Shown here in pieces: positions 1 to 42,907 of a stretch of DNA of 42,907 bases. The translations under genes were made by a program, and so were the position numbers. The stretch lies in the IMG/VR virus record IMGVR_UViG_3300021185_001196, positions 1-42,907 of that record. One strand, 5' to 3'. Below the pieces are notes generated by a model that worked only from the letters and a program-made list of their open reading frames with translations, did no database searches and was not told the origin of the DNA. This DNA is from a virus. Numbering within the stretch: position 1 is the stretch's first letter; every line of letters begins with the position of its first letter.

Positions 1-81
1 ATAGTATTTAGTTTGTGCTGAGTAATATATTCGTGTTATTTAGAGTCGTTAAAGTATTACTATCAACGTCGACTTTTAGTT

Positions 82-318
82 TTAAGACTGAGTACTTAAT
101 TCTCTGCAGAATTTTGGAACAGTATTAGAATTTGTATAACTTTTATACTTTTGAAAGCAATTCATTTCGTCGAACTTACTTTGAAACTTAGTATAAATTT
201 CATCGTGATCATAAGTGAATGTTATATCTTTTTTGTTAGTGAAAGTGATTACTGTATTAGTACCGAGTAATGATTTTCTGATTACAAATCTTTTAGTTGT
301 TAGTTTATTATTATTCAT
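82..318 (-). CDS. Small conserved-looking phage protein of unknown function
   Basis: A 78-aa protein on the minus strand, the only leftward gene here with convincing length and composition. It is basic at the N-terminus (MNNNKLTTKRFVIRK), has a central beta-rich stretch, and ends with a Cys-containing segment (MNCFQKYKSY then VPKFCR). It recalls small proteins of marine flavobacterial phages that start with a similar 'FVIRKSLLGTNT' segment, but I cannot assign a function. The start ATG (316-318) is preceded by an A/T-only leader without a Shine-Dalgarno motif. That leader is nearly repeated further upstream (531-570). It points away from the rightward late genes, so it probably marks the end of a leftward, possibly early, transcription unit. 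Confidence 0.65.
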   Translation of the reverse strand: MNNNKLTTKRFVIRKSLLGTNTVITFTNKKDITFTYDHDEIYTKFQSKFDEMNCFQKYKSYTNSNTVPKFCRELSTQS

Positions 319-328
319 AGTTTTTATA

Positions 329-365
329 TTTATTTATTTGTTATTTAGTTTATATTTATATTATC
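329..365 (-). repeat. AT-rich leader, copy 1
   Basis: On the plus strand this holds TTTATTTATTTGTT (329-342), TAGTT, then TATATTTATATTATC (351-365). The same blocks recur in the same order at 531-570. Read on the minus strand, copy 1 lies 10 bases upstream of the ATG of the leftward 78-aa gene, so it may be a duplicated promoter/translation-leader unit. Confidence 0.5.
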
Positions 366-389
366 GTTTGTTAGTTGTGTTTAGTTTGT

Positions 390-442
390 AAGAGTGTAGT
401 TTTATTTGTTAGTTAATTATTAGTTAGAAGTCTAGCACTCTT
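390..442. other. Inverted repeat in intergenic region
   Basis: AAGAGTGTAG (390-399) pairs with CTAGCACTCTT (432-442), leaving one bulged base, around a roughly 30-base A/T loop. It lies just upstream of copy 1 of the leader on the minus strand. It could be a processing site or weak terminator between the two minus-strand frames. There is no clear U-run, so no function is assigned. Confidence 0.3.
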
Positions 443-457
443 CTTCTCTACAATTTA

Positions 458-526
458 CTATAAATGTTTAGTTAAAAGATTTATTATAAGAGTTGTAGTT
501 GAGATAAAGATTAAAGCTGTGATCAT
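458..526 (-). CDS. Possible 22-aa hydrophobic peptide
   Basis: A short minus-strand reading frame, MITALIFISTTTLIINLLTKHL, runs from ATG (524-526) to TAG (458-460). It is almost entirely hydrophobic and could be a single membrane-spanning peptide. The reason to list it is its leader: the same AT-rich block that precedes the 78-aa minus-strand gene occurs a few bases upstream of this ATG. Short hydrophobic frames also arise by chance in AT-rich DNA, so this is tentative. Confidence 0.25.
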   Translation of the reverse strand: MITALIFISTTTLIINLLTKHL

Positions 527-530
527 ATTA

Positions 531-570
531 TTTATTTATTTGTTTAGTTATTAATTATATTTATATTATC
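531..570 (-). repeat. AT-rich leader, copy 2
   Basis: Second copy of the leader at 329-365: TTTATTTATTTGTT at 531-544 and TATATTTATATTATC at 556-570, with a slightly different spacer. On the minus strand it sits 4 bases upstream of the ATG of the 22-aa hydrophobic frame. Low sequence complexity tempers the claim, but two separate blocks of 14 and 15 identical bases in the same order argue for real duplication. Confidence 0.5.
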
Positions 571-581
571 TGCATCGACTA
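571..581. repeat. Direct repeat TGCATCGACTA, copy 1
   Basis: An exact 11-base match to 842-852. The two copies flank the GC-richer structured island. They may be binding sites for a regulator or replication protein, or a chance repeat. Confidence 0.35.
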
Positions 582-664
582 GTAATTAGCTTGTAACTTC
601 TAGTAATTTTTGAAAAATTATAAATATATATAAATGTAAATTGAAAATATATAAATCGAAATCG

Positions 665-825
665 TAGAAAAAGGGTGGGGCCCAAAATTAAAAACCCAAT
701 TTGTAGAAGAACGTAAATAGATTAGGAAGGGGGGCAACACTTTACTTCTATGCTTCTAATCAGTTATGAAAAACAGTGACATTAGGGTCTTAGACCTAGC
801 CTAGTAACAGGCTATTGTCACACTT
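665..825. ncRNA. Candidate structured RNA or structured DNA element in the divergent intergenic region
   Basis: Between 319 and 997 there is no substantial gene, and most of the sequence is strongly AT-rich. This stretch is clearly richer in G and C (for example 671-690) and holds several inverted repeats. GATTAGGAAG (720-729) pairs with CTTCTAATC (753-761) with one bulged G. GTGACA (776-781) pairs with TGTCAC (816-821) and encloses two hairpins, GGTC-TTA-GACC (786-796) and TAGCCT-AGTAAC-AGGCTA (797-814), making a compact three-way-junction-like fold. GGGT (673-676) can pair with ACCC (694-697). Strand is unknown. It could be a noncoding RNA, an origin, or a packaging/control site. I do not recognise a known RNA family. 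Confidence 0.4.
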
Positions 826-841
826 TTGCTATTTTAATAAT

Positions 842-852
842 TGCATCGACTA
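842..852. repeat. Direct repeat TGCATCGACTA, copy 2
   Basis: An exact 11-base match to 571-581, downstream of the structured island and about 145 bases upstream of the first rightward gene. Confidence 0.35.
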
Positions 853-997
853 TTTTAAGTATATATAATACTATATCTATTATTTTCTTTGTTCTATCTT
901 TTTTATTCATATATATTATATGGTGTAAATTAAGATTGTTTCATGTAAATATAAGATATTTTGTGTGATATACTAAATTAAGACAAAAATATTAATT
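853..997 (+). promoter_or_regulatory. AT-rich leader upstream of the first rightward gene
   Basis: This stretch carries no gene I can support. By position it should contain the promoter for the rightward late block, since the genes diverge around it. TATTTTG near 958-964, with a TTG-containing stretch about 20 bases upstream, only loosely resembles the Bacteroidetes -7/-33 consensus (TTTG then TAnnTTTG), so no exact promoter is called. The ATG at 998 is preceded by an A/T-rich run with no Shine-Dalgarno motif. Confidence 0.25.
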
Positions 998-1642
998 ATG
1001 GCAACAAAATCAAGAAGAAGTACTAAAAATCGCAGCGGTTCTTCAACTACTCCAGAGCAAAACTTTGCTAAAGCTTATTATCAAGGGGATATAAACACTC
1101 AGCAGATGAATCAAATAATGAGTGGAAAAACTAATAGAATAACTGGTAAGTCAGGTACGAATTACATACAAGTACCAGGAAGAGAAAAAGAAAACTCTTA
1201 CTCAAGCTTACAAAAGAAAGGATTAATATCGCCAGCAGCGCAGAATGGAGTGGTAGATAAGGTTAAAAACAGACTAAAGCACAAAAAAGTTGAAGTTTAT
1301 ACAGATGAAGAAGGTAGATTTCCTGGATTAACTGACTATGCTAAAGATAAGACTGTAAAAAGCAAGCCAACTAAAACATTTACAGGTGCAACTAAGCATA
1401 CACTAATGGTGCCAAAGAGTGAATTTAAATCAAACAACCCTATTTATAAGGGAGAAAGAGATTATTACAAGTTTAACAAAGGAGAGAAAGATTATTTTGC
1501 AAAAAGCTCTTTAGTTAGAACCGGTGGTGATAATGTAAGACATGATCCTAAAGTAACCCACTATAAAGGGCAAAGTTTAACACCAAAAGATACAAAAAAA
1601 GATATAAAAGCATTTATAAGCCAAAGAGCATTTGGTTATTAA
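998..1642 (+). CDS. Unknown basic protein, first gene of the rightward block
   Basis: A 214-aa, strongly basic and hydrophilic protein rich in Lys, Ser and Thr. The N-terminus (MATKSRRSTKNRSGSS) is probably disordered and may bind nucleic acid. No signal peptide, membrane segment or known catalytic motif is visible. Tyr- and Gly-rich segments such as NNPIYKGERDYYKF sit in the second half. I do not recognise a family. The next gene, 38 bases downstream, encodes a protein of similar size and composition. The pair precede the tail-fibre gene, so minor virion proteins are possible. That is inference only. Confidence 0.75.
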   Translation: MATKSRRSTKNRSGSSTTPEQNFAKAYYQGDINTQQMNQIMSGKTNRITGKSGTNYIQVPGREKENSYSSLQKKGLISPAAQNGVVDKVKNRLKHKKVEVYTDEEGRFPGLTDYAKDKTVKSKPTKTFTGATKHTLMVPKSEFKSNNPIYKGERDYYKFNKGEKDYFAKSSLVRTGGDNVRHDPKVTHYKGQSLTPKDTKKDIKAFISQRAFGY

Positions 1643-1680
1643 AATATTAAACAAAAAACTAAACATTAAAAACAAAAAAA

Positions 1681-2385
1681 ATGGCATATAAACACGCAGC
1701 TAAGAAAGTAGGAAGACCTATGATGGGTAGTGCAAAAGGTAAAGCATTAAGCAACAAATCAAAATCAACACCAAAAACATTGGATCCTAAAACAGAAGCA
1801 AACACTAAAAGCCCAAAGTCTAGTAAAAGAGTAGGAGATGTGTATAGTACAATCAAATCAAAGTCTAGTAACAAAGATATAAATCTAATGCCTACACCTG
1901 AATTTAATCTTACAGCAAATGCTATGCCAAGAGAAGATGGTTTTGCTCATAATAAGATAAGTGCTGGTCAAATGAGAGGTAAAGCTATGACTTCAGATGA
2001 AATGGCTGCGCAGCAGAAAGGTAATCCAATCATGCCTAATCTTAATAAAGAAAAGTACACTGATTCAGGTATGAATTATAGAGATGCTAATAATGTTAGA
2101 ATTAAAGGAAGTACTGTTGATGAGGAAAACTTGTCAAATATAAAAAATAAATCTCCATACAGGCCTTATGTTGAAACAACGCAAACTAGCGAGACGCCTA
2201 TGAGACCTAGTTCAGCTGCTTTACCTGGAGGTGGAAAGCCTGGTGAAAAACTATTTTTAGATAAAGCCGCTAAAATGGTAGCCCAACACCCATCTAAGCA
2301 GAGAATGGGAAATATGGTTAATAAAGTTGCTCAATATAAAATGCCTAACGTTAAAGCTGCTCAAAAAAGAAACTGTAAATACTAA
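1681..2385 (+). CDS. Unknown basic, low-complexity protein
   Basis: A 234-aa hydrophilic protein with a Lys/Ser-rich N-terminal 60 residues and many Met-Pro and Asn-rich segments (LMPTPEFNLTANAMP). It ends in a basic tail with a Cys (KAAQKRNCKY). No membrane segment or enzymatic motif is visible. The start follows a run of A residues, typical of this window. It lies between another basic unknown protein and a tail fibre (3 bases to the fibre ATG), suggesting co-expression with virion genes. Function is unassigned. Confidence 0.75.
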   Translation: MAYKHAAKKVGRPMMGSAKGKALSNKSKSTPKTLDPKTEANTKSPKSSKRVGDVYSTIKSKSSNKDINLMPTPEFNLTANAMPREDGFAHNKISAGQMRGKAMTSDEMAAQQKGNPIMPNLNKEKYTDSGMNYRDANNVRIKGSTVDEENLSNIKNKSPYRPYVETTQTSETPMRPSSAALPGGGKPGEKLFLDKAAKMVAQHPSKQRMGNMVNKVAQYKMPNVKAAQKRNCKY

Positions 2386-2388
2386 AAT

Positions 2389-4134
2389 ATGTCGATAATA
2401 TACTCCTACCCTATAAAAGGTGCAGCTGTTGATGATGATTTGATATTAATATCGGATAGCGCTAGCACACCTAAATTTGCTACTAAACAAGTTAGAGTGT
2501 CTGGACTACCTTTCTCTAATAATCAAGGAACTGTAACCTCTGTAGGAGTATCAATGCCATCAGCATTTGCTGTAGCTGGGAGCCCTATAACTGATAGTGG
2601 CACTATAGCTGTTACAACTACTGGTGGTAATGTTGGACAATTTCTGGCACATGACGGAACATGGGGCACGCCAGCAGGTGGAGCTGCTAATCCAGCTGGT
2701 AGTACTTCAGAGATACAGTATAACAATGGTGGAGCTTTTGGAGCTTCTCCTGATTTTTCATATGCTTCTAGTATATTAAGAGTTAAGCACACTATAAACG
2801 TTTTAGGACAAGGCAATGGCAATCCAGCTGGTAGAATAAAATTACATTGTGAAAATTCTTCACATGGAGTTACTTTAGAAGGGCCTGCACACGCTGGTAA
2901 TAACAGTTATCTTTTAAAACTTCCTAGTGCTGCACCTACTGATAATCAAATATTAGAATATACTACCGCTGGTAGCTTAGGATGGATAGCCACTCCTTCT
3001 GGAGCTGGTGGTTCTTACACTGCTGGAGATGGTTTACAACTAAATGGAACATCGTTTAGCACTGATTTAAAATTAAACGGTGGTTTAGCAATAGAAACAA
3101 CTTCTTTAGCCTTAGATCTATCAGCATCGTCAATAGAAGGTACTTTAGCTATTTCTGATGGTGGTACTGGTTCTTCAAATACTGAGTATTGTGATTTAAC
3201 AGCTAATGTTACAGGAATTTTACCTATAACACAAGGTGGAACAGGTTTAAATACAGTTGGAACTACAAGTGGTTATGTTTTAACTTCTAATGGATCATCA
3301 GCTGCTTCTTGGGCTGCATCTAATAATATTTCAAACACTGACTTGTCTTTCTCAGCAAATAGAACATTAGATATTGGTAATAAATCTTTAACTATTATAG
3401 ATACAGGTTCTGGTTCCACAAAAAACTTGTTTAAATTTGTAGCTGCAAATGCTACGGATCCAACATTTACTGTTGGTCACACTACCTCAGCCGAAGGTTA
3501 TATAGTAATAGAAGGTAATGGTAGTAATAGAACAGGTCAAGTACAATTTAAAAACGCTGCAGGTGATCACTATACTGGAATAAAAGCAACGACAACACAA
3601 GCAGCTGACATTAATTATACATTACCAGCCGCACAAGGAGCGGCAGACAACGTGTTGACTAACAATGGATCAGGTATTCTTTCCTGGTCAAGCGTAGGCG
3701 AAACAGGAACATGGACACCAACTGCTTACGTAGCGACAGGAACTGCTCCAACCGTTGTGAGTTCTAACGGTACTTACACCATAGTTAAAGACATATGCCA
3801 TATAACTTTTCAAATAGTAGTTACAGGAAGTTCAACTTCAAATGTGTCTATGATTGTTGGTGGTATACCAGCAGCTGCATATGGTGATGCTACCGCTGGA
3901 GAACAATCAGCAGGGCAACTATTTGCAAATACTGATTCAAATACTTACGATTCTGTACCTAGCATATTTTACATATCATATGATAAATTATACATGATAG
4001 TTCAAGGTGGTAGTAAAAATTCTCTTACTGCACCATTTGGTTTGAAAGCTCAAGATTACGTACCAAGTTGGTATAGGCCTTCAGCTGGATCAGGTATAAC
4101 TTTAAAAGGATCTGCAACTTATAAATTAGCATAA
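2389..4134 (+). CDS. Tail fibre / host-interaction protein with GGTG repeats
   Basis: A 581-aa protein with the composition of phage tail fibres: rich in Gly, Ser, Thr, Ala and Asn, no Cys-rich or enzymatic motifs. Recognisable fibre pieces include GTVTSVGVSMPSAFAVAG (about residue 47), SEIQYNNGGAFGASPDF (about 106), and two GGTG turns, ISDGGTGSS (about 257) and ITQGGTGLN (about 282), which in phage fibres mark repeating beta units. The last ~145 residues begin with TGTWTPTAYV (about 438) and continue with a beta-rich segment ending in IVGGIPAAAYG. This resembles C-terminal domains of phage tail spikes and fibres. The N-terminal ~30 residues likely attach it to the tail. Host receptor unknown. 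Confidence 0.8.
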   Translation: MSIIYSYPIKGAAVDDDLILISDSASTPKFATKQVRVSGLPFSNNQGTVTSVGVSMPSAFAVAGSPITDSGTIAVTTTGGNVGQFLAHDGTWGTPAGGAANPAGSTSEIQYNNGGAFGASPDFSYASSILRVKHTINVLGQGNGNPAGRIKLHCENSSHGVTLEGPAHAGNNSYLLKLPSAAPTDNQILEYTTAGSLGWIATPSGAGGSYTAGDGLQLNGTSFSTDLKLNGGLAIETTSLALDLSASSIEGTLAISDGGTGSSNTEYCDLTANVTGILPITQGGTGLNTVGTTSGYVLTSNGSSAASWAASNNISNTDLSFSANRTLDIGNKSLTIIDTGSGSTKNLFKFVAANATDPTFTVGHTTSAEGYIVIEGNGSNRTGQVQFKNAAGDHYTGIKATTTQAADINYTLPAAQGAADNVLTNNGSGILSWSSVGETGTWTPTAYVATGTAPTVVSSNGTYTIVKDICHITFQIVVTGSSTSNVSMIVGGIPAAAYGDATAGEQSAGQLFANTDSNTYDSVPSIFYISYDKLYMIVQGGSKNSLTAPFGLKAQDYVPSWYRPSAGSGITLKGSATYKLA

Positions 4135-4156
4135 CAAAATTATTAAAAAATAAAAA

Positions 4157-4426
4157 ATGGCAATAACAAAAGAAGTGTCTAATGAAACAATAGAAGTTTC
4201 AGGGCAGTACAAAATAATAGGTGTTAAAAAAGTAACAACTATATATGAGGATGGAAAAGTAATCTCTAAATCTAATCATAGAACTACTTATAGTCCTGAT
4301 ATGGATGTGTCTACATTGGATGCTGATGTAGCAGCTATAGCTAACACTGTTTGGTTACAAGAAGTTAAAGACGCTTACCAAGCTTACTTAGCTACTACTC
4401 CTCAGCCAGAGCCAATAGATGATTAA
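4157..4426 (+). CDS. Small fibre-associated phage protein of unknown function
   Basis: An 89-aa protein that resembles a small family I know from marine phages, usually placed beside tail-fibre genes. It starts MAITKEV, has a central strand-rich part (YKIIGVKKVTTIYEDGKVIS, then a His-Arg pair), and ends with a helix containing VWLQEVKDAYQAYLA. No catalytic residues are evident. It begins 22 bases after the tail-fibre gene, with an A-rich leader. A role as a fibre chaperone or accessory is possible but not shown by the sequence. Confidence 0.75.
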   Translation: MAITKEVSNETIEVSGQYKIIGVKKVTTIYEDGKVISKSNHRTTYSPDMDVSTLDADVAAIANTVWLQEVKDAYQAYLATTPQPEPIDD

Positions 4427-4430
4427 AATA

Positions 4431-4447
4431 TTTCTACCATGTAGAAA
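4431..4447 (+). other. Intergenic hairpin 1
   Basis: TTTCTAC (4431-4437), a CAT loop and GTAGAAA (4441-4447) form a perfect 7-bp inverted repeat. It directly follows the stop of the 89-aa gene and is the first of two tandem hairpins. No T-run follows, so it is not a standard rho-independent terminator. An RNA processing or stability role is possible. Confidence 0.45.
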
Positions 4448-4451
4448 CCAC

Positions 4452-4469
4452 TACTATCAAGTGATAGTA
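4452..4469 (+). other. Intergenic hairpin 2
   Basis: TACTATCA (4452-4459) and TGATAGTA (4462-4469) form a perfect 8-bp inverted repeat separated by two bases, five bases after hairpin 1. Close pairing makes it either an RNA stem with a reopened loop or a palindromic protein-binding site ahead of the gene at 4504. Confidence 0.45.
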
Positions 4470-4503
4470 TATAATAACCAACGTTTAACTAAAACCAAAT
4501 ACA

Positions 4504-4794
4504 ATGACGTTTTTATATACCCGTACCAATACGTGGAGTAGTACACCACAACCAAATGAAGAAACCATTAAGTTATGGGAACACATCTCACAGAAGAAAA
4601 ACTGGAGAATAACTCAATTACCTAATGGATTTTTACAAACCGAATACAAAGACATGAACTCAAATGAATGGGTTGATGTAACCAGAAGAGAAACAATAGC
4701 TGGAGCAGAGCAAGCAATAGATAGTTCTATTGAGCACTACACTAAAAAGCTAGAGTTTACCAAAGGACCGAAAGTTGTAAAAACCTTCGAATAG
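4504..4794 (+). CDS. Small unknown protein preceding the chaperonin genes
   Basis: A 96-aa soluble protein with several Trp residues (TNTWSS, LWEHISQKKNWRI, NEWVDV) and a C-terminal helix (AGAEQAIDSSIEHYTKKLEF). No known motif. It starts after a two-hairpin intergenic segment and is separated by 31 bases from the GroEL homologue, so it may be in the same transcript. Function unknown. Confidence 0.7.
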   Translation: MTFLYTRTNTWSSTPQPNEETIKLWEHISQKKNWRITQLPNGFLQTEYKDMNSNEWVDVTRRETIAGAEQAIDSSIEHYTKKLEFTKGPKVVKTFE

Positions 4795-4825
4795 TATTCA
4801 AATCAATCATATTTAATCAAATCAA

Positions 4826-6370
4826 ATGCAAGAATTAAAGTTAGTTAAAAACCTGACTTTTGGCGATACAGCTAGGAGTCAGGTATTAACCGGCGTTGAG
4901 AAACTTACTAATGCAGTAGGGTCAACGTTAGGTGCGAGTGGAAAATGTGTTATACTAGAAGATAGTTTAGGCAAACCACAAATAACCAAGGATGGAGTAA
5001 CAGTTGCTAATAGTATAACATTACAAGATCCATTACAAAACATTGGAGCTACATTAATAAAACAAGCGGCTCAAAGAACAGTATCAGACGCTGGCGACGG
5101 AACGACTACCGCAACAGTGTTAGCTAAAGCTATACTAGATCAAGCTACAGAGCATTCGCTACTAGATGATCCAAGAGCTGTTAAAGAAGGTATTGACTCA
5201 GGTGTTAGTAAAGTTATAAAGTATTTAAATAAAAAGTCCAGAAAAGTAACTGGCAAAAAAATAGACCAAGTCGCTACTATATCAGCTAATAATGATAAAG
5301 AGTTGGGTAAGGTCATAGGAGAAGCATTCCGATTAGTAGATGAGACAGGGGTTGTTATGATGGAAACAAACGAGCAACCAGAAACTGTAGTTGAGTTAAT
5401 AGAGGGTGTTCAATATGACAGAGCTCTTAAGAACAACCACTTTATTACCAACAAAGAAAAAGGAACGGCTGAGCTTGAAAATCCGTTGGTTCTAATCGTT
5501 GAATCAGTAATACCCAACGTGCGGAAGATTCAGTCAGTCCTTGAATTTATTATAAAAAATGGTAAGAGTCTTCTTATCATTGCAGATGTTGACCCACAAG
5601 TAGTTTCCGCGCTGGCTATGAACAAGACGAAGGGTAATATAAAGGTCAATATCGTAGATGCGCCAATATATGGAATCAGCAAGAAGGATGTATTATCTGA
5701 TCTTTGTGCTGTTACTGGCGCTACACTTATTAATGAAGATCTAGGTGACGATATGGACATAATAAGTCCAGATCATTTAGGTTCATGTGTTAGATCTGTA
5801 ACTAATCACGAAGAGACAATACTTCAAGTAGACTTATCAGATAACGCTGAAGTAAAAGAAACTGTATCTTTACTAGAAAGAAATATAAAAGAAACTAAAA
5901 ACCCTAATATTATTATTAGACTAGAGAAACGATTAGCTAAATTAAAAGCTAAAGTTGCTACAGTTAAAGTTGGGGCTAACTCTGAAATAGAACTGAAAGA
6001 GAAGAGGGATAGAGTTGAAGATGCTATTTGTGCTACAAAAGCTGCGATTAAAGAAGGTATAGTGCCAGGAGGCGGTATAGCTTTGTTAAATGCTAGTTTT
6101 AATTTAAAACCGACTTGTATAGGTGAAGAAGTACTTTACAGTGCTATTAGAAGACCTCACGAGTTGATATTAAACAATGCTGGTATTAGCGATATAAAAA
6201 AGCTTGAAGAAGGCATGGGATTAGATGTGGTTACAGGAAAAACGGTGGATATGGTAAAAGCCGGAATTATAGATCCTTTGTTAGTTACTAAGAGCGCATT
6301 AACAAACGCAGCTTCAGTAGCTACCACTATATTATCAACTGATTGTGTAATTAATAACATAAGAGCATGA
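4826..6370 (+). CDS. groEL: Phage-encoded GroEL-type chaperonin (Hsp60)
   Basis: A 514-aa group I chaperonin subunit, expected to form an ATP-driven folding ring in the host cytoplasm. Active-site elements align by eye with E. coli GroEL: ITKDG (53-57), AGDGTTTATV (89-98, D91 matching Asp87), RVEDA with D399 matching catalytic Asp398, then PGGG, and GIIDP near the end. The apical domain is recognisable from EGVQYDR (193-199). Oddities: TLGA at 34-37 replaces TLGP of the ATP loop. By alignment, two apical groove positions change (Y203 to H205, L234 to Q236). The equatorial part after PGGG is shorter. The protein stops after DCVINNIRA with no Gly-Gly-Met tail (E. coli has 548 residues). It overlaps the groES gene by 4 bases, in the reverse of the usual bacterial groES-groEL order. 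Its place among late genes suggests it folds virion proteins. Confidence 0.95.
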   Translation: MQELKLVKNLTFGDTARSQVLTGVEKLTNAVGSTLGASGKCVILEDSLGKPQITKDGVTVANSITLQDPLQNIGATLIKQAAQRTVSDAGDGTTTATVLAKAILDQATEHSLLDDPRAVKEGIDSGVSKVIKYLNKKSRKVTGKKIDQVATISANNDKELGKVIGEAFRLVDETGVVMMETNEQPETVVELIEGVQYDRALKNNHFITNKEKGTAELENPLVLIVESVIPNVRKIQSVLEFIIKNGKSLLIIADVDPQVVSALAMNKTKGNIKVNIVDAPIYGISKKDVLSDLCAVTGATLINEDLGDDMDIISPDHLGSCVRSVTNHEETILQVDLSDNAEVKETVSLLERNIKETKNPNIIIRLEKRLAKLKAKVATVKVGANSEIELKEKRDRVEDAICATKAAIKEGIVPGGGIALLNASFNLKPTCIGEEVLYSAIRRPHELILNNAGISDIKKLEEGMGLDVVTGKTVDMVKAGIIDPLLVTKSALTNAASVATTILSTDCVINNIRA

Positions 6371-6627
6371 AGGCGGTAGGTAAATATATAGTTATTGAAC
6401 CTATCAAAGAAGTTGATGTTCAAACAAAAGGTGGGTTAATTCTAGCTGAAAAGCAAAGAGAAGATGTTAGATACAGAAGAGCTAAGGTTGTAGAACCTGG
6501 CTCTGATGTAAATGTATTAAAAAAAGGTGATGAAATCTACTATGACAGATCATCTGGTTTTAATATAGAAATAAACAAAGAGGAATATAAAATCATTAAA
6601 GAGTTTGATGTAGTTATAATATTGTAA
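6367..6627 (+). CDS. groES: Phage-encoded GroES-type co-chaperonin (Hsp10)
   Basis: An 86-aa co-chaperonin that should cap the chaperonin ring. The N-terminal strand KYIVIEPIKE is followed by the mobile-loop segment QTKGGLILAEKQ, where GGLIL (22-26) matches GGIVL of E. coli GroES, the part that binds GroEL. The C-terminus (EYKIIKEFDVVIIL) matches the final GroES strands. The segment between KVVEPGSDVNV and LKKGDEIYY is too short for the roof beta-hairpin of bacterial GroES, so the dome roof appears reduced, as known for T4 gp31. The ATG overlaps the groEL stop (ATGA), implying translational coupling. Confidence 0.9.
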   Translation: MKAVGKYIVIEPIKEVDVQTKGGLILAEKQREDVRYRRAKVVEPGSDVNVLKKGDEIYYDRSSGFNIEINKEEYKIIKEFDVVIIL

Positions 6628-6636
6628 AAAAACAAC

Positions 6637-6870
6637 ATGTCAAGAAGAGATATAGTAAACATGCACGCAGCAATGCAGAAAATAAAAAATCCTATTAATA
6701 AACCAGAAAAAAGCGGGCGTTTAAAAAAATTTATTAAAAAGAAAAGAACCGAAAAACTTGCTGACGAAATAGATAGAACTTTTGATCATATGGAAAAAAA
6801 TCCTCAAATAACTCATTTTGGATGGGTTAGAGGTAAAGCAGATAAACTTAAAAAAAAGAATAAAATATAA
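6637..6870 (+). CDS. Small basic unknown protein
   Basis: A 77-aa, Lys/Arg-rich, probably helical protein (SGRLKKFIKKKRTEKLADEI in the middle, KADKLKKKNKI at the end). It starts 9 bases after groES. No membrane segment. The charge suggests RNA or DNA binding, but I do not recognise a family. Confidence 0.65.
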   Translation: MSRRDIVNMHAAMQKIKNPINKPEKSGRLKKFIKKKRTEKLADEIDRTFDHMEKNPQITHFGWVRGKADKLKKKNKI

Positions 6871-6874
6871 ATAA

Positions 6875-7309
6875 TTGAGATTAAGAAAGTTAAACTCTTC
6901 TGATTTAAAAGAGCTAAGTTTACTTAAACATTATAGAATAATAAGGAAGTGGGCTTGTAAAATTAATGAATTAACAGACGCAGATCTAGAGCTACTAATC
7001 TACTTAGACGCTATAGATATGTTTACTAAAGATGATTTTAAAAAAGGTACGTACTCATTTAGCTGGGATAACAGGCGCTGGAACAGATTATTGAAACAAG
7101 GGTGGATTATAGTGTGGAGGAAACGAAACCGCACCACTCAAAAATATCATATATATAAAGTATCCTATAAGTGCAAGCAGCTAATTAGTAGAATGTATCG
7201 TATTATGTTAGGCGAAGAAAATATGCCTACAACTAAATTAGAAAATAGTAATAGATATAGCTATAAAGTAATAACAAAAGCAATTGAATATGCCAACAAA
7301 GACAAATGA
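6875..7309 (+). CDS. Winged-helix-like DNA-binding protein
   Basis: A 144-aa protein whose residue pattern suggests a MarR-like winged helix-turn-helix. A helical stretch (INELTDADLELLIYLDAIDM) is followed by SWDNRRWNRLLKQGWIIVWR, then an Arg/Lys-rich beta wing (KRNRTTQKYHIYKVS), and a final helix (CKQLISRMYRIML). I infer a DNA-binding regulator or a virion-associated DNA-binding protein. The first possible start is TTG at 6875, because an in-frame stop lies immediately upstream and no ATG precedes the conserved part. It follows the previous gene by 4 bases and overlaps the next. A rare start codon could keep its level low. Confidence 0.65.
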   Translation: MRLRKLNSSDLKELSLLKHYRIIRKWACKINELTDADLELLIYLDAIDMFTKDDFKKGTYSFSWDNRRWNRLLKQGWIIVWRKRNRTTQKYHIYKVSYKCKQLISRMYRIMLGEENMPTTKLENSNRYSYKVITKAIEYANKDK

Positions 7310-7757
7310 AATAAATAAAACTTCACCAGCAAAGGCTATACCGCCGCAGCTTATAATGCCTATGATAAAAGGTACCGCTGGTTCTTTAGCTGGAATTGCT
7401 ACAGGTGTTGGAAGTGAAGTTGGTCAACTAAAAGACGAATTTAAAGAAAAAGGCTATAAAGATCTAAAGTTTGGCAAAAAATTAAAAATGCTAGCTGGAG
7501 CAGGTGCTAGAGTCACGGGAGGCGTTTTGCAAGGTGCTTTAGGAGGATTAGTAACAGGTTTGACGGGTAGCGATATGGGTATTAACAGTATAAAAGGAAG
7601 TGTTTTAGGTAATAACAATCCAGAAGCTCCAGAGCCTACAGAAAATATCGCACAAAATTCTAGTGTGCAACCAAATCCAGTATTTGACCCTAATGGACAA
7701 AACATGATACAAAATGTTACAAGTCCAGAAAACACTTACGGATCTTTATTTACATAA
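7290..7757 (+). CDS. Gly/Ala-rich, probably membrane-interacting protein
   Basis: A protein of about 155 aa. The start is placed at ATG 7290 (MPTKTNEINK) rather than an upstream in-frame TTG at 7284. It has two Gly/Ala-rich amphipathic stretches, MIKGTAGSLAGIATGVGSEV and GAGARVTGGVLQGALGGLVT, separated by a charged segment (KDEFKEKGYKDLKFGKKLK). Such glycine-zipper patterns occur in membrane-inserting and virion ejection proteins. The C-terminal third is Asn/Pro-rich and probably disordered. It overlaps the end of the winged-helix gene and precedes the lysis genes. Possible roles are internal virion protein or membrane destabiliser; neither is proven. Confidence 0.65.
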   Translation: MPTKTNEINKTSPAKAIPPQLIMPMIKGTAGSLAGIATGVGSEVGQLKDEFKEKGYKDLKFGKKLKMLAGAGARVTGGVLQGALGGLVTGLTGSDMGINSIKGSVLGNNNPEAPEPTENIAQNSSVQPNPVFDPNGQNMIQNVTSPENTYGSLFT

Positions 7758-7768
7758 AAACAAAAATT

Positions 7769-7936
7769 ATGCCAAGTTACGGAGAAAAACAAAAGCCAGC
7801 AGGAGTTGCTTTACAAAAAGAAAAACCTGTTATAGGAAAAAGAGTTATGACATCTAAAGATGGTACGATAACCAATAGTCTTATTATAGATAACGTTGTC
7901 TATAAAGGCAACCCAGCTTTAGAAGCTCAAAAATAA
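7769..7936 (+). CDS. Small unknown protein, 55 aa
   Basis: A short frame, MPSYGEKQKPAGVALQKEK at the start and VVYKGNPALEAQK at the end. It begins 11 bases after the previous gene with an A-rich leader. Its TAA stop overlaps by one base the ATG of the next gene (TAATG), which supports it being a real, co-translated gene. Function unknown. Confidence 0.55.
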   Translation: MPSYGEKQKPAGVALQKEKPVIGKRVMTSKDGTITNSLIIDNVVYKGNPALEAQK

Positions 7937-8094
7937 TGGGTACACAGGACTTGAAGTTGTATTTACTAAATGCTTCTTCATTTACTCTAGCTAGCATGAA
8001 CTGGATAGAGCCTGCTTTAGAAGTTATACTACTAATGCTGACCATTGGGTACACTGTGCACAAGTGGATGTTGTTACATAATAAAAAGAAATGA
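7936..8094 (+). CDS. One-TM small membrane protein, holin-like
   Basis: A 52-aa protein with a single strong hydrophobic segment (PALEVILLMLTIGYTV) and a basic C-terminal end (LLHNKKK), placing the tail in the cytoplasm by the positive-inside rule. It overlaps the amidase gene by 4 bases (ATGA), a classic holin/endolysin arrangement. I infer a role in releasing or regulating the endolysin. A 3-TM holin-family protein is encoded at 9401, so this one could instead be an antiholin, pinholin or spanin-like accessory. No lipobox is visible. Confidence 0.6.
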   Translation: MGTQDLKLYLLNASSFTLASMNWIEPALEVILLMLTIGYTVHKWMLLHNKKK

Positions 8095-8504
8095 GGAACA
8101 TAAACGAGATTATAATACACTGCTCTGCTACTAGAGAAGGTCAAGATATATCAGTTGATACTATTAGAGAGTGGCATGTAGACGGTAGAGGCTGGTCGGA
8201 TATTGGTTATCATTTTTATATAGAGCTAGATGGTTCTATAAAAAAAGGTAGAGATATAGATAAGACAGGCGCTCATTGCAAAGGTCACAATCGTAATTCA
8301 GTAGGAATTTGTTATTGCGGTGGCGTAGAGAGTGATGGTAAGACTCCTAAGGATACTAGAACACCAATACAAAAAGAAAGTTTGATACACGTGCTTAAAA
8401 CACTTAAGGCGATGTATCCAGAAGCTATTATTTATTCACACAATGAGTTTGCTAACAAAGCTTGTCCAAGCTTCGACGCAACTGGAGAATATAAAAACTT
8501 ATGA
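8091..8504 (+). CDS. N-acetylmuramoyl-L-alanine amidase (T7 lysozyme-like endolysin)
   Basis: A 137-aa zinc amidase (Amidase_2/PGRP fold) that cleaves the bond between N-acetylmuramic acid and L-alanine in peptidoglycan, for lysis. Zinc ligands are visible: H10 in IIHCSAT, H117 in YSHNEF and C125 in KACPSFD. K123 and Y40 (IGYHFYI) match the catalytic Lys128 and Tyr46 of T7 lysozyme. The spacing H117-K123-C125 is identical to the T7 enzyme's H122-K128-C130. No signal peptide, so a holin should release it. T7 lysozyme also inhibits its own RNA polymerase; nothing here shows that activity. The start overlaps the upstream one-TM gene and the stop overlaps the next ATG. Confidence 0.92.
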   Translation: MRNINEIIIHCSATREGQDISVDTIREWHVDGRGWSDIGYHFYIELDGSIKKGRDIDKTGAHCKGHNRNSVGICYCGGVESDGKTPKDTRTPIQKESLIHVLKTLKAMYPEAIIYSHNEFANKACPSFDATGEYKNL

Positions 8505-8650
8505 AGTCAAGAGGGTTAGGCGATAGTATAGAAAAGTTTACAAAGGCAACTGGAATAAAAAAGTTGGCAGATAAAATACCAGGTGGTTGCGGTTGTGATG
8601 AGCGCAAGCAATGGTTTAATAATAACTTTCCTTATAATATGAACAAGTAA
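8501..8650 (+). CDS. Small CGC-motif phage protein, 49 aa
   Basis: A short gene overlapping the amidase stop (ATGA) and the next gene (TAATG), so it is translationally embedded in the cassette. It encodes MKSRGLGDSIEKFTKATGIK, then ADKIPGGCGCDERKQWFNNN and FPYNMNK. This pattern, a short amphipathic helix followed by a Cys-Gly-Cys turn and a conserved Phe-Pro, recurs as I recall in many flavobacterial and marine phages. Function unknown; the Cys pair could bind metal or form a disulfide. Confidence 0.7.
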   Translation: MKSRGLGDSIEKFTKATGIKKLADKIPGGCGCDERKQWFNNNFPYNMNK

Positions 8651-9027
8651 TGGCTTTCAAAATAGAACCTCCTTATAAATTTAATCACGTACCAGTTTAC
8701 AGAACACTTGAAGAAGACGGTGTTTTAGGTATAGCAACTAATAATGGAGCTATAAGAATAAATAAAGACATTACAGATCCTGCTCAATTAAAAAGCGTTG
8801 TAGCTCATGAACTTGTTCACTATGATCAAATGATGCCTGATAGTAAAGACACTGGTAGGTTTGGCTATGACAACGAACATATGTTTTTTAAACCTAAAGG
8901 AAGCTCTAGTACTATAAAAACTAAAAGAAGCAGTAAAGTAGATGGAGCACATTATCTAGCTCACGAGAAAGAGGCTTCTGATCCTAAAGTGCAAAGAAAA
9001 ATTAAAAACAAATACAATGAGTTATAG
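8650..9027 (+). CDS. Putative zinc metallopeptidase-like protein (HEXXH)
   Basis: A 125-aa protein with HELVH at residues 53-57 (VVAHELVHYDQM), the zinc-binding and catalytic signature of metallopeptidases. A downstream acidic cluster, AHEKEAS (104-110), offers E106 or E108 as a possible third zinc ligand. The domain is minimal, so protease activity is not certain. It starts with the ATG that overlaps the previous stop and lies in the lysis/virion region. Substrates could include virion proteins or host cell-wall peptides; the sequence does not say which. Confidence 0.75.
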   Translation: MAFKIEPPYKFNHVPVYRTLEEDGVLGIATNNGAIRINKDITDPAQLKSVVAHELVHYDQMMPDSKDTGRFGYDNEHMFFKPKGSSSTIKTKRSSKVDGAHYLAHEKEASDPKVQRKIKNKYNEL

Positions 9028-9328
9028 TAAAGATCATTCAAGAAAAAATCCATTAGCGCCTAGCAGAATGTACGGCATGAGTTCTTCAGCTAATACTAGT
9101 GAATTCACTGAATCATCACCAATGGAGAGTGAGTCTGCTAGAGTTGAAAATCCTATAGATATTGATGAGAAAGATAAATCAAAAAAGCCAGATGCTACTA
9201 AAATAATAATTAATGGTAAAACATTAACTGTTGATCAAACATCAGGAAAAAAACAAAGAGTTACAAGAAACGGTAGAATAGTTGGTTATGTAGAGAATAA
9301 CAATCCAAAAACCTTTATTTCTGTTTAA
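9017..9328 (+). CDS. Unknown hydrophilic protein
   Basis: A 103-aa protein. The first ~60 residues are Ser/Pro/Glu-rich and look disordered (MSSSANTSEFTESSPMESES). The last ~45 are basic and beta-rich (TKIIINGKTLTVDQTSGKKQ). It overlaps the end of the metallopeptidase gene by 11 bases. No family recognised. Confidence 0.6.
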   Translation: MSYSKDHSRKNPLAPSRMYGMSSSANTSEFTESSPMESESARVENPIDIDEKDKSKKPDATKIIINGKTLTVDQTSGKKQRVTRNGRIVGYVENNNPKTFISV

Positions 9329-9338
9329 TACATTTATA

Positions 9339-9404
9339 ATGCAACCAGGTGGTGATTATGAATTGCCTAACGCTAAATGGGTAAAAGAAATTAAATTAAA
9401 ATGA
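9339..9404 (+). CDS. Possible 21-aa peptide
   Basis: A tiny frame in the gap between two genes: MQPGGDYELPNAKWVKEIK plus two residues. Its TGA overlaps the ATG of the holin gene (ATGA), the same coupling seen throughout this cassette. Length alone cannot prove it is translated. Confidence 0.3.
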   Translation: MQPGGDYELPNAKWVKEIKLK

Positions 9405-9853
9405 GCCAAAAGAAAACATTTAAAGAAACTAAAGTAGGTGCTTTTCTAGCTAGTAAAGCTCCTAAAGTTTTACAAGCACTTGGAGATGTACTACCTAATC
9501 AAGGAACACTTGGTGTGGTAAAAAACTTAATTTCAAGTGATACTAAGATTAAAGCTGTAGACAAAGAACAAGCAATGAAGCTTATAGAGCAAGATATAGC
9601 TGAAATGAAAGAAGTCTCTAGTAGATGGAGATCTGATATGAAGTCAGATTCTTGGCTTAGTAAAAACACTAGACCGTTGGCTTTGGTATTCTTAACTGGA
9701 TCAGCTGTATTTATGATGGCTGTAGATTCTTTTCACTTACAATTCGACGTTGATGAATCGTGGATAAACTTATTAAAAACGTTGCTGGTAACAGTATATG
9801 TAGCATACTTTGGATCTAGAGGTGCTGAAAAAATTACAAAAATAAATAAATAA
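9401..9853 (+). CDS. Holin of the 3-TM family
   Basis: A 150-aa membrane protein resembling the GTA/phage 3-TM holin family. An N-terminal amphipathic part (residues 1-80) contains AVDKEQAMKLIEQDIAEMKE. It is followed by the family-like SWLSKNTRPLAL and hydrophobic segment LVFLTGSAVFMMAV, then after a short loop a second hydrophobic segment (WINLLKTLLVTVYVAYF) and a basic end (GAEKITKINK). It probably opens the inner membrane so the amidase reaches the cell wall. It is five small genes away from the amidase, still in the same block. Confidence 0.75.
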   Translation: MSQKKTFKETKVGAFLASKAPKVLQALGDVLPNQGTLGVVKNLISSDTKIKAVDKEQAMKLIEQDIAEMKEVSSRWRSDMKSDSWLSKNTRPLALVFLTGSAVFMMAVDSFHLQFDVDESWINLLKTLLVTVYVAYFGSRGAEKITKINK

Positions 9854-9858
9854 ATAAA

Positions 9859-10161
9859 ATGGCAATAAGAGGATTAGAAGGCACTCAAAATGCAGAACCA
9901 AGAGTTTTTGCTCACGATGCTTTAGACTTAAAACCAGGTAACTACACTTTAGGTGATAGAATACCTAATACTGATAGTATAGGCGTAGCTTTATATATTG
10001 GAGTAGGTATGGACATAACTGTAACTTTAGAAGGTGGTTCAACACCTGTTTTATTCAAAGGTGTTACAGCTGGTTCATTCTTACCGGTTTTAGCTATAAA
10101 GATAAACGCTTCTAGCGCTACGTTAGATGCTGCAGGTGGAGAGATAATAGCTTTATACTAG
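9859..10161 (+). CDS. Spike base protein (RCAP_Rcc01079-like family)
   Basis: A 100-aa beta-rich protein with the pattern of the small spike-base proteins found in the Rhodobacter gene transfer agent and many marine phages: VALYIGVGMDITVTLEGG, then VLFKGVTAGSFLPVLAIKI, ending in EIIALY. In that family the protein links fibres or spikes to the tail or capsid. It lies directly before two giant fibre-like genes, which fits a base for them. Family assignment is by eye. Confidence 0.7.
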   Translation: MAIRGLEGTQNAEPRVFAHDALDLKPGNYTLGDRIPNTDSIGVALYIGVGMDITVTLEGGSTPVLFKGVTAGSFLPVLAIKINASSATLDAAGGEIIALY

Positions 10162-10167
10162 TATAGT

Positions 10168-13100
10168 ATGTTTATGGGACTAGGGATGCCAATCCCTGAT
10201 TTATCGAATAAGCCAGGCCCGGGTAGACCAGGTTGGGGACCTGCTGGTACTTATGACTTTCAATTTGAAGTAGATGGCGCTGTAACTATAGAAGCTAACG
10301 CAGCTGGCGCAGGTAACTTTAGGGTAAGCTGGCCAAGTGGTCATGTTGATATACTATCTGGTGATAACCCTTCTGTCGCAGCTCCTGATGGGACGGCTGG
10401 TATTGTATCTATAAACAATGAAGAATTAGATACTACTTATGCTGATGAGTTTAAAATTGTAAGTGGGCAAGTAAATGTAACTAAAGTTATATCTTGGGGT
10501 CAAAATCCTTGGAGTAATGTATTTGAAGCTTTTAAAGACTGTGTAAACTTAACAGACATAAGTACAACATCATTTTTAGCCTCTGGACAAGGGCCAAGTA
10601 GTAACCAAGGTTGTTACATGACTAAAATGTTTGAGGGATGTACCTCATTATTAGAAGTAGATATTAGAAGTTGGGATTTAACAGCCGGTGTTAGCTGGAA
10701 AACTGGTAGTCCATTTATTAATTTAGTTAACCTTGAAAAACTTGATGCAACTGGATTAAAAATTAAATTTCAAGATAACAACAGTTATGCTAGAAACTGG
10801 TTCGTAAGTGTTGGTAGCGCTACTACTAATGGATGTGAATTTAAGTTATCTGGATTAGATTATTCTAGTACTACTAACACTGGCTTAGTAATAGATTACA
10901 TCTTTAGTAGTGCAAAGTTTAAAGATGGTTCTAATTTATCTAATTGGAAGTTTCCAAGCCACGCGAACTCAACATATATATATTGGTTTAACTCAGCTAG
11001 AATAAGTGGTACTTTAGATATGTCTGGGTGGACTACATTTAATGGTACCTCTCTTGAAAGTATGTTCTATAGATTTAATCAGCATTTAACAGCGGCTGAT
11101 GGATCAAAATTCAACATGTCTAATTGGAATTTCCCATATGCGACTAGCTTTTATAGAATGTTTTGGGAATGTGAAATATCAGAAATAATAGGTCTTAATA
11201 CTTGGGGAGCGACTAATGGTAGTCCAATTAATTTTAAAGAGATGTTTAAAGCTGCTACCCTCATGAGAATAAATCCTAGTGACAATTTCTCAAATGCTTT
11301 TTCTTCTAGTTTAAATGTGGGTAACGTTAGAGACATGTGTAATGCGTTAAGTAGTGGGCTTGCTAACGCTGACGTAGGTGCTTCACCTAGTTTTGTAGGA
11401 GCTGACTTTTCAAGTATGACTAATAGTTTTGCATTTATGTTTCGATCAGCTAAAATTATTAGTAGTCCAGATTTTAGCACTTGCACGTTTTCAGCTAGCA
11501 ATCCAATGAATTTTGGTAACATATTCTATACAACAACTATAACTGATACTAATAATCATTTTATACTAAATAACCAAAACTTAGCTATATCATACATAAG
11601 CCAGGCTTTTTGGCAGACATCAATAAGGAGAGTAACTATAGGTGATAATGTAGATTTATCAAATCTAGTTACTATAGATTACATGTCTTATCAAGCTGGC
11701 TTCGACACCGGCGGACTTACATTACCTTCAAACGCTAACTATAGTTCTTTAACTGTTATTGGTCAATATGCTTTTGCAAATAATGCGTTGTCAACTTGTC
11801 AAGTAGATACTTTTATTAGGCAAAATTGGGAAACTAACTTAAATACTGGACTTACTTGTGATTTAGAAAATAATAAAATAACAGCTGCTCCAAGTATTGC
11901 TAGATCAAATGCAGCTTCTTTATCAAGTGTTAGAACTTGGAATATAACTTTAGGTTCTCCAGACGCTACTCTACCATTTGCTTATGCAAGTTATGCTGTA
12001 GATCCAACAGGCATAACAACAATTTCACCTACTGTAACGCCTCCGGCAGGTTCTGTATTTACAGCAACTAATAGTCTTAGCATAAGTTCTAGTGGTGTTA
12101 TAACAATAGGTACATTTAGAGGTGGTTCTACAATTAGATGTACATATCCTGATGGATGTTACAACGAAGTTGTTATGTTAATACAAGTTCCATTTACAAT
12201 GAGAACTACAATACCAGCTAATGGTTCAAACTTTACACTTTCTCCTCAAATGTCAAATGGTGAGTGTTTTGTAGACTGGGGTGATACTAATTCTCAAACT
12301 TTAACTGCAAGTACAACTCATAATTATACCAGTTCAGGCACTTATGATATAAAGATATTTGACTCGGCAAACGGATCTAAGTTTACAGGTTTTAGCAGTC
12401 CTTGGACTACCCCTACTTATACTTACGAAAAATCTATTTTAAAGTGGGGAGATATAGAATGGCAAAATAATAATTGGTTTTACAGTTCTGGAAGCAATAA
12501 TACTGATAACAAAATAAGAGTAGAAGCTCCAGCAGGATCTAGCAATGCTCCTAATTTATCAAATGTGACATCTTTATCAGATATGTTTAGCAGTACTTTT
12601 ACTGCAAATAGAACTGGTTATTTTGAAGACGTTAATGGAAACTTATCTGACTGGGATGTTAGTACTATTACTGATATGAACAGAATGTTTAAAACTTTTG
12701 ATGCTAACGGATGTACGATAGATATAAGAAACTGGAACGTTAGTAATGTAGAAAATTTTTCAAAATGGGGAGAAAATAGTAGTATAATATTTAATATTGA
12801 CAACTGGGTTACTTCTTCAGCTACAGACATGAGTCAAATGTGCAACGGTGTGAGCTCTACGTCTACTGGTATAGAAAATTTAGTTACAACTAACGTTACT
12901 ACTTTATACCAGTTTGGATATGTTACTTTTGACGGTAACACAAAAATGGTAAATAATGTATTAAGATGGGATGTTAGCAATTGCACTAATTTCAGTGCGA
13001 TGGGCTGTAACTGGGCTACAAACTCTAATTTCCCTAGCAATTGGAAACTAAGTGATGATGCTAGTAAAAATATTAGTATGCAGCAATTTTGTGGTGTTGG

Positions 13101-16077
13101 CGCACTTACTGCGCCTTATGGTGTAGATGATGTTAATGCTTTTGCTACTAAAACTATAAATCAAAGTTGGCATGGTGGATCATCTTATGTTGCTTGGGAT
13201 GTTAGCAATGTTACTAATTTTTACTTGTTTGGTGGGCAAAACAATAATGTAGTTCAAGGTGGTGTATTCCCGAATTGGAATATTGGAACTTGGAATATAA
13301 CTTCTAAGACAACAAACATGCTTAATATGTTTGCTACTGGACAGTGGCGTGGATCAATTCCAAACTACTTTGATCAAGATCTAAGTGGTTGGGACATAAG
13401 CGGTATAACGAGTTTAAATTTAATAAATGGAGCTACAAGTAGAGGCAGACATATGATGAACATGTCTACATCTAATTACGACGCAACATTAATAGGTTGG
13501 GGAGCTCACGCCGCTAACGCTCAATCAGGCGTTACTGTTAACTTTGGTATTAGTAAATATTCACCTGGAAATATATTTGAAGGTACTCAAGGTACTAACA
13601 CTTACCAAGGTAATAGTATATATGGTAGTGGAAAAGACATGGAACAGTTTGTTAGTGTTGGAGATGTAGTAGAAAGGCCACCAGATCCAAACGGGATTTT
13701 TGATACTTACGCTATTGTAACTGGATTTAATACCTGGAATGGATCAAGATATTTAAGAGCTACAACTCAAGGTAATATTGGACCATCTACTTATACTGTT
13801 ATGGATTCAGACGCTGCTAAAGGTAGAGTTGCATTAATAAATGCTGGGTGGACTATAACAGATGGCGGAGCTGATATACCTTTTGCATCTACAGAGTTAA
13901 TTATTGATGTCAACGCTGGGGATACTTTTACTGTATTTAGCTCAGGTAGTAATAATAACTACAGTGTAGATTGGGGTGATGGTAATGGTTTTAGTTCTAC
14001 TCCATATACTGGAACATCAGCAACAGGTCCAGCTTATGCTACTGGTGGTGAAAAAACTATAAAAATAAATAAAGATTCAAGTGAGAAAATAAACGCATTG
14101 TATTTTTACAACCAAGTAGGCACAATTAACAAAATTAAAAAGATAAGTAATTGGGGTACTAATTCTTGGGATAGTTTGTATAGAGCTTTTAAATGTCACG
14201 ACACTGCCGCAGATAGAAGAGTTCACCCTGATTTTACGGTAGAGTCACCAACCCCACCTAACTTCTCTAACGGGCCCAATATCAATAGTATTTTTGATAG
14301 ATGTAATGTAAATAATAATATATTTACTAATAGTCAAGTAAGTAATTGGAATGTTAGATCACTTAGTAGTCTTTACGGGGTTTTCTATAAGTGCTTTGGA
14401 TTTAATGAAGACATAAGCGGATGGGATACAAGCTACATAACCACTTTTGATTACGCTTTTGGTTATTGTTCTAGTTTGAACTCAGACATAAGCAACTGGG
14501 ATACTAGTAGACTTACAACCATGCATACATCTTTTGCAGGATGCTCTAGTTTAAATGCAGATTTAAATACTAAAGACACTGGCAGCAGATTAGCTTGGGA
14601 CGTTAGTAAAGTAAGTGGTTTTAATTCAGCTTTAGCAGGTACTAGCATGTCGTACAATATTGACAAATGGCAGATAAAAACTACCGGTGGAGTTTATTTT
14701 CAATCACTTTTCAACAATTGTAATTGGCCAAATTTAACTTTAACTCCTAAAACTGTTACTGTAGGAAGTGGCGCTTATCAAAAAACATATTTAGCTTGGG
14801 ACACTCAACAAGTCACTAGAATGGATGCTATGATTGCTAGTGGTAGTTTTAATACTGATATTGGAAAATGGGATACTAGTAGTGTTACAACCCTAGATGG
14901 TTTTGCTAAAAGTAATAGCGTTTTTAACAACGGCGGTCAACCCATGAACGCTAGGCAAGTAACGGTTGGAACAGGAACTACCGCTAGAACTTACACGGCT
15001 TGGGATACTAGTAATATTTCTGCTTGGAAGGAGGTTTTTAGAAATGCAACGAGTTTTAATCAAGACATAGGAAACTGGGATCTTTCTGGAGCTACTGGAA
15101 ATGTATATAGAATTTTAGAAAACGCCTCATCATTTAACCATGAAGTTGATTGGGTTCTTCCAACGGGGTTCACGCCTAACTACGCTTGGGGATGGTTCTT
15201 TTTCGCTAACACTAACATGAGTACTGTTAACTATACAAATACTATAGTAAATTTTGCTAACACAGTATATAACAACTCAGGACTTTACAATGCTACTGGT
15301 AACAATATAGGTGGTGGTCAAACTTTTGATTCAAATATGTCTGGTGGAGCTAACTTCGCTAACGCTTGGGAAGCTAGATCTTATTTAACTAGTACTGTTG
15401 CTAGTGGTGGTGCTGGTTGGACCTTGTCAGGTGATACTGTGCTACCTTTGTTAGTTCCTAGTACAAGTTCTTTATCATTTAATGGTAATAGTGGATATAT
15501 TAATAGCTATGGAAGTTCTTCTTTAAATTTAACAAGTGCTTTAACTGTTTCTATGTACATCAAGATTGAAGATGAAACAAATTCAGGATATAGAGGTTTA
15601 TTTACTAAAGGAGAAATAACCACAGCTGGATTTGGTAGTTATTCTGCTGCTGTCATAAACGCTCAGAATAACATAAGATTTTATTTAAACTCTGGAGGCC
15701 CAAGCACTACACCTATAAATATAACTACTACTTCTGGCTTGTTATTTGATCGATGGTATCATGTTTGTTTTACTTATGATGGGTCTTTATCTTCTAATAA
15801 AGCAAAAACCTATATAGATGGAGTAAATCAAAGTGTAAGCTCATCAGGAACAATACCTAGTTCTTTGTATTCTAACACTAGCAGTAATTTTCACATAGGA
15901 GCTTATTATAACACAAGTTTACTTTTTGAAGGAAACATTGATGAAGTAATGATTTGGGACAATGTAATATCAACGAGCAATATACAAACTCTTGCCGATG
16001 CTGTAGGATCAGGTAATGTAACAAATCCAGAACAATTATCAACAGGACTCCAACTATGGAACCGAATGGGAGATTAA
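10168..16077 (+). CDS. Giant adhesin-like fibre with BspA/DUF285 repeats and a C-terminal LamG domain
   Basis: A 1969-aa protein, the longest complete gene here. It has three similar modules. Each begins with a PKD-like strand around a 'xVxWxxG' motif (FRVSWPSG near residue 50, CFVDWGDTN near 700, YSVDWGDGN near 1267) and continues with repeats of about 25 residues of the BspA/Mycoplasma DUF285 type. Examples are LSDWDVSTITDMNRMF, ISGWDTSYITTFDYAFGYC and ISNWDTSRLTTMHTSFAGC. Residues ~1768-1940 form a LamG/concanavalin-like domain (SLSFNGNSGYINSYG, then WYHVCFTYDG). No signal peptide is visible, as expected for a phage fibre. DUF285 repeats occur in bacterial surface proteins, so this is probably a host-binding fibre or one that mimics or binds host surface proteins. 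The repeats are divergent. Confidence 0.85.
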   Translation: MFMGLGMPIPDLSNKPGPGRPGWGPAGTYDFQFEVDGAVTIEANAAGAGNFRVSWPSGHVDILSGDNPSVAAPDGTAGIVSINNEELDTTYADEFKIVSGQVNVTKVISWGQNPWSNVFEAFKDCVNLTDISTTSFLASGQGPSSNQGCYMTKMFEGCTSLLEVDIRSWDLTAGVSWKTGSPFINLVNLEKLDATGLKIKFQDNNSYARNWFVSVGSATTNGCEFKLSGLDYSSTTNTGLVIDYIFSSAKFKDGSNLSNWKFPSHANSTYIYWFNSARISGTLDMSGWTTFNGTSLESMFYRFNQHLTAADGSKFNMSNWNFPYATSFYRMFWECEISEIIGLNTWGATNGSPINFKEMFKAATLMRINPSDNFSNAFSSSLNVGNVRDMCNALSSGLANADVGASPSFVGADFSSMTNSFAFMFRSAKIISSPDFSTCTFSASNPMNFGNIFYTTTITDTNNHFILNNQNLAISYISQAFWQTSIRRVTIGDNVDLSNLVTIDYMSYQAGFDTGGLTLPSNANYSSLTVIGQYAFANNALSTCQVDTFIRQNWETNLNTGLTCDLENNKITAAPSIARSNAASLSSVRTWNITLGSPDATLPFAYASYAVDPTGITTISPTVTPPAGSVFTATNSLSISSSGVITIGTFRGGSTIRCTYPDGCYNEVVMLIQVPFTMRTTIPANGSNFTLSPQMSNGECFVDWGDTNSQTLTASTTHNYTSSGTYDIKIFDSANGSKFTGFSSPWTTPTYTYEKSILKWGDIEWQNNNWFYSSGSNNTDNKIRVEAPAGSSNAPNLSNVTSLSDMFSSTFTANRTGYFEDVNGNLSDWDVSTITDMNRMFKTFDANGCTIDIRNWNVSNVENFSKWGENSSIIFNIDNWVTSSATDMSQMCNGVSSTSTGIENLVTTNVTTLYQFGYVTFDGNTKMVNNVLRWDVSNCTNFSAMGCNWATNSNFPSNWKLSDDASKNISMQQFCGVGALTAPYGVDDVNAFATKTINQSWHGGSSYVAWDVSNVTNFYLFGGQNNNVVQGGVFPNWNIGTWNITSKTTNMLNMFATGQWRGSIPNYFDQDLSGWDISGITSLNLINGATSRGRHMMNMSTSNYDATLIGWGAHAANAQSGVTVNFGISKYSPGNIFEGTQGTNTYQGNSIYGSGKDMEQFVSVGDVVERPPDPNGIFDTYAIVTGFNTWNGSRYLRATTQGNIGPSTYTVMDSDAAKGRVALINAGWTITDGGADIPFASTELIIDVNAGDTFTVFSSGSNNNYSVDWGDGNGFSSTPYTGTSATGPAYATGGEKTIKINKDSSEKINALYFYNQVGTINKIKKISNWGTNSWDSLYRAFKCHDTAADRRVHPDFTVESPTPPNFSNGPNINSIFDRCNVNNNIFTNSQVSNWNVRSLSSLYGVFYKCFGFNEDISGWDTSYITTFDYAFGYCSSLNSDISNWDTSRLTTMHTSFAGCSSLNADLNTKDTGSRLAWDVSKVSGFNSALAGTSMSYNIDKWQIKTTGGVYFQSLFNNCNWPNLTLTPKTVTVGSGAYQKTYLAWDTQQVTRMDAMIASGSFNTDIGKWDTSSVTTLDGFAKSNSVFNNGGQPMNARQVTVGTGTTARTYTAWDTSNISAWKEVFRNATSFNQDIGNWDLSGATGNVYRILENASSFNHEVDWVLPTGFTPNYAWGWFFFANTNMSTVNYTNTIVNFANTVYNNSGLYNATGNNIGGGQTFDSNMSGGANFANAWEARSYLTSTVASGGAGWTLSGDTVLPLLVPSTSSLSFNGNSGYINSYGSSSLNLTSALTVSMYIKIEDETNSGYRGLFTKGEITTAGFGSYSAAVINAQNNIRFYLNSGGPSTTPINITTTSGLLFDRWYHVCFTYDGSLSSNKAKTYIDGVNQSVSSSGTIPSSLYSNTSSNFHIGAYYNTSLLFEGNIDEVMIWDNVISTSNIQTLADAVGSGNVTNPEQLSTGLQLWNRMGD

Positions 16078-16088
16078 AAAAATAATAA

Positions 16089-19049
16089 ATGGCAGAATAT
16101 ATAAATCCACAATGGCGTTTACCTAATATAAAAGAGGGAAATAATCGAGGTTATAGTATGGCTATAAGTGCTTCTAACAATAGAGTTAGTACTGGCTATT
16201 TTTTACCAAGTGGAACTAAACCTAAATCAATTAGTTATTGGTTTAAAAATACAGATCCAAACGGGTGGAGTACTACTGGTTACAGCTACACTATACATGG
16301 AGGTTCGCTTTCTTTAGCAGGTAATGGCTTTGGAATGGGCGCTATTGGTTCAAGTTTTGGATCTTATTTATGGTTTATAGGACATAGTACAGGTGATTAT
16401 TTAATACCAGCTTCAGCAACCGGGGTAATGACTACTGATGTTTGGTATCATATAGTTGTTACATATGATAATTCAAGAACTAATAATCTTCACTTCTACT
16501 TAGACGGGGTTAAAATAGATGAAACCAATGAGACTTTAGATACTAGCAGTGCTAATGATGTTAAAATAGGTTCAAGTGCTACAGGCGGGGGAAATTCAGG
16601 AGGTAGATTTCTGGAAATAACAGATGTGTGTATTTTTGATCGTGCCTTATCAGATGGTAGTGTAGCTACAGGTTCATCTGCTAGTGGTGATGTTGGCGCT
16701 CTTTACAATAGTGGAAATCCTGGCAACCCAATGGCTTTAGCTAGTCCACCTAAAGCTTACTACCCACTTGGTAATTCAGCTCATATGGGAGCTAATTACC
16801 TAACACCAAATTCAGCTATTCCAGGAGGTTATGCAATGAGCTCAACACAAGCTACATCTAGATTTTTTACAAAAATAAAACCTGCCGGAAAAAGTAATAT
16901 AACATTTTCTACTTGGTATAGAGCAGCTGGTAGTTCTAGTAATGCATACATTTTTTACTCTGGAAGTTATGGTACTTATTATTTAAAAACTAACGGCGCT
17001 GGAGGATTATGGCATGCTGTAATGGTTGCTTCTGGAAGCACCGGAAGCAGCGCTTACGCTACTTTTCCTTTTGATTATGACGATGGAAATTGGCATCATT
17101 ATATATTCAATTTTGATGGATCACATTTCAAAACATATATAGACGGTGTTTTAATTAAAAAAACTGCAAAAACTGGAGTATTATCTAGCTGGGGTTCTAC
17201 AAATGCTGCTCTTGGATCTAACCATAATACTAATAGTGGCGCGTCTGCTAGAGGTGATTATTCCAACTTCGTAGCGTACGATTCAACTCTTACAGATGGT
17301 GGAGTTGCAGAAGGTGATGTAGCAGGTGGCGAAATAGCTGAACTGTATAATGGAGGATCTCCAGTACTATCTTTCGATGACTTTCCTCAAAAATCTAATA
17401 TAGAAACCTGGTTTAGACTTGATCAAACAGAGATTTATTCTGGCTCCACTTGGCGGTTAAATGATGCTTCTAGCGCTTACTCAAGTTCTTTAGATTTTAA
17501 TCCAAGTTCATATATAGATACTAATTTTACTTTACCAAACTACAGTGATTATAGTTATTCTTTTTGGATTAAAAACACAGGAAGCATATCTGGTTCTGAC
17601 CAATGGATATTAGGAAATTCAAGTGCAAGTGTTTCTGGAGATACAGGTTTTAGAGGTGCTGTTAGAATAAATAATAGCACTAAAATACGTATTTTTGGTG
17701 GTGATGATACTAACTACTACAGAAAGCAATATGATTTTACCGCTGGTAATGCTCAAGGAAATACCAATATTTTTAATGGAGAATGGTATAATATAGTTGT
17801 AACTTTCACAAGTGGAACAATTGTTTTTTATGTAAATGGAGTTGCTCAAACTCAAGAATGGAACACTAATACCCCAATAACTGGATTTGCAGCAAATAAT
17901 AGTTATAGAATTGGACAAAGTGGAGTTAATACTGGTTATTTAAATCATTCACTTCTTAGTAACTTTCAAATATTTAATACAGAATTATCAGGACCAGACG
18001 CGGAGACTATTTACAATAATGGAAAACCTTTAGCAGATATGAGTTCATTTAGTTCTTTAGTTTCTTGGTGGAAGTTGGATAACACAACTACAGGTATTGA
18101 AGATTCAAAAGGATCCAACGACGGAACTAACAACGGGACTACTAAAGTCATAGGATCAGTATCTACTAAAAACTCTACTACTTGGCAGATAACTCAAAGT
18201 AATCTTATTAATCAAACTGGCTTACTAATGTTTAAAAGCTATAGCCCGTATGCTTTAAATTTTGATGGAAATGATTATATAAATTGTGGTAATGATAGTA
18301 GTTTAGTGCCAAGCTCATTAACTATTAGCTTGTGGTTTAAAACAAGTGGCTCAGCAAGTGCAATCCCAAGATTAATTAATAAAAGTTATGGTGGTAGTCC
18401 TTATGATTCATACTTTATTAGAATAAACAATAATGTTCTAAATTTTAAAATTGGCGTTTCTTCTGCAAGTGTTCAAATAGCTGGAGCAACAAATGTAGTA
18501 GATGGAAATTGGCATCATGTTGTTGGAACTTATGATGGTTCTCAATTAAAACTATATTTAGATGGTAATTCAGAAGCAACTCCAGTAAGTGAAACAAGAG
18601 CAATTATAGAAAATACTACTTATAATTTAACTATTGGCTGCGAATTAGGCGCTTATGGTTTTAGTTGGCCTTTCACAGGGGATATTTCTAACGTGTCTAT
18701 TTTTAATAGCGCTTTGACAGCTTCACAAATAACAGAAATTTATAACGAAGGTCGCCCTAGCAATCTACATAACTTTTCTGGTACAGCTCCTGTAGCTTGG
18801 TGGCAGTTAGGTAGTAATAGCTCATGGACTTCACCAGCGTGGACAGTGTTAGATGAAATAGGTTCAAATAATGGAACTAGTAGCAGTATGATGGAAAATG
18901 CTATAGTAGATGGTGTAGGAACAAGCGGTAATGGAGTATCAGTAAACATGGGATCAGCAAATAATATATCAGGATCTTCTCCAAGTGGTGAAGCAAATTC
19001 TTTAAGTGTAAACATGACGCTAGCTAATATAGCTGGTGGTGTAAATTAA
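16089..19049 (+). CDS. LamG-repeat fibre/adhesin protein
   Basis: A 986-aa protein made of about four LamG/concanavalin A-like domains. They lie at roughly residues 22-190, 248-395, 466-640 and 721-881. Each shows the family's 'W(Y/H)H..VTYD....YxDG' core: WYHIVVTYDNSRTNNLHFYL near 118, NWHHYIFNFDG near 334, EWYNIVVTFTSG near 564, NWHHVVGTYDGSQLKLYLDG near 806. LamG domains bind carbohydrates, so cell-surface glycan recognition is likely. The C-terminus (GNGVSVNMGS, then NSLSVNMTLANI) recalls the end-caps of other marine-phage fibres. It begins 11 bases after the DUF285/LamG protein, and the two probably work together in adsorption. Confidence 0.85.
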   Translation: MAEYINPQWRLPNIKEGNNRGYSMAISASNNRVSTGYFLPSGTKPKSISYWFKNTDPNGWSTTGYSYTIHGGSLSLAGNGFGMGAIGSSFGSYLWFIGHSTGDYLIPASATGVMTTDVWYHIVVTYDNSRTNNLHFYLDGVKIDETNETLDTSSANDVKIGSSATGGGNSGGRFLEITDVCIFDRALSDGSVATGSSASGDVGALYNSGNPGNPMALASPPKAYYPLGNSAHMGANYLTPNSAIPGGYAMSSTQATSRFFTKIKPAGKSNITFSTWYRAAGSSSNAYIFYSGSYGTYYLKTNGAGGLWHAVMVASGSTGSSAYATFPFDYDDGNWHHYIFNFDGSHFKTYIDGVLIKKTAKTGVLSSWGSTNAALGSNHNTNSGASARGDYSNFVAYDSTLTDGGVAEGDVAGGEIAELYNGGSPVLSFDDFPQKSNIETWFRLDQTEIYSGSTWRLNDASSAYSSSLDFNPSSYIDTNFTLPNYSDYSYSFWIKNTGSISGSDQWILGNSSASVSGDTGFRGAVRINNSTKIRIFGGDDTNYYRKQYDFTAGNAQGNTNIFNGEWYNIVVTFTSGTIVFYVNGVAQTQEWNTNTPITGFAANNSYRIGQSGVNTGYLNHSLLSNFQIFNTELSGPDAETIYNNGKPLADMSSFSSLVSWWKLDNTTTGIEDSKGSNDGTNNGTTKVIGSVSTKNSTTWQITQSNLINQTGLLMFKSYSPYALNFDGNDYINCGNDSSLVPSSLTISLWFKTSGSASAIPRLINKSYGGSPYDSYFIRINNNVLNFKIGVSSASVQIAGATNVVDGNWHHVVGTYDGSQLKLYLDGNSEATPVSETRAIIENTTYNLTIGCELGAYGFSWPFTGDISNVSIFNSALTASQITEIYNEGRPSNLHNFSGTAPVAWWQLGSNSSWTSPAWTVLDEIGSNNGTSSSMMENAIVDGVGTSGNGVSVNMGSANNISGSSPSGEANSLSVNMTLANIAGGVN

Positions 19050-19056
19050 AAATAAA

Positions 19057-19305
19057 ATGAATAATACAATATATACAATTGTAAACTTATCTGATACTAA
19101 CGCTATCATATTTAGCCAAGTAGCAGAAGACTCAACTCAATCAATGAGAAGAAATATAGCAAACACTCAAGGTGTTATATCTTATTTAGTTGAACCAAGT
19201 TTTATAACTAATGGAGCATTAACTCCAGTTAGTACTTTAAATCAAACAGAGTTTTTAGCTTTAATGCAAACTCCTGAGTGGAAACCAGCAGATCCAACAG
19301 ACTAA
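19057..19305 (+). CDS. Small phage protein of unknown function
   Basis: An 82-aa protein, TIYTIVNLSDTNAIIFSQV at the start and LNQTEFLALMQTPEWKP near the end. I recall similar small proteins downstream of fibre genes in marine phages. No motif with known chemistry. It follows the LamG gene by 7 bases and its TAA shares a base with the next ATG (TAATG). Confidence 0.7.
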   Translation: MNNTIYTIVNLSDTNAIIFSQVAEDSTQSMRRNIANTQGVISYLVEPSFITNGALTPVSTLNQTEFLALMQTPEWKPADPTD

Positions 19306-19520
19306 TGATAAGAATATTAGCAACAGATAAAGACACTTGGTTTATAACATATAATGATGATAAATCTATAATACATTATGGTGAAGCACTTGAAGGAACA
19401 TCTATAGATAGTGGTCAACCAGATAATGATCCATTATACTATGACAAAGCTGACTGGTTAATTAGACTGGCTGAGCTTGGTTTAGAACCAAATATTTTAG
19501 CAGAACTTAACGATTTATGA
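19305..19520 (+). CDS. Small paralogue A of a three-gene tandem family
   Basis: A 71-aa protein. The start is set at ATG 19305, which overlaps the previous stop, rather than an upstream in-frame GTG at 19278. Its core TWFITYNDDKSIIHYG, followed later by ADWLIRLAELGLEPN, matches the pattern of the next two genes: an aromatic-I-T-Y/W segment, a Gly turn, then W...L.E.G..P. It is the most divergent of the three. Function unknown. Confidence 0.7.
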   Translation: MIRILATDKDTWFITYNDDKSIIHYGEALEGTSIDSGQPDNDPLYYDKADWLIRLAELGLEPNILAELNDL

Positions 19521-19729
19521 TTAAGAGTATAGCTTTTCCAAACCCTCCCTTGTATTGGATTACATGGGAAGATGATACTGAAACAACTGTTCAGGGATAC
19601 GGACTTGTAACTACTGAAGAAAGATTAGACACAATAAATCATTTAACAACCTACATAGACGAAGTTGTATGGAAAAGTGTTCTATTAGAACATGGTGTTG
19701 ATCCAGATACAGAAGAGGAAGATGAATAA
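19517..19729 (+). CDS. Small paralogue B of a three-gene tandem family
   Basis: A 70-aa acidic protein with core LYWITWEDDTETTVQGYGLV and end VVWKSVLLEHGVDPDTEE. It shares (Y/W)WI-(T/A)-(W/Y)E, GYG.V and L.EHG(V/I).PD with paralogue C, and the same frame of residues with A. The ATG overlaps the previous stop (ATGA). Function unknown. Confidence 0.75.
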   Translation: MIKSIAFPNPPLYWITWEDDTETTVQGYGLVTTEERLDTINHLTTYIDEVVWKSVLLEHGVDPDTEEEDE

Positions 19730-19744
19730 ATGTAAAAAAAGATT

Positions 19745-19966
19745 ATGAGTGGTAATATTCCTATAGACAACCCTGCTGTTCGAACTTATTGGATAGCATA
19801 TGAAAACTCAATGAAAGAAGTAGTTGAAGGTTATGGCTTTGTAGATCCTCATCAAAAGCTTTTATCTAAATGGTTTATTGATGAAACCATAGATGAAGAC
19901 GAGTGGATAGCTGAGCTAAAGGAGCATGGTATAACGCCTGATCCAATACCTGATCCACCAGAGTAA
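19745..19966 (+). CDS. Small paralogue C of a three-gene tandem family
   Basis: A 73-aa acidic protein with core TYWIAYENSMKEVVEGYGFV and end DEWIAELKEHGITPDPIPD. It is clearly related to the two genes before it, so the locus grew by tandem duplication. It starts 15 bases after paralogue B. I recall similar short proteins with a Gly-Tyr-Gly turn near fibre genes in marine phages; the role is unknown. Confidence 0.75.
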   Translation: MSGNIPIDNPAVRTYWIAYENSMKEVVEGYGFVDPHQKLLSKWFIDETIDEDEWIAELKEHGITPDPIPDPPE

Positions 19967-19991
19967 AATAAATATAATTAAATTAAATCAA

Positions 19992-20240
19992 ATGAAAATT
20001 AAAGAAGAAGAATTATCATTAATTCAAGAGCAACAAAAACAGCTTAATGAGCTTGTTCACAGTATAGGTATGTTAGAAAGCCAAAAACATGGATTACTTC
20101 ATGATATAGCTGGAGCTAACAAAGAGATAGAAGATTACAAAGAAGTGTTAGAAGCTGAGTATGGCCCAATAGAAATAAACCTAGAAGACGGCTCTTATAC
20201 TAAGATAGAAGAAGATGTCGAAAGTAATAAGGAAGATTAG
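19992..20240 (+). CDS. Small coiled-coil protein
   Basis: An 82-aa protein with a long heptad-like helix over residues ~1-55 (IQEQQKQLNELVHSIGMLES and onward), then a short acidic beta end (INLEDGSYTKIEEDVES). The layout recalls a small coiled-coil family seen upstream of terminase genes in marine phages. It could be a scaffold- or terminase-associated factor; nothing in the sequence decides. It overlaps the next gene by 26 bases. Confidence 0.7.
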   Translation: MKIKEEELSLIQEQQKQLNELVHSIGMLESQKHGLLHDIAGANKEIEDYKEVLEAEYGPIEINLEDGSYTKIEEDVESNKED

Positions 20241-20442
20241 TATAGGTTCTGATTACAAGAATGATGCAATGCATTATTCAACTGGTCAGGAAGTGTACGG
20301 TGGACATACTATTAGTGATATTCTTTTTGAAGATCAAGATCAATCATATAATATTTTTATAACTAAAAATAATGAAGTCTTGCCTTGGAAAAAGTTTAAC
20401 GCTAATATGGCAATATCTGTAGAGTACGATTTAAAGTACTAA
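20215..20442 (+). CDS. Small beta-rich phage protein of unknown function
   Basis: A 75-aa protein, MSKVIRKISIGSDYKNDAMH at the start, then GGHTISDILFEDQ, ending with a Trp-Lys-Lys segment and ISVEYDLKY. The pattern recalls a small family often found near terminase genes in marine phages. It overlaps both neighbours: the coiled-coil gene by 26 bases and the GroES-like gene by one (TAATG). Confidence 0.7.
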   Translation: MSKVIRKISIGSDYKNDAMHYSTGQEVYGGHTISDILFEDQDQSYNIFITKNNEVLPWKKFNANMAISVEYDLKY

Positions 20443-21035
20443 TGAAAAGTTTATACAGTTTCATTGTTAAACCACTAGATGAAAGGTATGACAATATTAG
20501 AAAGGTTGAAGAAAAAGAGCTTATTATTAATACAAGTATTGAAAACCATAGGTTTGTTAGTAAAAAAGCTGCTGTTGTATCTACTCCAGCGGCTTACACC
20601 TCAAAGATAAAAGTAGGTGATGAGCTTTACGTACATCACAATATATTTAGAAGATGGTATGATCAAAAAGATAGAGAACGTAATAGCTCTACATTTTTTA
20701 AAGATGACTTATATTTTGTTTCACCAGAACAAATATATATGTATAATCTCAAACCACATTTAGATTATTGTTTTGTAAAACCACTTAAAAACCAAAACAT
20801 TTTAGAGAACAGAAAAGAACAACCTAACGTTGGTGTAGTGAAATATAGTAATAGTTCATTAGAAACGCTAGGAATCACTCCTGGAACACTTATTACGTTT
20901 ACCCCTGACTCTGAGTTTGAGTTTATTATAGATGGTGAACGACTTTATTGTATGAAATCAAATGATATAGCTTTAACGCATGAATACCAAGGAAACGAAA
21001 AAGAAAATAATCCAAGCTGGGCAAAAGGCGATTGA
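20442..21035 (+). CDS. Tandem GroES-like (double Cpn10-fold) protein
   Basis: A 197-aa protein that appears to contain two GroES-like beta domains. Domain 1 (about 1-100) has FIVKPLDERYD at the start, IKVGDELYVHHN at 56-67 (matching 'vkvGDiVif' of GroES) and LYFVSPEQIYMYN at its end. Domain 2 (about 106-183) has YCFVKPLKN at 109, ITPGTLITF near 146, then a segment matching the GroES end (IIDGERLYCMKSNDIAL). The Gly-Gly mobile loop is absent in both, so it may not bind the chaperonin in the usual way. It may be a structural or terminase-associated protein with the same fold. It lies directly upstream of the packaging genes and overlaps the next gene by 56 bases. Fold assignment is by eye. Confidence 0.65.
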   Translation: MKSLYSFIVKPLDERYDNIRKVEEKELIINTSIENHRFVSKKAAVVSTPAAYTSKIKVGDELYVHHNIFRRWYDQKDRERNSSTFFKDDLYFVSPEQIYMYNLKPHLDYCFVKPLKNQNILENRKEQPNVGVVKYSNSSLETLGITPGTLITFTPDSEFEFIIDGERLYCMKSNDIALTHEYQGNEKENNPSWAKGD

Positions 21036-21255
21036 GGAACTTATAAAGGTAGCAAAAGAAAAGATTGTAGACTCAGACGACGATGTAAGCGCTGATAGAT
21101 TAAAGAATGCTGCCGCTACTAAAAAGCTAGCAATAATGGATGCTTTTGAAATATTGACTAAAATACAGGATGAAGAAGACATGCTGAATGATAAACCTAA
21201 AGAAGTTAAAATAGAAAAAGCTTTTAAAGGTTTTGCAGAAGGGAGAAGTAAGTGA
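20980..21255 (+). CDS. Candidate small terminase subunit
   Basis: A 91-aa, mostly helical protein directly upstream of the large terminase, overlapping it by 4 bases. The helix KKKIIQAGQKAIEELIKVAK is followed by an acidic turn (SDDDVSADRLKNAAATKK), another helix (LAIMDAFEILTKIQDEE) and a charged tail. Position and size fit a small terminase subunit, which recognises phage DNA and forms a ring on the motor. No obvious helix-turn-helix, so this rests on context. The ATG at 20980 lies inside the preceding gene; the next in-frame Met would remove the first helices, so the long overlap seems real. Confidence 0.55.
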   Translation: MNTKETKKKIIQAGQKAIEELIKVAKEKIVDSDDDVSADRLKNAAATKKLAIMDAFEILTKIQDEEDMLNDKPKEVKIEKAFKGFAEGRSK

Positions 21256-23480
21256 GTTACAAGCAAACACTTTGGAGAGAAATTAAGGACGTTGTAAATC
21301 CTAAGATATTAGCTAAAAACAATAGATTTAAAAAATGGGAGTATGGTTATAACTCTGATTATGATTTTATAGTAATAAGTAAAACTGGAAAAATTGGACA
21401 AATCATTGAAATACAAGATCTCAGGATTGCTTTACCAGCAGCAGATGAACCGTTTAAACGAAGCGAAAAGAAAGCGGAGCAACGTTGGGAAAGACAAGAA
21501 TATCCGAAAGAGCTAAGTAAAATTAAAAGTAGATTTGACTGGGAAGAATATCCAGCTGAATTTAAAGAAAAGTGGTATGATTACATCGACGAAGAATTCA
21601 AAAGGCGAGAAAATGGTTATTGGTTTTACAATAACGGCGTGGCTAATTACATTACTGGTACTCATTACATGTACCTCCAGTGGTCAAAAATCGATATTGG
21701 AGCACCAGACTATAGAGAAGCTAACAGACTCTTCTTTATATTTTGGGAAGCATGTAAAGCAGATACAAGATGTTACGGAATGTGCTATCTTAAAAACAGA
21801 CGATCTGGATTCTCTTTTATGTCATCAGCGGAACTTGTTAACCAAGCTACAATATCTTCCGACGCTAGATTCGGCATATTGTCCAAGTCTGGTTCAGATG
21901 CCAAGAAAATGTTCACAGATAAAGTTGTACCCATATCAGTCAACTACCCGTTCTTCTTTAAACCTATTCAAGACGGTATGGACAGGCCAAAAACGGAGCT
22001 TGCATATCGTGTTCCGGCATCAAAGCTTACTAGAAGAAAGCTTGAATCAAATGAACAACTTAGAGAATTAGAAGGACTTGATACAACTATTGATTGGAAA
22101 AACACAGGTGATAACTCTTATGATGGTGAAAAGCTAAAACTATTAGCTCATGATGAAAGTGGTAAATGGGAAAGACCTGATAATATATTAAATAACTGGA
22201 GAGTTACAAAAACTACGTTAAGACTAGGATCAAGAATCGTAGGCAAGTGTATGATGGGCTCAACTTCAAATGCTTTAGATAAAGGTGGAAATAACTTCAA
22301 AAAACTATACTACAATTCAGACGTTACTAAAAGAAATAGAAACGGACAAACATCTTCTGGCCTCTACTCTCTTTTCATCCCTATGGAGTGGAACTACGAA
22401 GGATTCATGGATACTTTTGGATTTCCTGTCTTCGTTAGACAAAAGGGTTCAGTCAAAGGAGTCGATGGTTTTGACATTGCAACAGGAGTCATTGAACACT
22501 GGGAAAACGAAGTTGAAGGACTCAAGTCAGATCAAGACAGTTTAAACGAATACTATAGACAGTTCCCAAGAACTGAAGCTCACGCGTTTAGAGATGAAAC
22601 TAAAGAAAGCCTGTTTAATTTAATTAAAATTTATGAACAAATAGATTTTAACGAAGAATTAAATAACAAAGCTAGCGTCACGAGAGGTAAATTTATGTGG
22701 GAAGGTGGGATTAAAGATACTAGGGTTCAGTTTGTTCCTGATAAAAATGGTAGATTTAACGTTAGCTGGGTTCCACCAAGTGGATTACAAAATAGAATTA
22801 TAGTAAAAAATGGTATTAAGTATCCAGGTAACGAGCATTTAGGCGCTTTTGGATGTGATAGCTACGATATATCAGGAACTGTTGATGGTAAAGGATCTAA
22901 TGGTGCTCTACATGGTCTAACAAAGTTTAGCATGGAAGATGTGCCACCTAATCACTTCTTTCTAGAATACATAGCTAGACCTGAAACATCAGAAATATTC
23001 TTTGAAGAAGTTTTAATGTCTTTGGTATTTTACGGCATGCCAATATTAGCTGAGAATAATAGACCTAGATTATTATACTACTTAAGAAGAAGAGGTTATA
23101 GAGGTTTTAGCATGAATAGACCTGATAAACTATGGAACAGATTATCTGTTACAGAAAAAGAAATAGGTGGAATACCTAATTCAAGTGAAGATATTAAACA
23201 AGCGCATGCAGCGGCAATAGAAGCTTATATAGAAAACTATGTTGGTATATTAGATGGTAAGTTTGGTGATATGTATCTTCAAGAAACCTTACAAGATTGG
23301 TCTAAATTTAATATAAACAATAGAACTAAGTATGATGCAACTATCAGCTCTGGTTTAGCTATTATGGCTTGTAACAAGAACAATTATAGACCTAATGCAA
23401 TTAAAAACAAACAGCCACTTAATTTAAGTTTTAAAAAATACGATAATGAAGGGTTTGTTTCAAAAATACAAAATAAATGA
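21252..23480 (+). CDS. terL: Large terminase subunit (packaging ATPase/nuclease)
   Basis: A 742-aa DNA-packaging motor. The ATPase P-loop variant is LKNRRSGFS (K181-S188), of the 'KxRxxGxS' kind used by several terminases in place of GKS/T. Walker B is LKLLAHDES with D301-E302. The nuclease domain starts at GCDSYDISG (D536), and a late acidic residue is in RTKYDATISSGLA (D695). The protein translocates DNA into the prohead and cuts it to length. The length is close to crAss-like terminases. The start is GTG at 21252, overlapping the upstream stop (GTGA). Its own stop overlaps the portal ATG (ATGA). Confidence 0.92.
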   Translation: MSYKQTLWREIKDVVNPKILAKNNRFKKWEYGYNSDYDFIVISKTGKIGQIIEIQDLRIALPAADEPFKRSEKKAEQRWERQEYPKELSKIKSRFDWEEYPAEFKEKWYDYIDEEFKRRENGYWFYNNGVANYITGTHYMYLQWSKIDIGAPDYREANRLFFIFWEACKADTRCYGMCYLKNRRSGFSFMSSAELVNQATISSDARFGILSKSGSDAKKMFTDKVVPISVNYPFFFKPIQDGMDRPKTELAYRVPASKLTRRKLESNEQLRELEGLDTTIDWKNTGDNSYDGEKLKLLAHDESGKWERPDNILNNWRVTKTTLRLGSRIVGKCMMGSTSNALDKGGNNFKKLYYNSDVTKRNRNGQTSSGLYSLFIPMEWNYEGFMDTFGFPVFVRQKGSVKGVDGFDIATGVIEHWENEVEGLKSDQDSLNEYYRQFPRTEAHAFRDETKESLFNLIKIYEQIDFNEELNNKASVTRGKFMWEGGIKDTRVQFVPDKNGRFNVSWVPPSGLQNRIIVKNGIKYPGNEHLGAFGCDSYDISGTVDGKGSNGALHGLTKFSMEDVPPNHFFLEYIARPETSEIFFEEVLMSLVFYGMPILAENNRPRLLYYLRRRGYRGFSMNRPDKLWNRLSVTEKEIGGIPNSSEDIKQAHAAAIEAYIENYVGILDGKFGDMYLQETLQDWSKFNINNRTKYDATISSGLAIMACNKNNYRPNAIKNKQPLNLSFKKYDNEGFVSKIQNK

Positions 23481-25912
23481 TAGAAACTAGTTATGGAAGT
23501 TCATTTCCGGATCAGGTAGTACCTGATGCAGTTAAAGCGTCTTATGACTATGGATTAAAGGTAGGACAAGCTATAGAAGGCGAATGGTTTTCTGGCACTA
23601 GAACAGGTGCTGGAGGTTATAGATTTTCAACTAACTACAATAACTTCCATCAATTAAGACTATACGCTAGAGGAGAGCAATCTGTTCAAAAGTACAAAGA
23701 CGAACTATCTATAAATGGTGATTTGTCTTACTTAAATCTAGACTGGACACCTGTACCTATTATTTCTAAATTTGTAGACATAGTTGTTAATGGAATGTCT
23801 CAAAAGAACTATGATATTAAAGCTTACGCTCAAGATCCTTCTTCCACTGGTAAAAGATCTGCATATGTTCAAGGTCTAATGAAAGATATTTATGCTAGAG
23901 AATATATAGCTAAAGCAAAAGCTCAATTAGGATTAGACGTTTCAACAGGTGGCGGTAAATCTAATATGCCAACTAACCCAGACGAGGTGTCTGTCTATAT
24001 GCAGCTTAACTACAAGCAGGGAATTGAAATAGCTCAAGAAGAAGCTATTAACTATGTATTAGACTATAACAAGTATGACTTAGTCAGAAGAAGATTGAAC
24101 CATGATCTAACGGTATTAGGTATAGCTTGCTCTAAAACTGAGTTTAATTTACAAGAAGGTGTTGGAGTTAGCTATGTTGATCCTGCTAATTTAGTTTATT
24201 CATATACTGAAGATCCAAATTTTGAAGATATATGGTATGTAGGTGAAGTAAAAGGGCTTAGCATGGCTGAACTTAAAAAGCAGTTTCCAATGCTTACACC
24301 TGAAGAATTAAAGGAAATAAGTAAGTATCCAGGTAATTCTAACTATAGAAACGATTGGAATAGTGGTATTTTAGATGATAAAATTCAAGTAATATATTTT
24401 GAATATAAAACATTTACTAATCAAGTGTTTAAAATAAAAGAAACTCCAAATGGTTTAGAGAAAGCGTTAGAAAAAACAGATGCTTTTAATCCACCAGAAG
24501 AAGTTAACTTTACTAAAGCTTTTAGATCTATAGAGGTACTGTATAGCGGTGTTAAAATACTAGGACACCCTAAAATGTTAAGATGGGAAATGGCTCAGAA
24601 TATGACTAGGCCAGGTGCTGACACTACTAAAGTTAATATGAACTACAATATATGCGCTCCTAGAATGTATAAAGGACGTATAGATTCACTAGTTAACCGT
24701 ATAACAGGCTTTGCTGATATGATTCAATTAACACATCTTAAACTGCAACAGGTTTTATCTAGAGTAGTTCCTGATGGTGTTTATATGGACGTAGATGGTT
24801 TAGCTGAAGTAGACTTAGGCAATGGAACAACTTACAATCCACAAGAAGCTTTAAACATGTATTTTCAAACAGGTTCTATTGTTGGTAGATCATTCACTCA
24901 AGATGGTGACATGAACCCTGGTAAAGTTCCTATTCAAGAATTACAAAGTGGTAATGGTGGGGCTAAAATACAGAGCTTAATACAAACTTACCAGTATTAC
25001 TTACAACTTATTAGAGATGTAACGGGACTAAACGAAGCTAGAGATGCTAGCAGTCCTGATAAAAACTCATTAGTAGGTTTACAAAAAATAGCTGCTGCTA
25101 ATTCAAATACAGCAACTAGACACATACTACAGGCTAGTTTATATTTAACACTTAAGAACTGTGAAAACATATCTCTTAGAATAGGTGATGCTTTAATGTT
25201 TCCTTTAACTAGATCAGCATTACAAACAAGCATAACTAAGTTTAATGTATCTACATTGACAGAGCTTATGGATAAGAACATCTATGACTTTGGAATATTT
25301 TTAGATCTTGAACCAGATGATGAAGAAAAAGCTAAGTTAGAAGAAAACATACAGGTAGCTTTAAAAACTGGTGGTATTGACTTAGAAGATGCTATAGACA
25401 TTAGAGAGGTTAAAAACTTAACACTAGCTAATCAATTGCTAAAACAGCGTAGACAGCAAAAGCAAGCAGCTGAACAGCAAATGAAATTACAGCAAATACA
25501 ACAGCAGGCTCAATCACAAGCAGAAGCAGCTGAAAAGCAAGCATTAGCTGAAACTCAAAAACAACAAATATTAACAGAGCAAAAAGTACAGTTTGAACAA
25601 GCTAAAGTACAGTTTGATGTTGAGAAGTATAGGCAAGAAGCTGAAGTAAAGATAATGATTATGAACCAGCAGCACAAGTTTGATTTAGAATTAAAGCAAA
25701 TGGAGGTTGACGGTTTAAAAACCAAAGAAAAAGAAATTGAAGACCGAAAAGATGAAAGAGTACGTATTGAAGGTTCTCAACAGTCTCAACTAATAGACCA
25801 AAGACAAAACGATTTATTACCAACAAGCTTTGAAACAAGTGCAACTGAAAAAGATCAGCCAACACCTAGTGAAGAGCCTATGCCAATGCTCAATCCTTTT
25901 GGAATGGGTTAA
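23477..25912 (+). CDS. Portal protein with long Gln-rich C-terminal coiled coil
   Basis: An 811-aa protein directly after the terminase, where the portal is expected. Portals form the dodecameric ring through which DNA enters and to which the tail attaches. The N-terminal and central parts have alternating helix and strand with features such as LNLDWTPVPIISKFVDIVVN and a later helical clip/stem region (VTGLNEARDASSPDKNSLVG near residue 515). From about 653 to 775 there is a long Gln/Glu-rich coiled coil (KQRRQQKQAAEQQMKLQQIQ and onward). The last ~35 residues are Pro/Met-rich. Long coiled-coil extensions occur on portals of podovirus-type phages, and may form the barrel or contact internal proteins. 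Confidence 0.88.
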   Translation: MIETSYGSSFPDQVVPDAVKASYDYGLKVGQAIEGEWFSGTRTGAGGYRFSTNYNNFHQLRLYARGEQSVQKYKDELSINGDLSYLNLDWTPVPIISKFVDIVVNGMSQKNYDIKAYAQDPSSTGKRSAYVQGLMKDIYAREYIAKAKAQLGLDVSTGGGKSNMPTNPDEVSVYMQLNYKQGIEIAQEEAINYVLDYNKYDLVRRRLNHDLTVLGIACSKTEFNLQEGVGVSYVDPANLVYSYTEDPNFEDIWYVGEVKGLSMAELKKQFPMLTPEELKEISKYPGNSNYRNDWNSGILDDKIQVIYFEYKTFTNQVFKIKETPNGLEKALEKTDAFNPPEEVNFTKAFRSIEVLYSGVKILGHPKMLRWEMAQNMTRPGADTTKVNMNYNICAPRMYKGRIDSLVNRITGFADMIQLTHLKLQQVLSRVVPDGVYMDVDGLAEVDLGNGTTYNPQEALNMYFQTGSIVGRSFTQDGDMNPGKVPIQELQSGNGGAKIQSLIQTYQYYLQLIRDVTGLNEARDASSPDKNSLVGLQKIAAANSNTATRHILQASLYLTLKNCENISLRIGDALMFPLTRSALQTSITKFNVSTLTELMDKNIYDFGIFLDLEPDDEEKAKLEENIQVALKTGGIDLEDAIDIREVKNLTLANQLLKQRRQQKQAAEQQMKLQQIQQQAQSQAEAAEKQALAETQKQQILTEQKVQFEQAKVQFDVEKYRQEAEVKIMIMNQQHKFDLELKQMEVDGLKTKEKEIEDRKDERVRIEGSQQSQLIDQRQNDLLPTSFETSATEKDQPTPSEEPMPMLNPFGMG

Positions 25913-25916
25913 TTAT

Positions 25917-25937
25917 TAATTATTATATTATATTATG
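25917..25937 (+). promoter_or_regulatory. Repeated AT leader before the scaffold-like gene
   Basis: TAATTATTATATTATATT leads directly into ATG of the gene at 25935. The same string precedes the ATG at 28968, with one extra ATATT unit. Either a phage late promoter or a shared translation leader. No Shine-Dalgarno motif. Confidence 0.35.
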
Positions 25938-27080
25938 TCAGAAAAAGAAGAAGTAAAAGAGGCTCCTGATGGGACCTTAGAACAAGGTGAATTTAAAATT
26001 AAAAAGAAACCTAAAAAACTAGTTAAAACAGAACCTACGACTAAAGTAGATTTAACTAAAAAAGAAGAAGAAACAAAACAACCTGAAGAAACTAAAGAAG
26101 TTGTACAAGAGATTGTAGAAGAAAAGGTTGAAGAAAAAGTAGAAACTAAGGAAGAACCAGCCAAGGAAGAAGAGTTTACTGTTATAAATGAAGTAGCAGA
26201 AGATGAAGTTCCTGTAGAAAAACCGGTTGAAAAAGCACCTGAGCCAGTTGCTGAGCAAGTAGATTTACCTGAAAACGTAGAAAAACTTGTTGAGTTTATG
26301 AAAGAAACTGGTGGCACATTAGAAGACTATGCTAGATTAAGCAGAGACTACACTAACGTTGATGAAGATGTTTTACTTAGAGAATACTACAAACAGACTA
26401 AGCCTCACTTAGACAGAGAAGAAATAGATTTTGTATTAGAAGACAAATTTTATTTTGATCCTGAAGAAGCTGAGGAACGTGAGCAAAAGAAAAAGAAACT
26501 TGCTTATAAGGAAGAAATTGCAAAAGCCAAAAACTTTTTGGAGGAAACGAAAAAGAAGTATTACGACGAGATCAAGTTGAGACCGGGCGTTACTCAAGAA
26601 CAACAAAAAGCAACTGATTTTTTCAATAGATATAACAAAGAACAAGAGGTAGCAAAGCAAAGTCATGAAAGCTTTAAAGCTGTAACTAAAGACTATTTTA
26701 CTAATGATTTCAAAGGTTTTGATTTCGAGGTTGGTGATAAAAAGTTTAGATACGGTGTTAAAGATGTTAATGAAGTTGCCGAGGCGCAATCTGATCTAAC
26801 AACATTTATTAAGAAGTTCTTAAACGAAGATGGTACAGTTAATGATCCAGGTGCATACCACAAAGCTATATACGGAGCTAGAAACATCGACACTATTGCT
26901 TCTCATTTTTATGAGCAAGGTAAAAGTGATGCTGTAAAAGATATTACCGCTAAATCAAAAAATATAAGTAAAGACGCTAGAGTTGAAACTCCAGGTGACG
27001 TATTTATAAATGGTTTTAAGGTAAGAGCTATTTCTGGTAATGAAAGTTCTAAGTTAAAAATAAAAACAATAAAAAAATAA
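25935..27080 (+). CDS. Acidic scaffold-like / head-assembly protein
   Basis: A 381-aa protein between portal and major capsid genes, the usual site of a scaffold. Residues ~1-115 are highly acidic, Glu/Lys/Val/Pro-rich and disordered-looking (VVQEIVEEKVEEKVETKEE). The middle is helical and charged (AEEREQKKKKLAYKEEIAKA near 180), and the C-terminal part is globular (GFDFEVGDKKFRYGVKDVNE near 255). No protease triad is recognised. Composition and position support a capsid scaffold or internal head protein, but it could be a minor capsid protein. Confidence 0.7.
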   Translation: MSEKEEVKEAPDGTLEQGEFKIKKKPKKLVKTEPTTKVDLTKKEEETKQPEETKEVVQEIVEEKVEEKVETKEEPAKEEEFTVINEVAEDEVPVEKPVEKAPEPVAEQVDLPENVEKLVEFMKETGGTLEDYARLSRDYTNVDEDVLLREYYKQTKPHLDREEIDFVLEDKFYFDPEEAEEREQKKKKLAYKEEIAKAKNFLEETKKKYYDEIKLRPGVTQEQQKATDFFNRYNKEQEVAKQSHESFKAVTKDYFTNDFKGFDFEVGDKKFRYGVKDVNEVAEAQSDLTTFIKKFLNEDGTVNDPGAYHKAIYGARNIDTIASHFYEQGKSDAVKDITAKSKNISKDARVETPGDVFINGFKVRAISGNESSKLKIKTIKK

Positions 27081-27099
27081 CTTAAACTAAAATATAAAA

Positions 27100-28575
27100 A
27101 TGGGATTTTTAGACAATTCTCCTGCTGGAGCATTTCCAGCATCAATCGTCCCTATGCCGAAGAAACAAGCTGTGGTTGATAACTATATCGACTTTAACAA
27201 CTTGTCTAACGGACAGTGGGCACAACAATATCTACCTGAGCTTTATGAAGCAGAAGTAGAAAGATATGGAAACAGAACTTTATCTGCTTTCTTAAGAATG
27301 GTAGGCGCTGAGATGCCTATGACATCTGATCAAGTAATTTGGTCTGAGCAGAATAGATTACACATTGCTTATGAAGGTGCTACAAGAGGAACTGGAACTA
27401 GTAATGTTATAACTCTAGCTACTGGAGCAAATAACGCTGTAAGATTAAATCAAACTGTAGTTATAGCTGATGGCTTTACAACTGTAAAAGCTTTAGTAAC
27501 CGCTGTTTCTGTAGCAAATAGAACTATTACTGCTTTACCTTATGAAGCTGCCGATTTAGGAGCTGCTGGATTAGGAACTGCTGGATTAAAACTATTTGTT
27601 TATGGTTCAGAGTTTGCAAAAGGAACTAGCCAAATGGTTGGATCTATTGAGCCTCAAGTTCAAACTTTCACTAACAACCCAGTTATCATTAAAGATAAAT
27701 TTGAAGTATCAGGTTCTGATGCTGCTCAAATTGGGTGGATTGAAGTTGCTACTGAAGATGGAACATCAGGATACATGTGGTATTTAAAAGCTGAGTCTGA
27801 AACAAGATTACGTTTTGAAGATTACTTAGAAATGACTTGTGTTGAAGGTGTAAAAGCTGCTACTAGTTCAGCTGTTGCTGATGCTACTTACGGTACTAGT
27901 TACGCTGATACTCAGTTTACTGATACTGTTGCTCCAATAGGTACTCAAGGTTTATTTGACGCTATTGAAACAAGAGGTAATGTATGGCAAAATTTTGCTG
28001 GTGCTGCTGCTCCTGGAACTGGTGCATTAGGTGATTTTGATGCTATTCTTAAGCAACTTGACAAGCAAGGAGCTATTGAAGAAAACATGTTATTCTTAAA
28101 CAGAGCTACCGCTTTGGATTTTGATGATATGATTGCTGCTATGGCTGGCGGAGGTTATGCTGGTACACAAGCTGCTTCTTATGGTTTATTTGACAATGAG
28201 TCAGAAATGGCACTTAACTTTGGTTTTTCAGGATTTAGAAGAGGTTCTTATGACTTCTACAAAACTGACTGGAAATACTTAAACGATGCTACTACTAGAG
28301 GTTTAACACAAGATATCGACGGTGTTATGGTTCCTGCTGGTACTACTACTGTTTATGATCAAATGTTAGGATCAAACATTAGACGTCCTTTCTTACACGT
28401 AAGATATAGAGCTTCTCAAACTGATGACAGACGATATAAAAACTGGATTACAGGTTCTGTAGGCGGCGCTTATACTTCTTCTCTTGATGCTATGGAAGTA
28501 CATTTCTTATCTGAAAGATGTTTAGTTACTCAAGCTGCGAATAACTTCGTATTGTTTAAGTCAACTACTATATAA
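27100..28575 (+). CDS. Major capsid protein (HK97-fold)
   Basis: A 491-aa protein expected to form the icosahedral shell. It follows the scaffold-like gene and precedes a small capsid-associated gene. Ala/Gly/Thr-rich composition and a helix then beta layout fit an HK97-type capsid protein. The C-terminal part (DRRYKNWITGSVGG, AMEVHFLSERCLVTQAANNF) resembles the end of capsid proteins from crAss-like phages. The N-terminus (NNLSNGQWAQQYLPELYEAE) also fits that group. Two Cys residues (MTCVEG and SERCLV). Identification is from position, length and pattern; a structure prediction would settle it. Confidence 0.85.
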   Translation: MGFLDNSPAGAFPASIVPMPKKQAVVDNYIDFNNLSNGQWAQQYLPELYEAEVERYGNRTLSAFLRMVGAEMPMTSDQVIWSEQNRLHIAYEGATRGTGTSNVITLATGANNAVRLNQTVVIADGFTTVKALVTAVSVANRTITALPYEAADLGAAGLGTAGLKLFVYGSEFAKGTSQMVGSIEPQVQTFTNNPVIIKDKFEVSGSDAAQIGWIEVATEDGTSGYMWYLKAESETRLRFEDYLEMTCVEGVKAATSSAVADATYGTSYADTQFTDTVAPIGTQGLFDAIETRGNVWQNFAGAAAPGTGALGDFDAILKQLDKQGAIEENMLFLNRATALDFDDMIAAMAGGGYAGTQAASYGLFDNESEMALNFGFSGFRRGSYDFYKTDWKYLNDATTRGLTQDIDGVMVPAGTTTVYDQMLGSNIRRPFLHVRYRASQTDDRRYKNWITGSVGGAYTSSLDAMEVHFLSERCLVTQAANNFVLFKSTTI

Positions 28576-28601
28576 TTATTAACATTTAAAAGATAAAGAA
28601 A

Positions 28602-28907
28602 ATGGCATACGTAAAATTAAAAAAAGCAGCTGGTGATTTTGATATATTATCATCAGAAAATGTAGCTAGTGTTAAATTAGCTACTAGCACTGAAGACGGC
28701 TTATTAGTTGTAAACTTTATTGGCGATATAGCTAATAACATAACTATTAAACCTGTTGATTGGGTTGTGGGCACGGATTCTACTCACTTTGTTCAAGCTG
28801 ACGCAACAGCTTTGAATAAAGCTATTGGTTTAATTAGCGGAGGATCAGGAATGATTGACGTTAGTTTATCAAAAGTTGTAGATGAAGTAACTTATGCAAC
28901 TGCATAA
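28602..28907 (+). CDS. Small capsid-associated protein (candidate decoration protein)
   Basis: A 101-aa beta-rich protein, MAYVKLKKAAGDFDILSSEN at the start, with ITIKPVDWVV in the middle. It lies 26 bases downstream of the capsid gene and just before a strong terminator, so it is expressed with it. Size and position fit a head decoration or cement protein. No homology recognised beyond that. Confidence 0.6.
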   Translation: MAYVKLKKAAGDFDILSSENVASVKLATSTEDGLLVVNFIGDIANNITIKPVDWVVGTDSTHFVQADATALNKAIGLISGGSGMIDVSLSKVVDEVTYATA

Positions 28908-28919
28908 ATGAAATAATAA

Positions 28920-28945
28920 GATCCCGCTTCGGCGGGGTCTTTTTT
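28920..28945 (+). terminator. Rho-independent terminator after the capsid genes
   Basis: GATCCCGC (28920-28927), a TTCG tetraloop and GCGGGGTC (28932-28939) form an 8-bp stem followed by TTTTTT (28940-28945). The UUCG loop and GC-rich stem make this the clearest terminator in the window. It should stop or attenuate transcription after the capsid block. Confidence 0.9.
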
Positions 28946-28970
28946 AATTATTATATTATATTATATTATG
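28945..28970 (+). promoter_or_regulatory. Repeated AT leader after the terminator
   Basis: TAATTATTATATTATATT followed by ATATT and the ATG at 28968. It shares about 20 bases with the leader at 25917-25937. It lies right after the terminator, so a promoter here would restart transcription. Not proven. Confidence 0.4.
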
Positions 28971-29768
28971 GAAACAAAAGAAAAGAAAAAGCCTGTGGCT
29001 AAAGCCCCAGCAACTCCTGAAGTAAAAAAAGATACTTGGGAAATTAAAGATAGAACTTATTTTTTAAGAGGTTCAAAAGAACCTTTAACACTTAAAATTC
29101 CTTCAAGACACACCTCTAGACACCCGATGTTTTGGTTTGATCCTATAAAAGGTTATAACAGAGAATTAAGATATGCTACTAACCAAAAGTCTGTATTTGT
29201 TGATGAACAACAAGGACCAGTTACTTTAGAGCATATTGTTTTTGAAGATGGAACTTTATATGTGCCAAAAGAAAAAGTTCAATTACAAAAACTATTATCT
29301 ATATATCATCCAGCTAAAGGAAAAGTTTATAATGAATTTGACAAAAAAGCTATAGCTGTTGATGAGTTAGACATGATAGAGTTTGAAATTAAAGCATTAA
29401 ACGCTGCTTCAGTAATGGATATTGAACAAGCAGAAGCTATATTAAGAGTTGAAAACGGTTCAGCTGTATCTAGCTTAAGTTCTAAAGAACTAAAAAGAGA
29501 TATATTAATATTTGCTAAGAGAAACCCTAAATTGTTTTTAGATTTAGCAGAAGATGAAAATGTGGTACTTAGAAACTTTGCTATTAACGCAACTGAGTCA
29601 GGTATTATTAAGTTAGCTCAAGATCAAAGAACATTTACTTGGGGTGCTAACGGTAGAAAATTAATGACAGTTCCTTTTGATGAGAACCCGTATTCAGCTA
29701 TGGCTGCTTGGTTCCAAACAGATGAAGGACTTGAAGTTTATAAGTCTATCGATAAAAAACTTAAATAA
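28968..29768 (+). CDS. Unknown protein between capsid and neck genes
   Basis: A 266-aa protein with a basic, Ala/Pro/Lys-rich N-terminal ~25 residues and a soluble remainder (SKEPLTLKIPSRHTSRHPMF near 35, DEENPYSAMAAWF-type motif near the end, written VPFDENPYSAMAAWFQTDEG). The helical middle contains ELDMIEFEIKALNAASVMDI. It is flanked by terminators on both sides. I recall similar proteins in marine phages at this place between capsid and neck genes, but have no function for it. Candidate head-completion or internal protein. Confidence 0.7.
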   Translation: METKEKKKPVAKAPATPEVKKDTWEIKDRTYFLRGSKEPLTLKIPSRHTSRHPMFWFDPIKGYNRELRYATNQKSVFVDEQQGPVTLEHIVFEDGTLYVPKEKVQLQKLLSIYHPAKGKVYNEFDKKAIAVDELDMIEFEIKALNAASVMDIEQAEAILRVENGSAVSSLSSKELKRDILIFAKRNPKLFLDLAEDENVVLRNFAINATESGIIKLAQDQRTFTWGANGRKLMTVPFDENPYSAMAAWFQTDEGLEVYKSIDKKLK

Positions 29769-29783
29769 CAAGTGATTATAATT

Positions 29784-29814
29784 AAGGGTGGTTTTATCGC
29801 CACCCTTTTTTTTT
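29784..29814 (+). terminator. Rho-independent terminator
   Basis: AAGGGTGG (29784-29791) pairs with CCACCCTT (29800-29807) around an 8-base loop, followed by T to 29814. It separates the 266-aa gene from the neck genes. An in-frame upstream GTG/ATG-type extension at 29788 would start inside this stem, so the downstream gene must begin later. Confidence 0.85.
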
Positions 29815-29826
29815 AAAAATATTAAA

Positions 29827-30894
29827 ATGGCAATAAACGTAAATGAAGTTTATAAAACGGTTTTATTAATATTAAACAAGGAGCAAAGAGGTTATATAAC
29901 TCCTGATGAATTTAATAAAACAGGCACACAGGTTCAGTTGGAAATATTTGAAAAGTATTTTGAAGACTTAAACCAAAACTTACGCGTACGCCAAGATGAA
30001 ACAGAATACGCCGACAGAGTAAAAAACGTAGATGATAAAATATCTATATTTAAAACTCAAGGTAATTGTGTATGGGATGGAGCTAATAAGCTTTTTACAA
30101 CTCCTAGTGACACACATAGAATAGGCACTGTTATATATAAAGATTCTATAGAGGTTGAAAGAGTACAGAGAAATGATTTATTATATCTTAAACTTTCACC
30201 TTTAACCAAGCCGTCTTCATCTTTTCCTGTATACTCATACGAGGATAAATTAACTACAATTACAAATCCTAAAATATACGTAGAGCCTAACTCAATACAG
30301 TCAGACATTTCAGTAACATATATTAGAAAGCCGAACAATGTTAGATTTGGATATACTATTGGTAGCTTAGGGCAATATGTGTATGACTCCAATACTTATG
30401 TGGCTACGGGATTACCGATAGTTCAAAACGCTTTGTTTTCTTTTTTAACAACTGGATTTGTAGCTACTTCTAGTTCACCTACTCAAACAACCTGGTCTGG
30501 ACTAACTACATCATCTAATGGGATAACTTATGAAGGCAATGGCACTGGCTTGAAGTTTACAATGACTATGAGTGATATTGGCATAATAACTGGTTTAAAT
30601 GTAGACGCTTCTGGCTCAGGTTTTGCAGCGGGTGATACTATAACTTTTGACTCATCCGTGTTCCAAGCTGGTGGTGGTGCTGGAGGTGGAACTAATGCTG
30701 TTGTTACATTAACTAGCAGTAGCATATATAATGGAACAACTTTTGGGTCTACACAATTTGAAATAGACAATACAGATCAAACTGAAATAGTTTTAAATAT
30801 ATTAAAATATTCAGGTATAGTTATAAGAGATCCACAAATAATAAATTCAGCACAACAAATGGCTATGGCTGAAGATCAAAACGAAAAATCTTAA
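29827..30894 (+). CDS. Neck/ring protein 1 (head-tail connection)
   Basis: A 355-aa protein. The start is placed at ATG 29827 (MAINVNEVYK) because the longer frame from 29788 begins within a terminator. The N-terminus is helical (VLLILNKEQRGYITPDEFNK) and resembles ring proteins at this position in crAss-like and marine podoviruses. Residues ~210-310 are a Gly/Ser/Thr-rich beta insertion (NVDASGSGFAAGDTITF, then GAGGGTNAVVTL), possibly a surface domain. The C-terminal helix (SAQQMAMAEDQNEKS) is short. It is followed by another neck gene after 3 bases. Confidence 0.65.
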   Translation: MAINVNEVYKTVLLILNKEQRGYITPDEFNKTGTQVQLEIFEKYFEDLNQNLRVRQDETEYADRVKNVDDKISIFKTQGNCVWDGANKLFTTPSDTHRIGTVIYKDSIEVERVQRNDLLYLKLSPLTKPSSSFPVYSYEDKLTTITNPKIYVEPNSIQSDISVTYIRKPNNVRFGYTIGSLGQYVYDSNTYVATGLPIVQNALFSFLTTGFVATSSSPTQTTWSGLTTSSNGITYEGNGTGLKFTMTMSDIGIITGLNVDASGSGFAAGDTITFDSSVFQAGGGAGGGTNAVVTLTSSSIYNGTTFGSTQFEIDNTDQTEIVLNILKYSGIVIRDPQIINSAQQMAMAEDQNEKS

Positions 30895-30897
30895 TAA

Positions 30898-32073
30898 ATG
30901 GGACTAATTACAGAAACTAACGAGGAATACTACGCTGGAGAAAAAGTTTTTTTAGTACCCGCTTCAACAGATCAAAGCAAGTTTGAAACTACTTTTAATA
31001 CTGAGCTAGTATTAAGTTCTTCATCTGCTTACAGTAATTTTATATTTGAAACAAGTGTTGATGGAGGCGTTACCTATGTTGAATATTCAGCTGGTGTAAT
31101 ATCACTTAGTGATAACAATAAGACGGTAGATGTAAGTGTTCCTGTAAATGGTGGCGCTGCAGGTGTTATCGCTAGAATAACTTTAAGAGTTTCTGCTGTT
31201 CAAAACAATTACGGAGGATATTCCTATGTTAAGCTAATTGACATTGTAAATACATTTATAGCAACATATGTTGGAACTGGCAAACTAATACCAAGCGTAA
31301 AAAGAACTGACGTTGTGTTTCACGCTAAAAGAGGTTTACAAGAGTTTAGTTACGATACATTAAAAAGTATTAAATCTCAAGAGATAACAGTAACTCCTAG
31401 CTTATCAATGATAATACCACAGGACTATGTTAACTATGTTAGATTATCTTGGATAGACGCTCATGGTATTAAACATATTATATACCCTTCAGATAACCTA
31501 ACTGTAAGACCTACCGACGTTCCTTTACAAACAGTTGAAGGAGATTTTATTCAAGATGGACTTGGAACTAACACTCAAGGATCATCTAAAACATCAGGTA
31601 GATGGAATGATTTAAATCAAAGAAGACTAAGTGGTGGTTTTGACGATTATCAAAGCGAAATTGAAAACTACTATGGCGATAATTACATGTTTGGACACCA
31701 ACAACTGGGCATGAGATATGGAGCGCTACCAGAAACAACTCAAGTTAATGGATATTTTACTATGGATCCAGCGAGAGGTACTATATCTTTTTCTAGTGAT
31801 ATGAATGGTAGAGTTGTAGTTTTAGAATATATATCAGACGGGTTAGCTCATGACACTGATTCTAAGGTGCCTAAGATGGCCGAAGAAGCAATGTATATGC
31901 ATATAGCTTATTCTATACTGGCTGGAAGATCTGGAGTCCAGGAGTATGTTGTTCAAAGATTCAAAAAAGACAGAAGAGCAGCATTGAGAAATGCTAAAAT
32001 AAGGTTGTCAGACATAAAAATAGATCAGATAGCTAGAATAATGAGAAATAAATCTAAACAGATTAAACATTAA
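30898..32073 (+). CDS. Neck/ring protein 2
   Basis: A 391-aa protein. An N-terminal ~100-residue beta domain (Ig-like composition) is followed by IVNTFIATYVGTGKLIPSVK and RTDVVFHAKRGLQEFSYDTL, a segment I recall from head-tail connector proteins of crAss-like and marine podoviruses. A helical, basic C-terminus (QRFKKDRRAALRNAKIRLSD) follows. It probably stacks under the portal. Cotranscribed with ring protein 1 and the stabilization protein (2-base gap). Confidence 0.7.
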   Translation: MGLITETNEEYYAGEKVFLVPASTDQSKFETTFNTELVLSSSSAYSNFIFETSVDGGVTYVEYSAGVISLSDNNKTVDVSVPVNGGAAGVIARITLRVSAVQNNYGGYSYVKLIDIVNTFIATYVGTGKLIPSVKRTDVVFHAKRGLQEFSYDTLKSIKSQEITVTPSLSMIIPQDYVNYVRLSWIDAHGIKHIIYPSDNLTVRPTDVPLQTVEGDFIQDGLGTNTQGSSKTSGRWNDLNQRRLSGGFDDYQSEIENYYGDNYMFGHQQLGMRYGALPETTQVNGYFTMDPARGTISFSSDMNGRVVVLEYISDGLAHDTDSKVPKMAEEAMYMHIAYSILAGRSGVQEYVVQRFKKDRRAALRNAKIRLSDIKIDQIARIMRNKSKQIKH

Positions 32074-32075
32074 AT

Positions 32076-35000
32076 ATGGCTCAAATAAAAAATACTTTTG
32101 TAAAGTCTAAAATGAACCGAGATATGGACGCTAGGTTAATACCTAATGGCGAGTATCGAGAGGGTAGAAATATAAACATTAGTAAATCTGAAGGTTCAGA
32201 TGTTGGAGCATTAGAAAACGTAAAAGGAAATGCAGCTGTTCTTCCTGGTTTTATAAATAAATTAAACGAAGGCATTTCTGAAAATGAAAAGCCATTGGAG
32301 ATAATAGGAATGTTTACACATGACGAAAGTTCTTCAATATACATGTTTCTTACAACTTTCACTGATGCTTCTAAAACCCAACTAGAAAACAAAGCATCTA
32401 CTTTTTCTTCACATTGTTACATTACTAGAACAAAATATAATGGCAATTTAAAATCTGATCCAGAAAGAAGATTTGAAAGCTCCATACTTGTGGAAGGCTC
32501 TTTCTTAAACTTTTCAAAAACACATCCTATATTAGGATTTAATATTGTTGAAAACTTAATGTTTTGGACTGATAATAGAAACCAGCCTAGAAAAATAAAT
32601 ATTTTAAAAGCGTCAGGATCAGCTTTTCAAGATCCTTCAAAACGGTACTACTACAAAGAAGATCAAATATCAGTAGCTAAATACTATCCTTATAAGTCTA
32701 TTTCTTTAACTAAAAAAACAAGTTCAACTAACTTTGAATCTACAGTTAAAGCTACTACAACAGAATGGCTTCCTGTATCTTTAACCGCACCTTTAAAGAG
32801 TATTCAAACTTCAAATAGTTTTCAAATTTTAAGCTTTTACAACTCTGAAACTGTAAACGCCGCGAAGGCTGTGTGGACTGGACCTGATTCATCAGACAAT
32901 GACATCGGTGGTTTTATTAAAAAAGTAGGTTCTACTCCATATCCAGTAGTTAGAATAAAAAACGTTAGCAACCCAGGTTCTAGAGATTATTATATATATA
33001 GTACTTTTGAACAACAAGTAAGAGTCGCTGAAAATCCTGATAATCCAACAACTCAAGTTTCTGTTGAGAGTGGCTGGGCTTTACCTGGTGATATTATAAT
33101 TTTTCAATTAAAAAACCCTGAATTTGACACTAACTTCTCTGGAGAAAGAAACTTTTTGAAAGATAAGTTTCCAAGATTTGGTTATAGGTTTAAATATGAT
33201 GACAACGAATACTCTTTAATGTCACCTTTTACTCAACCTGTGTTTGTTCCAGCTCAATATGGTAGCTTTACTTGGGGTGATGAAGATAGATCAGCATCTT
33301 CTACTGAATTAAACTTTTTTGAAAATAGAGCTAGTGAAATAGGTTTAGTAATTGATTTACCTTATTTCCCAGGTGTAAACCCAAGTGCTGGAAATCTAAA
33401 AGGTGAACTCCAAAGAGAATTACATATAGAAGAAATTGAAATATTATTTAAATCTTCAAGCGATAACAATATATACATTATAGATAATGTAAATATTAGC
33501 TCTGGCTGTCCAGATGAATACTTAGTAAAACCAACAGCTAGTGGCGGTGATACTATGAGAAATCAATTTATATACAAATATACTTGCGACAAGCCTTATA
33601 AAGTTGTTCCAGAATCAGACGTAACTAGAGTTAATGATATAGTTCCAGTTAGATCTATGTCTCAAGAAACTTCAGGTAATAGAATAATGTATGGTAATTA
33701 CTTAGATAATCACGCAATGCCGCCAGACCCTTGGTATGAGGTTTCTAGCTCTCCTAAAGTAGGCTCTTTTTCTCCTGAGTACGATGTTACTGCTAATCCG
33801 CCAATATCTACATCTCAAGACAATAAAATAAAAGAATATTACAATGCTAGTTTAAAGCAAGGTAGGACTTACCAGGTTGGTGTTGTTTTTTCTGATAGAT
33901 ATGGTAGGCAATCAACTGTAATGTTGGCTAGCGAAACTAATCAGTACGGTAGTGGATTAAAAGATAAATCAACAGTTACAGCTCCTTACGAAAATACAGG
34001 TCTTACAGATATATTAGGTTACTTTGGAAATTCTTTGAAGTTAGACTTCTATAAGAAAATACCTGATTTAGACGAATACTCTGCTTTGAATTACCCTGGA
34101 TTATATAACGTCAACAACAACCCTACCGGGTGGTATAGTTACAAGATAGTTGTTAAACAACAGCAGCAAGAATACTACAACGTTTACCTACCTGGAAGTA
34201 TGTCTGGTAACATAGTTTACAAAGGAGACACTGTAGCACTAAACTACGCTGACACTTGGAACATTTCAAACTTATCTTTATTTGGTGATAATATAAATAA
34301 AATACCTAGAGACATGACCAATGTTGGTCCTACTGATAGAATATATGGTAGTAAAGAGTCTTTATACTTTAGAGTTGTACAACCTAACTATAGTTTTGGA
34401 TCTAATCCTCCACTAACAGTTAACGTTAATAGATGGAACTCTAGACAAACTAAATTACCAATACTTGAGTCTACAGTAGTGTCTATACAACCTTTTTTAG
34501 ATTTAGGAAAGTGGACTACTGAGAAAGGGGCTATAACAAGTGTTGCTGACAACTCGGGTGGTTTAGACTATATTGATAGTATTTCATACCCAGGTGGTTA
34601 CCGCGACTCATCTAGTCTTGATTATATTGGAGGATCAGTTGATCCTTTAGTTAAGTCAGATAATAATCCATTTGTTGCTAACATAGATAACAATGAAAAC
34701 AAAGATAGAGTTGGCTTTTATGTTACAGATCAAATAAGCACTTCAAGCTCTAACTTAGCTGAGTTTTCAAAGTCATTAATAGTTGCTGAAACAAAACCTA
34801 AAGAATCAAACTTAGAGCTTTACTGGGAAACATCTACATCTGGCTTAATAAGTGATCTAAATTCTGAAATAGCTTTTAGTGGAGCGGCTGATGCTCCTAG
34901 AGGTTTGTCTACTTGGAGTTGGAGAGCTAGTGAAAATAATCTTTATGATGGAACTACTCTTGAAAAATCTTTGCTAGCTAGTGATCTACGTATAATAACG

Positions 35001-36245
35001 AACAACGGAAGCGTAAATATAAATCCTAATTGCTCTATAACAAAAGGAAACCCAAGCTCTGGCTTAAACTTTGTAACGGGTAGAGTCGGGAGTACTGTAG
35101 TTGATTTATCCGATAAGTTTGATTTAGTTGAAAACTCTGGCTCGCCTACGTCAACCTATAATATATTTTTAACACCAACAGCTGTTAATGATTGGTATTT
35201 TAATGGTAATGACAATAACCATTGGGGTAATATGGAGTTTGTATTTACACTAACACTAAGTATAACTAACAACGCTACTTCAGTAACAGAAAGTGTTACT
35301 GTTGTAAAAGAAAACAATTTTCTTAGTAATTTTGCTCCATCTATGGGTAACTTAACTAGTCCACAGCCTAATATACCTAACGATACAGACACTTATGATA
35401 TGTGGGCTTTCAGTATAGGAGGTGAAGAACCTGACGGTGGCCAAACAGATTATGATTACGTTAAGCAAAATCCTCTTTTTGAAAAGGATGGAATTACTAA
35501 CGCAACATATTCAGTTACTACAAATTCTAAAAATTTAACTAGAAATAGAAACCAACTCTTTATATCACAGCATAATCCACCTAGTGGATATGTAACAGCC
35601 GCACCCTCTTTTCCAGCTGGAAGTTTAACAAATCAAAATGGTTGGCATAATGGTAGTTATAAAAAAATACCTGATGGAGCTGAACTTTATATAAAGAAAC
35701 TAGAGACAGCTGTTTATCAAGGCAACGGTAATCTTAGATATGATTTTGAAGAATGGTGGACATTAAAGAAATTAGGAGTAACTGAGAGTGATGTTCAACA
35801 AGGAACTGTTTCACCACAACCAGGTTGGTTCACACCTAACACAGCTGTAAACCGCTCTCCTACTACTGTAGATTTAAGTGCATCTGCTTACGGTAGCCAA
35901 GGTCTTAGATATACTTACTATGATTATCCTTGGAAAATACAATACTGCAAAATAACAGATAGTAATGGTCAAGGTTCTATACCATCATCACCACCTTGGC
36001 TAACTGGATCTACTGGCTATGGCAATTTTGCACCTGGGTATTATCTTTTTGCTGATCCAGAAAATCCACCTTTTGAGTGGCAAGGAGCGGCTTTAGAAAA
36101 GAACAATAATCAGTTTTGGCCAGAAGGATGGATAAATCTTGGTGACTACAGTGTTCATAAAATAACGATAGGAGTCAAAGAAAAATTTGGAGATGAATTA
36201 GAGTCCGTTAATGATTTAGTAGTTTACGTAAAACTTTATAGATAA
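32076..36245 (+). CDS. Stabilization / tail-hub protein, P22 gp10-like (large subunit)
   Basis: A 1389-aa protein. The N-terminus, KSKMNRDMDARLIPNGEYRE followed by GRNINISKSEGSDVGALENV, is the hallmark I associate with P22 gp10-like stabilization proteins of marine and crAss-like podoviruses, which close the portal and anchor tail fibres. The rest is a long beta-rich region with many Tyr/Asn/Ser/Pro residues, consistent with a propeller core followed by extra tail domains. It is much longer than P22 gp10 (472 aa), so extra fibre-like domains are likely in the C-terminal half (residues ~500-1389). The stop overlaps the next gene. Confidence 0.75.
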   Translation: MAQIKNTFVKSKMNRDMDARLIPNGEYREGRNINISKSEGSDVGALENVKGNAAVLPGFINKLNEGISENEKPLEIIGMFTHDESSSIYMFLTTFTDASKTQLENKASTFSSHCYITRTKYNGNLKSDPERRFESSILVEGSFLNFSKTHPILGFNIVENLMFWTDNRNQPRKINILKASGSAFQDPSKRYYYKEDQISVAKYYPYKSISLTKKTSSTNFESTVKATTTEWLPVSLTAPLKSIQTSNSFQILSFYNSETVNAAKAVWTGPDSSDNDIGGFIKKVGSTPYPVVRIKNVSNPGSRDYYIYSTFEQQVRVAENPDNPTTQVSVESGWALPGDIIIFQLKNPEFDTNFSGERNFLKDKFPRFGYRFKYDDNEYSLMSPFTQPVFVPAQYGSFTWGDEDRSASSTELNFFENRASEIGLVIDLPYFPGVNPSAGNLKGELQRELHIEEIEILFKSSSDNNIYIIDNVNISSGCPDEYLVKPTASGGDTMRNQFIYKYTCDKPYKVVPESDVTRVNDIVPVRSMSQETSGNRIMYGNYLDNHAMPPDPWYEVSSSPKVGSFSPEYDVTANPPISTSQDNKIKEYYNASLKQGRTYQVGVVFSDRYGRQSTVMLASETNQYGSGLKDKSTVTAPYENTGLTDILGYFGNSLKLDFYKKIPDLDEYSALNYPGLYNVNNNPTGWYSYKIVVKQQQQEYYNVYLPGSMSGNIVYKGDTVALNYADTWNISNLSLFGDNINKIPRDMTNVGPTDRIYGSKESLYFRVVQPNYSFGSNPPLTVNVNRWNSRQTKLPILESTVVSIQPFLDLGKWTTEKGAITSVADNSGGLDYIDSISYPGGYRDSSSLDYIGGSVDPLVKSDNNPFVANIDNNENKDRVGFYVTDQISTSSSNLAEFSKSLIVAETKPKESNLELYWETSTSGLISDLNSEIAFSGAADAPRGLSTWSWRASENNLYDGTTLEKSLLASDLRIITNNGSVNINPNCSITKGNPSSGLNFVTGRVGSTVVDLSDKFDLVENSGSPTSTYNIFLTPTAVNDWYFNGNDNNHWGNMEFVFTLTLSITNNATSVTESVTVVKENNFLSNFAPSMGNLTSPQPNIPNDTDTYDMWAFSIGGEEPDGGQTDYDYVKQNPLFEKDGITNATYSVTTNSKNLTRNRNQLFISQHNPPSGYVTAAPSFPAGSLTNQNGWHNGSYKKIPDGAELYIKKLETAVYQGNGNLRYDFEEWWTLKKLGVTESDVQQGTVSPQPGWFTPNTAVNRSPTTVDLSASAYGSQGLRYTYYDYPWKIQYCKITDSNGQGSIPSSPPWLTGSTGYGNFAPGYYLFADPENPPFEWQGAALEKNNNQFWPEGWINLGDYSVHKITIGVKEKFGDELESVNDLVVYVKLYR

Positions 36246-38053
36246 TGTCAGCACTTTTAGAAATATCATACTTTAATTGTTTTTGGGCTAAAAAAACAAA
36301 TAATCAATTTACAGCAAGTCAATATAGTACTACTGATTATGGTAGTATTTCAAAAATACCTAACTGGCCTGGGTTACCTTATCACAAATATGATAGTTCA
36401 AGCGCTGATACTAGATATTTAAACTATGCTACGGTTACACAGGTTTCTACAACACCTGCATTAAATCAAAGACCTGATGTAATACTTCCCATAGATTACC
36501 CAGCTGAAACAGCTAGTTTAAACTGGGTGATAGAGGAGTCAAGAATAAAAGGAGCTTTTAATGCTCCATCTACAGACTATGGCGTAAAAGCGTATTTGTT
36601 AGATGATCAATACACTTCTGTAATAAGAAAAAACAATATAATATATTCTGGATTATTTAATTCTAAAACAAACGTAAACGAGACCAATGTATTTTCTTCA
36701 GCGCAAAGCATAACTTTTGCAGCTCCTGAACAATATGGCTCTATACAGAAGCTATATAGTGAAGATACTAAGTTGTTAATATTTCAAGAAAATAAAGTTA
36801 GTAGGGCTATGGTAAATAAAAATATCATATATACTGCTGAAGGAAGAAGTGCAAGTGTAAGCACACAAAACCTTGTAATAGGGGAAATAACTCCATTTGT
36901 AGGTGAATATGGTATTAGTAGCAATCCGTTTTCATTTGCTCAGTTTGGTAGGAGAAAATACTTTACTGATAAAAATAGAAACGTAGTATTAAGATTATCT
37001 GATAACGGTCTAACGCCCATAAGTGATTATGGTATGGCTGATTTCTTTAGGGATAGTCTTTCTAGTATAGATGATAATTTATACCAAAACTCTATAACAA
37101 GAGATCTAGCGCTGTCTCAAACACCAAGTTGGCCATACAGTCCTAACCAACCAGTGGGTTCTGGCGAGCCTTATATAACTATAGCTAATCCAGGTGAAGC
37201 AACTTTTACTGATGTTCCTATCGGAGCTGCTGTATTTATAAATGGCATCGATACTGGTTGCTATGTTAGAGATGTTGATTTATCAACTGGTAATGTTCAA
37301 TTAACTGATTTAGTAGCTTTTGATATATCTTCTTTGACTAATCCTAAAGCAACTTTTACAACTTATACTAAGGATAAAATAATTGGATCTTACGACGCTT
37401 ACACTGATAACTACTTATTAAGTATACAGAAAAGAGATGGATCTTATGATACTCTATCTTTTGATGAAAAGGTTTTAGGTTGGGTTACTTTTTATGATTA
37501 TAAACCTTATAACGCTAAAAGTTTATTTAATAGATTTTACACAACTAATCAAACCAACTTGTGGATGCACAATGCCGACAGCGTCTTTAGAAATAGCTTT
37601 TATAGTGCTGATGCTACTCAATCTTCAATTGAGTTTATATTCAACACACAGCCTAATGTTGTTAAGAACTTCAAAACAATAAACTATGAAGGAACAAATG
37701 GCTGGCAAGTAGAAAAAATGGAATCAGATCAAACAGGTCCTTTGATTAACGGCGGTGGTAATTGGGGATTAAATACTGATAACATAGCGTTTATAAAAAG
37801 CTATGGAGAAGGTCAGTATATAGAAGATGGAATAACTTATAATGCTGGTTTTCATTTAAAAGAAAATAGATATGTAGCTAATGTTATTAACAAAACACTA
37901 GCTCAATCGGGTGAAATAATAATAGGTGCACAGGCTAGTGGTATTAAAGGATATTTTACAACCGTTAAATTAACAACGGATACGACTACAGATTTTGGTG
38001 GCTCAAAAGAATTATTTGCCGTAGGATCTGAATATGTCATGTCATCTTATTAA
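36245..38053 (+). CDS. Second tail/stabilization protein
   Basis: A 602-aa beta-rich protein that overlaps the large stabilization gene by one base. Segments such as LLDDQYTSVIRKNNIIYSGL, APEQYGSIQKLYSEDTKLLI and EYGISSNPFSFAQFGRRKYF look like blades of a propeller or tail-hub protein. In related phages the stabilization function is carried by large neighbours of this type. It may form the tail tip or bind the fibres. No enzyme motif. Confidence 0.65.
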   Translation: MSALLEISYFNCFWAKKTNNQFTASQYSTTDYGSISKIPNWPGLPYHKYDSSSADTRYLNYATVTQVSTTPALNQRPDVILPIDYPAETASLNWVIEESRIKGAFNAPSTDYGVKAYLLDDQYTSVIRKNNIIYSGLFNSKTNVNETNVFSSAQSITFAAPEQYGSIQKLYSEDTKLLIFQENKVSRAMVNKNIIYTAEGRSASVSTQNLVIGEITPFVGEYGISSNPFSFAQFGRRKYFTDKNRNVVLRLSDNGLTPISDYGMADFFRDSLSSIDDNLYQNSITRDLALSQTPSWPYSPNQPVGSGEPYITIANPGEATFTDVPIGAAVFINGIDTGCYVRDVDLSTGNVQLTDLVAFDISSLTNPKATFTTYTKDKIIGSYDAYTDNYLLSIQKRDGSYDTLSFDEKVLGWVTFYDYKPYNAKSLFNRFYTTNQTNLWMHNADSVFRNSFYSADATQSSIEFIFNTQPNVVKNFKTINYEGTNGWQVEKMESDQTGPLINGGGNWGLNTDNIAFIKSYGEGQYIEDGITYNAGFHLKENRYVANVINKTLAQSGEIIIGAQASGIKGYFTTVKLTTDTTTDFGGSKELFAVGSEYVMSSY

Positions 38054-38062
38054 AATTAAAAT

Positions 38063-38908
38063 ATGGGTTTATTAAGCAACAACAATAACAGAAGAAATAA
38101 AAGAGCTAATTTAAGAAAGCAAGGGGATGATATATTTGGCACTCCGGTAGGAGGTTTAAACCCTAGCAGTAGTCAAAGTGGAAACATACCCACTAATACT
38201 TATGATTTTGGATCTTACAACCCTCAAGGTCAATTGAGCCCAACACAAACTTTAAACACTCAAACAGGTGAAATGTCTAACTTAGCCTCTAGTAGCGGTG
38301 GTGGAGGTGGAAACATGATGGGTTATATGCAGTTAGCTGCAGCTGCTACGCCTATGGTTATGGGTTTTATACAAAATAGAAAACAAAAAGGAATTGCTGA
38401 AGATTTAGAAACAGCGAGGCTGGCAAAAGAAAAAGATGTTCAAAAGTTGATGGCTAATAGAGCAGAAATTAGAAATCCATATGCTAATTTAGCTGTAGCT
38501 ACTGAAGCAGCTGAATTTCAAGCTCAGCAAGCAGATCAATCACTTGCTAATACTTTAGATGCTATGCAAGCTGGAGGATTTGGTGCTGGTGGTGCAACTG
38601 CTTTAGCTAGAGAAGCTTCTAAATCTAAGCAAGGTATATCAGCTGACATACAAAAACAAGAAGCTACTAATCAAAAGTTCTTTGCTCAAGGTGAACAAAT
38701 AAGACAACAAGCGCAAATAGACAAAGAGCTTGATACTATTAACTACGAAATAGGAAACCTAGATAGATTAGATCAAAAGGAAATAGATGCTAGAACAGCT
38801 CAACAAGCGGCTGGTCAAGCTGGAGTAAGTGGATCAGCACAAATGATGCAGAGTGTTATGAAGAACCCAGAAGCTATGAAGGCTATAGGTGGAATATTTG
38901 GAAAGTAA
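38063..38908 (+). CDS. Candidate internal virion (ejection) protein, small
   Basis: A 281-aa protein. The N-terminal ~85 residues are Asn/Ser/Gly-rich. A hydrophobic segment follows (MMGYMQLAAAATPMVMGFIQ, about 92-111), then a long Ala/Gln-rich helical region (LAKEKDVQKLMANRAEIRNP and beyond) and a Gly/Ala end. A membrane-capable segment plus Ala/Gln-rich helices resembles ejected internal proteins such as T7 gp14 and P22 gp7. Position next to two larger candidates supports this. Confidence 0.65.
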   Translation: MGLLSNNNNRRNKRANLRKQGDDIFGTPVGGLNPSSSQSGNIPTNTYDFGSYNPQGQLSPTQTLNTQTGEMSNLASSSGGGGGNMMGYMQLAAAATPMVMGFIQNRKQKGIAEDLETARLAKEKDVQKLMANRAEIRNPYANLAVATEAAEFQAQQADQSLANTLDAMQAGGFGAGGATALAREASKSKQGISADIQKQEATNQKFFAQGEQIRQQAQIDKELDTINYEIGNLDRLDQKEIDARTAQQAAGQAGVSGSAQMMQSVMKNPEAMKAIGGIFGK

Positions 38909-38919
38909 AAAATTAAATA

Positions 38920-40083
38920 ATGGCAAGACAATCAGGAGGAAGAATAAGTAAAAGAGCAATTATAAGAGACCCTAGAGGAGCTCAAGCCGCTAAGTTTACT
39001 AAAGATATAGCTGAAACAGGATCTAAGATGTATGATCAAGCTACAAAATCTTCACTAGCTAAAAAGCTAGGAATGAAAGTGCTTACTAAAGAATCTTTAG
39101 CTGAGTCACAAGCTTATAGAGATTTAGCAAAAGATATAGCTAAAGTAAATCCTAGTTTAGATAGGCAAATAATAGCTGAAATAGAAAACAACGCGAGAAA
39201 AATTAGCGATGCTTACATGAAGGCTTATGGTCCTGATGGAACTCCTGAAGATATGATAACTTTTCAAACTTTAGACAATGATTTAACAGGTCAATTAAAC
39301 GATTTAACAATGACGATAGGCGCTATGGATGCTGATCTAGAGGCTTATGATCTAGCAAAAGAAGAAGGCAGATTAATAAAAAAGACTAATGAAGTAGGGG
39401 AAATACTAGAAGATGAAGATTATGATTTATTTAGATATGGATTAACAAGTGGAGATTCTGATGTTTTGTTATCAAAAGACGAAAATGGAAAATATATATT
39501 AAAGGGTAGAAATCCAGCTGGTAGTGAAGAGGAACAAGTTGTAAATATAAGTGAATATTCAGATAGTTTAAAAAAGGGTGGTAGTTTTAAGTCTATAAAT
39601 CCTAATTTAGAAGGACAAGCAATAGAGTTTGGACAATCAATAGCTACTAAATTATTACCTCAATATAAAAAAACATATAAAGGTCAAGGTGGTACACCAT
39701 ATCCAAACCCAAAATTTGACAGTTCTAAGCCAGAAAATGCTAAAACAAATCCAAAAACGTTAACTGGATCATCATCTTTTACTATTGAAGATGAAGATTT
39801 AGCTAGAAATACTATGACAAATTATTTTGATGGTAATTTTGCAGAAGGTTTTAAAAATTTAACAGGTAGCAAATCTGTTCCAAAAGAAGAAGAGCTGTGG
39901 GAGTATTTAAAAAACGAAGGATTTATTAATAAAACATTTCCAAGCTGGAAATCCTCGCCTAGCACAACAAAACAACAAATGTTAAATGATGCTTATATTG
40001 ATTTTGTTATAAAAAATAATGTTTCTGGAGCTGTAGAAGGTGAAGTATTTTCAGGAAAAGGTTCATTGGATAGTGATGAATAG
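38920..40083 (+). CDS. Candidate internal virion protein, medium
   Basis: A 387-aa hydrophilic protein. It has a basic N-terminus (GGRISKRAIIRDPRGAQAAK), helical segments, an acidic central part (TNEVGEILEDEDYDLF) and a C-terminal globular portion (EELWEYLKNEGFINKTFPSW). No membrane segment or catalytic motif recognised. Its place between a small ejection-like protein and a giant C-terminal gene suggests it is part of the internal cargo. Function is inferred from context only. Confidence 0.6.
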   Translation: MARQSGGRISKRAIIRDPRGAQAAKFTKDIAETGSKMYDQATKSSLAKKLGMKVLTKESLAESQAYRDLAKDIAKVNPSLDRQIIAEIENNARKISDAYMKAYGPDGTPEDMITFQTLDNDLTGQLNDLTMTIGAMDADLEAYDLAKEEGRLIKKTNEVGEILEDEDYDLFRYGLTSGDSDVLLSKDENGKYILKGRNPAGSEEEQVVNISEYSDSLKKGGSFKSINPNLEGQAIEFGQSIATKLLPQYKKTYKGQGGTPYPNPKFDSSKPENAKTNPKTLTGSSSFTIEDEDLARNTMTNYFDGNFAEGFKNLTGSKSVPKEEELWEYLKNEGFINKTFPSWKSSPSTTKQQMLNDAYIDFVIKNNVSGAVEGEVFSGKGSLDSDE

Positions 40084-40105
40084 TTTTAATGTCTAAATTA
40101 AAAAT

Positions 40106-42907
40106 ATGGAAGAAAAGTTAGATAAGCTATATAATGTTTTAGTTGAAGAAGGTTTAATCGTTAACGACACTTTTGAAAAGTTTAAAAAAAGATTAAACAC
40201 CGAACAAGGATACGCTGATTTAGTTGCTGACACAGCTATATCAGATGGCTTGTATACAGGTGACAAAGAAAACTTTGAAGTTGAATATTTTTCTGAATTA
40301 AAAAAAGGTAAGAAACCTGAAGAAGAAGTAGTAGTTCAACAGCCTAAAAAAGAAGAAGGTATTAATAGAGATTCTTTAGCTAACAAATATGATTTAATTA
40401 TAAATCAATTTGAAGATCAAAAGTTTAAACCTGAGTTAATAGGTGAAGATAGAGAAAAAGCTATTAGCGATATAAAATCTAAAAAAGATCAAGCGTTAAA
40501 AGATTTTGATTCAGATGAAGATATAGCAAGTTTTGCTGACAGGATATATAAGTTAGGTAAAAAATATTCTTTAACTCAAGAAGATATTGACGCTACTCAA
40601 GTTGGCTTAGAAAAAAAATGGTCTATAATGCCTGATGAAGTAGAAGAAGAAACCATTAAGTTAGATGTATTTGGAAGGCCTATGCCTGGCGCTGTTGAGC
40701 AGGAGTCTACTGTTGATTTAAAATCTATTAATACACCAGCTATAGAAGCAGCTAGATTAGAAGAGCATGGTGATGATTTAAACAATTACAAAAAAGAAGC
40801 TATAAGACAAGGTTACACAGTTGTTGGTGCTTATGATGAGGTTCCAGAGAAAGTTAATAAAGATAAATTAATAAAACTACCTGGACCTTTACAAAACGCT
40901 AATATAAGTGATATATATCCAAAATCTGTTATTGACAATGTTTTAAACGAAAAAAGAACTAAAGTTGCTAAAGATCAAAAGGTAAGAGACATGAAGCCCG
41001 AGCTTGATGCTATACTAGAAGATTTTGAAAATGAAAAAGGAGTAACTGCTGTTGGAGGCCATATATTAGGAACTATAATAGAGGCAGGTGATTTTTTTGA
41101 CAATATATTTTTAGATGATAAATCAAGAGAAAGACAAGAAAAAATATCATTAGAACTTCACAAAGCTATAGGTACCGATGCTTCTTACATGGACGCTAGA
41201 GAAAAACTTAACAGATTACTAAAATCTAAGCAAGATACGGAAAATTATGAAATAGACGTAAACACATACAGAATAGAGGCAGCAAATGACAACTTGCAAT
41301 TACTAGAACATCAATTATTAAGTTACGAAAAAAGAGCTAATAATAATGAAGCTTTTACAGAAAAAGATGTAGCTGAATATAATGTAATAAAAACTGCTTA
41401 CAACAATCAAATAGATGTTGCTAATCAAGCAATGGTTAGACTAGGTGAGTTAACTGTTGAAGGAGTTGATTTTGATGAAATTAAAGACAAAACATTAAAA
41501 ACTTATTCTACTTTATCAGTATATGGTAATAATATAGGATCTAGTGTTGTTAGAATAGCAGGTGGTTTAGCTACATTAAGACATGAACTTACTGTTCCAC
41601 AGCTTGCTAAATGGGCGGGATATGATATAAATGACGCACAAGTAAGATCTGAAATTGCTTCCGGTTTTGATGATTTTTTTGGTACTGAAATAGGTGACGA
41701 TATTGAAGCTGGTTTATCAGTAATAAACAGTGGAAATCAAGAGGTAAAAAATCAAATAGGTAAGTTACATAGTTGGGCAGAAGAAATTAAAGACGAAAAT
41801 AGAGAGAAACAAGACTTCAATAAAATAACAAATCCATTAGAGTTTATTTCTTGGGGCTTTGAAGGTGTTACAGAAAACGCAGTTAACTTAGGAGTTTCAG
41901 CTATCACAGGTGGTAGTGGAGGTTTAGTACTCATGGCGTTATCAGAATCTGGTAACAAGATGAATGAGATGAATAAAGAAATGGAGGGTGAGAAATGGAG
42001 TGATGATGAGTTAAGATTTATTCAAAAAGAAAAAGATAGATTAGGTAATAACTATAGTTTGTTTTACCCGGGTCAAGATGATGAATTTAAAATAAAACCT
42101 AAAAACATAAGCGCTTTACAATATTTTGGAACTGCCGGTATGTATGGAGCTTCTGAATATTTCAGCGAAAAAATTACTTTAGGAAATTTTAAATTTGCTA
42201 AAAACAACATAAAAAAAGCTTGGAAAATAGGCGGTAAATCTACAGATGAAGTAGGCGGCAGGATAATAAACAGTAAATTAAATCCGCTTACTAAAGCAGA
42301 AAACTTTAATATATGGGGTAAACAAGCTTTAAAAGGAACTTTTACAGAAGCTGGTGGCGAAGGATTAGTAACAATGTCTCAGAACTTTGCTGATAGATAT
42401 TTCTTAGATAAATATGATGTTTCAATACTTGACGGTGTAACTGAGTCTATGGTAATGGGCGCATTTATGAATGGTACCATGCAGTCACCAGTATTATTAT
42501 CTCAAGCTTCTAATGCCTTTAGACCTGAAAGTCAAAATGCTTTAGTAGCAAAAACAGGTGCTGAAATACTTTCTTTAAGTAAGCAACGTGATAAAATAGA
42601 TGCTCAAATATTTGCGTTAAAAGGATCTGATCCTGCTGCTATAGAGAAGTTGAAGAACAATAGAAACGAGATACAAGACAACATAATGGATCTTAGTACT
42701 AAGCAGTTAGAAAATATGAGAGAGACTGAAAGTACTATAGCTAGTTTAAGACCATCGGATAGACAAAGCTTAATAGATGTATTTAACAACGAACATAAAG
42801 TAAGAAAAGAAATTGATGATATAAATGAAAATGAATCATTAAGTAAAGCTGATAAGAAAAGTATGATAAATACTCGTTTAGATTATCTTACTAAACAAAA
42901 TGCTAAA
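40106..42907 (+). CDS. Giant candidate internal virion protein (partial, runs off the window)
   Basis: A frame starting at ATG 40106 (MEEKLDKLYNVLVEEGLIV) and open to the last base, so at least 934 aa. The first ~85 residues are charged. The rest alternates helical, charged segments with hydrophobic, Gly/Ala-rich ones: VGGHILGTIIEAG near 317, TENAVNLGVSAITGGSGGLV near 590, ESMVMGAFMNGT near 778. Such membrane-interacting, Gly-rich stretches inside a huge helical protein fit phage ejection proteins, often several thousand residues long. The part seen shows no catalytic motif, so I cannot say if a peptidase, lytic transglycosylase or polymerase lies beyond the end. Confidence 0.75.
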   Translation, partial: MEEKLDKLYNVLVEEGLIVNDTFEKFKKRLNTEQGYADLVADTAISDGLYTGDKENFEVEYFSELKKGKKPEEEVVVQQPKKEEGINRDSLANKYDLIINQFEDQKFKPELIGEDREKAISDIKSKKDQALKDFDSDEDIASFADRIYKLGKKYSLTQEDIDATQVGLEKKWSIMPDEVEEETIKLDVFGRPMPGAVEQESTVDLKSINTPAIEAARLEEHGDDLNNYKKEAIRQGYTVVGAYDEVPEKVNKDKLIKLPGPLQNANISDIYPKSVIDNVLNEKRTKVAKDQKVRDMKPELDAILEDFENEKGVTAVGGHILGTIIEAGDFFDNIFLDDKSRERQEKISLELHKAIGTDASYMDAREKLNRLLKSKQDTENYEIDVNTYRIEAANDNLQLLEHQLLSYEKRANNNEAFTEKDVAEYNVIKTAYNNQIDVANQAMVRLGELTVEGVDFDEIKDKTLKTYSTLSVYGNNIGSSVVRIAGGLATLRHELTVPQLAKWAGYDINDAQVRSEIASGFDDFFGTEIGDDIEAGLSVINSGNQEVKNQIGKLHSWAEEIKDENREKQDFNKITNPLEFISWGFEGVTENAVNLGVSAITGGSGGLVLMALSESGNKMNEMNKEMEGEKWSDDELRFIQKEKDRLGNNYSLFYPGQDDEFKIKPKNISALQYFGTAGMYGASEYFSEKITLGNFKFAKNNIKKAWKIGGKSTDEVGGRIINSKLNPLTKAENFNIWGKQALKGTFTEAGGEGLVTMSQNFADRYFLDKYDVSILDGVTESMVMGAFMNGTMQSPVLLSQASNAFRPESQNALVAKTGAEILSLSKQRDKIDAQIFALKGSDPAAIEKLKNNRNEIQDNIMDLSTKQLENMRETESTIASLRPSDRQSLIDVFNNEHKVRKEIDDINENESLSKADKKSMINTRLDYLTKQNAK

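Follow-up and report, generated by a model that had tools for sequence, protein, structure and literature searches.

The groEL-groES locus

The window, i.e., the whole stretch of DNA analyzed (42,907 bases), corresponds to positions 1-42,907 of the IMG/VR virus record IMGVR_UViG_3300021185_001196. Its + strand carries tail-fibre-like, lysis, terminase, portal, and structural genes, and all features of the window described below lie on this strand. The gene groEL (4826-6370) encodes a group I chaperonin large subunit of 514 amino acids (PF00118, E = 5.9e-55; phrog_5725, chaperonin groEL, E = 7.7e-130) and is followed by groES (6367-6627), which encodes a co-chaperonin of 86 amino acids (PF00166, E = 1.8e-11); the two genes overlap by 4 bases (ATGA, 6367-6370). 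Both scores lie well beyond the curated Pfam cut-offs, and GroEL covers positions 1-488 of the 490 positions of the Cpn60 profile PF00118, which is practically its full length.

Directly 5' of groEL is an open reading frame (ORF) of 96 amino acids and unknown function (4504-4794), whereas groES is followed by an ORF of 144 amino acids (6875-7309, phrog_17028) and the gene of a lysis amidase (8091-8504; PF01510, phrog_822). The large terminase subunit (21252-23480; phrog_6681, E = 8.2e-166) is a marker of the phage group. A virion structural protein of 491 amino acids (27100-28575; phrog_13704, E = 2.1e-94) is, judging from its position and size, the candidate major capsid protein and a possible client of the chaperonin. 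A scan for promoters and terminators gave no signal above chance. The window also contains very large ORFs (10168-16077, 1969 amino acids; 40106-42907, at least 934 amino acids), the latter of which runs off the end; the window therefore represents part of a larger genome, and its relatives suggest a full size of ~60-75 kb.

Just upstream of the terminase gene lies a gene for a protein of 197 amino acids (20442-21035) that matches phrog_13932, labelled co-chaperonin GroES (E = 4.5e-22). The second half of this protein is weakly Cpn10-like (pairwise hhalign E = 7e-4, low probability), no Pfam match was obtained for it, and its AF2 model, built from a shallow alignment, has a pLDDT of 31. At least 346 relatives were found in IMG/VR, and the protein is also present in elemoF and MW202828. 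From its sequence, it may represent a tandem GroES-like protein, the second of this phage, with a link to head assembly.

Conservation of the pair in related phages

The IMG/VR scan retrieved at least 351 relatives of GroEL, 80 of which (64-95% identical) were kept. A groES gene was present 3' of groEL, at the same position, in 78 of the 78 kept loci able to hold it. The flanks are as constant as the pair itself: the 96-amino-acid ORF occupies the same place in 72 related loci and the 144-amino-acid ORF in 77, followed by the amidase and often a holin. Both flanking ORFs could be functional partners. Comparison with twelve relatives gave dN/dS values of 0.06-0.12 for groEL and 0.10-0.19 for groES, consistent with purifying selection. 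The inactive gene that the first-pass annotation had considered as a counter-scenario was not observed, and the dN/dS values together with the intact reading frames rule out a pseudogene.

The phrog_6681 terminase was found in all 16 searched GroEL contigs of at least 43 kb. Among 23 contigs picked up with either the terminase or the GroES-like protein encoded at 20442 as marker, GroEL was present in 10 (one copy being partial, cut by the contig end), and the remaining 13 extend no more than a few kb beyond the terminase in the upstream direction, short of the expected place of GroEL. GroEL was thus present in 10 of the 10 marker-selected contigs that reach far enough upstream. Within the family, the distances of GroEL and terminase correlate (Mantel r = 0.62, p = 2e-4). 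The pair looks like a core gene set of these phages; it is a long-established phage chaperonin that is not peculiar to this contig.

Several of the closest described systems come from other phages. The cultivated Flavobacterium phages of the genus Elemovirus (e.g., NC_055853) share the terminase type, the groEL-then-groES order with overlapping ends, and a GroES (83 amino acids) that lacks the roof hairpin; however, their GroEL is only ~38% identical and retains Y199, L234, and R452. The podovirus MW202828 (Manatee Spring) has the same gene order, a terminase that is 63% identical, and the closest GroES in the phage collection (41%), whereas its GroEL is 33-34% identical and is placed with a Pseudomonadales-MAG sequence. 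It is an exception in degree to the linkage of the two markers, and its values (63% for the terminase against 34% for GroEL) indicate that GroEL was replaced or diverged quickly in one lineage. Callevirus phi38:1, of the same broad phage group, encodes a GroEL and a Cpn10 and has also lost most ring-contact residues, but its order is groES, small ORF, groEL.

In Bacteroidota, the order was groES-groEL in all nine loci with a recognized groES. The order in the window is thus reversed with respect to bacteria, as the first-pass annotation had stated, but it is not the special feature that had been supposed: the same order in the cultivated Elemovirus phages and in MW202828 rules it out as a novelty. 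Phage chaperonin pairs, gene order included, are already known in deposited genomes, and the pair described here is a well-conserved variant. In the 2017 survey of virioplankton chaperonins by Marine et al., gene order was reportedly linked to GroEL phylogeny, and this survey may well include relatives of the pair. We also noted that in Bacteroides phage SJC03 two genes annotated as hypothetical (4724-6623) correspond to a GroEL and a probable short GroES (87 amino acids), in the order groES-groEL.

Phylogeny and probable host

In a tree of 38 rows (LG+C20), the family forms a single clade (100/100) on a long stem outside the Bacteroidota GroELs. It groups with elemoF, MW202828, and phi38:1 at 96/92, with long branches, and the placement of the Elemovirus GroEL is not well resolved. 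Constraining the family to group with Bacteroidota GroELs was rejected (p-AU = 8e-5). Related phage contigs occur in metagenome-assembled genomes (MAGs) of Flavobacteriaceae and other Bacteroidota, along with stray bins in other phyla, and the host of this marine virus is therefore probably a member of the Flavobacteriaceae. Some Bacteroidota MAGs (L102/G001 and L103/G002) contain extra phage-type GroELs beside their own GroEL, which we attribute to phage contigs binned into bacterial genomes.

A recent capture of a flavobacterial host groESL operon with a shuffled order would agree with this probable host and with the presence of a Bacteroidetes-group ancestor among the best PDB matches. However, these MAGs also contain the host's GroEL, which differs clearly from the phage type, and the separate clade with its long stem and the AU test rule out such a capture, which the first-pass annotation had named among the findings that would speak against its reading; we consider it scarcely conceivable.

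Catalytic residues, substrate groove, and C-terminal tail of GroEL

We compared the window GroEL with that of E. coli MG1655 (39% identity) and aligned 88 members of the family against 33 Bacteroidota GroELs. The residues for ATP chemistry are kept, as proposed earlier, with K55, D56, D91, and D399 aligning with E. coli K51, D52, D87, and D398. In E. coli numbering, the ATPase residues D52, D87, and D398 and the motif GDGTTT are invariant in all 88 members, as are all other ATP positions tested, with the exceptions of P33A, K34S, and N479D. The first of these corresponds to the replacement of TLGP by TLGA (amino acids 34-37, 4925-4936), with A37 followed by S38 in the window; alanine is present in 88 of 88 family members and proline in 33 of 33 Bacteroidota sequences.

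Two altered groove positions, Y203H and L234Q, had been reported and were both recovered, but this count was too low, since Y199L, L259V, V263A, and V264M are changed as well. The apical groove segment L201-H205 (5426-5440) corresponds to E. coli Y199-Y203, with leucine in 87 and histidine in 84 of the 88 members. Q236 (5531-5533), the counterpart of L234, is glutamine throughout the family and leucine in the 33 bacterial sequences, and M265 (5618-5620), the counterpart of V264, is methionine in all 88 members. A33, Q234, M264, and F204 are thus invariant in the family, and L199, S34, and H203 nearly so, whereas at positions 33, 199, 203, 234, and 264 all 33 GroELs from Bacteroidota have the same residue as E. 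coli. Such constancy indicates that these changes are fixed features rather than chance or sequencing errors. The earlier view of the two proteins as authentic phage chaperonins that are changed at key positions is borne out. The alignment to E. coli also agreed with the reported absence of the Gly-Gly-Met tail, as the protein ends in NNIRA, and with a shorter equatorial domain. The Gly-Met-rich tail typical of bacterial GroEL is likewise missing in phage members such as elemoF.

The ring-ring interface

The joints between the two GroEL rings are formed by K105/A109/E434 and R452/E461/S463/V464. In the window GroEL, K105 is replaced by E, A109 by L, and R452 by E, E434 is without counterpart, and the stretch E461-V464 is shortened with no residue retained, in an alignment that is difficult near the deletions. 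The counterpart of E434 is missing in a shortened equatorial loop (amino acids 428-431, 6107-6118) as a result of a 7-amino-acid deletion; segment 420-440 measures 14 amino acids in 88 of 88 family members and 21 in 33 of 33 bacteria. E446 (6161-6163), in an ungapped part of the alignment, corresponds to R452, and this position is E in 49 and K in 33 of the 88 members. The region of helix Q, the site of the E461/S463/V464 contacts, is shortened (amino acids 454-459, 6185-6202) by a deletion of 5-6 amino acids, with segment 450-475 comprising 20-21 amino acids in 85 of 88 members and 26-27 in bacteria. In this region, which is hard to align, E461 can be matched with an E in 51 of the 88 members. 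The conservation drop (entropy rise) at the ring-ring positions exceeded that at random positions (p = 0.0015, column resampling over 88 members), these positions having been picked from prior knowledge of GroEL and the alignment being uncertain near the deletions. This loss of the ring interface, absent from the first-pass annotation, is perhaps the most informative change in the protein.

The double ring of GroEL is disrupted by the four substitutions of SR1 (R452E, E461A, S463A, and V464A), one of which, R452E, is the residue change seen here, and a reconstructed group I ancestor changed at E460, S463, and V464 is single-ring (PMC12696368). The deletion or lack of conservation of the ring-joining residues suggests a ring that works alone or weakly paired. 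However, the GroEL homologue of phage EL has lost the GroEL-type contacts and still forms double rings via different 1:1 contacts (PMC7185714), so that contact loss is in itself no proof of single rings. Ring-contact residues are lost in several other phage GroELs too; the interface loss is thus not unique to this family. From sequence, we see about an even chance that this GroEL is single-ring.

An ordinary double-ring GroELS that folds host and phage proteins for the health of the infected cell, with ring contacts merely swapped, would be in line with the fully retained catalytic core and with the remodelled contacts of phage EL (PMC7185714). We regard it as rather unlikely, since the groove changes are fixed and the tail is lost, the ring-contact positions have turned variable instead of being re-fixed, and the chaperonin is always tied to one virion block.

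The GroES lid

GroES has 86 amino acids in every aligned family member. Its AlphaFold (AF2) model (pLDDT 83.8) contains no strands at residues 45-55, between E36-44 and E56-60. A Foldseek search with this model gave Cpn10 structures as best matches (E = 3.9e-6, TM 0.6-0.8), and T4 gp31 (1g31) was also matched. At the site of the roof hairpin there is a short loop (6499-6528) that is ~10 amino acids shorter than in E. coli, whereas the mobile-loop region (6406-6480), with an invariant GGL.L, is ~3 amino acids longer than its bacterial counterparts in the alignment.

T4 gp31 has no roof loops and longer mobile loops, and with this lid GroEL is able to fold gp23, a capsid protein of 56 kDa (PMC6318259). 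Alignment and model show both of these lid traits in the window GroES; but gp31 works with the host GroEL, whereas the phage studied here encodes both parts. The earlier statement that the roof hairpin is absent as in gp31 therefore stands, but its specificity has to be tempered, since Bacteroidota GroES are often already 6 residues shorter at this site. Part of the roof shortening may have been inherited from the host lineage, an adaptation towards an open roof is less specific than a first look suggests, and the idea of a uniquely roofless GroES was tempered for the same reason.

The presence of this lid also bears on the alternative of a holdase-like chaperonin that, as has been suggested for that of phage EL, does not encapsulate its clients and for which GroES would be dispensable or regulatory. 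The altered groove (Y199L, Y203H, L234Q, and V264M), the missing tail, and the fact that the chaperonins of phages EL, OBP, and AR9 need no co-chaperonin would fit such a function; however, the retention of groES beside groEL in 78 of 78 loci and the invariant mobile-loop core GGL.L make it improbable. The homologues of OBP and AR9, which are single-ring, and of EL resemble the window GroEL in having single rings or an altered ring interface, but they are far more distant in sequence, and the phage studied here encodes a GroES of its own. Human mitochondrial Hsp60/Hsp10, although not from a phage, is reported to function as a single ring with a matched lid (PMC5934643).

Proposed function

Taken together, the sequences make it fairly probable that the pair is a functional, phage-dedicated group I chaperonin, probably single-ring and with a gp31-like open-roofed lid, that folds late proteins of the phage. 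GroEL would form a heptameric ATPase ring and GroES would be its own lid; the pair would probably be made late in infection and fold phage proteins, most likely those of the virion or lysis. This role is favored by the consistent linkage of the pair to a single virion block and by its location next to lysis and tail-fibre-like genes. The lid, with its longer mobile loop and no roof hairpin, may leave an open or taller dome, and the matched changes in groove and lid may make GroEL and GroES work mainly together. By analogy with T4 gp23, the 491-amino-acid structural protein is a candidate client; a virion client and a larger folding cage, as suggested in the first-pass annotation, are putative.

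A more far-reaching proposal is that of a natural single-ring phage chaperonin that needs its own open-roofed GroES, has co-evolved with one virion block, and has spread in abundant marine flavophages, in effect a naturally occurring SR1 whose lid is gp31-like. Derived from sequence comparisons, this proposal is tentative, and we would give it somewhat less than an even chance. The laboratory single-ring GroEL SR1 holds its lid too tightly, and the phage single-ring chaperonins studied so far are without a lid. If the proposal is true, a natural ring without ring contacts and with a matched roofless lid would permit a direct test of the purpose of the second ring and of the roof, in a system that a common marine virus group seems to carry as part of its core genome.
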